Both the position numbers and the translations under genes were made by a program. 37,727 bases of DNA from Oscillospiraceae bacterium (GTDB taxonomy: Bacteria; Bacillota; Clostridia; Oscillospirales; Oscillospiraceae). The notes under the pieces are model-generated. The model saw only the letters and a list, made by a program, of their open reading frames with translations. It did no database searches and was not told the origin of the DNA. Positions within the stretch are counted from its first letter, which is position 1; the number at the start of each line of letters is the position of its first letter. The DNA is taken from NCBI GenBank assembly GCA_017436785.1, contig JAFSCK010000161.1:1-37727 (forward strand), written 5' to 3'. Positions 1-37,727 of this stretch are shown here, piece by piece.

Positions 1-393
1 GTGGCTATGGGTGCTAACACCGCTCAGACCATCAAGGCTATTCAGGAGGCTGAAGCATATCCCGGTCCCTCCCTTATCATCGGTTACTCTCCCTGCGAGA
101 TGCACTCCATCAAGGGCGGCATGATGAACTGCCAGGCTGAGATGAAGAAGGCTGTCGAGTGCGGCTACTGGAACCTGTTCCGCTTCGATCCCAGCAAGGA
201 GACCAACAAGTTCCAGCTGGATTCCAAGGCACCTAAGGGCGGCTATCAGGAGTTCCTGATGAACGAGGCTCGTTATGCTCGTCTGACCCGTGAGTTCCCC
301 GAGCGTGCAACCGATCTGTTCGCTAAGAACGAGGCTGCTGCTAAGGAGCGTTGGGAGCACCTGAACAAGCTGGTCGAGCTGTACAAGGACTAA
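1..393 (+). CDS. Pyruvate:ferredoxin (flavodoxin) oxidoreductase, C-terminal fragment
   Basis: The window opens inside this gene; 130 codons to the TAA are visible, so the true start lies upstream. The segment matches the end of single-chain PFOR/NifJ: a GANTAQT stretch, then GPSLIIGYSPCEMHSI (the thiamine-pyrophosphate domain, with the Cys of the SPCxxH motif), GYWNLFRFDP, and a helical tail ending near LVELYKD. PFOR is a cytoplasmic iron-sulfur enzyme that oxidises pyruvate to acetyl-CoA and CO2 with reduction of ferredoxin, central to anaerobic fermentation. Codons are strongly biased (AAG for Lys, GCT/CGT frequent), as expected for a highly expressed gene. A strong terminator follows. Another 2-oxoacid oxidoreductase is possible, but pyruvate is most likely. 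Confidence 0.9.
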   Translation: MAMGANTAQTIKAIQEAEAYPGPSLIIGYSPCEMHSIKGGMMNCQAEMKKAVECGYWNLFRFDPSKETNKFQLDSKAPKGGYQEFLMNEARYARLTREFPERATDLFAKNEAAAKERWEHLNKLVELYKD

Positions 394-434
394 TCTCTAA
401 GTACATCCGCCACTTGGCTCTAAGCTAAATTTTG

Positions 435-463
435 GCCCGTCCCCTTCGGGGGACGGGCTTTTT
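435..463 (+). terminator. Rho-independent terminator of the PFOR gene
   Basis: A 10-bp perfect stem (GCCCGTCCCC at 435-444 with GGGGACGGGC at 449-458), TTCG tetraloop, then TTTTT. It lies 41 bp after the PFOR stop and directly before the ribosome binding site of the next gene. Confidence 0.92.
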
Positions 464-476
464 CAAAGAGGTCCTT

Positions 477-992
477 ATGCTGATTCGTACCCAAAGACTG
501 TGTATCCGGGAGTACTCCCCGGCTGACCTATCTGATCTTCACGAGATTTTCTCAGATTTAGAGGTCATGCGTCACTGCGAACCGGTTTATGACGAGGAGA
601 AGACCCGGCAGACCCTAGCCTATTTTCTGGATAGTAAGATCGCTTATGCTGTCACGCTTGCTCAATCCGAAAAGGTCATAGGCCATCTGCTGTTTCACCA
701 GCTTCCCATGGAGGAAGCCGGCATCTATGAAATCGGTTGGTTTTTCAACCGCGCCTACTGGCATCAGGGCTATGCCTATGAAGCCTGCAGCGCCATGATC
801 GACTATGGATTTCGGGAGCTTCAGCTGCATAAGCTTTGTGCAGAAACCATTGACCCCGTCCGATCTGTGGCCCTGATGAAAAAATTGGGCATGTCCCACG
901 AGGGGACCTTCCGTTCTCATACCCGGGCTCCTGATGGGCGGTGGGCAGATGTCTATTGGTACGCCATTTGTAACCCTATGGAGGAATCCTGA
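477..992 (+). CDS. GNAT family N-acetyltransferase (RimJ/RimL-like)
   Basis: 171 aa. The start is the ATG at 477, preceded by AAAGAGG at 465-471. An in-frame TTG at 432 lies inside the upstream terminator and is rejected. The chain begins MLIRTQRLCIREYSPADL, the usual strand 1/helix 1 opening of the Acetyltransf_3 (RimJ/RimL) group. GWFFNRAYWHQGYAYEA corresponds to the acetyl-CoA pyrophosphate-binding region, and LHKLCAETIDPVRSVALMKKLGM is the typical C-terminal half. Family members transfer acetyl groups to protein N-termini, amino groups or small molecules; the substrate here cannot be read. The next gene starts 2 bp after the stop, so the two are co-transcribed. Confidence 0.9.
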   Translation: MLIRTQRLCIREYSPADLSDLHEIFSDLEVMRHCEPVYDEEKTRQTLAYFLDSKIAYAVTLAQSEKVIGHLLFHQLPMEEAGIYEIGWFFNRAYWHQGYAYEACSAMIDYGFRELQLHKLCAETIDPVRSVALMKKLGMSHEGTFRSHTRAPDGRWADVYWYAICNPMEES

Positions 993-994
993 TT

Positions 995-1615
995 ATGAAA
1001 GTTTTGATTCTCAACGGCAGCCCCAAGCGGGACGGCAACACTGCCTTTGCCCTTGCTCAGATGGCGGAGGTGTTTGCCGAAAACGGCGTGGAAACGGAAA
1101 CCCTGCAGGTGGGCTCCCAGCTGATCCGGGGCTGCATCGGCTGCGGCAGCTGTTACAAGACAAGAAAGTGTGTTTTTGACGATCTTGTGAATCAAGTCGC
1201 AGCCAAGCTGGATAGCTATGACGGCATCGTGGTGGGAAGTCCCGTCTATTATGCCTCTCCCAACGGCACGCTGATCTCCTTCCTTGACCGGCTGTTCTAC
1301 TCCACCGGACATATCGACAAGTCCATGAAGGTGGGTGCCAGCGTAGTCTGCGCCCGGCGGGGCGGCTGCACAGCAGCCATGGATGTGCTGAATAAATATT
1401 TCACCATTTCCTCCATGCCGGTAGCCTCCTCCACCTACTGGAACCAGATCCACGGCGGCAAGCCGGGAGATGCCGAAGCCGATGCCGAGGGCATCCGCAC
1501 CATGCGCAATCTGGCCAAGAACATGGTCTTCCTCATGAAGTCAATCGCCATGGGCAAGGAAGAGCTGGGTCTGCCGGAGCCGGAGGCGAAGGTCTTCACC
1601 AATTTCATCCGTTAA
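995..1615 (+). CDS. NADPH-dependent FMN reductase-like iron-sulfur flavoprotein
   Basis: 206 aa, start ATG after GGAGGAATCC. The N-terminus MKVLILNGSPKRDGNT is the phosphate-binding loop of the flavodoxin-like fold. It is followed by Cys47, Cys50, Cys53 and Cys59 (CX2CX2CX5C), the compact cysteine motif of ISF-type iron-sulfur flavoproteins that holds a 4Fe-4S cluster next to FMN. GSPVYYASPNGTLISFLDRLF is the second flavin-contacting segment. Such proteins are cytoplasmic electron carriers or quinone/nitro-type reductases in anaerobes. It is translationally linked to the GNAT gene. A palindromic repeat follows the stop. The donor and acceptor are not evident. Confidence 0.88.
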   Translation: MKVLILNGSPKRDGNTAFALAQMAEVFAENGVETETLQVGSQLIRGCIGCGSCYKTRKCVFDDLVNQVAAKLDSYDGIVVGSPVYYASPNGTLISFLDRLFYSTGHIDKSMKVGASVVCARRGGCTAAMDVLNKYFTISSMPVASSTYWNQIHGGKPGDAEADAEGIRTMRNLAKNMVFLMKSIAMGKEELGLPEPEAKVFTNFIR

Positions 1616-1618
1616 ACC

Positions 1619-1699
1619 GTAGGGGCCGATGCCCACATCGGCCCTAATACCGTTCATTTCCTTTTCGTAAAAAGGGTCGATGTGGGCATCGACCCCTAC
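1619..1699. repeat. Paired-hairpin GTAGGG repeat element
   Basis: An 81-bp element with 26-bp inverted ends (GTAGGGGCCGATG... and ...CATCGACCCCTAC, two differences). Each arm is itself a hairpin: GGCCGATG/CATCGGCC in the left arm and GGTCGATG/CATCGACC in the right. It fills the gap between the flavoprotein and a small gene. It belongs to the GTAGGG...CCCTAC palindrome family seen many times in this window. Confidence 0.85.
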
Positions 1700-1719
1700 G
1701 TTAGAAAGAGGATAACACT

Positions 1720-1875
1720 ATGATCTGCACCATCATCGATATCCGCGGTGACTATGCCTATGTCAAATATCAGGACACCGGCGTAGTCTCCGAGGTTGCC
1801 ATCGCCCTGCTGCCCTTCGGCGCAGATATCGGCGATAAGCTGAAATTTGAGGATTATGAATTTACGCAAGTATAA
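1720..1875 (+). CDS. Small conserved-looking protein (51 aa)
   Basis: ATG at 1720 after AAAGAGG at 1705-1711, 51 codons plus TAA. The product begins MICTIIDIRGDYAYVKYQD and ends in an acidic stretch (LKFEDYEFTQV). Its alternating hydrophobic pattern suggests a small all-beta fold of about four or five strands, similar to short OB/SH3-like proteins. I recall near-identical unnamed small proteins in Clostridial genomes but know no function. There is no signal peptide or membrane segment. It stands alone between two palindromic repeats, the second of which probably terminates its transcript. Good ribosome binding site and normal codon use argue that it is real. Confidence 0.75.
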   Translation: MICTIIDIRGDYAYVKYQDTGVVSEVAIALLPFGADIGDKLKFEDYEFTQV

Positions 1876-1880
1876 TTCAT

Positions 1881-1920
1881 AAAACAGTAGGGCGGGAGCA
1901 TGCTCCCGCCCTACTGTTTT
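1881..1920. repeat. Perfect 40-bp palindrome of the GTAGGG family, probable two-way terminator
   Basis: Bases 1881-1900 are the exact reverse complement of 1901-1920 (AAAACAGTAGGGCGGGAGCA and its mirror). A-runs and T-runs flank a GC-rich core, so transcripts of either strand end in a stem plus U-run. It separates the convergent genes ending at 1875 (+) and 1928 (-). Confidence 0.9.
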
Positions 1921-1927
1921 TCGTTTT

Positions 1928-2395
1928 TCAACAATAATATTCCTTAGGATCACGAAGAAATCGGGTGATCTCTCCGGCTCCGGCGACGCCGTTTTCGGTG
2001 AAGCTGGCTTGAATCGCTGTCGTGATCCCCACTGCCAGCGCAATGGCAAGGCAGGCAGGCCAAAACTGCTCCATCATCTCGCCAATGTTGAAATACAGGG
2101 CAGCCACACCCAAAACTGTTATAAACAGCATCCAGCTAGGAGCCAGCAGGCCCTTTCCCCGGAGGAAACGAACCTCGGTAACACCGTCCTTTTCCTGGAC
2201 GAAGCCCCATGCCCGGTTGATCTCCCCGGTGATTTTGCGGTTCCATTCCCACTCGGCATGGTGGGCTAGAGAAAAGAAGGGCCCAATGACGATGCCGTTC
2301 ATCCGTTCGTCCCAAAAATAAAAAGGGCTATCCAGCTTTTGCTTCAAATACGCGCAGTAGGCCTTGGCAGGCAGCTGCGAGGTGATGAGCTCCAT
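1928..2395 (-). CDS. Hypothetical membrane protein
   Basis: 155 aa, family not recognised. The first 80 residues are soluble and polar with many aromatics (SPFYFWDERMNG, HHAEWEWNRK). Two hydrophobic helices follow at about 87-104 and 110-126 (SWMLFITVLGVAALYF and FWPACLAIALAVGITTA), then a short polar tail. It begins 19 bp after the AI-2E family exporter gene on the same strand, so it is probably the second gene of that operon; AAAGGG lies about 9 bp before the ATG. An accessory role to the transporter is inference only. Confidence 0.75.
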   Translation of the reverse strand: MELITSQLPAKAYCAYLKQKLDSPFYFWDERMNGIVIGPFFSLAHHAEWEWNRKITGEINRAWGFVQEKDGVTEVRFLRGKGLLAPSWMLFITVLGVAALYFNIGEMMEQFWPACLAIALAVGITTAIQASFTENGVAGAGEITRFLRDPKEYYC

Positions 2396-2414
2396 TCGGA
2401 CACGCCCTTTCTGT

Positions 2415-3683
2415 TTATTTTTTCTTCTGCTGTTCCTGGAGTTTCTGGAACTTTTCCTTCATTTTCTGAAGTTCCAGCTTCTTTTTTTGCTCTTTTCTCC
2501 GGTCAAACTGATTTTTGATCTCTGGAGGCTGCTCCATTAGCTTTTGGGCAGGAATATTTCGCTCCGCAAGACGGCGGTTGGTAAATTCCCGGGCCAGCGT
2601 ATACAGCACGGACACCAGCGGGATCATCACCAGCATACCGCCCACGCCCATGATCTCACCGCCAATAGTGACCGCCACCAGCACCCACATGCCGGGGAGG
2701 CCGATGGAGGTGCCCACCACTCTGGGATAGATCAGGTTATTTTCCAGCTGCTGCAGCACAAGGAACATGGCCACAAAGGACACCGCCTGCAGCGGATCGT
2801 TGACCAAGATGAAGAAAGCACCCACAATGCAGCCCACAAAGGCACCCACCACGGGAATCAGGGCTGTCACTGCAATGATGACGCTGACCAACGGGATGTA
2901 AGGCATTTTCAAAATCGCCATGACCACAGCAAAGAGGCAGCCAAGAATCACTGCTTCCAGACACTGTCCGGAAATGAAGCTGCTGAAGGTGGAATTGGTC
3001 AGCCGCATAATGCGGATGATCTCATCCGCCCGGCGCTCCGACAGCACCGCGTACAGTACCCGGCGGCACTGGCGGGCAAGGATCTCCTTACGGCCCAAGC
3101 AGTAAATGGCAAACACAATGGAAATCACCGTATTGACGATGCCCGTGGTCACGTTACCGATGACATTCACCGCACCGCCCATGACCGTGGATACCTGATT
3201 GGCCAGCCACGAGAGGATGCTGGTGAGGATGTTGGACCAGTCCAGACTTTCCAGCTGGAAGGCCTCCTGAATCCATATCCCCAGCTCCGGATTGTCCGCC
3301 ATGAGAACCATCAGATTCTGCGCCGTCCGGTCGACGAAGACAGGGATCTTCTCCGTCAGGGAAATGATGGTCAGCCGAATCTGGGGAATCAGCAGTTCAA
3401 AGACAAACATGATGATCAGAAACAGGCAGAACAATGTCAGCAGAATCGACAGCATCCGCCGGGTCCCGGTCTTATGGATACCGTCCAGCTGCTTTTCTAT
3501 GGCCCGCATGGGAACATTGAAGACAAAGGCAATGCCTGCACCTGCCACAAAGGGCGCGATCAGCTCCCAGACCCTGCGAAACAAAATGGTAGCCCGGGCC
3601 GTGTCCAGCACCAGCCACGCAAAAAGAATAGCACCGGCAATCAGAGCGAAAATCCTGTGCATGATCTTCTTCTCAATATGCAA
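2415..3683 (-). CDS. AI-2E family transporter (PF01594-type membrane protein)
   Basis: 422 aa with the AI-2E exporter/UPF0118 pattern: an N-terminal hydrophobic pair (about 10-60), a long amphipathic segment, and a C-terminal block of closely spaced helices (about 205-365) with the signature-like LVSVIIAVTALIPVVGAFVG and PRVVGTSIGLPGMWVLVAVTIGG. The charged tail is rich in Lys and Gln (KEQKKKLELQKMKEKFQ), a likely cytoplasmic coiled coil. Some relatives export AI-2, others are sodium/proton antiporters, so the substrate is unknown. The annotated start is a TTG about 10 bp after AAGGGGG; the ATG at 3662 (MHRIFALIAG) is an alternative. TATACT lies upstream with only a weak -35. Confidence 0.88.
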   Translation of the reverse strand: MHIEKKIMHRIFALIAGAILFAWLVLDTARATILFRRVWELIAPFVAGAGIAFVFNVPMRAIEKQLDGIHKTGTRRMLSILLTLFCLFLIIMFVFELLIPQIRLTIISLTEKIPVFVDRTAQNLMVLMADNPELGIWIQEAFQLESLDWSNILTSILSWLANQVSTVMGGAVNVIGNVTTGIVNTVISIVFAIYCLGRKEILARQCRRVLYAVLSERRADEIIRIMRLTNSTFSSFISGQCLEAVILGCLFAVVMAILKMPYIPLVSVIIAVTALIPVVGAFVGCIVGAFFILVNDPLQAVSFVAMFLVLQQLENNLIYPRVVGTSIGLPGMWVLVAVTIGGEIMGVGGMLVMIPLVSVLYTLAREFTNRRLAERNIPAQKLMEQPPEIKNQFDRRKEQKKKLELQKMKEKFQKLQEQQKKK

Positions 3684-3759
3684 TCCGCATACCCCCTTTT
3701 ATACCCCCAGTATAACGGAAAACCCGAGGATAATCCAGTAAACAAGTTGTAAACTTTGT

Positions 3760-4800
3760 TTACTTTACAAGGTTTTTCAGTGCATCGCAGAGAGCATCCA
3801 CATTCTCCTGCGTGGTAGCCCAGCTGGTGCAGAAGCGAATGGCCCGGTGGGTGGGGCTGACCCGCTCCATTTCGGTGAAACAAAAATCCTTGGAAAGCTC
3901 TGCCAATACGTCATCGGAGAAAATGGGGAAAATCTGGTTGGTAATGCCGGGCACCAGATAGGAAACACCCAGTTCCTCACAGGTTTCCCGGATCTTATCC
4001 GCCAAATGCACTGCATGAAGCGCAATGTCAAAATACAGGTTGTCCGTCATCAGGGCATCGAACTGGACACCCAGCAGACGGCCCTTGGCCAGCATACCGC
4101 CGTGCTGCTTGATGAGATAACGGAAATCCTCCTTCAGGACAGAATTGGTAATGACCACCGCCTCGCCAAAGAGCGCACCAACCTTGGTGCCGCCGATATA
4201 GAACACGTCGCACAGCCGGGCAATATCCTGCATGGTCACATCGTAGCCCGCGGCCATCAGGCCGTAGCCCAGACGGGCACCGTCCAGAAACAAATACAAG
4301 CCAAGTTCATGGCAGGTTTCCGACAGGGCGGTCAGCTCCGACAGGCTATAGAGGGTGCCATATTCCGTAGGATTGGAGATGTATACCAGCTTGGGCTGGA
4401 CCATATGCTCGAAGCTGGAGTCCGCCCGGTGGGCCATAACCACGCTGCGCACCTGCTCCGCGGTGATCTTACCATCATCAGAAGGAACCGTCAGGACCTT
4501 ATGTCCGGTTGCCTCCACAGCACCGGTTTCGTGGACATTGATGTGGCCGCCTACAGGACACAGGGCGCCCTGATGGGGCCGCAGGGCAGCATCGATGACG
4601 GTCAGATTAGCCTGTGTGCCGCCCACAAGAAAATGGACCGCCGCATCCTCCCGGCCGCACAAGGTCTTGATCTTGGCAGCCGCAGCGGCGCAGTATTCAT
4701 CCTCGCCATAGCCTAAGGTCTGCTCCATGTTGGTGCGGATCAGGGCCTCCAGCACCTTCTGGTGGCAGCCCTCAGAATAGTCATTATTGAAATAGATCAT
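3760..4800 (-). CDS. Low-specificity threonine aldolase-like PLP enzyme
   Basis: 346 aa, usual length for the beta-eliminating lyase/threonine aldolase family (fold-type I). It starts MIYFNNDYSEG (family: NDYSEGAHP-like). GGTQAN at 60-65 binds the PLP phosphate, His90 matches the residue that stacks on PLP, LFLDGARLGYG at 170-180 carries Asp173 and Arg176, and GGTK at 203-206 supplies the Schiff-base Lys206. The reaction expected is reversible cleavage of L-threonine or L-allo-threonine to glycine and acetaldehyde in the cytoplasm. It is a monocistronic gene with its own promoter at 4833-4861. Related enzymes act on other beta-hydroxy amino acids, so specificity is not fixed. Confidence 0.9.
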   Translation of the reverse strand: MIYFNNDYSEGCHQKVLEALIRTNMEQTLGYGEDEYCAAAAAKIKTLCGREDAAVHFLVGGTQANLTVIDAALRPHQGALCPVGGHINVHETGAVEATGHKVLTVPSDDGKITAEQVRSVVMAHRADSSFEHMVQPKLVYISNPTEYGTLYSLSELTALSETCHELGLYLFLDGARLGYGLMAAGYDVTMQDIARLCDVFYIGGTKVGALFGEAVVITNSVLKEDFRYLIKQHGGMLAKGRLLGVQFDALMTDNLYFDIALHAVHLADKIRETCEELGVSYLVPGITNQIFPIFSDDVLAELSKDFCFTEMERVSPTHRAIRFCTSWATTQENVDALCDALKNLVK

Positions 4801-4832
4801 AATATGTACTCCTAAAATATAGAATTGGATTT

Positions 4833-4861
4833 ATTTTACCCCCATAGACCGCTTCTGTCAA
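4833..4861 (-). promoter_or_regulatory. Sigma-A promoter of the threonine aldolase-like gene
   Basis: Reading the minus strand: TTGACA, 17-bp spacer, TAAAAT, about 30 bp upstream of the ATG, with TTTAGGAG as ribosome binding site. Confidence 0.75.
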
Positions 4862-4903
4862 GACGCTGGATACTTCTCTGTAGGGCAGCCCGCCTTACCG
4901 CAA

Positions 4904-4932
4904 GCATATTCCCAGCGCGAAATGCATAGGCT
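4904..4932 (+). promoter_or_regulatory. Candidate sigma-E promoter of spoIIID
   Basis: GCATATT (4904-4910), 14-bp spacer, CATAGGCT (4925-4932). This fits the mother-cell sigma-E consensus as I recall it from B. subtilis (KMATATT, then CATACA-like), and spoIIID is a sigma-E gene there. The predicted start leaves a leader of roughly 25 nt. No sigma-A hexamers are seen in the same place. Confidence 0.6.
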
Positions 4933-4963
4933 TTTTCAGCAGCACAGCATCGGAGGGGAGCCT

Positions 4964-5215
4964 ATGAACACAAACCTAGAGGAGCGCGCCTGTCAATTGG
5001 CTGTGTACATGATCGAAACCGGTGCCACTGTCCGGACCACCGCCCGGCAATTCGGCATTTCCAAATCCACTGTCCACAAAACCCTGACTCAGCGACTGCC
5101 CAAGTGCAATCCCATATTGTATACACAGGTCCGGGCAATTCTGGATAAAAACAAACAGGAACGCCATATCCGGGGCGGCATGGCTACAAAACGAAAATAC
5201 GAGCAAAAACGTTGA
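4964..5215 (+). CDS. spoIIID: Sporulation transcription regulator SpoIIID
   Basis: 83 aa from the ATG at 4964, which follows GGAGGGG at 4952-4958; a longer in-frame start at 4922 lacks a ribosome site and would lie within the promoter. The protein aligns by eye along its whole length with B. subtilis SpoIIID (93 aa): VRTTARQFGISKSTVHKTLTQRLP is the helix-turn-helix, and RHIRGGMATKRKY is the conserved basic C-terminal segment that also contacts DNA. SpoIIID is expressed in the mother cell under sigma-E, where it activates and represses many genes and prepares sigma-K production. It is the best evidence in the window that the organism sporulates. A 22-bp-stem palindrome follows the stop. Confidence 0.96.
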   Translation: MNTNLEERACQLAVYMIETGATVRTTARQFGISKSTVHKTLTQRLPKCNPILYTQVRAILDKNKQERHIRGGMATKRKYEQKR

Positions 5216-5217
5216 AT

Positions 5218-5265
5218 GCAAAATGCAGAATGCGAAATGACACCATTTTGCATTCTGCATTTTGC
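5218..5265. repeat. Long AT-rich palindrome (ATGCAAAATGCAGAATG type)
   Basis: A 22-bp stem (5218-5239 with 5244-5265, one G-T pair) and a 4-base loop between the convergent spoIIID and a small minus-strand gene. A related half-copy (CATTTTGCATTCTGAATTTTG) lies near 7675-7696 after proS, so this is an interspersed repeat that may stop transcription from both sides. Confidence 0.8.
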
Positions 5266-5274
5266 AGTTTGCAT

Positions 5275-5382
5275 TTACAGATCGTCCGCGTCCTGCACCG
5301 GCTTTTCATTAGGGTCCTTTACAAGACCGGTGTAGCTGCCAAAGGGGTCGGTAATGATGATCTCTTCTTTCTTTTTCTGCAT
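5275..5382 (-). CDS. Small acidic/basic protein (35 aa)
   Basis: ATG complement at 5380-5382, TAA at 5275-5277, 35 codons. A strong GAGGTGG sits 5 bp before the ATG, which decides the call. The product starts MQKKKEEIIITDPFGSYTG, and ends KPVQDADDL: a Lys-rich start, a DPxGSYTG core and an acidic end. I recall short unnamed proteins with the same D-P-x-G-S-Y-T-G and PVQDADDL pattern in gut Clostridia, suggesting a conserved microprotein, but have no function for it. There is no membrane segment. It converges on spoIIID across a palindrome. Confidence 0.65.
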   Translation of the reverse strand: MQKKKEEIIITDPFGSYTGLVKDPNEKPVQDADDL

Positions 5383-5470
5383 ATATTCCACCTCTGCATT
5401 ACGATTCCCGGAAGAAGGCGGTTTTATGTTGCTTTTTTCTTGTAAAAATGGTAAGATAACGTTGTCTGCT

Positions 5471-5608
5471 GTAGGGCGGGGGCATGACCCCGCCGACGCA
5501 CCGCTGAAATCGCGCTAACTTTCGTTTTTTGCGGCGGCAACGCCCCCCCAATCTATATGGCAAAGCAATTATCGATACCTGATCGGCGGGGTCATGACCC
5601 CGCCCTAC
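5471..5608. mobile_element. MITE-like element with 26-bp inverted ends (GTAGGG family)
   Basis: 138 bp. The left end GTAGGGCGGGGGCATGACCC and the right end GGGTCATGACCCCGCCCTAC are 26-bp inverted repeats with one difference, and each arm also folds on itself (GGCGGGG/CCCCGCC). The interior has no open frame of note. It sits just upstream of rlmH and lacks a transposase, so any movement would need an enzyme supplied from elsewhere. Confidence 0.75.
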
Positions 5609-5631
5609 TTTTTATTACTTGGAGAAAAAAC

Positions 5632-6114
5632 ATGTTTGACATCACCCTCATCACCATGGGCAAGCTGAAAGAAAAATTTTATATTTCTGCCGCAGAGGAA
5701 TACAAAAAACGGCTGGGCGGCTACTGTAAGTTCACCCTTTTGGAACTGCCGGAGGTCCGGCTGCCGGAGAACCCTTCCCCTGCGGAAATCTCCGCTGGGC
5801 TGGAAAAGGAAGCGGATGCCATTTTCGCGAAAATCCCCAAGGGTTCATGGTTCTGTGTCTTCACACCGGAGGGAAAAACCTTAAGCAGTGAGGGCTTTGC
5901 CCAAAAACTGTCTGAGGTAAAAAATTCCGGAAAGTCCTCCGCCTGCTTTCTCATCGGTTCTTCCTTCGGCATGGCCCCCCGGGTCAAGCAGAGGGCAGAT
6001 TTTAAGCTCTCCATGGGACCCATGACCTTCCCCCACCATCTGGCCCGCGTCATGGTGCTGGAGCAGCTCTATCGGGCAGAGGCCATTCAGGCCGGTAGCA
6101 AATATCACAAATAA
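5632..6114 (+). CDS. rlmH: 23S rRNA (pseudouridine-1915 N3)-methyltransferase RlmH
   Basis: 160 aa, the family's normal length. The start is the ATG at 5632 after GGAG at 5621; an earlier in-frame ATG at 5557 lies inside the repeat and is rejected. It opens MFDITLITMGKLKEKFY (family: I-x-x-x-G-K-x-K), contains the SAM-binding trefoil-knot segment CFLIGSSFGMAPRVK, and ends with TFPHHLARVMVLEQLYRAEAI and KYHK, the RlmH signature and tail. RlmH is a dimeric SPOUT enzyme that methylates the pseudouridine in helix 69 of 23S rRNA on 70S ribosomes. The usual GGxxG SAM loop reads GSSFG here, a mild change common in Firmicutes. Confidence 0.96.
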   Translation: MFDITLITMGKLKEKFYISAAEEYKKRLGGYCKFTLLELPEVRLPENPSPAEISAGLEKEADAIFAKIPKGSWFCVFTPEGKTLSSEGFAQKLSEVKNSGKSSACFLIGSSFGMAPRVKQRADFKLSMGPMTFPHHLARVMVLEQLYRAEAIQAGSKYHK

Positions 6115-6127
6115 AGAGGTATCTTGT

Positions 6128-6895
6128 ATGCTGCTGACGGAATTTGATGAAAGCCCCCGGGCTGTGATCGAGCCGGGCATGACCATTTCTCCAATTGAAA
6201 ACTTTCCGGAAACGGTGGTATCCGTTTTTTCCCACCAGCTGTTTGATGCCCTGCTGCAATTTCTGGGCGGCAAAAAAATCGCAGAAAGTCATGACGTAGA
6301 CGGTGATTGGCCCGTTTATGAGGTGTTTTACCGCAAGAAACGCTTTGCTTTTTACAAGGCCCGACTGGGTGCGCCTGCCTGTGTGGGCTGCTTTGAAGAA
6401 GTCATCGCCATGGGTGCCAAGCGTCTCATTCTTCTGGGCAACTGCGGCGTGTTGGATAACAAAATTCACGATTGCGGCATCATTCTTCCCACCCATGCCA
6501 TCCGGGATGAGGGCACCAGCTACCACTATGCCCCTGCTGACGATTTTATTGAGGTAAATATCCGCTACCGGGAGGAATGCAAGGCCGTGCTGGATGCCTT
6601 CGGCTATCCTTATGTAGAAGGCATCACTTGGACCACGGATGCCTTCTTCCGGGAAACCCCCAAGAAGATCGCAGCCAGAAAAGCCATGGGTGCCATCTGC
6701 GTGGAGATGGAATGTGCCGCTATGCAGGCGCTGTGTAATTTCCGCAAGGTGGAGTTTTTCCAGTTTCTCTATGCTGGAGATAACCTGGACCATTCCAACT
6801 GGGATCCCCGAAGCCTTTCTGGAACTGCGCGGCTGGATGACAAACAAAAAATCGCCCTGCTGGCCTTTGAACTGGCCGCAGCGATCACGGAATAA
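6128..6895 (+). CDS. Nucleoside phosphorylase family protein
   Basis: 255 aa, ATG at 6128 after AAAGAGG, 13 bp downstream of rlmH. The PNP_UDP_1 fold is recognisable from GAPACVGCFEEVIAMGAKRLILLGNCGVL (phosphate-binding and central strand), TTDAFFRETPKK, and CVEMECAAMQALCNFR, the VEMExxA nucleoside-binding motif with its ribose-contacting Glu. Family members phosphorolyse nucleosides to base and ribose-1-phosphate in salvage. The sequence is closest in feel to uridine phosphorylase-like members; whether it prefers purines or pyrimidines is not readable. It probably shares a transcript with rlmH, ended by the hairpin at 6902. Confidence 0.88.
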   Translation: MLLTEFDESPRAVIEPGMTISPIENFPETVVSVFSHQLFDALLQFLGGKKIAESHDVDGDWPVYEVFYRKKRFAFYKARLGAPACVGCFEEVIAMGAKRLILLGNCGVLDNKIHDCGIILPTHAIRDEGTSYHYAPADDFIEVNIRYREECKAVLDAFGYPYVEGITWTTDAFFRETPKKIAARKAMGAICVEMECAAMQALCNFRKVEFFQFLYAGDNLDHSNWDPRSLSGTARLDDKQKIALLAFELAAAITE

Positions 6896-6901
6896 CGGAA
6901 A

Positions 6902-6933
6902 CGCCCCGGATGAACCATCCGGGGCGAATTTTT
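6902..6933 (+). terminator. Rho-independent terminator after the nucleoside phosphorylase gene
   Basis: An 11-bp perfect stem (CGCCCCGGATG/CATCCGGGGCG), 3-base loop, then AATTTTT. It overlaps the stop codon region of the convergent minus-strand kinase gene. Confidence 0.88.
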
Positions 6934-7432
6934 ACAGGCTTTCCAGAAACTGCCGCACTTCCCTGCGGTTTTTCAGCACGATGGCCTTGGCATGCTTGGT
7001 CTTGCCGATCCATGTATCGTTGCGGACCCGATTGTTTTTATTAAAATTCCAAATGAATTTCAGATGGCCCCAGTCCAGCCGCTCTGTACAGCCATCGGGC
7101 ATATCCGGACGGACCTTGCCCAGATTCTGAAGATACCGGCTGAGGGCACCCCAAAGGCAGGCCCATCTGCCAAAATCCAGATAGAGGATGGTATCGCATT
7201 TTTCCAGACGCATCTCCATGGTGCGGCTGTAGTTGCCATCGATGATCCAGCGGTCCATGTTCAGCGCCATGGCAAGCCGGGAGTCAAATTCCTCCTGTGT
7301 GACGTTTTTCCAGCCTGCCTTCCACCAGAGCTGGTCAAGATGGACCACCGGCAGACCCAATTTCTCCCGCAGCGCACGGGCTAAGGTAGATTTTCCGCTG
7401 CCGGAGCAGCCAATAATCAAAATTCGTTCCAT
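6932..7432 (-). CDS. P-loop NTPase / topology-modulation (FlaR-like) kinase
   Basis: 166 aa. Walker A GCSGSGKST at 9-17, then VVHLDQLWWKAGW, WIIDGNYSRTMEMRL and CDTILYLDFGRW give the pattern of the adenylate kinase-like family often annotated as DNA topology modulation protein FlaR. Family members bind ATP and are thought to phosphorylate a small molecule; the topology label comes from an old genetic phenotype and should not be taken literally. It is a single gene on the minus strand, convergent with the nucleoside phosphorylase, and its upstream region holds a MITE-like repeat. Confidence 0.87.
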   Translation of the reverse strand: MERILIIGCSGSGKSTLARALREKLGLPVVHLDQLWWKAGWKNVTQEEFDSRLAMALNMDRWIIDGNYSRTMEMRLEKCDTILYLDFGRWACLWGALSRYLQNLGKVRPDMPDGCTERLDWGHLKFIWNFNKNNRVRNDTWIGKTKHAKAIVLKNRREVRQFLESL

Positions 7433-7449
7433 GTTCCTCCCTTGATATT

Positions 7450-7597
7450 TGTCATTGCGAACCAGCGCACACGCTACTCCGCGCTAAGAGCCGCCTTCGG
7501 CGGTTACGCTCTGTACGCGCCTGCGGGCGCAGTGGTGTGGCAATCTCCTGAATCGAAGTGGATTGCCACGTCGGACTTCGTCCTCCTCGCAATGACA
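7450..7597. mobile_element. MITE-like element, TGTCATTGCGA ends
   Basis: 148 bp bounded by perfect 11-bp inverted repeats TGTCATTGCGA (7450-7460) and TCGCAATGACA (7587-7597). Inside are a second inverted pair (TGGCAATC / GATTGCCA) and a short hairpin CCGCCTTCGGCGG. There is no coding frame. The ends and the TGGCAATC motif match a repeat type I recall as common between genes of gut Clostridia. It is a different family from the GTAGGG elements. Confidence 0.75.
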
Positions 7598-7639
7598 CAC
7601 TTATGTTTATCTGTTATGTAAACTCCACATTTTAAGAAA

Positions 7640-7663
7640 CAGGCCCGTGTCGCCACGGACCTG
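7640..7663 (-). terminator. Probable terminator of proS
   Basis: A 10-bp stem CAGGCCCGTG/CACGGACCTG (one G-T pair) with TCGC loop. Read on the minus strand it lies 36 bp after the proS stop and is followed by TTTCTT; on the plus strand CTTTTTA follows, so it may work in both directions. Confidence 0.7.
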
Positions 7664-7699
7664 CTTTTTATTCAGCATTTTGCATTCTGAATTTTGAAT

Positions 7700-9136
7700 T
7701 TAATAAGCCACGCCCCAGTAGATCATCTTATTGGCGGGTTTGCCGCAGCAGGCGCAGGTTTCACCCAGCTTTTCCTGTGCGAAGGGGATGCAGCGGGAAG
7801 ACATACCGGCCTTCTCCTTCATAGCCAGCTCGCACTCCAGATCGCCGCACCACATGGTCTTGACGAAGCCGCCGTTGGCTTCCTGCAGTGCCTTGGCCTC
7901 CTCCAGAGAGTGAGCCTCGTAGATGTGCTCCTCCAGATTCTTCTTTGCCCGGGCGTACATGCCGTCGTGGACAGCCTGCAGCTGCTCCGCAACTGCCTGC
8001 TCCAGCTCATCCAGCTTCACCACGATCTTTTCCCGGTCATTGCGGCGGACCAACACACACTGGCCGTTCTCCAGATCCCGGGGGCCGCACTCGACGCGCA
8101 GGGGAACGCCCTTCATTTCGTACTCAGCGCACTTCCAGCCCATAGAGTTGTCGGAATCATCGGTCTTTACCCGGAAACCGGCACTCAGCAGACGGTCCTG
8201 AATGGCCTTGGCACCCTCCAGAACACCAGCCTTATGCTGGGCAATGGGCAGGACCACCACCTGAATGGGGGCCACCTTGGGGGGCAGCACCAGACCGTTG
8301 TTGTCACCGTGGGTCATGATGATGCCGCCGATGAGACGGGTGGACACACCCCAGGAGGTCTGGTGAGGGTTGGTCTTCTTGTTGGTCTTGTCGGTGAACT
8401 CGATCTCAAAGGCCTTGGCGAAGCCATCGCCGAAGTAGTGGGAGGTGCCGGCCTGCAGGGCCTTGCGGTCATGCATCATGCACTCGATGGTGTAGGTTGC
8501 CTCAGCGCCGTTGAACTTCTCCTTATCGGTCTTCTGACCCCGGGTAACAGGCATTGCCAGAACGTTCTCGCAGAAATCCGCATAGACATTCAGCATGGTC
8601 TCGGTGAAGGCCTTGGCCTCCTCTGCGGTGGCATGGAGGGTATGGCCTTCCTGCCACAGGAATTCACGATGGCGCAGGAAGGGACGGGAGGTCTTCTCCC
8701 AGCGCAGTACGCTGCACCACTGGTTATACTTCATGGGCAGATCCCGGTGGGACTGCAGAACATTTGCAAAGTGCTCACAGAACAGGGTCTCAGAGGTAGG
8801 CCGGATGGCATACTTCTCTTCCAGCTTTTCGCCGCCGCCCATCGTGACCCATGCACACTCGGGAGCAAAGCCCTCCACATGGTCCTTCTCCTTCTGCAGC
8901 AGGCTTTCAGGAATCAGCAGAGGCATGTAGACGTTTTCCACGCCCTGCTTCTTGAATTCCTTATCCATAATATTCTGGATGTTCTCCCAAATGGCATAGC
9001 CATAGGGACGGTAGATGAACACACCCTTAATGGAAGAGTAATCGATGAGCTGTGCCTTCTTGCACACATCGGTAAACCACTGGGCAAAGTCCACCTCCAT
9101 ATCGGTGATCTGCTCAACCTTCTTATCTTTTGCCAT
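7700..9136 (-). CDS. proS: Prolyl-tRNA synthetase, short (archaeal/eukaryotic) type
   Basis: 478 aa, right for ProS type 3, which lacks the editing insertion of the long bacterial enzyme. It begins with [23 protein letters not shown] and [12 protein letters not shown], has the class II motif region [12 protein letters not shown] and [22 protein letters not shown] (motif 2), and [28 protein letters not shown] (motif 3 and proline pocket). The C-terminal zinc domain has CGDLECE and CACCGKP, and the chain ends in the family's terminal Tyr (WGVAY). It attaches proline to tRNA-Pro in the cytoplasm. No T-box leader is seen; a plain sigma-A promoter at 9179-9207 drives it. Confidence 0.97.
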
Positions 9137-9178
9137 GTATTTTCATCCTCTCAGGTTTTTCCAAATTTCGTAATGTAT

Positions 9179-9207
9179 ATTGTAGCACATTTGTCAAGAG
9201 GTTGCAA
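9179..9207 (-). promoter_or_regulatory. Sigma-A promoter of proS
   Basis: Minus strand: TTGCAA, 17-bp spacer, TACAAT; about 36 nt of leader to the proS ATG, with GAGAGGA as ribosome binding site. An off-register TTGACA lies inside the spacer. Confidence 0.65.
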
Positions 9208-9245
9208 TTGTTATAGAAAGAAATTTCTATTGCGGATCCCTCTCT

Positions 9246-9335
9246 GTAGGGCGGGCTGCCTTCAGCCTGCCACAATTCAGGAAAAATCGGCAAACTGCAT
9301 CGGCTTGCGGGTTAGCCGCCCTAAGGGTATCGCCC
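9246..9335. repeat. Degenerate GTAGGG-family repeat
   Basis: It begins TGTAGGGCGGGCT and has an imperfect inverted partner near AGCCGCCCTAAG. It lies between the divergent proS and padR promoters. The arms are more decayed than in the other copies. Confidence 0.5.
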
Positions 9336-9361
9336 CCACGTTTTCATCTTTACTTTTTTTG

Positions 9362-9407
9362 CGAAGTACCTTGACAGGTGAGGTACTTCGTGATATCATA
9401 GTATCAC
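9362..9407 (+). promoter_or_regulatory. padR operon promoter with overlapping operator palindromes
   Basis: TTGACA (9371-9376), 17-bp spacer, TATCAT (9394-9399). The -35 box lies inside a perfect 10-bp inverted repeat CGAAGTACCT / AGGTACTTCG (9362-9371 and 9381-9390), and the -10 lies inside a second palindrome, GTGATA / TATCAC (9390-9395 and 9402-9407). This is what an autorepressed promoter should look like; the PadR protein encoded 17 bp downstream is the obvious candidate binder. Confidence 0.75.
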
Positions 9408-9423
9408 AAAGGAGGGATGCGCA

Positions 9424-9762
9424 ATGTCTATCGCAGGTGATCTGATCCGCGGACATACCGATGCCATCATTTTGGCCCGGCTGCTGCGGGGGGACAGCTA
9501 CGGCTATGAAATCAACAAGACCATCTCCACCCTCTCCTCCGGGCGGTTTGAGCTGAAAGAGGCCACCCTCTATACCGCCTTCAAGCGGCTGGAGGAGTTA
9601 GGCTACATCGCCTCCTACTGGGGCGGCAGCGGCGCCGGTGCCCGGCGGCGGTACTACACCATCACCGCACTGGGAAAGGAAGCCTGCTTCCGGCTGCTGG
9701 CAGAGTGGAACGAAACCAAAGACATTATGGATAAACTTCTGGAAGTGGAGGAAAGACTATGA
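9424..9762 (+). CDS. PadR family transcriptional regulator
   Basis: 112 aa, ATG at 9424 after AAAGGAGGG. The winged-helix PadR pattern is clear: HTDAIILARLLRGDSYGYEINKTI, LKEATLYTAFKRLEELGYIASYW, and GARRRYYTITALGKEACFRL (the wing), then a short C-terminal dimerisation helix as in the small PadR subfamily 2. PadR proteins are cytoplasmic repressors, often of membrane or stress genes beside them, and often autoregulated. The stop overlaps the next ATG by 4 bp (ATGA), so the two proteins are translationally coupled. The palindromes over its own promoter support autoregulation. Confidence 0.93.
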   Translation: MSIAGDLIRGHTDAIILARLLRGDSYGYEINKTISTLSSGRFELKEATLYTAFKRLEELGYIASYWGGSGAGARRRYYTITALGKEACFRLLAEWNETKDIMDKLLEVEERL

Positions 9763-10601
9763 GAGAGCAACTGATCCAGTATGTGGAGCTGCTCTTCGCA
9801 GGCGCAAAGGACTGCGAGGATATCAAGCAGGAAATTTTACAGAATACCCTTGACCGTTATGATGATCTGATCGCAGAGGGCAAAGTACCGGAGGCTGCCT
9901 ACCGGCTGGCCATCACCGGTATCGGAGATATCAATGAGATTTTGGGCAGTAAGCCTCAAAGTGCACCATCCCTCCTCACAATGGCAGAGCTTCCGGATGA
10001 GGATGCCCAAAAGAGAAAGTGTATGCGGGCTATTGCAGTGGCATTGTACATTCTGTGCCCCATTCCTCTGATCCTCCTGAGTGAGTTCGGTCTGGATATT
10101 GCAGGTCTTTGCCTTTTGCTGACACTAGTCGCCATTGCCACGATCCTGCTGATCATCACCAACAAGAAAACTCCGGAGGAAGAGGAAGAAGAACGCCGGG
10201 AGAAGGAAGAAGAAGCCAGAAAATCTCCCCTTGCCAAAAGCGTTTCCGGCCTTGTGTGGGCCATCGGTCTGGCAGCCTACTTCCTTATCAGCTTCGCAAC
10301 GTTAGCTTGGCACATCACTTGGGTCATCTTCCCCATTCTGGGCGCAGTGGATAAGCTGCTGACCACCATCATCGAAAACAACGAAGCAAAATACCGTGAT
10401 GTCCCGTTCTCTTCTAAGGGAACAGTTCGCAAAAGCATCGACAGCATTATTGGCGCTGCGGGTCTGGCTGTGTATTTTATCCTCAGCTTTGCTACCGGTG
10501 CATGGTACATCACTTGGCTGGTCTTCCCCATTGCCGGTGCGGTAAAGGGACTGGTCAGTGCCATCTTAGATTATAAGGAGGCCGTAGAAAATGAAACGTA
10601 A
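9759..10601 (+). CDS. HAAS/DUF1700-like membrane protein with duplicated transmembrane hairpin
   Basis: 280 aa. Residues 1-65 (RYDDLIAEGKVPEAAYRLAITGIGDINEIL) form the helical HAAS/permease-prefix type domain that normally follows a PadR gene. Two membrane helices occupy about 90-133, then a very acidic helix (EEEEEERREKEEEA). Two further membrane blocks at about 163-200 and 228-265 repeat each other: AAYFLISFATLAWHITWVIFP and AVYFILSFATGAWYITWLVF match at most positions, an internal duplication. The function of the family is unknown; it is thought to act with the PadR/DUF4097 neighbours in envelope sensing or antimicrobial response, which is inference. It overlaps the next gene by 11 bp. Confidence 0.85.
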   Translation: MREQLIQYVELLFAGAKDCEDIKQEILQNTLDRYDDLIAEGKVPEAAYRLAITGIGDINEILGSKPQSAPSLLTMAELPDEDAQKRKCMRAIAVALYILCPIPLILLSEFGLDIAGLCLLLTLVAIATILLIITNKKTPEEEEEERREKEEEARKSPLAKSVSGLVWAIGLAAYFLISFATLAWHITWVIFPILGAVDKLLTTIIENNEAKYRDVPFSSKGTVRKSIDSIIGAAGLAVYFILSFATGAWYITWLVFPIAGAVKGLVSAILDYKEAVENET

Positions 10602-11508
10602 TGCCATTATCCGGATCGTCATCTGGAGCCTTGTCATCGTGGTGCTGGTTTCCATTATGGCAAGTGTCCTGTTTGGATGGAGCCTGCGGGGCCGGCGGCG
10701 AGCCTCTGAATCTCCCACAGAAACCCTTATCCCTGTCCGTACCGAAAATTTTGAAACCCCCATCTACGAGACGGAGTATATCCCGTCCTCCGGCGAAAAG
10801 CATAGCGTCTCCCCTGCCGGGCTCTCTGAGCTGGAGATCGAATGGGTTGCCGGTGACATTCTGATCCAGCCTAGTGACACCGATCAGGTCACAGTCAAGG
10901 AAGACGGTCTATCCGATCCCAAATACGCCATGGTGCTACGGCAGAGCAGTGATACTTTGAAAATTCAGTTCTGTGAGGAAGCCATCGGAAATTACTTTGG
11001 TGTCAATACCCGCAGCGATCTGCAAAAGGACCTGACCATTCTGGTTCCCCGGGACTTTGTGCTAGATTCTCTGGAAATCGACTGCGCCTCCGCAACCGTA
11101 GAGGTCAATGATATGACCATCCGGGAGGTGGACTTCGACGGTGCCTCCGGTACCTGCGAATTTGAAAACTGCACCGTAGAGGAAATGGACATCGACACCG
11201 CCTCCGGTGACGTAAAGTTTGTAGGTAACTTAGGCATGCTGGACTGCGATGCCGCCTCCGCCAGCGTTTATGCTGTGCTGACCAATACTCCCAGCCGTCT
11301 TGACTTAGATTCCATGTCCGGTGATCTGGATATCACCCTCCCCGGCGATGCGGGCTTCACCCTCGCCATGCAGGCCATGAGCAGTGATTTTACAAGTGAC
11401 TTTGAAACCACCATAAAAAATGGAAACTATGTATGCGGCGACGGCCGCTGCCGCATCAATGTGGATGCCCTCAGCGGAGATGTCATCATCCGCAAAAGCG
11501 AAACCTGA
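10591..11508 (+). CDS. DUF4097-type beta-strand-repeat membrane-anchored protein
   Basis: 305 aa. A single N-terminal membrane helix (about 6-28) with the bulk predicted outside the cell. From about residue 75 to the end there is a run of short beta strands with repeated patterns such as ASATVEVNDM, ASGTCEFENC, ASGDVKFVG, ASASVYAVL and MSGDLDITLPGDAG: the right-handed beta-helix-like repeat of DUF4097/LiaF-LiaG-type proteins. It is the last gene of the PadR operon. Relatives occur in operons that respond to cell-envelope stress; the direct role is unknown. A GC-rich hairpin follows. Confidence 0.88.
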   Translation: MKRNAIIRIVIWSLVIVVLVSIMASVLFGWSLRGRRRASESPTETLIPVRTENFETPIYETEYIPSSGEKHSVSPAGLSELEIEWVAGDILIQPSDTDQVTVKEDGLSDPKYAMVLRQSSDTLKIQFCEEAIGNYFGVNTRSDLQKDLTILVPRDFVLDSLEIDCASATVEVNDMTIREVDFDGASGTCEFENCTVEEMDIDTASGDVKFVGNLGMLDCDAASASVYAVLTNTPSRLDLDSMSGDLDITLPGDAGFTLAMQAMSSDFTSDFETTIKNGNYVCGDGRCRINVDALSGDVIIRKSET

Positions 11509-11516
11509 TACGCAAA

Positions 11517-11546
11517 GCACCGCCAGCCCATAAGGGTTGGCGGTGC
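11517..11546 (+). terminator. Hairpin after the PadR operon, probable terminator
   Basis: A 13-bp stem GCACCGCCAGCCC/GGGTTGGCGGTGC with ATAA loop, 8 bp past the stop. The downstream sequence is only weakly T-rich, so the call is tentative. Confidence 0.6.
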
Positions 11547-11569
11547 TCCATATCTCTGACATATGCACC

Positions 11570-11768
11570 GGCGCAGCAGCGCCAAGGCTTCCCCCGGGGG
11601 GAAGCTGTCAAGAATCTTTGATTTTTGACTGATGAGGAATGCGGGCGGTAATGTTACGATTTCCACTTTACTTCAGACCTACTCTATGTCGAAACTGCAC
11701 GCCACCCCTCATCCGTCTCGCCTTCAGCGAGCCACCTTCCCCCCGGGGGGAAGGCTTGCGGCTGCGCC
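11570..11768. mobile_element. MITE-like element with GGCGCAGC ends and CTTCCCCC palindromes
   Basis: 199 bp from GGCGCAGC (11570) to GCTGCGCC (11768). Next to each end is a CTTCCCCC/GGGGGAAG hairpin; the right one is a perfect 20-bp palindrome at 11735-11754. Further in, GACTGATGAGG on the left faces CCTCATCCGTCTC on the right. No coding frame. It abuts the rsmE stop codon (4 bp away), so it forms the 3' end of the rsmE transcript. Confidence 0.75.
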
Positions 11769-11772
11769 GCAC

Positions 11773-12504
11773 TCAAAACTCTCCCGCGTCGTACATGACG
11801 GCAGACAGGGCACACAGGGGGGCAGTCTCGCAGCGCAGAATCCGTTTTCCAAGGGTGCAGACCTGCAAGCCCGCTTCTCTTGCCTGTGCCACTTCCTTCT
11901 CCTCCAAGCCGCCCTCAGGGCCAGTCAGCAGGCTCACGGTGCGGTAGGTACTGCCGGTCAGGGCCATTTTCAGAGTGACGGCCTGTTCGTTTTCATAGAA
12001 CATAAGGCGCTTGTCAGCCTTTGCCGCCTCTTCCAGCGCCGCCTTAAAGCTGGGCAGAACCCGGACCTGCGGGATGCGGCCCCGGCCGGACTGTTCGGCA
12101 GCGGAGGCAGCGATCTTCTGCCAGCGCTCCAGCTTCTTTTTCAGACTTTTTTCGTCCGGCTTGGAAACACACCGGGCGGAGGGGAACGCCACGATCTCGT
12201 AGGCACCCAGCTCCGTTGCCTTCTGGATCACATGCTCCAGCTTGTCCGCTTTGGGGAAGGCCATATAAACACTGACCTGAACCGCTGCCTCGGTTTCCGA
12301 TTCCCGCCGCTGCCGGACCGTCAATGAAAACTGGCCACCCGCCGTATCCGTGACAACGCAAAGGCACTCTCTGCCCTCACCGTCGCAGACCAGTGCTTCC
12401 TCTCCTGTTTTCAGCCGCAGCACTTTCGCGTGCTGTGCATTTTCTCCCGTGAGCATCAGCACTTCTCCGGTCAATTCCTCCGGCGGCACAAAAAAACGAA
12501 CCAT
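11773..12504 (-). CDS. rsmE: 16S rRNA (uracil-1498 N3)-methyltransferase RsmE
   Basis: 243 aa, normal for RsmE. The N-terminal PUA-like domain starts MVRFFVPPE with NAQHAKVLRLKTGEEALVCDG. The SPOUT catalytic part has KADKLEHVIQKATELGAYEIVAF, RCVSK, RWQKIAASAAEQSGRGRIP, LTGPEGGLEEKEV (SAM knot) and LGKRILRCETAPL, all hallmark segments. It methylates U1498 of 16S rRNA in assembled 30S subunits. GGGAGGACCT precedes the ATG. It stands alone here, away from prmA, which is its common partner. Confidence 0.96.
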   Translation of the reverse strand: MVRFFVPPEELTGEVLMLTGENAQHAKVLRLKTGEEALVCDGEGRECLCVVTDTAGGQFSLTVRQRRESETEAAVQVSVYMAFPKADKLEHVIQKATELGAYEIVAFPSARCVSKPDEKSLKKKLERWQKIAASAAEQSGRGRIPQVRVLPSFKAALEEAAKADKRLMFYENEQAVTLKMALTGSTYRTVSLLTGPEGGLEEKEVAQAREAGLQVCTLGKRILRCETAPLCALSAVMYDAGEF

Positions 12505-12599
12505 AGCAGGTCCTCCCTCTCTTTTTTCTATAGTTTATCAAAGCTTTCCCCTTCTGGCAAGCCCCCATGACGGATTCTGCCCACTTCTTTTCTTCCCTA

Positions 12600-12628
12600 T
12601 TGTCAAATTCTTCCTTTTCCTGTATAAT
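12600..12628 (+). promoter_or_regulatory. Sigma-A promoter of the rubrerythrin-VIT1 gene
   Basis: TTGTCA, 17-bp spacer, TATAAT, then AAGGAGG at 12644-12650 and the ATG at 12658. Confidence 0.8.
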
Positions 12629-12657
12629 ATAGGAAAACTGTCAAAGGAGGAACTTTT

Positions 12658-13539
12658 ATGACCGCCAACGTGTCTGAAAAGGCCTTGAAGATCATCCGCA
12701 AAATGCAGCAAAATGAGCTGACGGAAAGCGTCATCTATGAAAAAATCGCCCGCTTTGCCAAGGGCGAAGAAAACAAGCAGACCCTTCTCCGCCTTGCGCA
12801 GGAAGAAAAGGCTCACTATGAGATCTGGAAAAAATATACCCATCAGGAGATGAAGCCGGAGGGCGGCAAGGTCTTCTGGTATTCCCTCGTAGCCCGCTTT
12901 TTGGGCTTTACCTTCGCCGTCAAGCTGATGGAGCGGGGCGAAGAAAACGCGCAGGAGGAATACCAGCTCCTTGCTGCCGAGATCACAGAAAGCACCCACA
13001 TTCGCCAGCAGGAGGAGGAGCATGAGCAGGCCCTGCTGGCCATGCTGGATGAGGAGCGGCTGCAATACGTGGGCAGTATGGTCCTTGGTCTGAATGATGC
13101 GCTGGTGGAACTTACCGGATCGCTGGCTGGCTTTACCTTTGCCATGCAGAACACCCGGCTGATCGCCCTTTCCGGCCTTATCATCGGCATTTCCGCCACC
13201 TTCTCCATGGCCTCCAGTGAGTTTTTGGCAGCCCGCAGCGAAGGCCGCAGCGATGCCCTAAAATCCTGCACCTATACCGGCATCGCCTACCTGCTGACAG
13301 TGGTTGCCCTGATCTCGCCTTATCTGATTTTCCCCAATTCCCAGTATATCTTGGCACTGGTGTGCATGCTGGCGATCGTCATTCTGATCATCGCAGGCTT
13401 CACCTACTATACCTCCGTTGCCCAGGACCAGCCCTTTAAATCCCGGTTCTGGGAAATGGCTATCATCAGCGTCGGCGTGGCTGTGGTATCCTTCTTCGTA
13501 GGCGTTGCCGCAAAAAAGTTCCTTGGCGTTGACCTGTAA
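12658..13539 (+). CDS. Rubrerythrin/ferritin-like domain fused to VIT1/CCC1 transporter (MbfA-like)
   Basis: 293 aa. Residues 1-130 are a ferritin-like four-helix bundle with di-iron ligands in place: Glu20, Glu50-x-x-His53 and Glu119-x-x-His122, with Glu101 as a likely further ligand. Residues 135-293 are the VIT1/CCC1 part, starting VGSMVLGLNDALVELTGSLAGFTFA, with SSEFLAARSEGRSDA and three more membrane helices to the end. The architecture is that of membrane-bound ferritin MbfA, which exports iron and protects against peroxide stress in alphaproteobacteria. In this anaerobe iron or manganese export or oxidative protection is the likely role. It is a single gene with its own promoter. Confidence 0.92.
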   Translation: MTANVSEKALKIIRKMQQNELTESVIYEKIARFAKGEENKQTLLRLAQEEKAHYEIWKKYTHQEMKPEGGKVFWYSLVARFLGFTFAVKLMERGEENAQEEYQLLAAEITESTHIRQQEEEHEQALLAMLDEERLQYVGSMVLGLNDALVELTGSLAGFTFAMQNTRLIALSGLIIGISATFSMASSEFLAARSEGRSDALKSCTYTGIAYLLTVVALISPYLIFPNSQYILALVCMLAIVILIIAGFTYYTSVAQDQPFKSRFWEMAIISVGVAVVSFFVGVAAKKFLGVDL

Positions 13540-13549
13540 TGGATAAAAT

Positions 13550-13583
13550 CACGGGAATGCCGTCAAAAATCGGCATTCCCGTG
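13550..13583 (+). terminator. Strong hairpin after the rubrerythrin-VIT1 gene
   Basis: A 13-bp perfect stem CACGGGAATGCCG/CGGCATTCCCGTG with an 8-base loop, 10 bp after the stop. It is followed by GAAAAAG rather than a T-run, so it may be an RNA-stabilising 3' end instead of a true terminator. The tRNA promoter begins 10 bp later. Confidence 0.5.
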
Positions 13584-13592
13584 AAAAAGTTA

Positions 13593-13621
13593 TTGACAAA
13601 TTCATTCCTCAAGGTTATAAT
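13593..13621 (+). promoter_or_regulatory. Perfect-consensus sigma-A promoter of tRNA-Leu
   Basis: TTGACA (13593-13598), 17-bp spacer, TATAAT (13616-13621). The expected start is about 7 bases before the tRNA, giving a very short 5' leader, as expected for a strongly expressed tRNA. Confidence 0.92.
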
Positions 13622-13635
13622 ATTTAAGCATGTTC

Positions 13636-13718
13636 GCGAGAGTGTTGGAATGGTAGACAAGCACGTTTGAGGTGCGTGTGGTTATGCCGTGTGGGTTCGA
13701 GTCCCATCTCTCGCACCA
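13636..13718 (+). tRNA. tRNA-Leu (anticodon GAG)
   Basis: 83 nt including an encoded CCA. Acceptor arms GCGAGAG (13636-13642) and CTCTCGC (13708-13714) pair fully, followed by A and CCA. Anticodon stem CACGT/GCGTG holds the loop TTGAGGT, so the anticodon is GAG (reads CTC and CTT). A long variable arm (TGGTTATGCCGT) and the T-arm GTGGGTTCGAGTCCCAT complete a class II tRNA, as expected for leucine. Its 3' end is the source of several partial copies in the next 500 bp. Confidence 0.96.
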
Positions 13719-13719
13719 A

Positions 13720-13756
13720 AATTCCGGTTACCCCTTACGGGGTGACCGGAATTTTT
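13720..13756 (+). terminator. Terminator 1 of tRNA-Leu (repeat unit 1)
   Basis: A 15-bp stem (13720-13734 with 13739-13753, one G-T pair), TTAC loop, then TTT. It starts one base after the encoded CCA. Its tip CCCTTACGGG is shared with the second terminator at 13945. Confidence 0.9.
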
Positions 13757-13944
13757 ATGCTTGAGATGGGACTCGAAAGGCCGTTAAGAAAACATGCCGG
13801 TGGCATGTTTTTAGGCCGTGGGAGAGTCCCTTGAATTTGAGACGCATCCAGTATGGATGTGGATCAAATTCAAATATGTCCGATTCCGAAAATGCGTTGG
13901 TACGAGCGCACTTTTCGATAAGTCCTATAAGAACACTCGCACCA

Positions 13945-13981
13945 AAAAATCCGAGTGCCCTTACGGGCATTCGGATTTTTT
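13945..13981 (+). terminator. Terminator 2 (repeat unit 2)
   Basis: A 16-bp stem (13945-13960 with 13965-13980, one G-T pair), TTAC loop, ending in a T-run. It follows a second CTCGCACCA, just as terminator 1 follows the real tRNA. Confidence 0.85.
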
Positions 13982-14214
13982 AATGCTCGCGATGGGACTC
14001 GAAGACCTAAATCGAAACAGTCCGGTGGACTGTTTCTGCCACCAGTTCAAAAACTGGTGGCTACCTTACGATGTGCTCTTGGCACATCGGCAACGAGTCC
14101 CATCTCTCGCACATTTCATCTACAAGCCGTGGGAGAGTCCCTCAGATTTCAGACGCATCCCGTAGGGATGTGGATGGAATCTGAATCTGGCTGATGCTGA
14201 AAAAGGATCGGTAT

Positions 14215-14231
14215 GGGAGCCTGAAGCTCCC
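14215..14231 (-). terminator. Short hairpin after the ZIP transporter gene
   Basis: GGGAGC/GCTCCC with a 5-base loop, directly after the stop codon on the minus strand. A T-run (CCTTTTTC) comes only about 9 bases later, so termination is possible but not certain. Confidence 0.45.
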
Positions 14232-14232
14232 C

Positions 14233-15036
14233 TCATCCCAGCATAACATCCAGCAGCATCATAGCCGCAAAGCCGAGAACGATTCCCATCGTTGCAACGT
14301 AGGGCTCTGTCTGTTGGTTTCTCTGGCATTCCGGGATCAATTCATGGACAGCAACCAAGATCATTGCGCCTGCTGCAAAGGATAAGGCATAGGGCAACAT
14401 CGCTTCCACATAGATCACCAGCAATGCCCCTATCACGCCGGCGATTGGTTCTACCATGCCGGAAGCCTGACCGAACAGAAAGCTCTTTTTTCTGGAAAAT
14501 CCCTCTCTTCTTAAGGGAATAGATACCGCCGCACCTTCCGGAAAATTCTGCAAACCGATTCCCACCGCCACAGAAACCGCACCCATCAGGCTTTCCATTG
14601 TCAATTCGCCGCTCTGCAATGCCCCAAACGCAACCCCCACAGCTAAACCCTCCGGTATATTATGCAGGGTGATGGAAAGGATCAGCATGATGATCCGGTT
14701 CAGCCGCTCATTGGGCTCACCCCGCGTATCGTCTGATTTTCTTCTGGCAAAGGAAACGATCCTGTCAGATGCCCACATAAACAATGCTCCGAACAAAAAG
14801 CCTGCAGTCGCCACAAGATAGGCTGGCTGATCGGAGGTGCTCTCTGCACGTTCAATCGCAGGCTGCAGCAAAGACCAGAAGCTGGCAGCGATCATTACGC
14901 CAGCAGCGAAGCCCAGCATAAGATTCAAAGCTTTTTGCTTTGGTGACGTAAAAAAGACAACGGTAGCGGCCCCCAGTGCGGTTATGAACCAAGTGCCCAG
15001 TGTTGCGATCAGTGCCATTATGACCAAATTATCCAC
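14233..15036 (-). CDS. ZIP family metal transporter
   Basis: 267 aa, about eight membrane helices. The two metal-site motifs of ZIP/ZupT proteins are present: LHNIPEGLAVGVAFG (HNIPEG at 125-130, helix IV) and LQNFPEGAAVSIPL (163-168, helix V), plus AVHELIPE near the end. The loop after helix III has charged residues (ARRKSDDTRGEPNERLNR) rather than a His-rich stretch. ZIP proteins import zinc, iron or manganese into the cytoplasm. The start is GTG at 15036, set by AGGAGGTG a few bases upstream. It is a single gene; a zinc-type ArsR regulator lies 8 kb away but no direct link is visible. Confidence 0.93.
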   Translation of the reverse strand: MDNLVIMALIATLGTWFITALGAATVVFFTSPKQKALNLMLGFAAGVMIAASFWSLLQPAIERAESTSDQPAYLVATAGFLFGALFMWASDRIVSFARRKSDDTRGEPNERLNRIIMLILSITLHNIPEGLAVGVAFGALQSGELTMESLMGAVSVAVGIGLQNFPEGAAVSIPLRREGFSRKKSFLFGQASGMVEPIAGVIGALLVIYVEAMLPYALSFAAGAMILVAVHELIPECQRNQQTEPYVATMGIVLGFAAMMLLDVMLG

Positions 15037-15065
15037 TTTACACCTCCTATATCCAGAATTTTCAT

Positions 15066-15101
15066 AAAAAGCAGCACCATTCCGGTTTGGGATGGTGCTG
15101 C
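15066..15101 (-). terminator. Terminator of the collagen-like gene
   Basis: A 13-bp stem GCAGCACCATTCC/GGGATGGTGCTGC-type (15071-15083 with 15089-15101, one G-T pair) with TTTTTATG after it on the minus strand, 14 bp past the stop codon. Confidence 0.88.
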
Positions 15102-15114
15102 GGTCATTAGAGAA

Positions 15115-16131
15115 TTATCGAAGCTGGGTGATTACAAGATGTGCAGAAACAGGCCGGGTACCGCCTGCCAAAGGCGTAATGGTCAGGGCAGCAGCGGTGC
15201 CTTCCGGATTGCGCACAGTCAAAATGGAATTGACCGCCGTCGTTTCTACGATCGCCATACCCACAATTTGCGAGACGCCTGTTGCGCGGCCTGCCACGGT
15301 ATATGCCAAATCTTCCCCATTCAAGGTCAGAATCAGCTGCCCGGCTTCGGTCACACTTACTTGGAACAGCACCTGATAGGTGCCGATTTCAGCCAAGTTG
15401 AAGGAATCGGGGCCGGAGCGTGTAATGCCAGCCCCACTATTGGGACCGTCCTGAGGGAAGCTGACATCCGTACCGGGAGCAACCGTCGCAGCATTATCAG
15501 GAGGCATCAACGCATAGAAGTCCGCGTAGTTCAGAACGCCACCGGCGGGACCTTGTGGGCCCACGGGGCCAGTTTCTCCGATCGGACCCTGCGGACCGAC
15601 TGGGCCTGCTACGCCTGCGGGACCTTGAGGACCAGCAGGGCCAGTTTCACCAGCAGGACCTTGAGGACCCACAGGACCCGCTGCACCGGCAGGTCCTTGA
15701 ACACCAGCCGGACCCTGAGGGCCAATGGCACCCGTCTCACCGGCAGGACCTTGGGGCCCGATGGGACCGGCTTCTCCGGCAGGACCTTGAGGTCCAATAG
15801 GACCCGCTTCCCCCACGGGGCCTTGGGGGCCGGTAGATCCCTGCGGTCCCGTGGGACCGGGGACACCCATAGGGCCCTGAGGCCCCGTGGGGCCAGCTAC
15901 ACCCGCAGGCCCCTGTGGCCCCGCTGGTCCTCTGGGACCCGGAACACCCTGCGGACCTGCCGGACCTACCGGACCCTGCGGACCGGCAGGTCCCTGAGGT
16001 CCCGGAAGGCCATTGATACAGCAGTTACAATTGTCTCTGCAGCCATACTCTCTTGGAGAATACCGCTTGCATGAATTGTCATCGAACTGCGTGTCGCAAT
16101 TTCTATCTTCAAAATAACGATAGCTGTTCAT
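15115..16131 (-). CDS. BclA-like collagen-repeat protein, probable spore-surface protein
   Basis: 338 aa in three parts. Residues 1-40 are polar and Cys-rich ([12 protein letters not shown]). Residues 41-197 are about 52 uninterrupted Gly-X-Y triplets, mostly GPQ, GPA, GPV and GET, able to form a collagen triple helix. Residues 198-338 start [22 protein letters not shown] and form a beta-rich domain like the trimeric TNF/C1q-like ends of BclA. BclA proteins are glycosylated filaments on exosporia of Bacillus and C. difficile. There is no signal peptide, fitting deposition from the mother cell. Its promoter candidate is of mother-cell sigma type. Thr residues in the triplets may carry sugars. 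Repeat number is likely to vary between strains. Confidence 0.9.
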
Positions 16132-16160
16132 ACAATCCCTCCTTCAAAAGATGTGTATTC

Positions 16161-16189
16161 CAGTATATGTTTTTTTGACGAAAGAGTGT
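16161..16189 (-). promoter_or_regulatory. Candidate mother-cell (sigma-K/E) promoter of the collagen-like gene
   Basis: Minus strand: ACA, 17 bases, then CATATACTG, resembling the sigma-K pattern (AC, about 16, CATAnnnTA) with one mismatch in the -10. No sigma-A -35 fits TATACT at proper spacing. Leader about 24 nt, GAAGGAGGG before the ATG. Confidence 0.5.
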
Positions 16190-16215
16190 CCTTATTGTCA
16201 AACGGAATGCCGCAC

Positions 16216-16914
16216 TCATTCGATATCCATGTGTACAAAGCTTGTGTCAATGGCATAGGCGTACCTTACCTCCGGTTGCCTCTGCGCCCATGCAAGGGTC
16301 TGTCTTGCAGATTTTCCCTCGATCCGCAAATCCACCGCTTTTCCCGTCAAATGCCGGCTGTCGGATACACCGCCCACATTGGCATTATGCCGGGAACACC
16401 GCAAGCCGCTGGAGACAAAGCCTGCACCCTTCAATTCCCCGCGGGCCCTGTCAGCCAGCTCTACGATTCCGCGCTGCATCTGCGCCGGGTAGCCATTGCA
16501 GTAGCGGCCACACTTGCAGGCAAATTCCTTTCGGGAGAAGTATTGGATCCCACTCCACCAGTCATCCCCTTCCGGTGCAGGCAATTGCAGCATCTTACTG
16601 CGGGTCTCGGCCCCGGCAATGCCATCAGGTGTCAGTCCATTTTCACGCTGCCACTGCGCGGTGGCATCCTTCGTTTCTTGCCCTGCAAGACCATCGATGG
16701 CGATTTTGCCATCGGTAATCTCTTTCTGGATGGTCTTGATGATCTCCATGGATTTTGCAATGGTCAAGGGACCAAATATGCCATCCGCATCCAGGGCATG
16801 CTCCTTCTGAAAGCGAACAGCTGCAGCCTTTGACTGCGCTCCCCAGATCCCATCGATCCCTCCGCCGTAATAGCCAAGATAGTATAACTGCCATTGCCTT
16901 TGCTTGATGGTCAT
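16216..16914 (-). CDS. Peptidoglycan-binding / M15 peptidase (D,D-carboxypeptidase or endolysin-like)
   Basis: 232 aa from the ATG at 16914, chosen because AAGGGGAAGG stands just before it; longer in-frame starts have no ribosome site. Residues 5-55 and 68-110 are two PG_binding_1 repeats (YYGGGIDGIWGAQSKAAAVRFQ, DGLTPDGIAG-type). Residues 120-232 form a peptidase M15 domain with zinc ligands His188 (SRHLTGKAVD), Asp195 and His228 (VHMD). Such enzymes cut the peptide stem of peptidoglycan. No signal peptide is present, as in spore or phage lysins. The gene is not among phage genes; a near-perfect sigma-K-like promoter upstream points to a sporulation role such as cortex work or mother-cell lysis. 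Confidence 0.9.
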   Translation of the reverse strand: MTIKQRQWQLYYLGYYGGGIDGIWGAQSKAAAVRFQKEHALDADGIFGPLTIAKSMEIIKTIQKEITDGKIAIDGLAGQETKDATAQWQRENGLTPDGIAGAETRSKMLQLPAPEGDDWWSGIQYFSRKEFACKCGRYCNGYPAQMQRGIVELADRARGELKGAGFVSSGLRCSRHNANVGGVSDSRHLTGKAVDLRIEGKSARQTLAWAQRQPEVRYAYAIDTSFVHMDIE

Positions 16915-16946
16915 GCGGCCTTCCCCTTTCCTGAACGGCATAATGT

Positions 16947-16974
16947 TATTATATGGGAAAGAGAAAAAATTGTG
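16947..16974 (-). promoter_or_regulatory. Candidate sigma-K promoter of the M15 hydrolase gene
   Basis: Minus strand: CACA, 15 bases, CATATAATA, an exact fit to CATAnnnTA. A sigma-A reading (TATAAT) has no good -35 partner. Leader about 26 nt. Confidence 0.5.
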
Positions 16975-16981
16975 CGGCAGC

Positions 16982-17012
16982 AAAAAAGCCTGCCGATTGA
17001 TAATCGGCAGGC
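16982..17012 (-). terminator. Terminator of the permuted NlpC/P60-like gene
   Basis: Minus strand: 11-bp perfect stem GCCTGCCGATT/AATCGGCAGGC, 3-base loop, then TTTTTT. It starts 7 bp after the stop codon. Confidence 0.92.
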
Positions 17013-17018
17013 CTTCGC

Positions 17019-17642
17019 TTATGCAATTGTCTTTCGCCACAGCAGCGCAAAGATACTCATGGCACTGGTATAGACCGGATGCGGCAGAGGATGGGGCTGG
17101 AAAAAGGTATGATCCTTCTCCCCCATTGTGGGAAACTGGCCGGTATACACATGGTAATCTTCCAGCCGTTTGGCGATGCCGCCGATGGTATAAAACCGGG
17201 TAGGGTCAAAATCAAAGCCCAGACGGCTCAGGACCGACACCACAAATTCCGCACAGGTAAAGGCATCCCGTACTCTCACCTTCAAGTGCATGGGGGCCAT
17301 CATGGCAGACAAATGGTTATACAGATACCGCTCCGGCTGGCTGCGCATGTTCTGAAGCAACGTATCCAGCTTCAGCCATTGGGCATTTGTCAGGGGCAGA
17401 CGATACAGCCGAATCTTGGAAACGCAGCCATTGTGGATATAACGGCTGGGCCGTTCCGTGACGAAGCCGCCGTAAAAGGGCGTTTCATAAAACCGACGGG
17501 CAAAGCCATAGCATTCCCGCAGGTCCTCCTCCGTGGCGATGGACACATGGTTATAGGGCTCTCCCGTAATGAAACGGATACACTTACCGATCCGGTAAGG
17601 GGTTGCGGAAAATAGAATATATAAACATTTCTGCTGCTCCAT
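17019..17642 (-). CDS. Permuted NlpC/P60-like (YiiX-type) protein
   Basis: 207 aa from the ATG at 17642, which has AGGAGAAGGA upstream. The order His then Cys fits the circularly permuted papain-like fold: PYNHVSIATEEDL with His32 and, later, AFTCAEFVVSVLSRLG with Cys130 at a helix start. LYILFSATPYRIGKCIRFITGEPYNHV near the N-terminus is typical of this family in Clostridia. Family members are predicted thiol hydrolases acting on peptide or lipid-linked amides; none is well characterised here. No signal peptide or membrane helix is evident. It is monocistronic, between its own promoter at 17676 and terminator at 16982. Confidence 0.72.
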   Translation of the reverse strand: MEQQKCLYILFSATPYRIGKCIRFITGEPYNHVSIATEEDLRECYGFARRFYETPFYGGFVTERPSRYIHNGCVSKIRLYRLPLTNAQWLKLDTLLQNMRSQPERYLYNHLSAMMAPMHLKVRVRDAFTCAEFVVSVLSRLGFDFDPTRFYTIGGIAKRLEDYHVYTGQFPTMGEKDHTFFQPHPLPHPVYTSAMSIFALLWRKTIA

Positions 17643-17675
17643 TACGTTCCTTCTCCTATGCGCAAAGTTAGTAAA

Positions 17676-17704
17676 ATTATAGCATAGTTTGCCCCCAAAA
17701 GCAA
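17676..17704 (-). promoter_or_regulatory. Sigma-A promoter of the NlpC/P60-like gene
   Basis: Minus strand: TTGCTT, 17-bp spacer, TATAAT; it begins immediately after the terminator of the ABC transporter operon. Confidence 0.7.
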
Positions 17705-17737
17705 CTCCCCCAGACACTTTTTAGGTGTCTGGGGGAG
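17705..17737 (-). terminator. Terminator of the amino acid ABC operon
   Basis: A 13-bp perfect stem CTCCCCCAGACAC/GTGTCTGGGGGAG with a 7-base loop, 29 bp after the ATPase stop. TTGCTTTTG follows on the minus strand. Confidence 0.75.
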
Positions 17738-17765
17738 AGAAATTTAAGAAATGGCAAAGATTTTT

Positions 17766-18488
17766 TTACAGGACCTTAGAAAGGAAATCCTGCAGTCTGG
17801 GATGCTTGGGATTGCCGAAGACCTCTTCGGGGGAACCCTGCTCCATGATCTTGCCTTCATCCATGAAGAAGATACGGTTGCCCACTTCCCGGGCAAAGCC
17901 CATTTCGTGGGTGACCACCACCATGGTCATGCCATCGGCTGCCAGCTCCTTCATGACCGCAAGGACCTCGCCAACCATTTCCGGGTCCAATGCCGAGGTA
18001 GGCTCGTCAAAAAGCATCACCTTAGGGTTCATGGCCAGCGCCCGGACAATGGCAATGCGCTGCTTCTGACCGCCGGAAAGCTGGTTGGGATAGGCCTCCG
18101 CCTTTTCCTCCAGGCCAACCCGGCGCAGCAGCTGCATGGCAGTCTCGTCTGCCTCAGCCTGCGTCATCAGTCCGGTACGGACAGGTGCCAGCGTGATGTT
18201 GCGCTTGATGGTCATGTTGGGGAACAGGTTGAAATGCTGGAACACCATGCCCATCTGGCGGCGAACGAAATCGATGTTGGCCTTAGGATTGGTGATCTCG
18301 TGACCGTCAAAGACGATGGTTCCCTTGGTAGGCTCCTCCAACAGGTTCAGGCTCCGCAGAAAGGTGGACTTACCGGAACCGGAGGGACCAATAATAACAA
18401 CCTTATCGCCGGGATAGATGTGCTCAGAAATATCATTCAGCACCACATGGTCGCCGAATGCCTTGGTCAAATGCTTAACGTCGATCAC
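17766..18488 (-). CDS. Polar amino acid ABC transporter, ATP-binding protein (GlnQ-type)
   Basis: 240 aa, standard for the family. Walker [10 protein letters not shown] at 34-42, Q-loop in [11 protein letters not shown], signature LSGGQKQR, Walker [14 protein letters not shown], and H-loop in [10 protein letters not shown]. The order and spacing are those of GlnQ/HisP/ArtP ATPases, which form dimers below the permease and drive import. Its ATG lies within the last 14 bases of the permease gene, so it is the third gene of the operon substrate-binding protein, permease, ATPase. Confidence 0.96.
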
Positions 18489-19245
18489 TTTGACGCAGCC
18501 TCCTTTCCAGAATGCCTACCAGATAGCTGAAGATCATGACCAGCACCAGATATACGCAGGCAATGCCGATCAGCGGGAACATCTGCTCATAGGTCCGGCC
18601 GTAGATCGCCTGTGCTGCATACACCAGCTCCTTACCGCCGATGACGGTGATGAGGGAGGTATCCTTCAGCAAAATGATAAACTCGTTGCCCAAAGAGGGC
18701 AGGATGGCCTTGAAGGCCTGAGGGATGACAATGAAGCGCATGGTATCGATATAGTTCAGACCCAGACTTCTGCCAGCCTCTGCCTGACCGGGATCCAACG
18801 CCATGAGGCCGCCGCGGATGATCTCCGCAACGTAAGCACCGGAATTGATGCCCAGCGTCAGAGCGCCAACCATGGTATAGTTTCGGGAAGAAGAAAAGAC
18901 CACGAAGCCCATGATCAGCAGCTGGACCATCATGGGAGTACCGCGGATAACCGTAACGTAGACCTGACAGATGCCGTTCAGGATACCCAGCAGCCAGTTT
19001 TTCTTACCGGCACGCTGCTGGTCGTGAGCCGTACGAACCATGGCCACCAGAATACCCAGCACGATACCGATGGCCAGTGCCATAGCCGTGACCAGCAAAG
19101 TGGTTCCCACACCGCTTAAATACTGCTGCCAGCGGTCACCCAGAATAAACGCCTGATAGAATTTTACATAAAACTCCTGCGCGGCTGTGGCTTCACCGGC
19201 CTGCATCAGGGTCCGAAATGCCTGATATTGTTCCAAATGATTCAC
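18475..19245 (-). CDS. Polar amino acid ABC transporter, permease (HisMQ family)
   Basis: 256 aa. After an amphipathic N-terminus there are five membrane helices with the HEQRO-type pattern: [23 protein letters not shown], then [32 protein letters not shown] (the EAA loop: [27 protein letters not shown]), and [27 protein letters not shown]. This one subunit type probably forms a homodimer, since no second permease gene is present. It follows the binding-protein gene after a 127-bp gap holding a hairpin. Confidence 0.95.
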
Positions 19246-19337
19246 TCCTTCATTTATATTTCCATTTCATGAACGTTGAAAAACCAACACGCTATACAAA
19301 TCCTGTTCACTTTTCACCATCCATAAAAACTCCAAAA

Positions 19338-19362
19338 CACAGGGCGGCAATGCCGCCCTGTG
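19338..19362 (-). terminator. Hairpin between binding protein and permease genes (GTAGGG-family variant)
   Basis: An 11-bp stem CACAGGGCGGC/GCCGCCCTGTG with a 3-base loop, 10 bp after the binding-protein stop; TTTTGG follows on the minus strand. It may act as a partial terminator or 3' stabiliser so that more binding protein is made than permease. Confidence 0.65.
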
Positions 19363-19372
19363 GGATTTGGTC

Positions 19373-20164
19373 TTACTCAGCAGAGATGTACTTGTCGATG
19401 ATGGACTGAACGGTGCCATCAGCGGTCAGCTCAGCCAGAGCCTTGTTGACAGCCTCCACCAGAGCGGTGTTGTCCTTGTTCATGCCGATGGCATAGGACT
19501 CCTCCACCCAGTTGCCTTCCAGAGTGGTCAGACCGGGGTTGGCAGCGACGAACTCAGCAGCGGGAGCGGAGTCGATGATAACGCAGTCAACCTGACCGTT
19601 CATCAGGGCCTGAACAGCAGATGCGCCGTTGTCGAAGGCGGTGACATGGTCCTCACCGTAGCCGCCGTTCTCGGGGGTATCGGAAGCGTAGATGTAGCCG
19701 GTGGTGCCGCGCTGGCAGCCGATCATCTTCTCGCCCAGATTGTCCATGGTCACATCGGAGCCTTCCTTGACGATGACCACCTGCACGCCGGTGGCATAGC
19801 TGTCAGAGAAGTTCATGACCAGCAGACGGTCCTCGGTAACGGAAACGCCAGCCATGACGATGTCGGACTTCCCCTGCTGAACAGCCAGCAGCGCAGCGTC
19901 GAAGTCCATGTCATCGATCACCAGCTCCAGACCCAGCTTCTGGGCAATGGCACCGGCAACCTCCACGTCGATGCCCTCGAAGGAGCCGTCATCGGCAACC
20001 ATTTCGTAGGGAGGGAAGGCAGCGTTGGTGGACATGATCAGCTTGCCGGACTCGATGGTGGTAAAGGCAGCGTCAGCCTTGGGTGCTTCCTTGGCACTGC
20101 CGCAGGCAGCCAGCATACCGCAAACCATCAGGACAGACAGAGCAACGCAGAAAAACTTCTTCAT
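19373..20164 (-). CDS. Polar amino acid ABC transporter, substrate-binding lipoprotein
   Basis: 263 aa from the ATG at 20164 (AAGGAG upstream); the in-frame extension to 20284 crosses the promoter and is rejected. The lipoprotein signal MKKFFCVALSVLMVCGMLAAC puts the lipidated Cys at 21. The mature part is SBP_bac_3: LIMSTNAAFPPYEMVADDGSFEGIDVEVAGAIAQKLG, then DFDAALLAVQQGKSDIVMAGVSVTEDR, and GMNKDNTALVEAVNKALAEL near the end. It captures a polar amino acid outside the membrane. ARG-box-like sites upstream suggest arginine or a related compound. It is the first gene of the operon and has the strongest promoter. Confidence 0.95.
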   Translation of the reverse strand: MKKFFCVALSVLMVCGMLAACGSAKEAPKADAAFTTIESGKLIMSTNAAFPPYEMVADDGSFEGIDVEVAGAIAQKLGLELVIDDMDFDAALLAVQQGKSDIVMAGVSVTEDRLLVMNFSDSYATGVQVVIVKEGSDVTMDNLGEKMIGCQRGTTGYIYASDTPENGGYGEDHVTAFDNGASAVQALMNGQVDCVIIDSAPAAEFVAANPGLTTLEGNWVEESYAIGMNKDNTALVEAVNKALAELTADGTVQSIIDKYISAE

Positions 20165-20230
20165 AATTCTTACTCTCCTTAGATACAAAATTTCAAAGCC
20201 CTCTGATATTAGGGGGAATCGATGATAAGC

Positions 20231-20259
20231 ATTATACTGCGGTTTTTGAATATCGTCAA
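20231..20259 (-). promoter_or_regulatory. Sigma-A promoter of the ABC operon
   Basis: Minus strand: TTGACG, 17-bp spacer, TATAAT. The leader of about 60 nt has a small CCCCCTAATATCAGAGGG hairpin. Confidence 0.82.
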
Positions 20260-20362
20260 TATATACAAATTCACAACATTCCATTATTATTTTTAATTTC
20301 TATAACGAAATTGCACAAATCCAGCGAAATCACCCATTTTTATTCAAGTATACATTTTCCAT

Positions 20363-20413
20363 ATTCATGAATTTATATTCATTTTTACGAATATTATACA
20401 TATTTTTATGAAT
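20363..20413. promoter_or_regulatory. Cluster of ARG-box-like half-sites (candidate ArgR operator)
   Basis: A full palindrome ATGAAT-TTAT-ATTCAT at 20367-20382 fits the ArgR/AhrC box (TGAAT-WWWW-ATTCA). It is flanked by another ATTCAT (20364-20369), a degraded copy ACGAAT-ATTA-TACATA (20387-20402) and a further ATGAAT (20408-20413). The cluster lies between the divergent ABC operon and acyltransferase promoters. The rest of 20260-20468 is AT-rich with no gene. Confidence 0.5.
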
Positions 20414-20468
20414 ACCCCTCTCTTTTCCTCCGAAAAATTCGGTAAAATTAGGGAATTATGAACATTTC

Positions 20469-20497
20469 TTGACTTGCTGTCAAATTACTGATATAAT
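20469..20497 (+). promoter_or_regulatory. Sigma-A promoter of the acyltransferase gene
   Basis: TTGACT, 17-bp spacer, TATAAT, about 40 bp before the ATG at 20537. Confidence 0.82.
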
Positions 20498-20536
20498 TTT
20501 TTTGTATTTTGAACAAAAAGGAAGGACGTGTACACC

Positions 20537-21835
20537 ATGAAAACCACCATCAAAAAGATGGACTATGATAACGTCATGGCGCTGCCCCGCCCCGCACATA
20601 AAATGCCTCGCAAGCCCGGTATGTTCTGGAGATGCCTCATCCGTTTTCTGACGATTTTCGGCATGATGGGCACCAAATTCCGCTATGAGACCGAGGGTTT
20701 TGAGAAGATCGGCAAGGACGAGCCCTGTCTTGTGCTGATGAACCACACCTGTTTTCAGGATATGGAGGTAGCCTACCGCATCCTCTTCCCCCGGCCCTTC
20801 AACATCGTCTGCTCCAATGATGGCTTCATCGGCTTCTTCGGTATGATGGAGTGGCTCATGCGGACCATTGGCTGTGTCCCCACCCAGAAATTCGTATCCG
20901 ACCTGCGGCTGGTGCAGGATATGGAATATTGCTTCAAAACTCTGAAGACCAGCGTTCTGATGTATCCCGAGGCCTGCTACTCCTTTGACGGCACCGCCAC
21001 CACTCTGCCTGCCAAAATGGGTATCCTGCTGAAAAAGTATAACGTACCCGTCATCATGATCGAGACCTTCGGTGCCTTTGGCCGGAATCCTCTGTATAAT
21101 GAGCTGCAGATTCGCCGCCATGTTCCCATCACTGCCAAGGCACGGGTCCTGTACACCCGGGAGGAGATCAAGGAAAAGAGCGTCCGGGAACTGAGCGAGG
21201 GCGTGGAAGCCGCTTTCAGCTTCGACCACTTCCGCTGGCAGAAGGAACAGGGACTGCATATCGATCAGAATTTCCGGGCTGACGGTCTCCACCGTATCCT
21301 GTATAAGTGCGCCCACTGCGGTGCCGAAGGACAGATGGAAGGCCGGGGCACCACCATCACCTGCCAGCACTGCGGTAAAACCTACGAGCTGACCACACTG
21401 GGTGAGCTGAAGGCCATGGAGGGAGAAACGGAAATTTCCCACATCCCCGACTACTACCGCTGGGAGCGGCAGCAGGTACGGCAGGAGATTCTCGACGGCA
21501 AGTACCTGCTGGATACCGATGTAGACATCGCCATGCAGGTGGACAACAAGGCGATCTACAAAGTCGGCGAGGGCCATCTGGTCCATGACAATACCGGCTT
21601 CACCCTCACCGGCTGCGGCGGTCGGCTGAACTATCATCAAAAGCCGCAGGCAAGCTACGGTCTGTACGCCGACTACTACTGGTACGAGATCGACGATGTC
21701 ATCTGCATCGGCGATACCGAGGTCCATTACTTCCTGTTCCCGAAAAACAAAGCCCCCGTTGCCAAGATCCGTCTGGCTACGGAGGAAATGTACAAGCTCT
21801 ATAAGGAGCGGAAGCTGACTTCTGCCAAGGAATAA
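20537..21835 (+). CDS. PlsC-type acyltransferase with C-terminal zinc ribbon
   Basis: 432 aa. The start ATG at 20537 has AAGGAAGG about 11 bp upstream; a GTG at 20528 is too close to it. Residues 30-235 are a 1-acylglycerol-3-phosphate acyltransferase domain: catalytic NHTCFQD (His70, Asp75), and YPEA at 143-146 in place of the more usual PEG motif. Then comes a zinc ribbon with Cys258, Cys261, Cys276 and Cys279, and a 140-residue C-terminal domain of unknown type rich in Tyr and Trp. The basic start and a short hydrophobic segment (CLIRFLTIFGMMG) suggest a peripheral membrane position. It may acylate lysophospholipid or another acceptor. The added ribbon is unusual for PlsC. Confidence 0.85.
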   Translation: MKTTIKKMDYDNVMALPRPAHKMPRKPGMFWRCLIRFLTIFGMMGTKFRYETEGFEKIGKDEPCLVLMNHTCFQDMEVAYRILFPRPFNIVCSNDGFIGFFGMMEWLMRTIGCVPTQKFVSDLRLVQDMEYCFKTLKTSVLMYPEACYSFDGTATTLPAKMGILLKKYNVPVIMIETFGAFGRNPLYNELQIRRHVPITAKARVLYTREEIKEKSVRELSEGVEAAFSFDHFRWQKEQGLHIDQNFRADGLHRILYKCAHCGAEGQMEGRGTTITCQHCGKTYELTTLGELKAMEGETEISHIPDYYRWERQQVRQEILDGKYLLDTDVDIAMQVDNKAIYKVGEGHLVHDNTGFTLTGCGGRLNYHQKPQASYGLYADYYWYEIDDVICIGDTEVHYFLFPKNKAPVAKIRLATEEMYKLYKERKLTSAKE

Positions 21836-21851
21836 ATCTTTATAAAATATT

Positions 21852-21882
21852 GTAGGGCGGGACATTCCCGCCCTACTTTTTT
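21852..21882 (+). terminator. GTAGGG-family palindrome acting as terminator
   Basis: An 11-bp perfect stem GTAGGGCGGGA/TCCCGCCCTAC with CAT loop, then TTTTTT. It lies 17 bp after the acyltransferase stop and faces the convergent coiled-coil gene. Confidence 0.9.
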
Positions 21883-21892
21883 CTTTTTGCAT

Positions 21893-22633
21893 TTATTGCA
21901 GCATCCCCAGCTGGTTCCGAGTCTCCCGGACCTGATTGATGGCGTTGTTCAGGCGGTCCAGCTTGGCATATTCCATGGTCACGGCATCCACATAGCCATC
22001 GGGAGCCTTCAGGTAGTTGCCGATATTGGCGCAGCCCTCAGGCAGGATGCCCAGCAGGGCCACCAGACGGTGGGCATTTTCCGCTGCCAGCGCCAGACAC
22101 TCCATTTTCCGGTTCACGGAAGAAACTCCGGTATAACGGACATCCTTCTGCATCCACGGGCGGGCCTCCTCCAATGCTGCCAAAACCCGGTCTGCGGCGG
22201 CGATGGCTGCGGGAGTAAAGGCAGCAATCTCCTCCATGACCAGTTGGCTTTCCTGCATGGTCGAAAGCTGCGCGTCCTGCTTTGCCTGAAGATACCGCTC
22301 CCGGCTGCCGGAAAGGGCTTCCAGTTCCTGCTTACCCTCGTCAATACGCTTTTCCAGCGCTTCTAACTCCCATTTTGCCGCGTTCAGGGCTGCGGTGACC
22401 TCCCGAAGCTGCTTTGTCAGCTTTTCTTTCTTCTCCTCAGACTTTCCCAGCAAACGGCGGAAAAAGCCGGGATTTTCCAAATGCTCCAGCTCCCATTTTT
22501 TCTGCTCCCGGTTCAGGGACAATTCTCCGATGCGTACCTTCAGTTCTGCCCTTTCCTGTTCCCATTGGGGAAGACTGTCCTCCAGCGAAAGGAAGCGGCC
22601 ATAATTCTGTAAATACTGCTTCAGCTTATCCAT
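21893..22633 (-). CDS. Hypothetical coiled-coil protein
   Basis: 246 aa, family not recognised. Residues 15-135 have the heptad pattern and high Glu/Lys/Gln/Leu content of a long coiled coil (WEQERAELKVRIGELSLNRE, then KLTKQLREVTAALNAAKWEL), broken by NPGFFRRLLGKS at about 54-65. Residues 140-246 are helical with more hydrophobic faces (TPAAIAAADRVLAALEEAR). No signal peptide or membrane helix. GGGGGA stands upstream of the ATG. It is convergent with the acyltransferase gene and separated from the ArsR gene upstream by a palindrome. The role is unknown; a scaffold or cytoskeletal function would be guesswork. Confidence 0.8.
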   Translation of the reverse strand: MDKLKQYLQNYGRFLSLEDSLPQWEQERAELKVRIGELSLNREQKKWELEHLENPGFFRRLLGKSEEKKEKLTKQLREVTAALNAAKWELEALEKRIDEGKQELEALSGSRERYLQAKQDAQLSTMQESQLVMEEIAAFTPAAIAAADRVLAALEEARPWMQKDVRYTGVSSVNRKMECLALAAENAHRLVALLGILPEGCANIGNYLKAPDGYVDAVTMEYAKLDRLNNAINQVRETRNQLGMLQ

Positions 22634-22667
22634 TTTTCATTTCCCCCATCTGCCCCTATTTGCACCA

Positions 22668-22690
22668 CAGGGCGGGAAGCCCCCGCCCTG
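22668..22690. repeat. GTAGGG-family palindrome (CAGGGCGGG variant)
   Basis: CAGGGCGGG/CCCGCCCTG stem with a 5-base loop, just after the ArsR stop and before the coiled-coil gene on the minus strand. It may end the ArsR transcript. Confidence 0.7.
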
Positions 22691-22696
22691 CATTTC

Positions 22697-22987
22697 TTAT
22701 TCCAAAACGTGTTCCAGTCCCATTTCCAGAATGGTCTTCACATGGTCGTCCGCCAGAGAATAGAGGATATTTTTGCCCTCCCGGCGGAATTTAATGAGCT
22801 GCATCTGCTTCAGAATGCGAAGCTGGTGAGAAATGGCGCTCTGACTCAGCTCCACCTGCTCGGCAATGTCCGTGACGCACTTCTCCCCCTCCGCCAGCAG
22901 GTACAGAATGTGTACCCGGGTGGGGTCTGCGAAGCCCTTGAACAGCTCCCCGATAAAATCCATAATTTCCTTTTCCGGAATGCCCAT
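22697..22987 (-). CDS. ArsR/SmtB family regulator with alpha-5 zinc site
   Basis: 96 aa, start ATG after AAGGAGG. The winged helix is canonical: LFKGFADPTRVHILYLL, CVTDIAEQVELSQSAISHQLRILKQMQLIKFRREGKNILYSL. The last helix has Asp80-x-His82-x10-His93-x2-Glu96, the exact alpha-5 metal site of zinc sensors SmtB, CzrA and ZiaR. The single Cys37 in helix alpha-3 rules out a classic CxC arsenic site. It should bind DNA as a metal-free dimer and release it with zinc or cobalt. Its usual partner, an efflux ATPase or CDF pump, is absent here; the only metal transporter in the window is the ZIP protein 8 kb away. Confidence 0.92.
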   Translation of the reverse strand: MGIPEKEIMDFIGELFKGFADPTRVHILYLLAEGEKCVTDIAEQVELSQSAISHQLRILKQMQLIKFRREGKNILYSLADDHVKTILEMGLEHVLE

Positions 22988-23059
22988 AGCCCCGCCTCCT
23001 TAGCTTTTTCCTGTATTTTAGCTTATCTTCTGTAGATTTGCAACTGATTTTTCTGCTTT

Positions 23060-23151
23060 GTAGGGCGTGGATATATCCACGCCGGGCAGTTTCGTCCTCT
23101 GGGCAGTAACGGACGCTGGTAGTGCCCGGTGGGCATATATGCCCACCCTAC
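23060..23151. repeat. GTAGGG-family element with two palindromic arms
   Basis: 92 bp. Left arm GTAGGGCGTGGATATATCCA(CGCC), right arm (GG)TGGGCATATATGCCCACCCTAC, each a hairpin around ATATAT; the arms are inverted to each other, with the GGGCA extension shared. The bases of several pairs differ between arms but stay complementary. Its right end supplies the stop codon of the P-loop gene. Confidence 0.8.
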
Positions 23152-23594
23152 AGTATCCCCTCAGCGCTCTGCCGCAGTTTTTCCAGAACCGTGTCCACAG
23201 TGTCCCGGCCGCTGTGGTAGCGGAGGGTATAGTCGCCCCTGTCGAACATGCCATGCTTCTTTTCCAGCATAGCCTCCACCGGGGCTGGCAGGCTGCCCCG
23301 CATTCTGGCGCGGAAGCGCTCCTTGATGGTATCCAGCTCTGCCGTCACCAGAATGGTGATGCTGCCCTCCGGCAAGAACGCAAGGTGCTCCTGTTCTGAG
23401 ATGACGTAGATCAGGTTTTCCCCGGTAAGAGCCGCCTTCAGCTTCTTTTGAAAAAGGGCCGCTGCCATGCTTTCGGACTTTGCTAAGCGCAGATAATCCT
23501 TTCCGGTGATGATCTCCCCACCGAAGGCCCCTTGCACCGCCTGCGCAAGGGTAGATTTTCCCGTGCAGTTTTCCCCGATGATTCCGATTACCAT
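23148..23594 (-). CDS. Small P-loop NTPase (nucleotide kinase-like)
   Basis: 148 aa. Walker A GENCTGKST at 7-15, followed by LAQAVQGAFGGEIITGKDYLRLAK, a VISEQEHLAFLP segment and ITILVTAELDTIKERFRARM, a lid-like Arg-rich helix: the pattern of cytidylate/adenylate kinase-like P-loop proteins. The substrate is unknown. Its ATG is 4 bp after the S41 gene stop, with its ribosome site inside that gene's end, so the two are co-transcribed. The TAG stop lies in the end of a GTAGGG repeat, so insertion of the repeat may have trimmed the C-terminus. Confidence 0.8.
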   Translation of the reverse strand: MVIGIIGENCTGKSTLAQAVQGAFGGEIITGKDYLRLAKSESMAAALFQKKLKAALTGENLIYVISEQEHLAFLPEGSITILVTAELDTIKERFRARMRGSLPAPVEAMLEKKHGMFDRGDYTLRYHSGRDTVDTVLEKLRQSAEGIL

Positions 23595-23598
23595 TTTA

Positions 23599-24759
23599 TT
23601 ATCCTTTCTTTTCCTGCTCCTCCCGGATCAGATCCAAGCATAATTCCAAAGGGCTTCTGTCATCCTTTGGAAGCAGCACATGATCCGGGGTGATCCCCTG
23701 CTGGGCATTCAGCGTGCCGTCCGGGTTTTCCGCCATGGCGGTGGTGAAATAGACCAATAGGCCGGTGTTTTTCAGGGGAAGCAGCAGCGGATTTCCCCCA
23801 AGGCCGTCCCCATTTGTAGGCTTTCCCACCAAGGTGGCCCAGCCTGTGAGCTTGCAGAAGCCTGCAAAGCTTTCCGCCGCCGAATAGCCGCCGTTTGTCA
23901 GCACCCAGCGTTTCGCCCCTGCCCCCTGTTCCAATGTAGTTTGACCGTAATCCGTATCCCACTGGACCGTTTCATACAGCTCTGCCCCCAATTGCTCTGC
24001 AAAGGACGGAATCGTAATTTGGGATATAGGAAGCAGCTCTAGGTCCCCATAATATTGCCGGTTGATGGGGCTGTCCTGATAGAAGATCCGGTAGCTGCCT
24101 GTCCAGCTGCCCCCAAAGGGCGCCGTAATCACGTTTTCCCAATACAGGGAACTGCCTCCGGGATTTCCCGTGATGTCGATGATGATGTGCTCCACCGCCG
24201 GAAGCTGGTTAAGATAGTCGGCAATGATATGTTCATCCCGCTCCTGCGCATAGGGGTTCATGGTCGGAAACCGGAAATAGGCAGCAGAAAGTTCCGAATA
24301 GTAGCGGCATTCCACTTCCGGTATTTCTTCAGCCTTGCCGCCACTGCCCTCCGGGAGGGAGGCGTAAGTCTTCACCGTGACCGGGTCCGACAGCACTGCC
24401 CGCCAGGGTTCAAAGCCCTCTATTTCCGCAACTGTCTCCCGCATCATTTCATAGGTGTCCTTGTGAAATAGGAACAGGTGGGCAAAGCTCTGAAGCTTGC
24501 CGAACATCCGGTCCAGCACATTCATGAACTGCTCCAATGTGGCAGTTTTCTGCACATACAGCCGATAGCTGTCCCGGACAGCAGCCACATCGATGCCCTT
24601 TTCTTCTAAAATCGGGAAAAAGGGGTAATTTTCTCCCAGATCCCGCCAAAGCTGGTCGTAATCCTCCAGAAATAATGCGGAAGCCGCCCGTATCGGTATG
24701 GTCTCCTCCGGAGCGTCCGCTTTTCCGCAGCCCAGAAGAGAGAGCAGAAGGAAGAGCAA
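23599..24759 (-). CDS. S41-family peptidase-like lipoprotein, start disrupted by probable frameshift
   Basis: 386 aa in the open frame. LLFLLLSLLGCG is a lipoprotein signal whose Cys would be lipidated. The middle has an N-terminal helical domain and a short PDZ-like stretch; the C-terminal half is tail-specific protease: HIIIDITGNPGGSS, KRWVLTNGGYSAAESFAGF with the expected catalytic Ser, and TLVGKPTNGDGLGGNP. No ATG or GTG fits the frame, only a TTG at 24759 without a positive n-region. The ATG at 24797, with GGAG 8 bp before it, runs into TGA after 11 codons. Adding one base near 24785 would join them as MFGRGKRTILFLSLLF..., a textbook signal. Either a real frameshift or a sequence error. 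Confidence 0.72.
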   Translation of the reverse strand: MLFLLLSLLGCGKADAPEETIPIRAASALFLEDYDQLWRDLGENYPFFPILEEKGIDVAAVRDSYRLYVQKTATLEQFMNVLDRMFGKLQSFAHLFLFHKDTYEMMRETVAEIEGFEPWRAVLSDPVTVKTYASLPEGSGGKAEEIPEVECRYYSELSAAYFRFPTMNPYAQERDEHIIADYLNQLPAVEHIIIDITGNPGGSSLYWENVITAPFGGSWTGSYRIFYQDSPINRQYYGDLELLPISQITIPSFAEQLGAELYETVQWDTDYGQTTLEQGAGAKRWVLTNGGYSAAESFAGFCKLTGWATLVGKPTNGDGLGGNPLLLPLKNTGLLVYFTTAMAENPDGTLNAQQGITPDHVLLPKDDRSPLELCLDLIREEQEKKG

Positions 24760-24821
24760 GCTCAGAAAAAGGATCGTTCGCTTTCCCGTCCAAACATCCC
24801 CCTTTCTCCAACATGCAGCCT

Positions 24822-24845
24822 ATAGGGCATAGTCATGCCCCTACC
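24822..24845. repeat. Short GTAGGG-family palindrome
   Basis: TATAGGGCATAGTCATGCCC then CTAC: stem GGGCAT/ATGCCC, located between the GH2 stop and the S41 gene on the minus strand. Confidence 0.6.
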
Positions 24846-24848
24846 GTT

Positions 24849-26537
24849 TTATTTCTCAATTGCCTTCTGCAGTGCTTCCGCCACAGGGCGCATGACTTCA
24901 GGACGTAGCTTTTCTACCTTACGGTCGTAGGTCAGCAGGCCGTTGATCTCGTCTTCCACATCGCTGACCTGCGTATAAATGGCAGCGCAGAGGCCCCTTT
25001 CGATGCAGGGGATGATCTCCTCCCGATAGAGCGTTTCCACGGCTTGGTTCAGGTCGTCCAGTGTTTCGCAGCCGCCGTAACCGTAGGACTTGTCAGGATT
25101 AAAGAGATGTCCCTCAGCCTTGTAGGTCTTGCCGCCAAATTCCGACAGCACCAGCGGCTTGACCCCATCGCCCGCCAGCTTCACCTTCTTGAAATACACA
25201 TGACGGCTGTCCACATCGCTCTTTTTCCGCCGGAACCAGCCGGAGGTGGAATCGATGAAGCGGGTATCGTCCAGTGTTTTAAACCATTCGTAGACATTGT
25301 CACTGTCAAACTGGCCCCATGCTTCGTTGAAGATGGTCCAGTAGCAGACGCTGGGATGGTTTTTTAGCTGTTCTACCGCTGCTTTGGCGCAGGCTTTGAA
25401 CATTCTCCGGTGGTTTTCGTCCTTGTGGAGGTGCTTGTCATTCAGCTTCTGGATACCTATGGTGGGCAGGGCCGTATCTCTGTTGAAATTATAGTCGCTG
25501 TTGTTCACCATATCCTGCCAAACGATCATGCCCATCTTATCACACTGGTAGTAAAATTCCTCCGACTCCACCTTGATGTGCTTGCGCAGGGTGTTGAAGC
25601 CCAGTTTTTTCATGGCGAGGATGTCGTCAGCATAGCATTCCGGCTTGGCCGGAGTGAACAGGCCGTCAGGCCAGTAGCCCTGATCCAGCAGACCGTGGAA
25701 GAAATAGGGCTTGCCATTGAGGCACAGCCGGGGATATTTTCCGATTTTCTTTACTTCCAAAGACCGAATGGCAAAGTAGGATTCCACCCGGTCCTGCCCT
25801 GCTTCCACCGTGAAATCATACAGCCAGGGATTTTCCGGGCTCCACAGTTTCGGATTTTCCGGGATGATGGTAACACTGCCATTTTCCAGCGCAAACTCAC
25901 CCAGACCCGCCACAGTCACCTTGCCTGTCAGCGCAGGTACAATAGAAATGGTTACGCCGTAACCCCGGTTTTCGATATTCAGCTTTTCGATGTAGGTCTC
26001 CGGCACACTTTCCAGCCACACCGTCTGCCAGATACCGGAAACGGGAGTGTACCACATGCCGCCCCGCTTCTCAGGCAGCACCTGCTTGCCATAGGGATAA
26101 TCCTGCACCCGCAAATCATCCACGCAGCGAATCTCGATCTCATTTTCCCGCTTCAGTGCATCGGTAATATCGCAGGAGAAGGCCTCATAGCCGCCCTCGT
26201 GATGGCCTACGGAAACACCGTTGACATAAACATCCGCCGTCTGGTCCGCTGCCCCGATGTGCAGCAGCACCCTGCTCCGGTTAAACCCTTCGGGAAGGTT
26301 GATTTTGCGGCGGTAGACCAGTACACTGCCCTCCGGGAAATGCTGCTTAACACCGGAAAGCATGGATTCCGGGCAGAAAGGCAGGTTGATCTTCTGATTT
26401 TCTCCCTCATTGACAGAAAAATCCCATTCTCCGTTCAGATTCAGGTAAGAATCCCGGCGCATCTGGGGCCGGGGGTAAACGGTCCAAGGGGTATCCGTCA
26501 GCGTTTCTCCGTGAATGGTGTAAAGGTCATGTAACAT
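24849..26537 (-). CDS. Glycoside hydrolase family 2 protein
   Basis: 562 aa, ATG after AAAGGAG. Domains in order: sugar-binding jelly roll (about 25-180; YLNLNGEWDFSVNEG, YRRKINLPEGF, VYVNGVSVGHHEGGYEAF), immunoglobulin-like domain (180-265), and TIM barrel (268-562). Catalytic residues are Glu405 in WTIFNEAWGQ (acid/base) and Glu466 in LVLSEFGG (nucleophile). It is shorter than LacZ and resembles the compact GH2 enzymes of gut Clostridia that act on beta-glucuronides, beta-galactosides or beta-mannosides. No signal peptide, so it acts on imported sugars. Glucuronidase-specific NxK is not obvious. It heads a possible operon with the S41 and P-loop genes. Confidence 0.93.
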   Translation of the reverse strand: MLHDLYTIHGETLTDTPWTVYPRPQMRRDSYLNLNGEWDFSVNEGENQKINLPFCPESMLSGVKQHFPEGSVLVYRRKINLPEGFNRSRVLLHIGAADQTADVYVNGVSVGHHEGGYEAFSCDITDALKRENEIEIRCVDDLRVQDYPYGKQVLPEKRGGMWYTPVSGIWQTVWLESVPETYIEKLNIENRGYGVTISIVPALTGKVTVAGLGEFALENGSVTIIPENPKLWSPENPWLYDFTVEAGQDRVESYFAIRSLEVKKIGKYPRLCLNGKPYFFHGLLDQGYWPDGLFTPAKPECYADDILAMKKLGFNTLRKHIKVESEEFYYQCDKMGMIVWQDMVNNSDYNFNRDTALPTIGIQKLNDKHLHKDENHRRMFKACAKAAVEQLKNHPSVCYWTIFNEAWGQFDSDNVYEWFKTLDDTRFIDSTSGWFRRKKSDVDSRHVYFKKVKLAGDGVKPLVLSEFGGKTYKAEGHLFNPDKSYGYGGCETLDDLNQAVETLYREEIIPCIERGLCAAIYTQVSDVEDEINGLLTYDRKVEKLRPEVMRPVAEALQKAIEK

Positions 26538-26596
26538 AGCTTGCTCCTTTCCAATATGTCCGGCAAAATCGGCATATCTTCCGTTTTTCTATGATA

Positions 26597-26626
26597 AATT
26601 TACCACAGGGCGGCAGGGGGTGTCAA
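26597..26626 (-). promoter_or_regulatory. Sigma-A promoter of the GH2 gene
   Basis: Minus strand: TTGACA, 18-bp spacer, TAAATT, about 60 bp before the ATG. The -10 is weak, so another factor may assist. Confidence 0.5.
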
Positions 26627-26661
26627 GCCGGGATATCCGCGAAGATCTTGGTCCTTTTCTG

Positions 26662-26725
26662 TTGACTTTTCTCCTGTTTCTGATATACTGAGCTTATAAG
26701 GTTTAATTTATTAAACCTACTTTTT
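26662..26725 (+). promoter_or_regulatory. Distal promoter and 5' hairpin of the envelope operon
   Basis: TTGACT (26662-26667), 16-bp spacer, TATACT (26684-26689). The transcript would begin at the foot of a 9-bp hairpin AGGTTTAAT/ATTAAACCT (26699-26718) followed by ACTTTTT. This could be an early terminator (attenuator) or a 5' stabiliser of a leader of about 220 nt. The rest of 26726-26833 holds no gene. Confidence 0.55.
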
Positions 26726-26833
26726 CCATTTGTTTGAAAAGCTGCCTGCCGTACAAGGGTTTCTCTGCATTTTACACAATTTTATGTCAACATTTCCTCT
26801 CGACATTTTCTTTTAAGATTTTATGAAAAGCCT

Positions 26834-26861
26834 TTGCAAATCGGAAGAAATGTGATATAGT
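26834..26861 (+). promoter_or_regulatory. Proximal promoter of the envelope operon
   Basis: TTGCAA, 16-bp spacer, TATAGT; the start would fall near 26868, giving about 50 nt of leader to the ATG at 26918. Confidence 0.55.
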
Positions 26862-26917
26862 ATCCTAAGTTTAATATGACTATCTATGCGCAAAAAGCGA
26901 AAGAGGCGATTTTTAAT

Positions 26918-28012
26918 ATGCAAGACTTATCCAAAATCTCGGTAGTCCTGCCCTCCCTCGATCCGGATGAGAAGCTGATTGCCGTCGTTGACGGCCTGTT
27001 GGAATACGGTTTTACCGACATCATTCTGGTCAACGACGGAAGCAAGCAGGAAAACCTGCACTATTTCACCGATCTGGCTGCCCAGCACCCGGAAATCCAC
27101 CTGCTGCACCACGAGGTGAACAAGGGCAAGGGCGCTGCTCTGAAAAATGCCTTCCGATGGTTTCTGGCAAACCGGCCTGATGGCTATGGCGTTGTCACCG
27201 TAGACGGCGACAATCAGCACCACCCGGCAGACACCCGGGCCTGCTGTGAGCACATGCTGAAAACCGGACATACCGTCCTTGGCTGCCGGGACTTCAATCA
27301 GGCTGATGTGCCTGCCCGCAGCAGCTTCGGCAACAAGACCACCTCCGCTATCTTCAAGATCTTCGTGGGCATGACCATTTCCGACACCCAGACCGGCCTG
27401 CGGGCCATTCCCAGAGGAGTTCTGAAAGAGCTGGTAGAAGTCTATGGTGACCGGTTTGAGTATGAGACCAACATGCTGCTGGCCTTTAAGACCAAGGGCA
27501 TCGACTTTGATGAGGTCAAGATCCGCACGGTTTACATTGAAGAAAATAAATCCTCCCACTTCCGTGTCATCCACGACAGCTGGCGGATCTACAAGCTGAT
27601 ACTGGCCCATTTCTTCCGCTATACCTTAAGTTCTCTGACCAGCGCGGTGGTGGATACCGGTGCTTACTCCCTGCTGAGCGCCCTGCTCCCTTTAAGCGGC
27701 TTCGCCCTGACGGCTGCGGCAGGCGTCATCGCCCGTGTCATCTCCTCCCTGCTGAATTTTTTCATGAACCAGCGGCTGGTGTTTCAGACCAATGTAGACA
27801 CTAAGAAAGCCATGGTCCGCTATTACATGCTGGCCCTGCCCCAGATGGCCGCACAGGTGCTGCTGACCCAAGGCGTTTACGCCCTGTTCGGCATTCCGGA
27901 CAGCGCAAACCTTCTGCGTACTGTCATTTATGCCATTGTTATGACGGTGCTGTATTTTATGAGCTATATGATCCAGCAGCGCTGGGTCTTCGCCCCGCAA
28001 AAATCCAAATAA
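26918..28012 (+). CDS. GT2 glycosyltransferase fused to GtrA-like membrane domain
   Basis: 364 aa from the ATG at 26918 (AAAGAGG upstream); an ATG at 26876 has no ribosome site. The first 230 residues are a GT-A domain of the dolichyl-phosphate mannosyltransferase type: ISVVLPSLDPDEKL, IILVNDGSK, KGKGAALKNAF, VVTVDGDNQHHP (the DxD-like acid pair), GLRAIPRGVL and a YETNMLLAF segment. The rest is GtrA-like with four helices (SSLTSAVVDTGAYSLLSALL, NFFMNQRLVF, MIQQRWVF). It probably loads a sugar from UDP or GDP onto undecaprenyl phosphate and hands it across the membrane for glycopolymer or protein glycosylation. First gene of a tight four-gene operon. Confidence 0.93.
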   Translation: MQDLSKISVVLPSLDPDEKLIAVVDGLLEYGFTDIILVNDGSKQENLHYFTDLAAQHPEIHLLHHEVNKGKGAALKNAFRWFLANRPDGYGVVTVDGDNQHHPADTRACCEHMLKTGHTVLGCRDFNQADVPARSSFGNKTTSAIFKIFVGMTISDTQTGLRAIPRGVLKELVEVYGDRFEYETNMLLAFKTKGIDFDEVKIRTVYIEENKSSHFRVIHDSWRIYKLILAHFFRYTLSSLTSAVVDTGAYSLLSALLPLSGFALTAAAGVIARVISSLLNFFMNQRLVFQTNVDTKKAMVRYYMLALPQMAAQVLLTQGVYALFGIPDSANLLRTVIYAIVMTVLYFMSYMIQQRWVFAPQKSK

Positions 28013-28024
28013 GAGGTTACAACT

Positions 28025-29194
28025 ATGAGCAAGAAAAATCTTACCCCGGAATCCGGTGCGGAAGAAACCGCCAAGCAGGCTGTTAAGCAGCCTAAGAAGA
28101 AAAAGAAGAAGGGCAGCGGCCTGCTGGGCCGGATCATCCGCCGCTTCTTCCTGCTGCTGCTGACTGTGGTGCTGCTGGTATTTGCCGCTCTGGTGCTGGT
28201 GCTGAATCTGGTCTTCAACGGCCCCTCCATCGCCGCTCAGGAAAAGCTCACCATGACCCTCATTGAGGCCAGCGCCACCAAGTGGGTCCCCGCCCTGTTC
28301 ATCGGTGACGAGCGTGTGGCTGAGATCCGCAAGAGCGTCGATCAGGAGCTTCCTCAGGAAGTCAGCTCTCCCACCAAGGTGGTCATCCAGAAGGGCAGCG
28401 CCATCAACACCAACTCTGACGAGTGGGCCAATGATCCCGACGGCATCCGTATTGAGCACATCTCCGGCGAGACCTATAACGCCCACGTGATGATCGTCCG
28501 GGATCCCTCCCGGGTTTACATGGGCACCTCCACCGAGAAGTTCTCCACCGCCATCCCCGGCAAGCGTATCACGGAAGTCATGAACGAGAATCCGGATGTG
28601 GTGGCTGCCATCAATGCCGGTGCTTTCAATGATGACGGCACCGCCGGTTCCCACGTGGGCAGCACGCCTCTGGGTCTGGTCATGTCCAACAGCAAGTGTG
28701 TCTGGACCTCCGGTTCTCAGCCCGGTCTGGAGGGCTTCGCCGGCTTTACCGAGGACAACATTCTGGTTGTCTCCCAGAAGAATCTGTCCAAGGCCAAGGC
28801 TGAGGAGCTGAAGATCCGGGACGGCTGCTGCTTCGGCCCCGCCCTGATCATGGACGGCGACATCAATCAGGAAGCCTACAACAACAAGTCCGGCTACAAT
28901 CCCCGTACCGCCATCGGTCAGCGGGCTGACGGTGCCGTGATCTTCGTCTGTATCGACGGCCGTCAGACCAGCTCTCTGGGCGGCACCTATGCCGATGTCA
29001 TCAACATTATGGTGGAATACGGTGCCATCAACGCCTGCAACATGGACGGCGGCTCCTCCTCCGTTATGATGTACCGGGATACCACGGGCAAGCTTGGTAC
29101 CGCCGGTGAGGTCAGCATGATCAACAACTACTCCCTGCTTCAGTCCGAGCCCAGACGTATGCCCAACTTCTGGCTGGTTCGGGAAGCTGACTAA
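28025..29194 (+). CDS. Phosphodiester glycosidase (NAGPA-domain) membrane protein
   Basis: 389 aa. A Lys-rich cytoplasmic tail (KQPKKKKKKGSG), one membrane helix at about 38-62, and an outside domain. From about 150 on it is the NAGPA/phosphodiester glycosidase family: AINAGAFNDDGTAGSHVGSTPLGLV, GPALIMDGDI, NPRTAIGQRADGAVIFVCIDG and NACNMDGGSSSVMMY, the family's conserved Asp-Gly-Gly-Ser segment. Such proteins cleave GlcNAc-1-phosphodiesters; in Bacillota they trim wall polymers such as teichoic acids or exopolysaccharide. It lies 12 bp after the glycosyltransferase gene and shares its codon bias. Confidence 0.93.
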   Translation: MSKKNLTPESGAEETAKQAVKQPKKKKKKGSGLLGRIIRRFFLLLLTVVLLVFAALVLVLNLVFNGPSIAAQEKLTMTLIEASATKWVPALFIGDERVAEIRKSVDQELPQEVSSPTKVVIQKGSAINTNSDEWANDPDGIRIEHISGETYNAHVMIVRDPSRVYMGTSTEKFSTAIPGKRITEVMNENPDVVAAINAGAFNDDGTAGSHVGSTPLGLVMSNSKCVWTSGSQPGLEGFAGFTEDNILVVSQKNLSKAKAEELKIRDGCCFGPALIMDGDINQEAYNNKSGYNPRTAIGQRADGAVIFVCIDGRQTSSLGGTYADVINIMVEYGAINACNMDGGSSSVMMYRDTTGKLGTAGEVSMINNYSLLQSEPRRMPNFWLVREAD

Positions 29195-29206
29195 GCGAGG
29201 TGCACC

Positions 29207-31084
29207 ATGAAAGATAATTTTGATTTTGAAACCGAATTTCCGGAAGCTCCCAAGAAAAAGTCCTATGCCGATCTGGATCTGGGATTGGACTTCGACCTGA
29301 GCTTTCTGGATGATATCGACGAATCCGTTCTGGATGACGTGGTGGAGGAGCCCGTAAAAAAAGCTCCCGCCAAGAAGCCTGCCCCTGCAAAGCCTCCCGT
29401 TAAGAAGGCTGCCCCCGCTGCTGAGGGCGTTCCCGTGAAGAAGCCCGCTGCACCCAAGAAGCCTGTTTCCGCTGAGGCCGGTCAGCCTGTGAAGAAGCCT
29501 GCTGCAAAGAAGCCCGCAGCTAAGCCCACCGAGGCCTCCGCTGCCGCTCCTGCCAAGAAGGCTCCCGCCAAAAAGCCCGCTGCCCCTCAGGAAGCCCCTG
29601 TCAAGCCTAAGAAGAAGCAGAAGAAGGGCCCTCGCGTTGGCGGTGTCATCTTCTACACCCTGTACTTCATGTTCATTCTGGCCTTCTTCGCAGTCACCTA
29701 TTTCGGTCTGCAGTGGCTCCATGGCTGGCTGTCCGATTATGAGTTGGCCCAGCCCACCGTGAAGGCTGAGCAGGTCTTCCGGGAGGTCTTCACCGGAGAT
29801 ATCGACTGGGGCTCCCTGTATGATTCTGCCGGTGCCGAGGATTCCCCCTATGAGGGCAAGGAAGCCTATATCGCCTACATGGAACGCAAGGTTGGCGACA
29901 GCAAGCTGACCTACATGGAAACCTCTGCCGGTCTGTCCGGCGATAAGAAGTACATCGTTTCCCTTGGCAACGAAAAGGTCGCCACCTTCACTCTGAAGGA
30001 CCACAACAACGTCAAGGACGTGAATCTGGGCAACATGAAGGTGGAGGATCTGGAAAGCGTCACCGATATCCCCGACTGGCAGCTGGGTGCTGTGGAGGTC
30101 TTCTTCGAGCGTGAGGAAGTCTACAACATCGTCAAGCTGAACGGCCATACCGCCTACGTCAACGGTGTTGCCCTCAGTGAGGATTTCACCATCCAGAAGG
30201 CCACCACCAAGGCTCTGGATTACCTGCCCGAAGGCACTGCCGGCGCCAGCATGGATACCCAGCAGGTCACTGGCCTCATGGAGCTGCCCACCGTTATCAT
30301 CACCGATAAGGAAGGCAAGGAAATGGCCGTCACTTACGACGAGACCACCAAGACCTTCACCGAGCGCACTGAAAGCAACACCATGACCGAAGAGCAGCGT
30401 CAGGCTGCCATCGATGCCGGTAAGGCATACTGCCTGTGGATGATCGAGGAGATCAATGACCGCGGCAAGATCGCCAAGCATTTCGATCCCTCCTCCAAGG
30501 CTTACTCCGATATGATCAGCGTCCAGTATGAGCGCTGGATGCAGAACAACGGCGGCTACGAGTTCACCAGCACCGAAGTCACCGACTTTGCCGGCTATGG
30601 TGACAATCTGTTCTCCGCCCGTGTCAAGCTGATGATGGTGGTCACCCGTACCAACGGTTCCACCAAGGATTATCCCTTCGAGTACTCCATGTTCTTCGAG
30701 AAGCAGGACAGCGGCAAGTGGCTGTGCTTCCAGATGATCGCCAATGATGTGTCCGCTCCCGTGGGCAAGGTCCGTCTGACCTTCAAGCAGGGCGATACGC
30801 TGCTGACCACCGGCTTCGTGGATACCGATGCCAAGAAGGTCGTTACCCCCAACATCTCCGTTCCCGAAGGTCAGGTCTTCTCCGGCTGGATCACCATTTC
30901 TGAAGATGCAGAGGGCAATACTGTCTACAATCTGGTCTTCCCCCACACCGAAACCGGTGAGGTGGAGCTGCCCGACGGCACTTCTCTGGAGCCCATGACC
31001 CTGTATGCATGGTTCCAGAATGAGGGCGAGGTGCAGGAGATCACCGAGATTCCTGCGGAAACCGCTCCCGCCGAAACGAACTAA
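29207..31084 (+). CDS. Large membrane protein with Lys/Pro/Ala-rich cytoplasmic tail
   Basis: 625 aa, family not recognised. Residues 1-50 are acidic (LDLGLDFDLSFLDDIDES). Residues 50-142 are low-complexity with repeated KKPAA, PAKKP and PVKK units, like the tails of histone H1-like or ribosome-associated proteins. One membrane helix at 144-169 then leads to a 450-residue outside region in which NTF2-like folds are plausible (YLLGWD-free but with AGKAYCLWMIEEINDRG and YERWMQNNGGYEFTSTEV) and which ends with LTFKQGDTLLTTGFVDTDAK and GQVFSGWITI, similar to InlB-type B-repeats. It sits between the phosphodiesterase and PAP2 genes, suggesting a structural or anchoring part of the envelope pathway. 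Confidence 0.8.
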   Translation: MKDNFDFETEFPEAPKKKSYADLDLGLDFDLSFLDDIDESVLDDVVEEPVKKAPAKKPAPAKPPVKKAAPAAEGVPVKKPAAPKKPVSAEAGQPVKKPAAKKPAAKPTEASAAAPAKKAPAKKPAAPQEAPVKPKKKQKKGPRVGGVIFYTLYFMFILAFFAVTYFGLQWLHGWLSDYELAQPTVKAEQVFREVFTGDIDWGSLYDSAGAEDSPYEGKEAYIAYMERKVGDSKLTYMETSAGLSGDKKYIVSLGNEKVATFTLKDHNNVKDVNLGNMKVEDLESVTDIPDWQLGAVEVFFEREEVYNIVKLNGHTAYVNGVALSEDFTIQKATTKALDYLPEGTAGASMDTQQVTGLMELPTVIITDKEGKEMAVTYDETTKTFTERTESNTMTEEQRQAAIDAGKAYCLWMIEEINDRGKIAKHFDPSSKAYSDMISVQYERWMQNNGGYEFTSTEVTDFAGYGDNLFSARVKLMMVVTRTNGSTKDYPFEYSMFFEKQDSGKWLCFQMIANDVSAPVGKVRLTFKQGDTLLTTGFVDTDAKKVVTPNISVPEGQVFSGWITISEDAEGNTVYNLVFPHTETGEVELPDGTSLEPMTLYAWFQNEGEVQEITEIPAETAPAETN

Positions 31085-31096
31085 GGAGGGTGACAC

Positions 31097-31702
31097 ATGG
31101 TTGCTGCCATTCAAAATTTTCTAAGCGCATGCGCAGTGTCCTTTGACCTGCCTATCTTAGACTGGATCCAAGCCCATCTGCAGTCTGCTGCTATGGACAC
31201 CATTATGCCCATCGTTACCGTTCTGGGCGATGGCGGTGTTTTCTGGATCGTCTGTGCCATTATCCTGTTCCTGTTCCCTAAGACCCGTAAGATCGGCCTC
31301 GGCATGGGTTTTGCCATGGCCCTTGGCCTGCTGGTGTGCAATGTCACCCTGAAGCCCCTGATCGCCCGTCCCCGTCCCTATGATTTTCAGGAGAAGGAGT
31401 TCGGCATCCTCATCAAGCTTCTGATCGAACGCCAGCATGACTTTGCCTTCCCCTCCGGACATACCATTGCTTCCTTTGAAGCCGCCACTGTGCTGCTGAA
31501 GAACAGCAAAAAGATGGGCATTCCCGCTATGATCCTCGCAGTTGTCATTGCCTTCTCCCGTCTTTACCTGTATGTCCACTACCCTACCGATGTTATCTTC
31601 TCCATTTTCGCCGGTATCCTCTTCGCCTTCATCGGCGATGCACTGGCCGGTCTGGTGGCCCCTAAGCTGGCTCCCAGAAAGCGTGGAAAGTACGAAGCAT
31701 AA
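31097..31702 (+). CDS. PAP2 family phosphatase (undecaprenyl diphosphate phosphatase-like)
   Basis: 201 aa with six predicted helices and the three PAP2 motifs: KPLIARPRP (86-94), PSGHT (119-123) and SRLYLYVHYPTD (154-165), with catalytic His122 and His161. Such enzymes remove phosphate from undecaprenyl diphosphate on the outer face, recycling the lipid carrier, or act on phosphatidic acid or PGP. With the polyprenol-type glycosyltransferase at the operon's start, a lipid-carrier role is most sensible. AAGGAGGGTGACAC precedes the ATG. A strong terminator follows. Confidence 0.94.
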   Translation: MVAAIQNFLSACAVSFDLPILDWIQAHLQSAAMDTIMPIVTVLGDGGVFWIVCAIILFLFPKTRKIGLGMGFAMALGLLVCNVTLKPLIARPRPYDFQEKEFGILIKLLIERQHDFAFPSGHTIASFEAATVLLKNSKKMGIPAMILAVVIAFSRLYLYVHYPTDVIFSIFAGILFAFIGDALAGLVAPKLAPRKRGKYEA

Positions 31703-31709
31703 GTTGCGC

Positions 31710-31744
31710 AAAAAACCGCAGTTCTTTACGAACTGCGGTTTTTT
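31710..31744 (+). terminator. Terminator of the envelope operon
   Basis: A 15-bp stem AAAAAACCGCAGTTC/GAACTGCGGTTTTTT with TTTAC loop; A-rich on one side and T-rich on the other, so it may also serve the convergent DUF1349 gene. Confidence 0.93.
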
Positions 31745-31810
31745 ATGATGCAGCTGCGCCATGAAGCAGCTTCGCACATGATGTTTTTCACTTCTGCCGA
31801 AGGCACTTTT

Positions 31811-32419
31811 TTATTCTTCATCCGGCTTCTGCCCGTTGTGGGCCAGCCATTTACATTCTGACAGCTCCATATCGGTAAAAACTGCCGTAAAGGAGGAGTC
31901 CTCCGGGCTGCAGGCATAGATGCCGAAGCGGATCTCGCCATCGCCCTTCCACATATGACAAACCCGCAGCTGGCGGAAGCGGACACCGTCCTCGGAGCAT
32001 TCGATACAGTAGTCATCCTCCCGGCGGCTTAAGCGGTACCACATGGATTTGATGGAAGCAGGGATCTCTGTGGTTGCCCAGTCGGAATAGCCCAGATTGG
32101 TCACAACGCTTCCCAAATGCTGAAATTCCTCATTTTCGTACTCGATGGAGCCCTTCAGCCAGTTCTCACTGTCCAGATACATCACCACACCGCACTGGTC
32201 AAACCGATGCTTGCTGTCAAAGCTGGTCTTTACTGTAAAGGAAAAGAACTTTTCTTCCGTGGACAGCTGCAGCACAGGGGCATTATCATTTCGGAAATGA
32301 TAGTAGGTCCGCTGCCACAGGTCCGTATGGGGCTTGGTGGTAATTTCAATTCTCTCCGGGGTGATTCGGAAGCTTTCCGGCTCCCGGGTCCATTTAAGGT
32401 TTTCTACAGGGAAGCTCAT
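31811..32419 (-). CDS. DUF1349 (concanavalin A-like fold) protein
   Basis: 202 aa from the ATG at 32419, with AAGGAG 8 bp before it. DUF1349 features are seen along the chain: ITTKPHTDLWQRTYYHF, FFSFTVKTSFDSKHRFDQCGVVMYLDSENWLKGSIEYE, SVVTNLGYSDWATTEI and GEIRFGIYACSPEDSSFTAVFTDM. The family adopts a jelly-roll fold; some members bind or modify sugars, none is firmly characterised. The ATG overlaps the stop of the MFS gene (ATGA), so it is translated with that transporter, suggesting that it handles the same compound. Confidence 0.9.
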   Translation of the reverse strand: MSFPVENLKWTREPESFRITPERIEITTKPHTDLWQRTYYHFRNDNAPVLQLSTEEKFFSFTVKTSFDSKHRFDQCGVVMYLDSENWLKGSIEYENEEFQHLGSVVTNLGYSDWATTEIPASIKSMWYRLSRREDDYCIECSEDGVRFRQLRVCHMWKGDGEIRFGIYACSPEDSSFTAVFTDMELSECKWLAHNGQKPDEE

Positions 32420-33597
32420 ACACAATTCTCCTTACACTTTGCACAACACTTTTGGTTCAGACGCTCACACATGAGGATCATCACCACATTGATAGCACCC
32501 ACATACCAAGGCATCAGGGCGGCGCTGATATGATCCGCGATCAGGCCGAACAGCGGCGGCATACAGCAGATGCCCACATACGCGCTGGCCATCTGAACAC
32601 CGATAATGGCCTGAGAATTTTCTTCGCCGAAGTGATCCGGCGTGGAATGGATGATACAAGGATAGATAGGGGCACAGCCGAAGCCCATCAGAACAAGGCC
32701 CGCCAGTGCGGCCATATCCCCCAAAGGCAGCAGCATCACCAGCACGCCTACAGCAATGATTCCCTGTCCCAAACGGATCATGTTGGTGTCGTTCATCTTA
32801 TAGGTCACAAAACCGCTGAGAAAGCGCCCCAGCGTCAATCCCAGCATAAAGAGACTTGCCATGCCGGCTGCCATTTCCTCTGCCATGCCATTATGCATGA
32901 CCAGATAGGAGCTTCCCCACAAAATGCAGGTCTGCTCTAAGCCGCAGTAGCAGAAGAATGCCAGCATTACTTCCTTTGCCCCCCGGATGCCGAAGATCCG
33001 CTTCAATGTCAGCGGCTTGGTGCGGCTGCCATCGGCACCGGGCTCGTCCTTTCGCTTTTTCCACAGCGGGAGGCTGAGGAAGATCACCACCGTCAGCACC
33101 ACCTGAATCAGAGATATGATGCCATAGCCCTGATTCCAGCCCAAGCCTCCGGCCAAAGCCAAGCCCATGATGTAGGGCCCTACGCTGGCTCCCAAGCCCC
33201 ACATGCAGTGCAGCCAGCTCATATGACGGCTGGCATAATGCAGGGCTACATAGTTATTCAAGGACGCGTCCACACTGCCGGCGCCCAAGCCATAGGGCAC
33301 CGCCCACAGGCACAGCTGCCAAAATTCCCGGCTGACAGAGAAGCCAAACAGAGCCACTGCGGTCATACCTACGCTGAAGGCCGTCACCTTTCCCGCTCCC
33401 AGCCACTTTGTCAGCCGGTCAGACAGCAGGCTGGAGATCACGGTGCCCACTGCGATAATCAAGGCAATGGAGCCGGCATAGGATACGGGAACCGCAAATT
33501 CCTGACTCATCATGGGCCACGCCGCTCCCAAAAGCGCGTCGGGAAGTCCCAGAGAAATAAAGGATAGATAAATGATCAAAAGCAGCAGATGTATCAT
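32416..33597 (-). CDS. MFS transporter, probable sugar permease
   Basis: 393 aa from the ATG at 33597, set by GGAGGTGG; the longer frame to 33657 is upstream leader. Twelve helices are expected; it starts HLLLLIIYLSFISLGLPDALLGAAWPMM, a pattern typical of the FucP/YbjJ-like branch. LSDRLTKWLGAGKVTAFSVGMTA is the loop 2-3 signature region, and GFGCAPIYPCIIHSTPDHFG in the second half recurs in these sugar transporters. It imports or exports a small compound in exchange with protons. Promoter at 33625-33653. First of a two-gene operon with the DUF1349 gene. Confidence 0.93.
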   Translation of the reverse strand: MIHLLLLIIYLSFISLGLPDALLGAAWPMMSQEFAVPVSYAGSIALIIAVGTVISSLLSDRLTKWLGAGKVTAFSVGMTAVALFGFSVSREFWQLCLWAVPYGLGAGSVDASLNNYVALHYASRHMSWLHCMWGLGASVGPYIMGLALAGGLGWNQGYGIISLIQVVLTVVIFLSLPLWKKRKDEPGADGSRTKPLTLKRIFGIRGAKEVMLAFFCYCGLEQTCILWGSSYLVMHNGMAEEMAAGMASLFMLGLTLGRFLSGFVTYKMNDTNMIRLGQGIIAVGVLVMLLPLGDMAALAGLVLMGFGCAPIYPCIIHSTPDHFGEENSQAIIGVQMASAYVGICCMPPLFGLIADHISAALMPWYVGAINVVMILMCERLNQKCCAKCKENCV

Positions 33598-33624
33598 AAA
33601 GCCACCTCCAAGGTTTTCATCCCG

Positions 33625-33653
33625 ATTATAGCAGGCAGGGACTCTCTGTGCAA
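33625..33653 (-). promoter_or_regulatory. Sigma-A promoter of the MFS operon
   Basis: Minus strand: TTGCAC, 17-bp spacer, TATAAT, about 28 bp before the ATG. Confidence 0.78.
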
Positions 33654-33693
33654 GCATCGAATTTTATTATGACTCGTTTTTCACGCATAATTG

Positions 33694-33952
33694 CAGGGCG
33701 GCTTGTGTTTTCAAGCCGCCCTCAGCGTGTCGAAAATCCCCTTTGGGGCTTTCCGACAAATTTTTGCAGTCTGCTGCGCGCACTCCTTGTGCGCCCTTGG
33801 CGCACAACTCGCACACTTGCAGCCTGAGATGTATTTTTGTCCACGTACACGCCGCGGCCAAAAATGATTTGAATGGTTTTGCCGCTTTCGCGGCAAATTC
33901 TGCGAAGCTTTTTCTACAGACTGAGGGTAACTTGTGTTTTCAAGCCGCCCTG
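33694..33952. mobile_element. Large MITE-like element with CAGGGCGGCTTG ends
   Basis: 259 bp. Ends CAGGGCGGCTTG (33694-33705) and CAAGCCGCCCTG (33941-33952) are perfect 12-bp inverted repeats. TGTTTTCAAG lies beside the left end and the phrase CTTGTGTTTTCAAGCCGCCC appears directly at both ends. Next inward, CCCTCAGCGTGTCGAAAA faces TTTTTCTACAGACTGAGGG. Inside are several hairpins, including GCGCACTCCTTGTGCGC and TTGCCGCTTTCGCGGCAA. No convincing coding frame. It fills the gap between the divergent-side MFS promoter and the ClC gene stop. Confidence 0.7.
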
Positions 33953-33960
33953 TTTATTTT

Positions 33961-35214
33961 TTATCCAAAGTCCCTTGTCTTCCCTACCAGATCAGACTTG
34001 CTAAACTGGATGATCTGGCTGGCATACAGTCCGCTGTTGCCGGAGAGGACGAAGCAGACCACACAAACGAAGGCAAAGAGATATAGATTGGTGCTGCCAA
34101 ACATCTCGATGCTCAGCACGATGGAGGCAAAGGGAGAATTGGTTGCACAGCAGAACAGTCCGATCAGGCCCAGTGCCGCTGCCATTCCCGGCTCAAGCCC
34201 CAGAAGACCGCCCAGCACGCAGCCGAAGGTTGCGCCGATACAGAAGGTGGGCACAATTTCACCGCCTTTAAAGCCCGCAGAGAGGGTCACAGCAGTGAAA
34301 AGCAGTTTCATCAGGAAGGAATACCAGTCTGCCTCTCCGCCCACGGCCTTCAGCGCCATGTCCATGCCCGCACCGTTGAAACGATGGTCCCCCACCAGCA
34401 GTGTCAGGACCGTAATGATGACACCGCCAACGGCGATGCGGACAAAGGGATTGGGCAGGTGGTGGGCTGCAAAATGCTCCGCCTGATGGAAAACCCAACA
34501 CATGGCGATGCCCAACAGAGACACCAGCACTGCAAGGATCAGATACTGCCAGCAGTTGCCGAGGGTCAGGCTAAAGGCTTCCGTCAGAATGTAGGTCTCC
34601 GCATGGACCCCCAGCAGGCCGGAAACCCGGCTGGCGATAAAAGCAGACAGGAAGCAGGGCAGCAGCGCGGGAGAGAAAATGGTACCCACAGATTCAAATT
34701 CCATGCAAAACAGAGTCGCTGTCAGAGGCGTGCCAAAAAGGCCCGCAAAGACGGCGCTCATGCCCGCCATGACCATAACTTTCCGCTCCTCCTCCCGGAG
34801 CTTGAAGACCCTTGCCAGCATGGAGGCCGTGGAGCCGCCCAGCTGCAGCGCCGCACCCTCCCGGCCTGCCGAGCCGCCGAACAAATGGGTAATGGCGGTT
34901 GCCAAGAAAATAGAAGGAGCCACCATCGGGCTGACGGAATGGCCGTCCAGTGTCGCATCGATGATCTCATTGGTGCCCTTATTTCCGGTCATTTTGAACA
35001 GGCGGTAAACCGCCACTGTCAGCAAACCGCCCAGAGGCAGCAGGAAGATCAGCCACATGTGCTCACTGCGGACATGGGTCACAAAGTGCAGCGCATGATG
35101 AAATCCCGCGCCCAATAAACCGCCCAAAATACCCATCAGGACCCCCAGCAGCCCCCATTTTAGAAAGGTCTTCACATAATCCTCAGGATGATGCAGTTTT
35201 TCCAGCCAAGCCAT
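33961..35214 (-). CDS. ClC family chloride channel/transporter
   Basis: 417 aa with about ten or more membrane helices. GGSAGREGAALQLGGS is the GREGP-type filter motif with the gating Glu, but the Pro is replaced by Ala. The GxFxP motif at the second filter site reads GGEIVPTFCIGATFG. The first motif, GSGIP in chloride members, is replaced by NKGTNEIID. GMSAVFAGLFGTPLTATLFCMEF and the later ATNSPFASIVLSIEMFG fit the ClC core. The changes leave the ion uncertain: chloride, or fluoride as in the CLC-F branch. There is no fluoride riboswitch in the leader. It has its own promoter. Confidence 0.9.
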   Translation of the reverse strand: MAWLEKLHHPEDYVKTFLKWGLLGVLMGILGGLLGAGFHHALHFVTHVRSEHMWLIFLLPLGGLLTVAVYRLFKMTGNKGTNEIIDATLDGHSVSPMVAPSIFLATAITHLFGGSAGREGAALQLGGSTASMLARVFKLREEERKVMVMAGMSAVFAGLFGTPLTATLFCMEFESVGTIFSPALLPCFLSAFIASRVSGLLGVHAETYILTEAFSLTLGNCWQYLILAVLVSLLGIAMCWVFHQAEHFAAHHLPNPFVRIAVGGVIITVLTLLVGDHRFNGAGMDMALKAVGGEADWYSFLMKLLFTAVTLSAGFKGGEIVPTFCIGATFGCVLGGLLGLEPGMAAALGLIGLFCCATNSPFASIVLSIEMFGSTNLYLFAFVCVVCFVLSGNSGLYASQIIQFSKSDLVGKTRDFG

Positions 35215-35248
35215 AATGAACTCTTCTTTCTTTTTTAATCTGTAAAAT

Positions 35249-35277
35249 ATTTTATCAGATTTTTACCTGTTTGGCAA
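35249..35277 (-). promoter_or_regulatory. Sigma-A promoter of the ClC gene
   Basis: Minus strand: TTGCCA, 17-bp spacer, TAAAAT, about 35 bp before the ATG. Confidence 0.7.
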
Positions 35278-35282
35278 TAAAA

Positions 35283-35311
35283 GTACCCTCTGCGTTTTTC
35301 ACAGAGGGTAC
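35283..35311 (-). terminator. Terminator of the DUF554 gene
   Basis: A 10-bp perfect stem GTACCCTCTG/CAGAGGGTAC, 9-base loop; TTTTATT follows on the minus strand. It ends just before the ClC promoter. Confidence 0.88.
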
Positions 35312-35324
35312 GCTCATTTCTTGG

Positions 35325-36044
35325 TTAAATCGGCAAAAATGCAGCGATGACCGCCACCACGATGGCAGGCAGCAAATTGGCAACCTTCACCCTTTTGCCC
35401 CAGACCAGATTGATGCCCACGCAGAAAATCAGCACATTTCCCACAAGGGACAGGTTTGCCAGTGCAGCAGCTGTCATCACAGGCCGCAGGAGGCCCGCCA
35501 TAGCGGTGATGCTTCCCTGAAAGATCGCAACAGGGATCGCAGAGAACACCGCGCCCTTACCCATGGAGCAGCTCATGACCATAATCAGGATCAGATCCAG
35601 AATCGCTTTCGTCGCCAGCACAGAATAATCTCCTGTCAGACCGTCTTCGATGGACCCAACAATGGCCATGGCACCGATGCAGACCGTCAGAGATGCGGTA
35701 ACGAAAGCATTGACAAAGTCCTTATCTCTGGCGTTTCCGGACTTAATCTTCAGCCACTGCCCGAAGCGCTCAAAGGCCCCTTCAATATTCAGTACCTCTC
35801 CCACCACTGCACCGATAGCAAGGCAAATGACCACCAGCATGGAGCCGCTGCTGACGATAATGCCCTCCTGCACGGAAAGCATTTTCTCCAATGCTCCCGT
35901 AATGGCAATAAACAGGGTACTGACACCGCAGGCCTTTGTCAGGGTATCCTGTGCGCTTTCATTTAAAAACCGTCCGAACAGGCCGCCGCAAACGCCGCCT
36001 GCAAGGATTGCCGCCGTATTGATAACGGTTCCAAGACCCGACAT
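35325..36044 (-). CDS. DUF554 membrane protein (YdfK-like)
   Basis: 239 aa with about seven hydrophobic helices. It starts MSGLGTVINTAAILAGGVCGGLFGRFL, the DUF554 opening (GTxxNxxAI-x-GGxxG). VTASLTVCIGAMAIVGSIEDGLTGDYSVLATKAILDLI is the conserved middle segment, and the end is VKVANLLPAIVVAVIAAF. The family is widespread in Firmicutes with unknown role. It has its own promoter at 36077-36105 and terminator at 35283. Confidence 0.93.
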   Translation of the reverse strand: MSGLGTVINTAAILAGGVCGGLFGRFLNESAQDTLTKACGVSTLFIAITGALEKMLSVQEGIIVSSGSMLVVICLAIGAVVGEVLNIEGAFERFGQWLKIKSGNARDKDFVNAFVTASLTVCIGAMAIVGSIEDGLTGDYSVLATKAILDLILIMVMSCSMGKGAVFSAIPVAIFQGSITAMAGLLRPVMTAAALANLSLVGNVLIFCVGINLVWGKRVKVANLLPAIVVAVIAAFLPI

Positions 36045-36076
36045 AATAACACCTTCTAAAAAACAAATTTAGGTGC

Positions 36077-36105
36077 ATTTTAACCCGACGGAACCCATTT
36101 GTCAA
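36077..36105 (-). promoter_or_regulatory. Sigma-A promoter of the DUF554 gene
   Basis: Minus strand: TTGACA, 17-bp spacer, TAAAAT, about 32 bp before the ATG and only 6 bp after the stop codon of the GNAT gene upstream. Confidence 0.82.
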
Positions 36106-36111
36106 TACACA

Positions 36112-36969
36112 TCAGGCATGGGCAAGGCTGGGGATCCGCAGTTTTTTCTCTGCAAAGGCATCAAATACCGCTCCCTTTATGAAAAAGGTACAGTCCTCCT
36201 CCCGAAGCACCCGGCATTTCCAGCCTGATTTCTCTGCCGGAGAAAAGCCAAGACTCACCTGCCGCACCGAAGCTCCGAAGGCTTCGATCACCGCATTCAA
36301 AGATGCCTTGCCGCCGAATACAGCATGAAGCAGCAGCGCCCCATCCTCCTGCTCCGCAATGGCCCACACATCCAGTTCCCGGCAATAATAGACACACTCG
36401 CACAAAAACTGGGCCGCATAGAAAAAGATCAAGCCCGGATTATCCACCATGTCGCAGTCGCTGACAGCTGCGCCGGAAGCAATGGCCGCTTCCAGCCGTG
36501 CGCGGTTCTCCGCCCGGTCCATGGGCACCTTCTCCATACGGCAAGGCCCCGTCTGTTCCACAGCGCGGAAGTATTCATACTCCGTTCCCCGGCAGAAGCC
36601 AAACTTCGGGTAAAATTCCAGCACCTCATCGTTGGCAAAGAGATAGACACCATCCCCATCAGAAAGCTGCTTTTCGATTTCTGCCATGATGGCGCGGATG
36701 TATCCCCGGTTCCGGTATTCCCTCTTTGTCATGACTGTGCCAAGCTGATAAATTCGCTTTTTCTCCCCGCAGATCACCAGATCCGTCCGGTTCACGGACA
36801 CATTGGCAACCACTTCCCCATCCTCTAGGATGGAATAGGGTGTATAGTTTTCTCCCCAGTAGCCCATTCGGTACCAGTTTTCAAAATTCAGGCCAAAGGT
36901 CTCCTCTGCCAGATCATTGAAGCTTTTGCGCAGCTCATCGCGCTGCCGGTAATGAGATATAATTTCCAT
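36112..36969 (-). CDS. GNAT family N-acetyltransferase (Eis-like)
   Basis: 285 aa from the ATG at 36969, with GGAGGAGG 8 bp before it; the frame upstream to 37074 crosses a terminator. The N-terminal GNAT domain has NVSVNRTDLVICGEKKRIYQLGTVMTKREYRNRGYIRAIMAEIEKQL (acetyl-CoA binding R-x-x-G-x-I) and LFANDEVLEFYPKFGFCRG. The remaining 150 residues form a second, GNAT-like or sterol-carrier-like half, as in two-domain acetyltransferases of the Eis or Acetyltransf_9 type. The substrate is unknown. Confidence 0.88.
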   Translation of the reverse strand: MEIISHYRQRDELRKSFNDLAEETFGLNFENWYRMGYWGENYTPYSILEDGEVVANVSVNRTDLVICGEKKRIYQLGTVMTKREYRNRGYIRAIMAEIEKQLSDGDGVYLFANDEVLEFYPKFGFCRGTEYEYFRAVEQTGPCRMEKVPMDRAENRARLEAAIASGAAVSDCDMVDNPGLIFFYAAQFLCECVYYCRELDVWAIAEQEDGALLLHAVFGGKASLNAVIEAFGASVRQVSLGFSPAEKSGWKCRVLREEDCTFFIKGAVFDAFAEKKLRIPSLAHA

Positions 36970-37045
36970 AAAGGCACCTCCTCCGTAATAACAATACCAT
37001 AACACATTCCTCTTAAAAAAGCCACCCATTGAATCGCTGATAATA

Positions 37046-37072
37046 AAAGAAGTCCGGGGGCATGCCCCGGAC
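37046..37072 (-). terminator. Terminator of the CD3324-like gene
   Basis: Minus strand: stem GTCCGGGG/CCCCGGAC with a 5-base loop, then TTCTTTTATT. It starts 9 bp after the stop. Confidence 0.88.
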
Positions 37073-37080
37073 ACATTCTT

Positions 37081-37341
37081 CTATTTTTGCAGGATCCTGC
37101 GGATACTTTTCTCGGAAAGATGATACCTCTCGCACAACACAGAAACCCGAACGCCCCGGGCCGCATCCTCCCGGATGCTACGGTTCCGTGCCTCCAATTC
37201 CTGCCGGTAAGCAGTATTCTGCCCCCACAGGCGGCGTTTTTCCGGATTTCTGGGGATGTAAAGATACACGCCGTCCACATACTGCCAGATGGCGCGTACC
37301 AGTTCTTCCGGTAAAATATTCTCTGCTCTTATATAGCTCAC
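37081..37341 (-). CDS. CD3324 family HTH protein
   Basis: 86 aa, start GTG at 37341 with GAGGAGG 6 bp before it. It matches the small CD3324 family of Clostridia: MSYIRAENILPEELVRAIWQYVDGVYLYIPR then KRRLWGQNT. The C-terminal SVLCERYHLSEKSIRRILQK is a helix-turn-helix of the Sin/HTH_28 style. It is probably a small DNA-binding protein or a former part of a larger regulator. Its leader of about 120 nt is long for so small a gene. The target is unknown. Confidence 0.9.
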   Translation of the reverse strand: MSYIRAENILPEELVRAIWQYVDGVYLYIPRNPEKRRLWGQNTAYRQELEARNRSIREDAARGVRVSVLCERYHLSEKSIRRILQK

Positions 37342-37469
37342 AGCTGCCTCCTCATGTACCGCACGCAGTGGCTATCCTTTCTGTCTTTAATAAATTTGTA
37401 TAGCCACCCTTATGCGGCGGTTACATAGCGGATCATGCTTCTTTCCCCCTTGTGATGACATCTTGCTGC

Positions 37470-37498
37470 ATTATAGTACACGGGAACAAAAAATGCAA
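37470..37498 (-). promoter_or_regulatory. Sigma-A promoter of the CD3324-like gene
   Basis: Minus strand: TTGCAT, 17-bp spacer, TATAAT. The region 37342-37469 between it and the gene has no other gene or strong hairpin that I can see. Confidence 0.72.
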
Positions 37499-37587
37499 TG
37501 ACATAGATTTTTCAGAAGAATTTTGGGGTCGCGCCGTCCTTCGACAAGTGTGCTGTTTTTAATAAAAAGAAACCGCCTAACCCTAAT

Positions 37588-37727
37588 TGAACTGCACCCC
37601 ATTTGTTAGACAAGTATGATATACTTGTACTAAGAAATGGGGTGCTTTTATTATGCCTAAAGGAATACCGAACAAGCGATATACGGGAGAGTTTAAGCAG
37701 ATGGTTGTAGAAACCATGATAAGAGAA
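37588..37727 (+). mobile_element. Left end of an IS3-family insertion sequence
   Basis: The element appears to start with TGAACTGCACCCCATTTG at 37588 (TG-type IS3 end) and runs off the window. A nested inverted repeat lies before the transposase gene: GCACCCCATTT (37594-37604) with AAATGGGGTGC (37635-37645), enclosing ACAAGTAT/ATACTTGT (37610-37617, 37621-37628), followed by TTTTA. The right end and target duplication cannot be seen. Confidence 0.75.
37653..37727 (+). CDS. IS3-family transposase OrfA, N-terminal fragment
   Basis: 25 codons are visible from the ATG at 37653 to the window end. MPKGIPNKRYTGEFKQMVVE is the usual opening of the helix-turn-helix OrfA of IS3/IS150-type elements (family: KRYTPEFK). 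OrfA binds the IS ends; a programmed frameshift normally joins it to OrfB, the DDE transposase, which would lie outside the window. GGGGTG in the foot of the upstream hairpin is the likely ribosome site, about 8 bp from the ATG. Codons differ from the neighbours (ATA, AGA, GTT), as expected for a mobile gene. Confidence 0.88.
   Translation, partial: MPKGIPNKRYTGEFKQMVVETMIRE

Follow-up and report, generated by a model that had tools for sequence, protein, structure and literature searches.

The tRNA-Leu(GAG) gene in the window (the whole stretch of 37,727 nucleotides analysed here, contig 158 of 174 in the 3.05-Mb draft genome of an Oscillospiraceae bacterium) is followed by a short series of structured repeats that carry direct and inverted copies of the tRNA 3' end. 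We consider it probable that this series is a small array of tRNA-linked repeats (TLRs), whose mostly non-coding cassettes have entered a stable-RNA gene between its T-loop and its native end and terminator. The units form a large family, mainly in one Oscillospiraceae-like genus, behind tRNA, tmRNA and 5S genes. Overall, this is a new, large and informative variety of a little-known repeat class, and its reading as an integron-like system is a minority view.

Anatomy of the array behind tRNA-Leu(GAG)

The host gene occupies 13636..13718 on the plus strand (ARAGORN; Rfam tRNA, 48 bits), and the features described below lie on the same strand. We denote by A the part of a tRNA from the T-loop (position 57) to the CCA, here 13698-13718, by t a terminator, by A' an inverted A, and by X the core. 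The cassette formula is A-t-A'-X, closed by a further A, and the units read tRNA-A-t-A'-X-A. A' is able to pair with the tRNA's own A across t, forming a long palindrome, and with the downstream A across X.

Cassette 1 starts with the palindromic terminator t1 (13719..13756; sequence, repeat search and fold), which carries the tip CCCTTACGGG and differs from the terminators found at empty sites of matching tRNAs. It is followed by A'1, the inverted tRNA 3' end (13757..13777; inverted repeat I1 and fold), and by a type A core (13768..13831) defined by repeats, covariation, fold and a score of 121.9 bits with covariance model R1. This core contains the stems P1 (GGGACTC/GAGTCCC) and P2 (GGCC/GGCC), the hairpin P4 with a GGT loop (13789-13811), and a box at 13815-13831. 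Next to the box is hp2, a long hairpin with a conserved GAC..GGA internal loop (13831..13873; inverted repeat I4 and covariation). The right end of cassette 1 (13874..13944; sequence) terminates in CTATAAGAACA + CTCGCACCA (the last 9 nt of the tRNA), and a similar junction is present at locus L264.

Cassette 2 has the palindromic terminator t2 (13945..13981; sequence and repeat search), a second inverted copy of the tRNA 3' end, A'2 (13984..14003; inverted repeat I2), and a type B core (13993..14112; fold, and 80 bits with covariance model R2). The type B core consists of the closing stem GGGACTCG/CGAGTCCC and three hairpins at 14014-14036 (GGT loop), 14038-14061 and 14069-14089, and it ends in a direct A copy at 14094..14112 (direct repeat D3). 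A type A remnant at 14126..14184 (direct repeat D1) retains the box (14126-14142) and hp2 (14142-14184) without an inverted arm, and scores 49 bits with R1 over 14072-14188. The order in the window is thus a type A cassette (13719-13873), a type B cassette ending in the direct copy (13945-14112), and the type A remnant.

The initial annotation had described repeats built on copies of the tRNA 3' end, and these are real. The repeat search of the window returned a 95-nt repeat (13815-13909 and 14126-14220, 76% identity), a 68-nt repeat (13710-13777 and 13936-14003, 72%) and inverted copies of the tRNA 3' end at 13739-13777 and 13978-14003. The 19-base direct copy it had claimed is confirmed as well, 13698-13716 being 100% identical to 14094-14112 over 19 nt. 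Three stretches of the window fold with z-scores of -9.0, -9.1 and -12.7, and none of 200 dinucleotide shuffles of each was as good. The description of two units with the same order needs correction, as the second copy is not the first unit again: it is a type B core followed by a truncated type A piece. A single family of identical units was ruled out; there are at least two cores, A and B, which by eye have hairpin types in common in reverse order. The 17-base box is also present as described. Since the inverted T-arm and the box are pairing partners (the two strands of P1), the box is a short copy of the T-loop in direct orientation and not a separate motif.

A search of the whole window with Rfam at gathering thresholds gave no match, in a run that missed even the tRNA. 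With relaxed thresholds, 13600-14260 returned the tRNA and weak matches below the cut-off, the best being long-hairpin (miRNA) models. Further downstream, at 15115-16131 on the minus strand, the window encodes a collagen-triple-helix protein with a BclA-like C-terminal match under the Pfam cut-off.

The same cassette plan is found with variations at other loci. In type A units the downstream A is often reduced to GARTCC, followed by hp2, and at three loci from other families of the order (L235, L237, L241) it is full length, with CCA and a terminator. At 5S genes the unit appears by eye as A-t-hairpin-A, without A'. Among 215 tRNA and tmRNA loci, a set collected via the units, 53 hold 64 direct copies of the gene's 3' end (16 nt with at most 2 mismatches), compared to none with shuffled ends, and an inverted core precedes 56 of the 64. 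Of the intervals that end in these copies, 58 measure 114-376 nt, one 8 nt and five 718-1265 nt. The arrays that we inspected have one to four units per locus.

Relation to E. coli repeats and extent of the family

According to PMC8144298, E. coli has 22 TLRs at ten loci, one to five per locus, lying directly behind a tRNA or rRNA gene and containing an exact match of 18-19 bp to that gene's 3' end. The same source dates their first description to 1978, lists them as of 2021 as having no known function, and mentions the retraction of an early functional claim for the tyrT repeat. The window matches this named class by its defining feature (PMC8144298), and the earlier statement that no named family fits is not supported. 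The units lie behind tRNA or rRNA genes in the window and in four genomes searched with covariance models, as do 102 of 135 boxes among the matches listed, and 19 of 19 nt are identical to the gene's 3' end in the window. Elsewhere this identity is mixed: type A units often keep GARTCC only, and it is the 53 of 215 loci counted above that keep 16 nt with at most 2 mismatches. The one to four units per locus also agree with the E. coli numbers.

Compared to the E. coli repeats, whose cores are unrelated by eye, the present family differs in its number of model hits (as many as 29 in a genome), in its tmRNA hosts, in arms that demonstrably match the host, in a filled and empty site pair, and in some intervals that bear genes. 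In K-12, 9 of 23 genes tested have a downstream direct repeat of at least 12 nt, and in 4 of the 9 there is an inverted piece in between; these loci were chosen partly by their coordinates, two regions contained no tRNA, and the significance rests on simple shuffles. The inverted piece between gene and direct copy is 13 nt at lysV and lysQ (0 of 2000 shuffles), 10 nt at tyrV (9 of 2000) and 9 nt at proK (23 of 2000). No inverted piece was found at rrfB and none beyond chance at lysT, lysW, lysY and lysZ, where the interval extended to the next tRNA and the test is not a clean one. The main text of PMC8144298 never uses the word "inverted". Separately, the tRNA genes of the K-12 lysT-lysZ operon (L255) are spaced by short repeats that include a direct copy of the tRNA-Lys 3' end and have no evident terminator.

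Using the stretch as a BLAST query gave matches in 77 of 149 genomes; 70 of the 77 belong to the same genus, the genome of the window being counted among them. The box pattern, which presupposes A or G at base 59, occurs in at least 115 stretches in named contigs; among the matches listed (80 of at least 115), nearly all box-bearing contigs are Oscillospiraceae or Clostridia-type MAGs. A tRNA lies on the same strand within 600 nt upstream of 102 of the 135 boxes among the matches listed, representing 13 kinds by anticodon. One box has a tRNA downstream only and 32 have none in the locus, 17 of the latter lying within 300 nt of the upstream edge. The orientation of the units is that of the tRNA.

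In four genomes, covariance models for the two cores found 33 hits of type A and 61 of type B (19 to 29 per genome), a few of which overlap. At least 49 of these 94 hits have a same-strand tRNA no more than 600 nt away (37 within 130 nt and 12 more within 600 nt, with 45 beyond), a lower bound based on 150 of 188 tRNA entries with the tRNA of the window added by hand. Direct scanning of 20 loci without a listed tRNA found a tRNA or tmRNA in 12. Among the remaining eight, L170 and L171 have a displaced or cut tRNA end, and L181 is part of a tRNA-Val array (L292). The core hairpin word GTCCGGTGGAC has 12 copies in the genome of the window, compared to 0 for its reversal; by eye, 11 of them are inside units and one is in an apparent coding region. 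Rfam confirmed hosts other than tRNA, namely tmRNA (L178, L188) and 5S rRNA (L007, L219), and at gathering thresholds found only tRNA, tmRNA and 5S at five loci. Searches across the order, with stricter filters and a sample almost wholly of other genera, placed R1 in 5 and R2 in 2 of 197 genomes, the genome of the window included. We found no earlier description of these units in the open-access literature.

Several further observations were made during these searches. Four loci (L010, L190, L212, L221) have orphan units with no tRNA found in the locus, and L010 is near a collagen-like gene that by eye resembles the one in the window. At L048 (6025-6142), and at many sites in relatives, a further dispersed repeat occurs on tRNA 3' sides; it consists of a terminator around TTTCGACAGAAGCTTG followed by TTCACTATTCACT-like sequence, and it also matches other families of the order. 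Locus L238, from another family of the order, has a stable-RNA-like 3' end with the T-loop TTCGATCCC, uncalled by ARAGORN and by Rfam at gathering thresholds, and two units follow with inverted arms that resemble this 3' end. The 16-base box pattern is also present in 16 viral contig stretches (L154-L169).

The arms of the units match the host gene. T-loop base 59 agrees across tRNA, A' and box in all 74 first type A units (42 G, 31 A and 1 T, the T being at tRNA-Glu), a set restricted to boxes that have a recognised inverted core (all but 10 of 135) and a tRNA within 130 nt. Both states occur at tRNA-His (6 G, 4 A). A' and box agree in 124 of 125 units with an inverted core, with unit 2 of L040 as the exception. 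In its acceptor part, A' is best matched by the unit's own tRNA in 41 of 74 cases (52 when ties are included) and better by another tRNA in 22, and A' is complete (15/15) in 8 of 74.

In 26 type B units, A' equals the T-loop 9-mer of the host in 22 and has one mismatch in 4, and A equals the host 6-mer in 24. Nine of these units are at unusual T-loops: Cys TTCAAATCT, Ala and Lys TTCGAATCT, Glu and tmRNA TTCGATTCC, Ser TTCAAATCC (three units) and Pro TTCGAGTCT. A' is exact in eight of the nine, with one difference at Pro, and A is exact in eight, with one difference at tmRNA. The shortness of type A boxes means that foreign 3' ends apparent in distal copies are mostly noise. L216 may be an exception, on which we do not rely: there the copy behind tRNA-Leu(UAA) is nearer to tRNA-Leu(CAA) (1 versus 3 mismatches).

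Stem composition and probable spread of cassettes

The covariation model for type A comprises P1, P2 and hp2, without P4. Across 64 type A units, 95.4% of the cells pair, compared to 73.1% in shuffles and 32-47% in slid structures. The covariation score is 0.57 versus 0.15 in shuffles and at most 0.11 in slid structures, and changes on both sides were counted in 413 cells versus 131 in shuffles. The number of pairs with a change on both sides (17 of 28) shows no excess over shuffles, 101 of 500 being as high; 15 of these 17 pairs are in hp2. Chance pairing is ruled out by the shuffles, the slid structures and the fold z-scores. The homologous units expected by the initial annotation in related genomes, the grouping of model hits behind tRNAs and covariation in excess of shuffles and slid structures are all borne out, along with its proposal of a family at tRNA 3' ends with compensatory stem changes, analogous to the tyrT repeats of E. 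coli.

P4 and the type B stems contain 0.3-0.5% G.T and 0-1.1% A.C, without strand bias, compared to 7% G.T in tRNA acceptor stems, 14% in T stems and 1.6% in terminators. These hairpin counts are to be read comparatively, because the custom finder penalises G.T and A.C equally. A count of P4 in a fixed register over 28 distinct hairpins gave 267 Watson-Crick, 2 G.T, 4 A.C and 7 other pairs, with 37 skipped. The near absence of G.U in P4 and type B stems points to copying or folding at the DNA level, and we read these stems as kept perfect there, either by template switching between the arms or by use of a DNA hairpin. In hp2, with 7.2% G.T versus 1.5% A.C, the pattern looks RNA-like, which leaves room for an RNA function of this hairpin. 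The earlier claim of selection for RNA structure is therefore too strong, with hp2 alone having an RNA-like look, and an RNA-only reading of all stems is weakened. As for the replicating RNA-like element also suggested, nothing pointed toward a replicating RNA.

These data bear on the possibility, which we regard as doubtful, that the units are small RNAs of the host, produced when transcription from the tRNA promoter reads through, and retained for a role such as a 3' processing buffer, a sponge or a protein decoy, as suggested for rrA/rrB/rrF. Such a role would fit the excess of G.T over A.C in hp2, which holds most of the covariation counted, and the orientation that the units retain with their tRNA. 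For the rRNA-linked TLRs of E. coli (rrA/rrB/rrF), read-through transcription, processing and interaction with Hfq and CsrA have been reported (PMC8144298). P4 and the type B stems, with neither wobble nor strand bias, argue against it, as does the presence of different cores behind the same tRNA. When the tRNA-Leu(GAG) gene was used as a query together with its promoter, 60 of 91 genomes yielded 62 matches, and of the best 30 of the 62, 12 have units (model search), 2 have remnants (by eye) and 16 have none, two of the 16 loci being incomplete. The unit is therefore dispensable at a given locus.

The likeness among units provides information on their spread. Of 33 type B cores, taken one per locus in four genomes, 18 have their nearest neighbour in the same genome, compared to 7.9 with shuffled labels, and 15 of 5000 label shuffles reach 18; the other 15 have their neighbour in another genome. 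No type B neighbour pair is at the same tRNA identity where both are known. Eight of the 33 have no assigned tRNA, and two of the eight (L190, L193) carry arms of the tRNA of their same-genome neighbour. When all 39 units are taken, 24 have a neighbour in the same genome; for the rest it is in another genome, at a different tRNA for 9 and with an unassigned tRNA for 6. The same-genome likeness could instead come from gene conversion among old copies.

One clean pair of filled and empty sites was obtained. In L270 (genome G052) the tRNA is followed by A-t-A'-X-A and then by the terminator that is directly behind A in the empty L273 (genome G051), with 38 of 43 positions identical; the upstream flanks of this single pair align over the promoter only. 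The insertion is thus ahead of the native terminator. At L264, a type A cassette similar to that of L266 (87% over 138 nt) adjoins the tRNA, and a type B cassette similar to that of L270 (86% over 146 nt), with its terminator, lies behind it. These loci suggest that t is part of the cassette, and the array is consistent with a cassette being added next to the tRNA. Movement of cassettes at the DNA level is likely, and no transposition protein linked to the units was found.

For a TLR array of inserted cassettes, as we favor, the following steps can be proposed. The cassette would supply a copy of the 3' end of the host RNA together with its own palindromic terminator, which would leave the host gene intact. 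Behind these lies the folded core X, closed by inverted (A') and direct (A) copies of the host T-loop and acceptor. Cassettes would then move, or be copied, between stable-RNA genes within a genome, and template switching between inverted arms during replication would rewrite A' and the stems to perfect complements, which may account for host-specific arms and for covariation nearly without G.U. By analogy with rrB of E. coli, read-through transcripts may exist, and hp2 could function as an RNA; the drive is most likely a selfish spread into a safe site and not a host function.

Gene-bearing intervals and other possible origins

A few intervals between direct copies are of gene size (5 of 64 over 700 nt, plus L048, L292 and L293). 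A Phd-like/ParE pair lies between the copies at tRNA-Tyr in G019, with the antitoxin below and the toxin above the Pfam cut-off. Other intervals encode a TIR protein at tRNA-Ser (L048), a GrpB protein (L083) and a methyltransferase (L293), and unassigned frames are present at L074, L148 and L292 (626 aa). Two homologues of the Phd-like/ParE pair in G060 and another in G002 stop at the gene borders, in loci that lack a tRNA, and a partial homologue in G004 has a tRNA-Ser about 1.3 kb away. With homologues away from tRNAs in G060 and G002, the pair looks acquired; its entry as a cassette is putative.

The sites of integrons, attC, have outer boxes, a spacer, an inner stem and variable hairpins, and to our knowledge every attC has a constant core box. 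The present units resemble attC sites and cassettes in having a structure-conserved folded hairpin with paired outer boxes and a variable inner stem, in forming arrays, and in the occasional gene between sites, one a toxin-antitoxin pair. It is conceivable, though in our judgment unlikely, that the T-loop serves as an attI and the folded A'-X-A as an attC, and that a recombinase acting on folded single-stranded sites adds mostly empty cassettes. Besides the attC-type anatomy and the genes in G019, L048, L083 and L293, the borders in the T-loop, the mixed array at L264 and the nearly wobble-free stems are consistent with this mechanism. The box, however, tracks the host tRNA in 74 of 74 units and is not constant, most intervals have no gene (just 5 of 64 exceed 376 nt), and the Phd/ParE homologues in G060 and G002 lack a tRNA in their loci. 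An integron integrase (TIGR02249 over the curated cut-off) was found in 0 of 70 genomes; weaker tyrosine-recombinase matches occur in all 70 and likewise in 14 controls. The widest version, which we find quite unlikely, would make the TLRs of Bacillota and E. coli alike the recombination sites of an undescribed integron-like cassette system at stable-RNA genes. Entry would be at the T-loop (or 5S loop), and recombination would act on the A'-X-A hairpin in its folded, single-stranded DNA form. Most cassettes would be empty and some would bear toxin-antitoxin, TIR or enzyme genes; they would be inserted beside the tRNA and would spread among the tRNA, tmRNA and 5S genes.

Other repeats and elements share single features with the units. 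REP/BIME sequences are dispersed small palindromes, as are the present repeats, which differ in being fixed behind stable-RNA genes with host-matched arms. Integrative elements at tRNA 3' ends leave a direct copy of the tRNA end and supply a terminator. Both features are found here, in units that are mostly 0.1-0.4 kb and, unlike such elements, have inverted copies and no integrase inside.

It is very unlikely that the units never moved and arose locally, time after time, from template switching at palindromic tRNA ends together with tandem duplication. A local origin would agree with the homogeneous tandem arrays (L189, L187, L070), the few units with a complete A' (8 of 74) and the homogenisation of inverted arms by template switching reported in PMC8604942 and PMC3820800, but similar cores are present at different tRNAs, at tmRNA and, as the hairpin only, at 5S, arrays are mixed, and type B cores group by genome. 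Direct copies of a tRNA 3' end are the usual mark of integration by a prophage or integrative element, and by eye the end of an integrase-like ORF at L013 immediately precedes a copy of the tRNA-Leu 3' end with a unit and the end of a recombinase-like ORF adjoins a unit at L172, yet scars of such ordinary elements with attachment sites at tRNA 3' ends are an extremely improbable source of the units, being disfavoured already by the conserved folded cores, and also by the inverted copies, the 19 to 29 model hits in each of four genomes and the 58 of 64 intervals of 114-376 nt.

Compensatory changes in stems do not by themselves prove selection on RNA, as two kinds of stem here are nearly without G.U. 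The gene-matched repeats of these relatives make the little-known E. coli class look like moving elements, and with many natural copies, mixed arrays, host-matched arms and a filled and empty site pair, the origin and movement of TLRs are now testable. If the gene-bearing intervals are true cassettes, the 3' ends of stable-RNA genes would be an overlooked place of gene capture.
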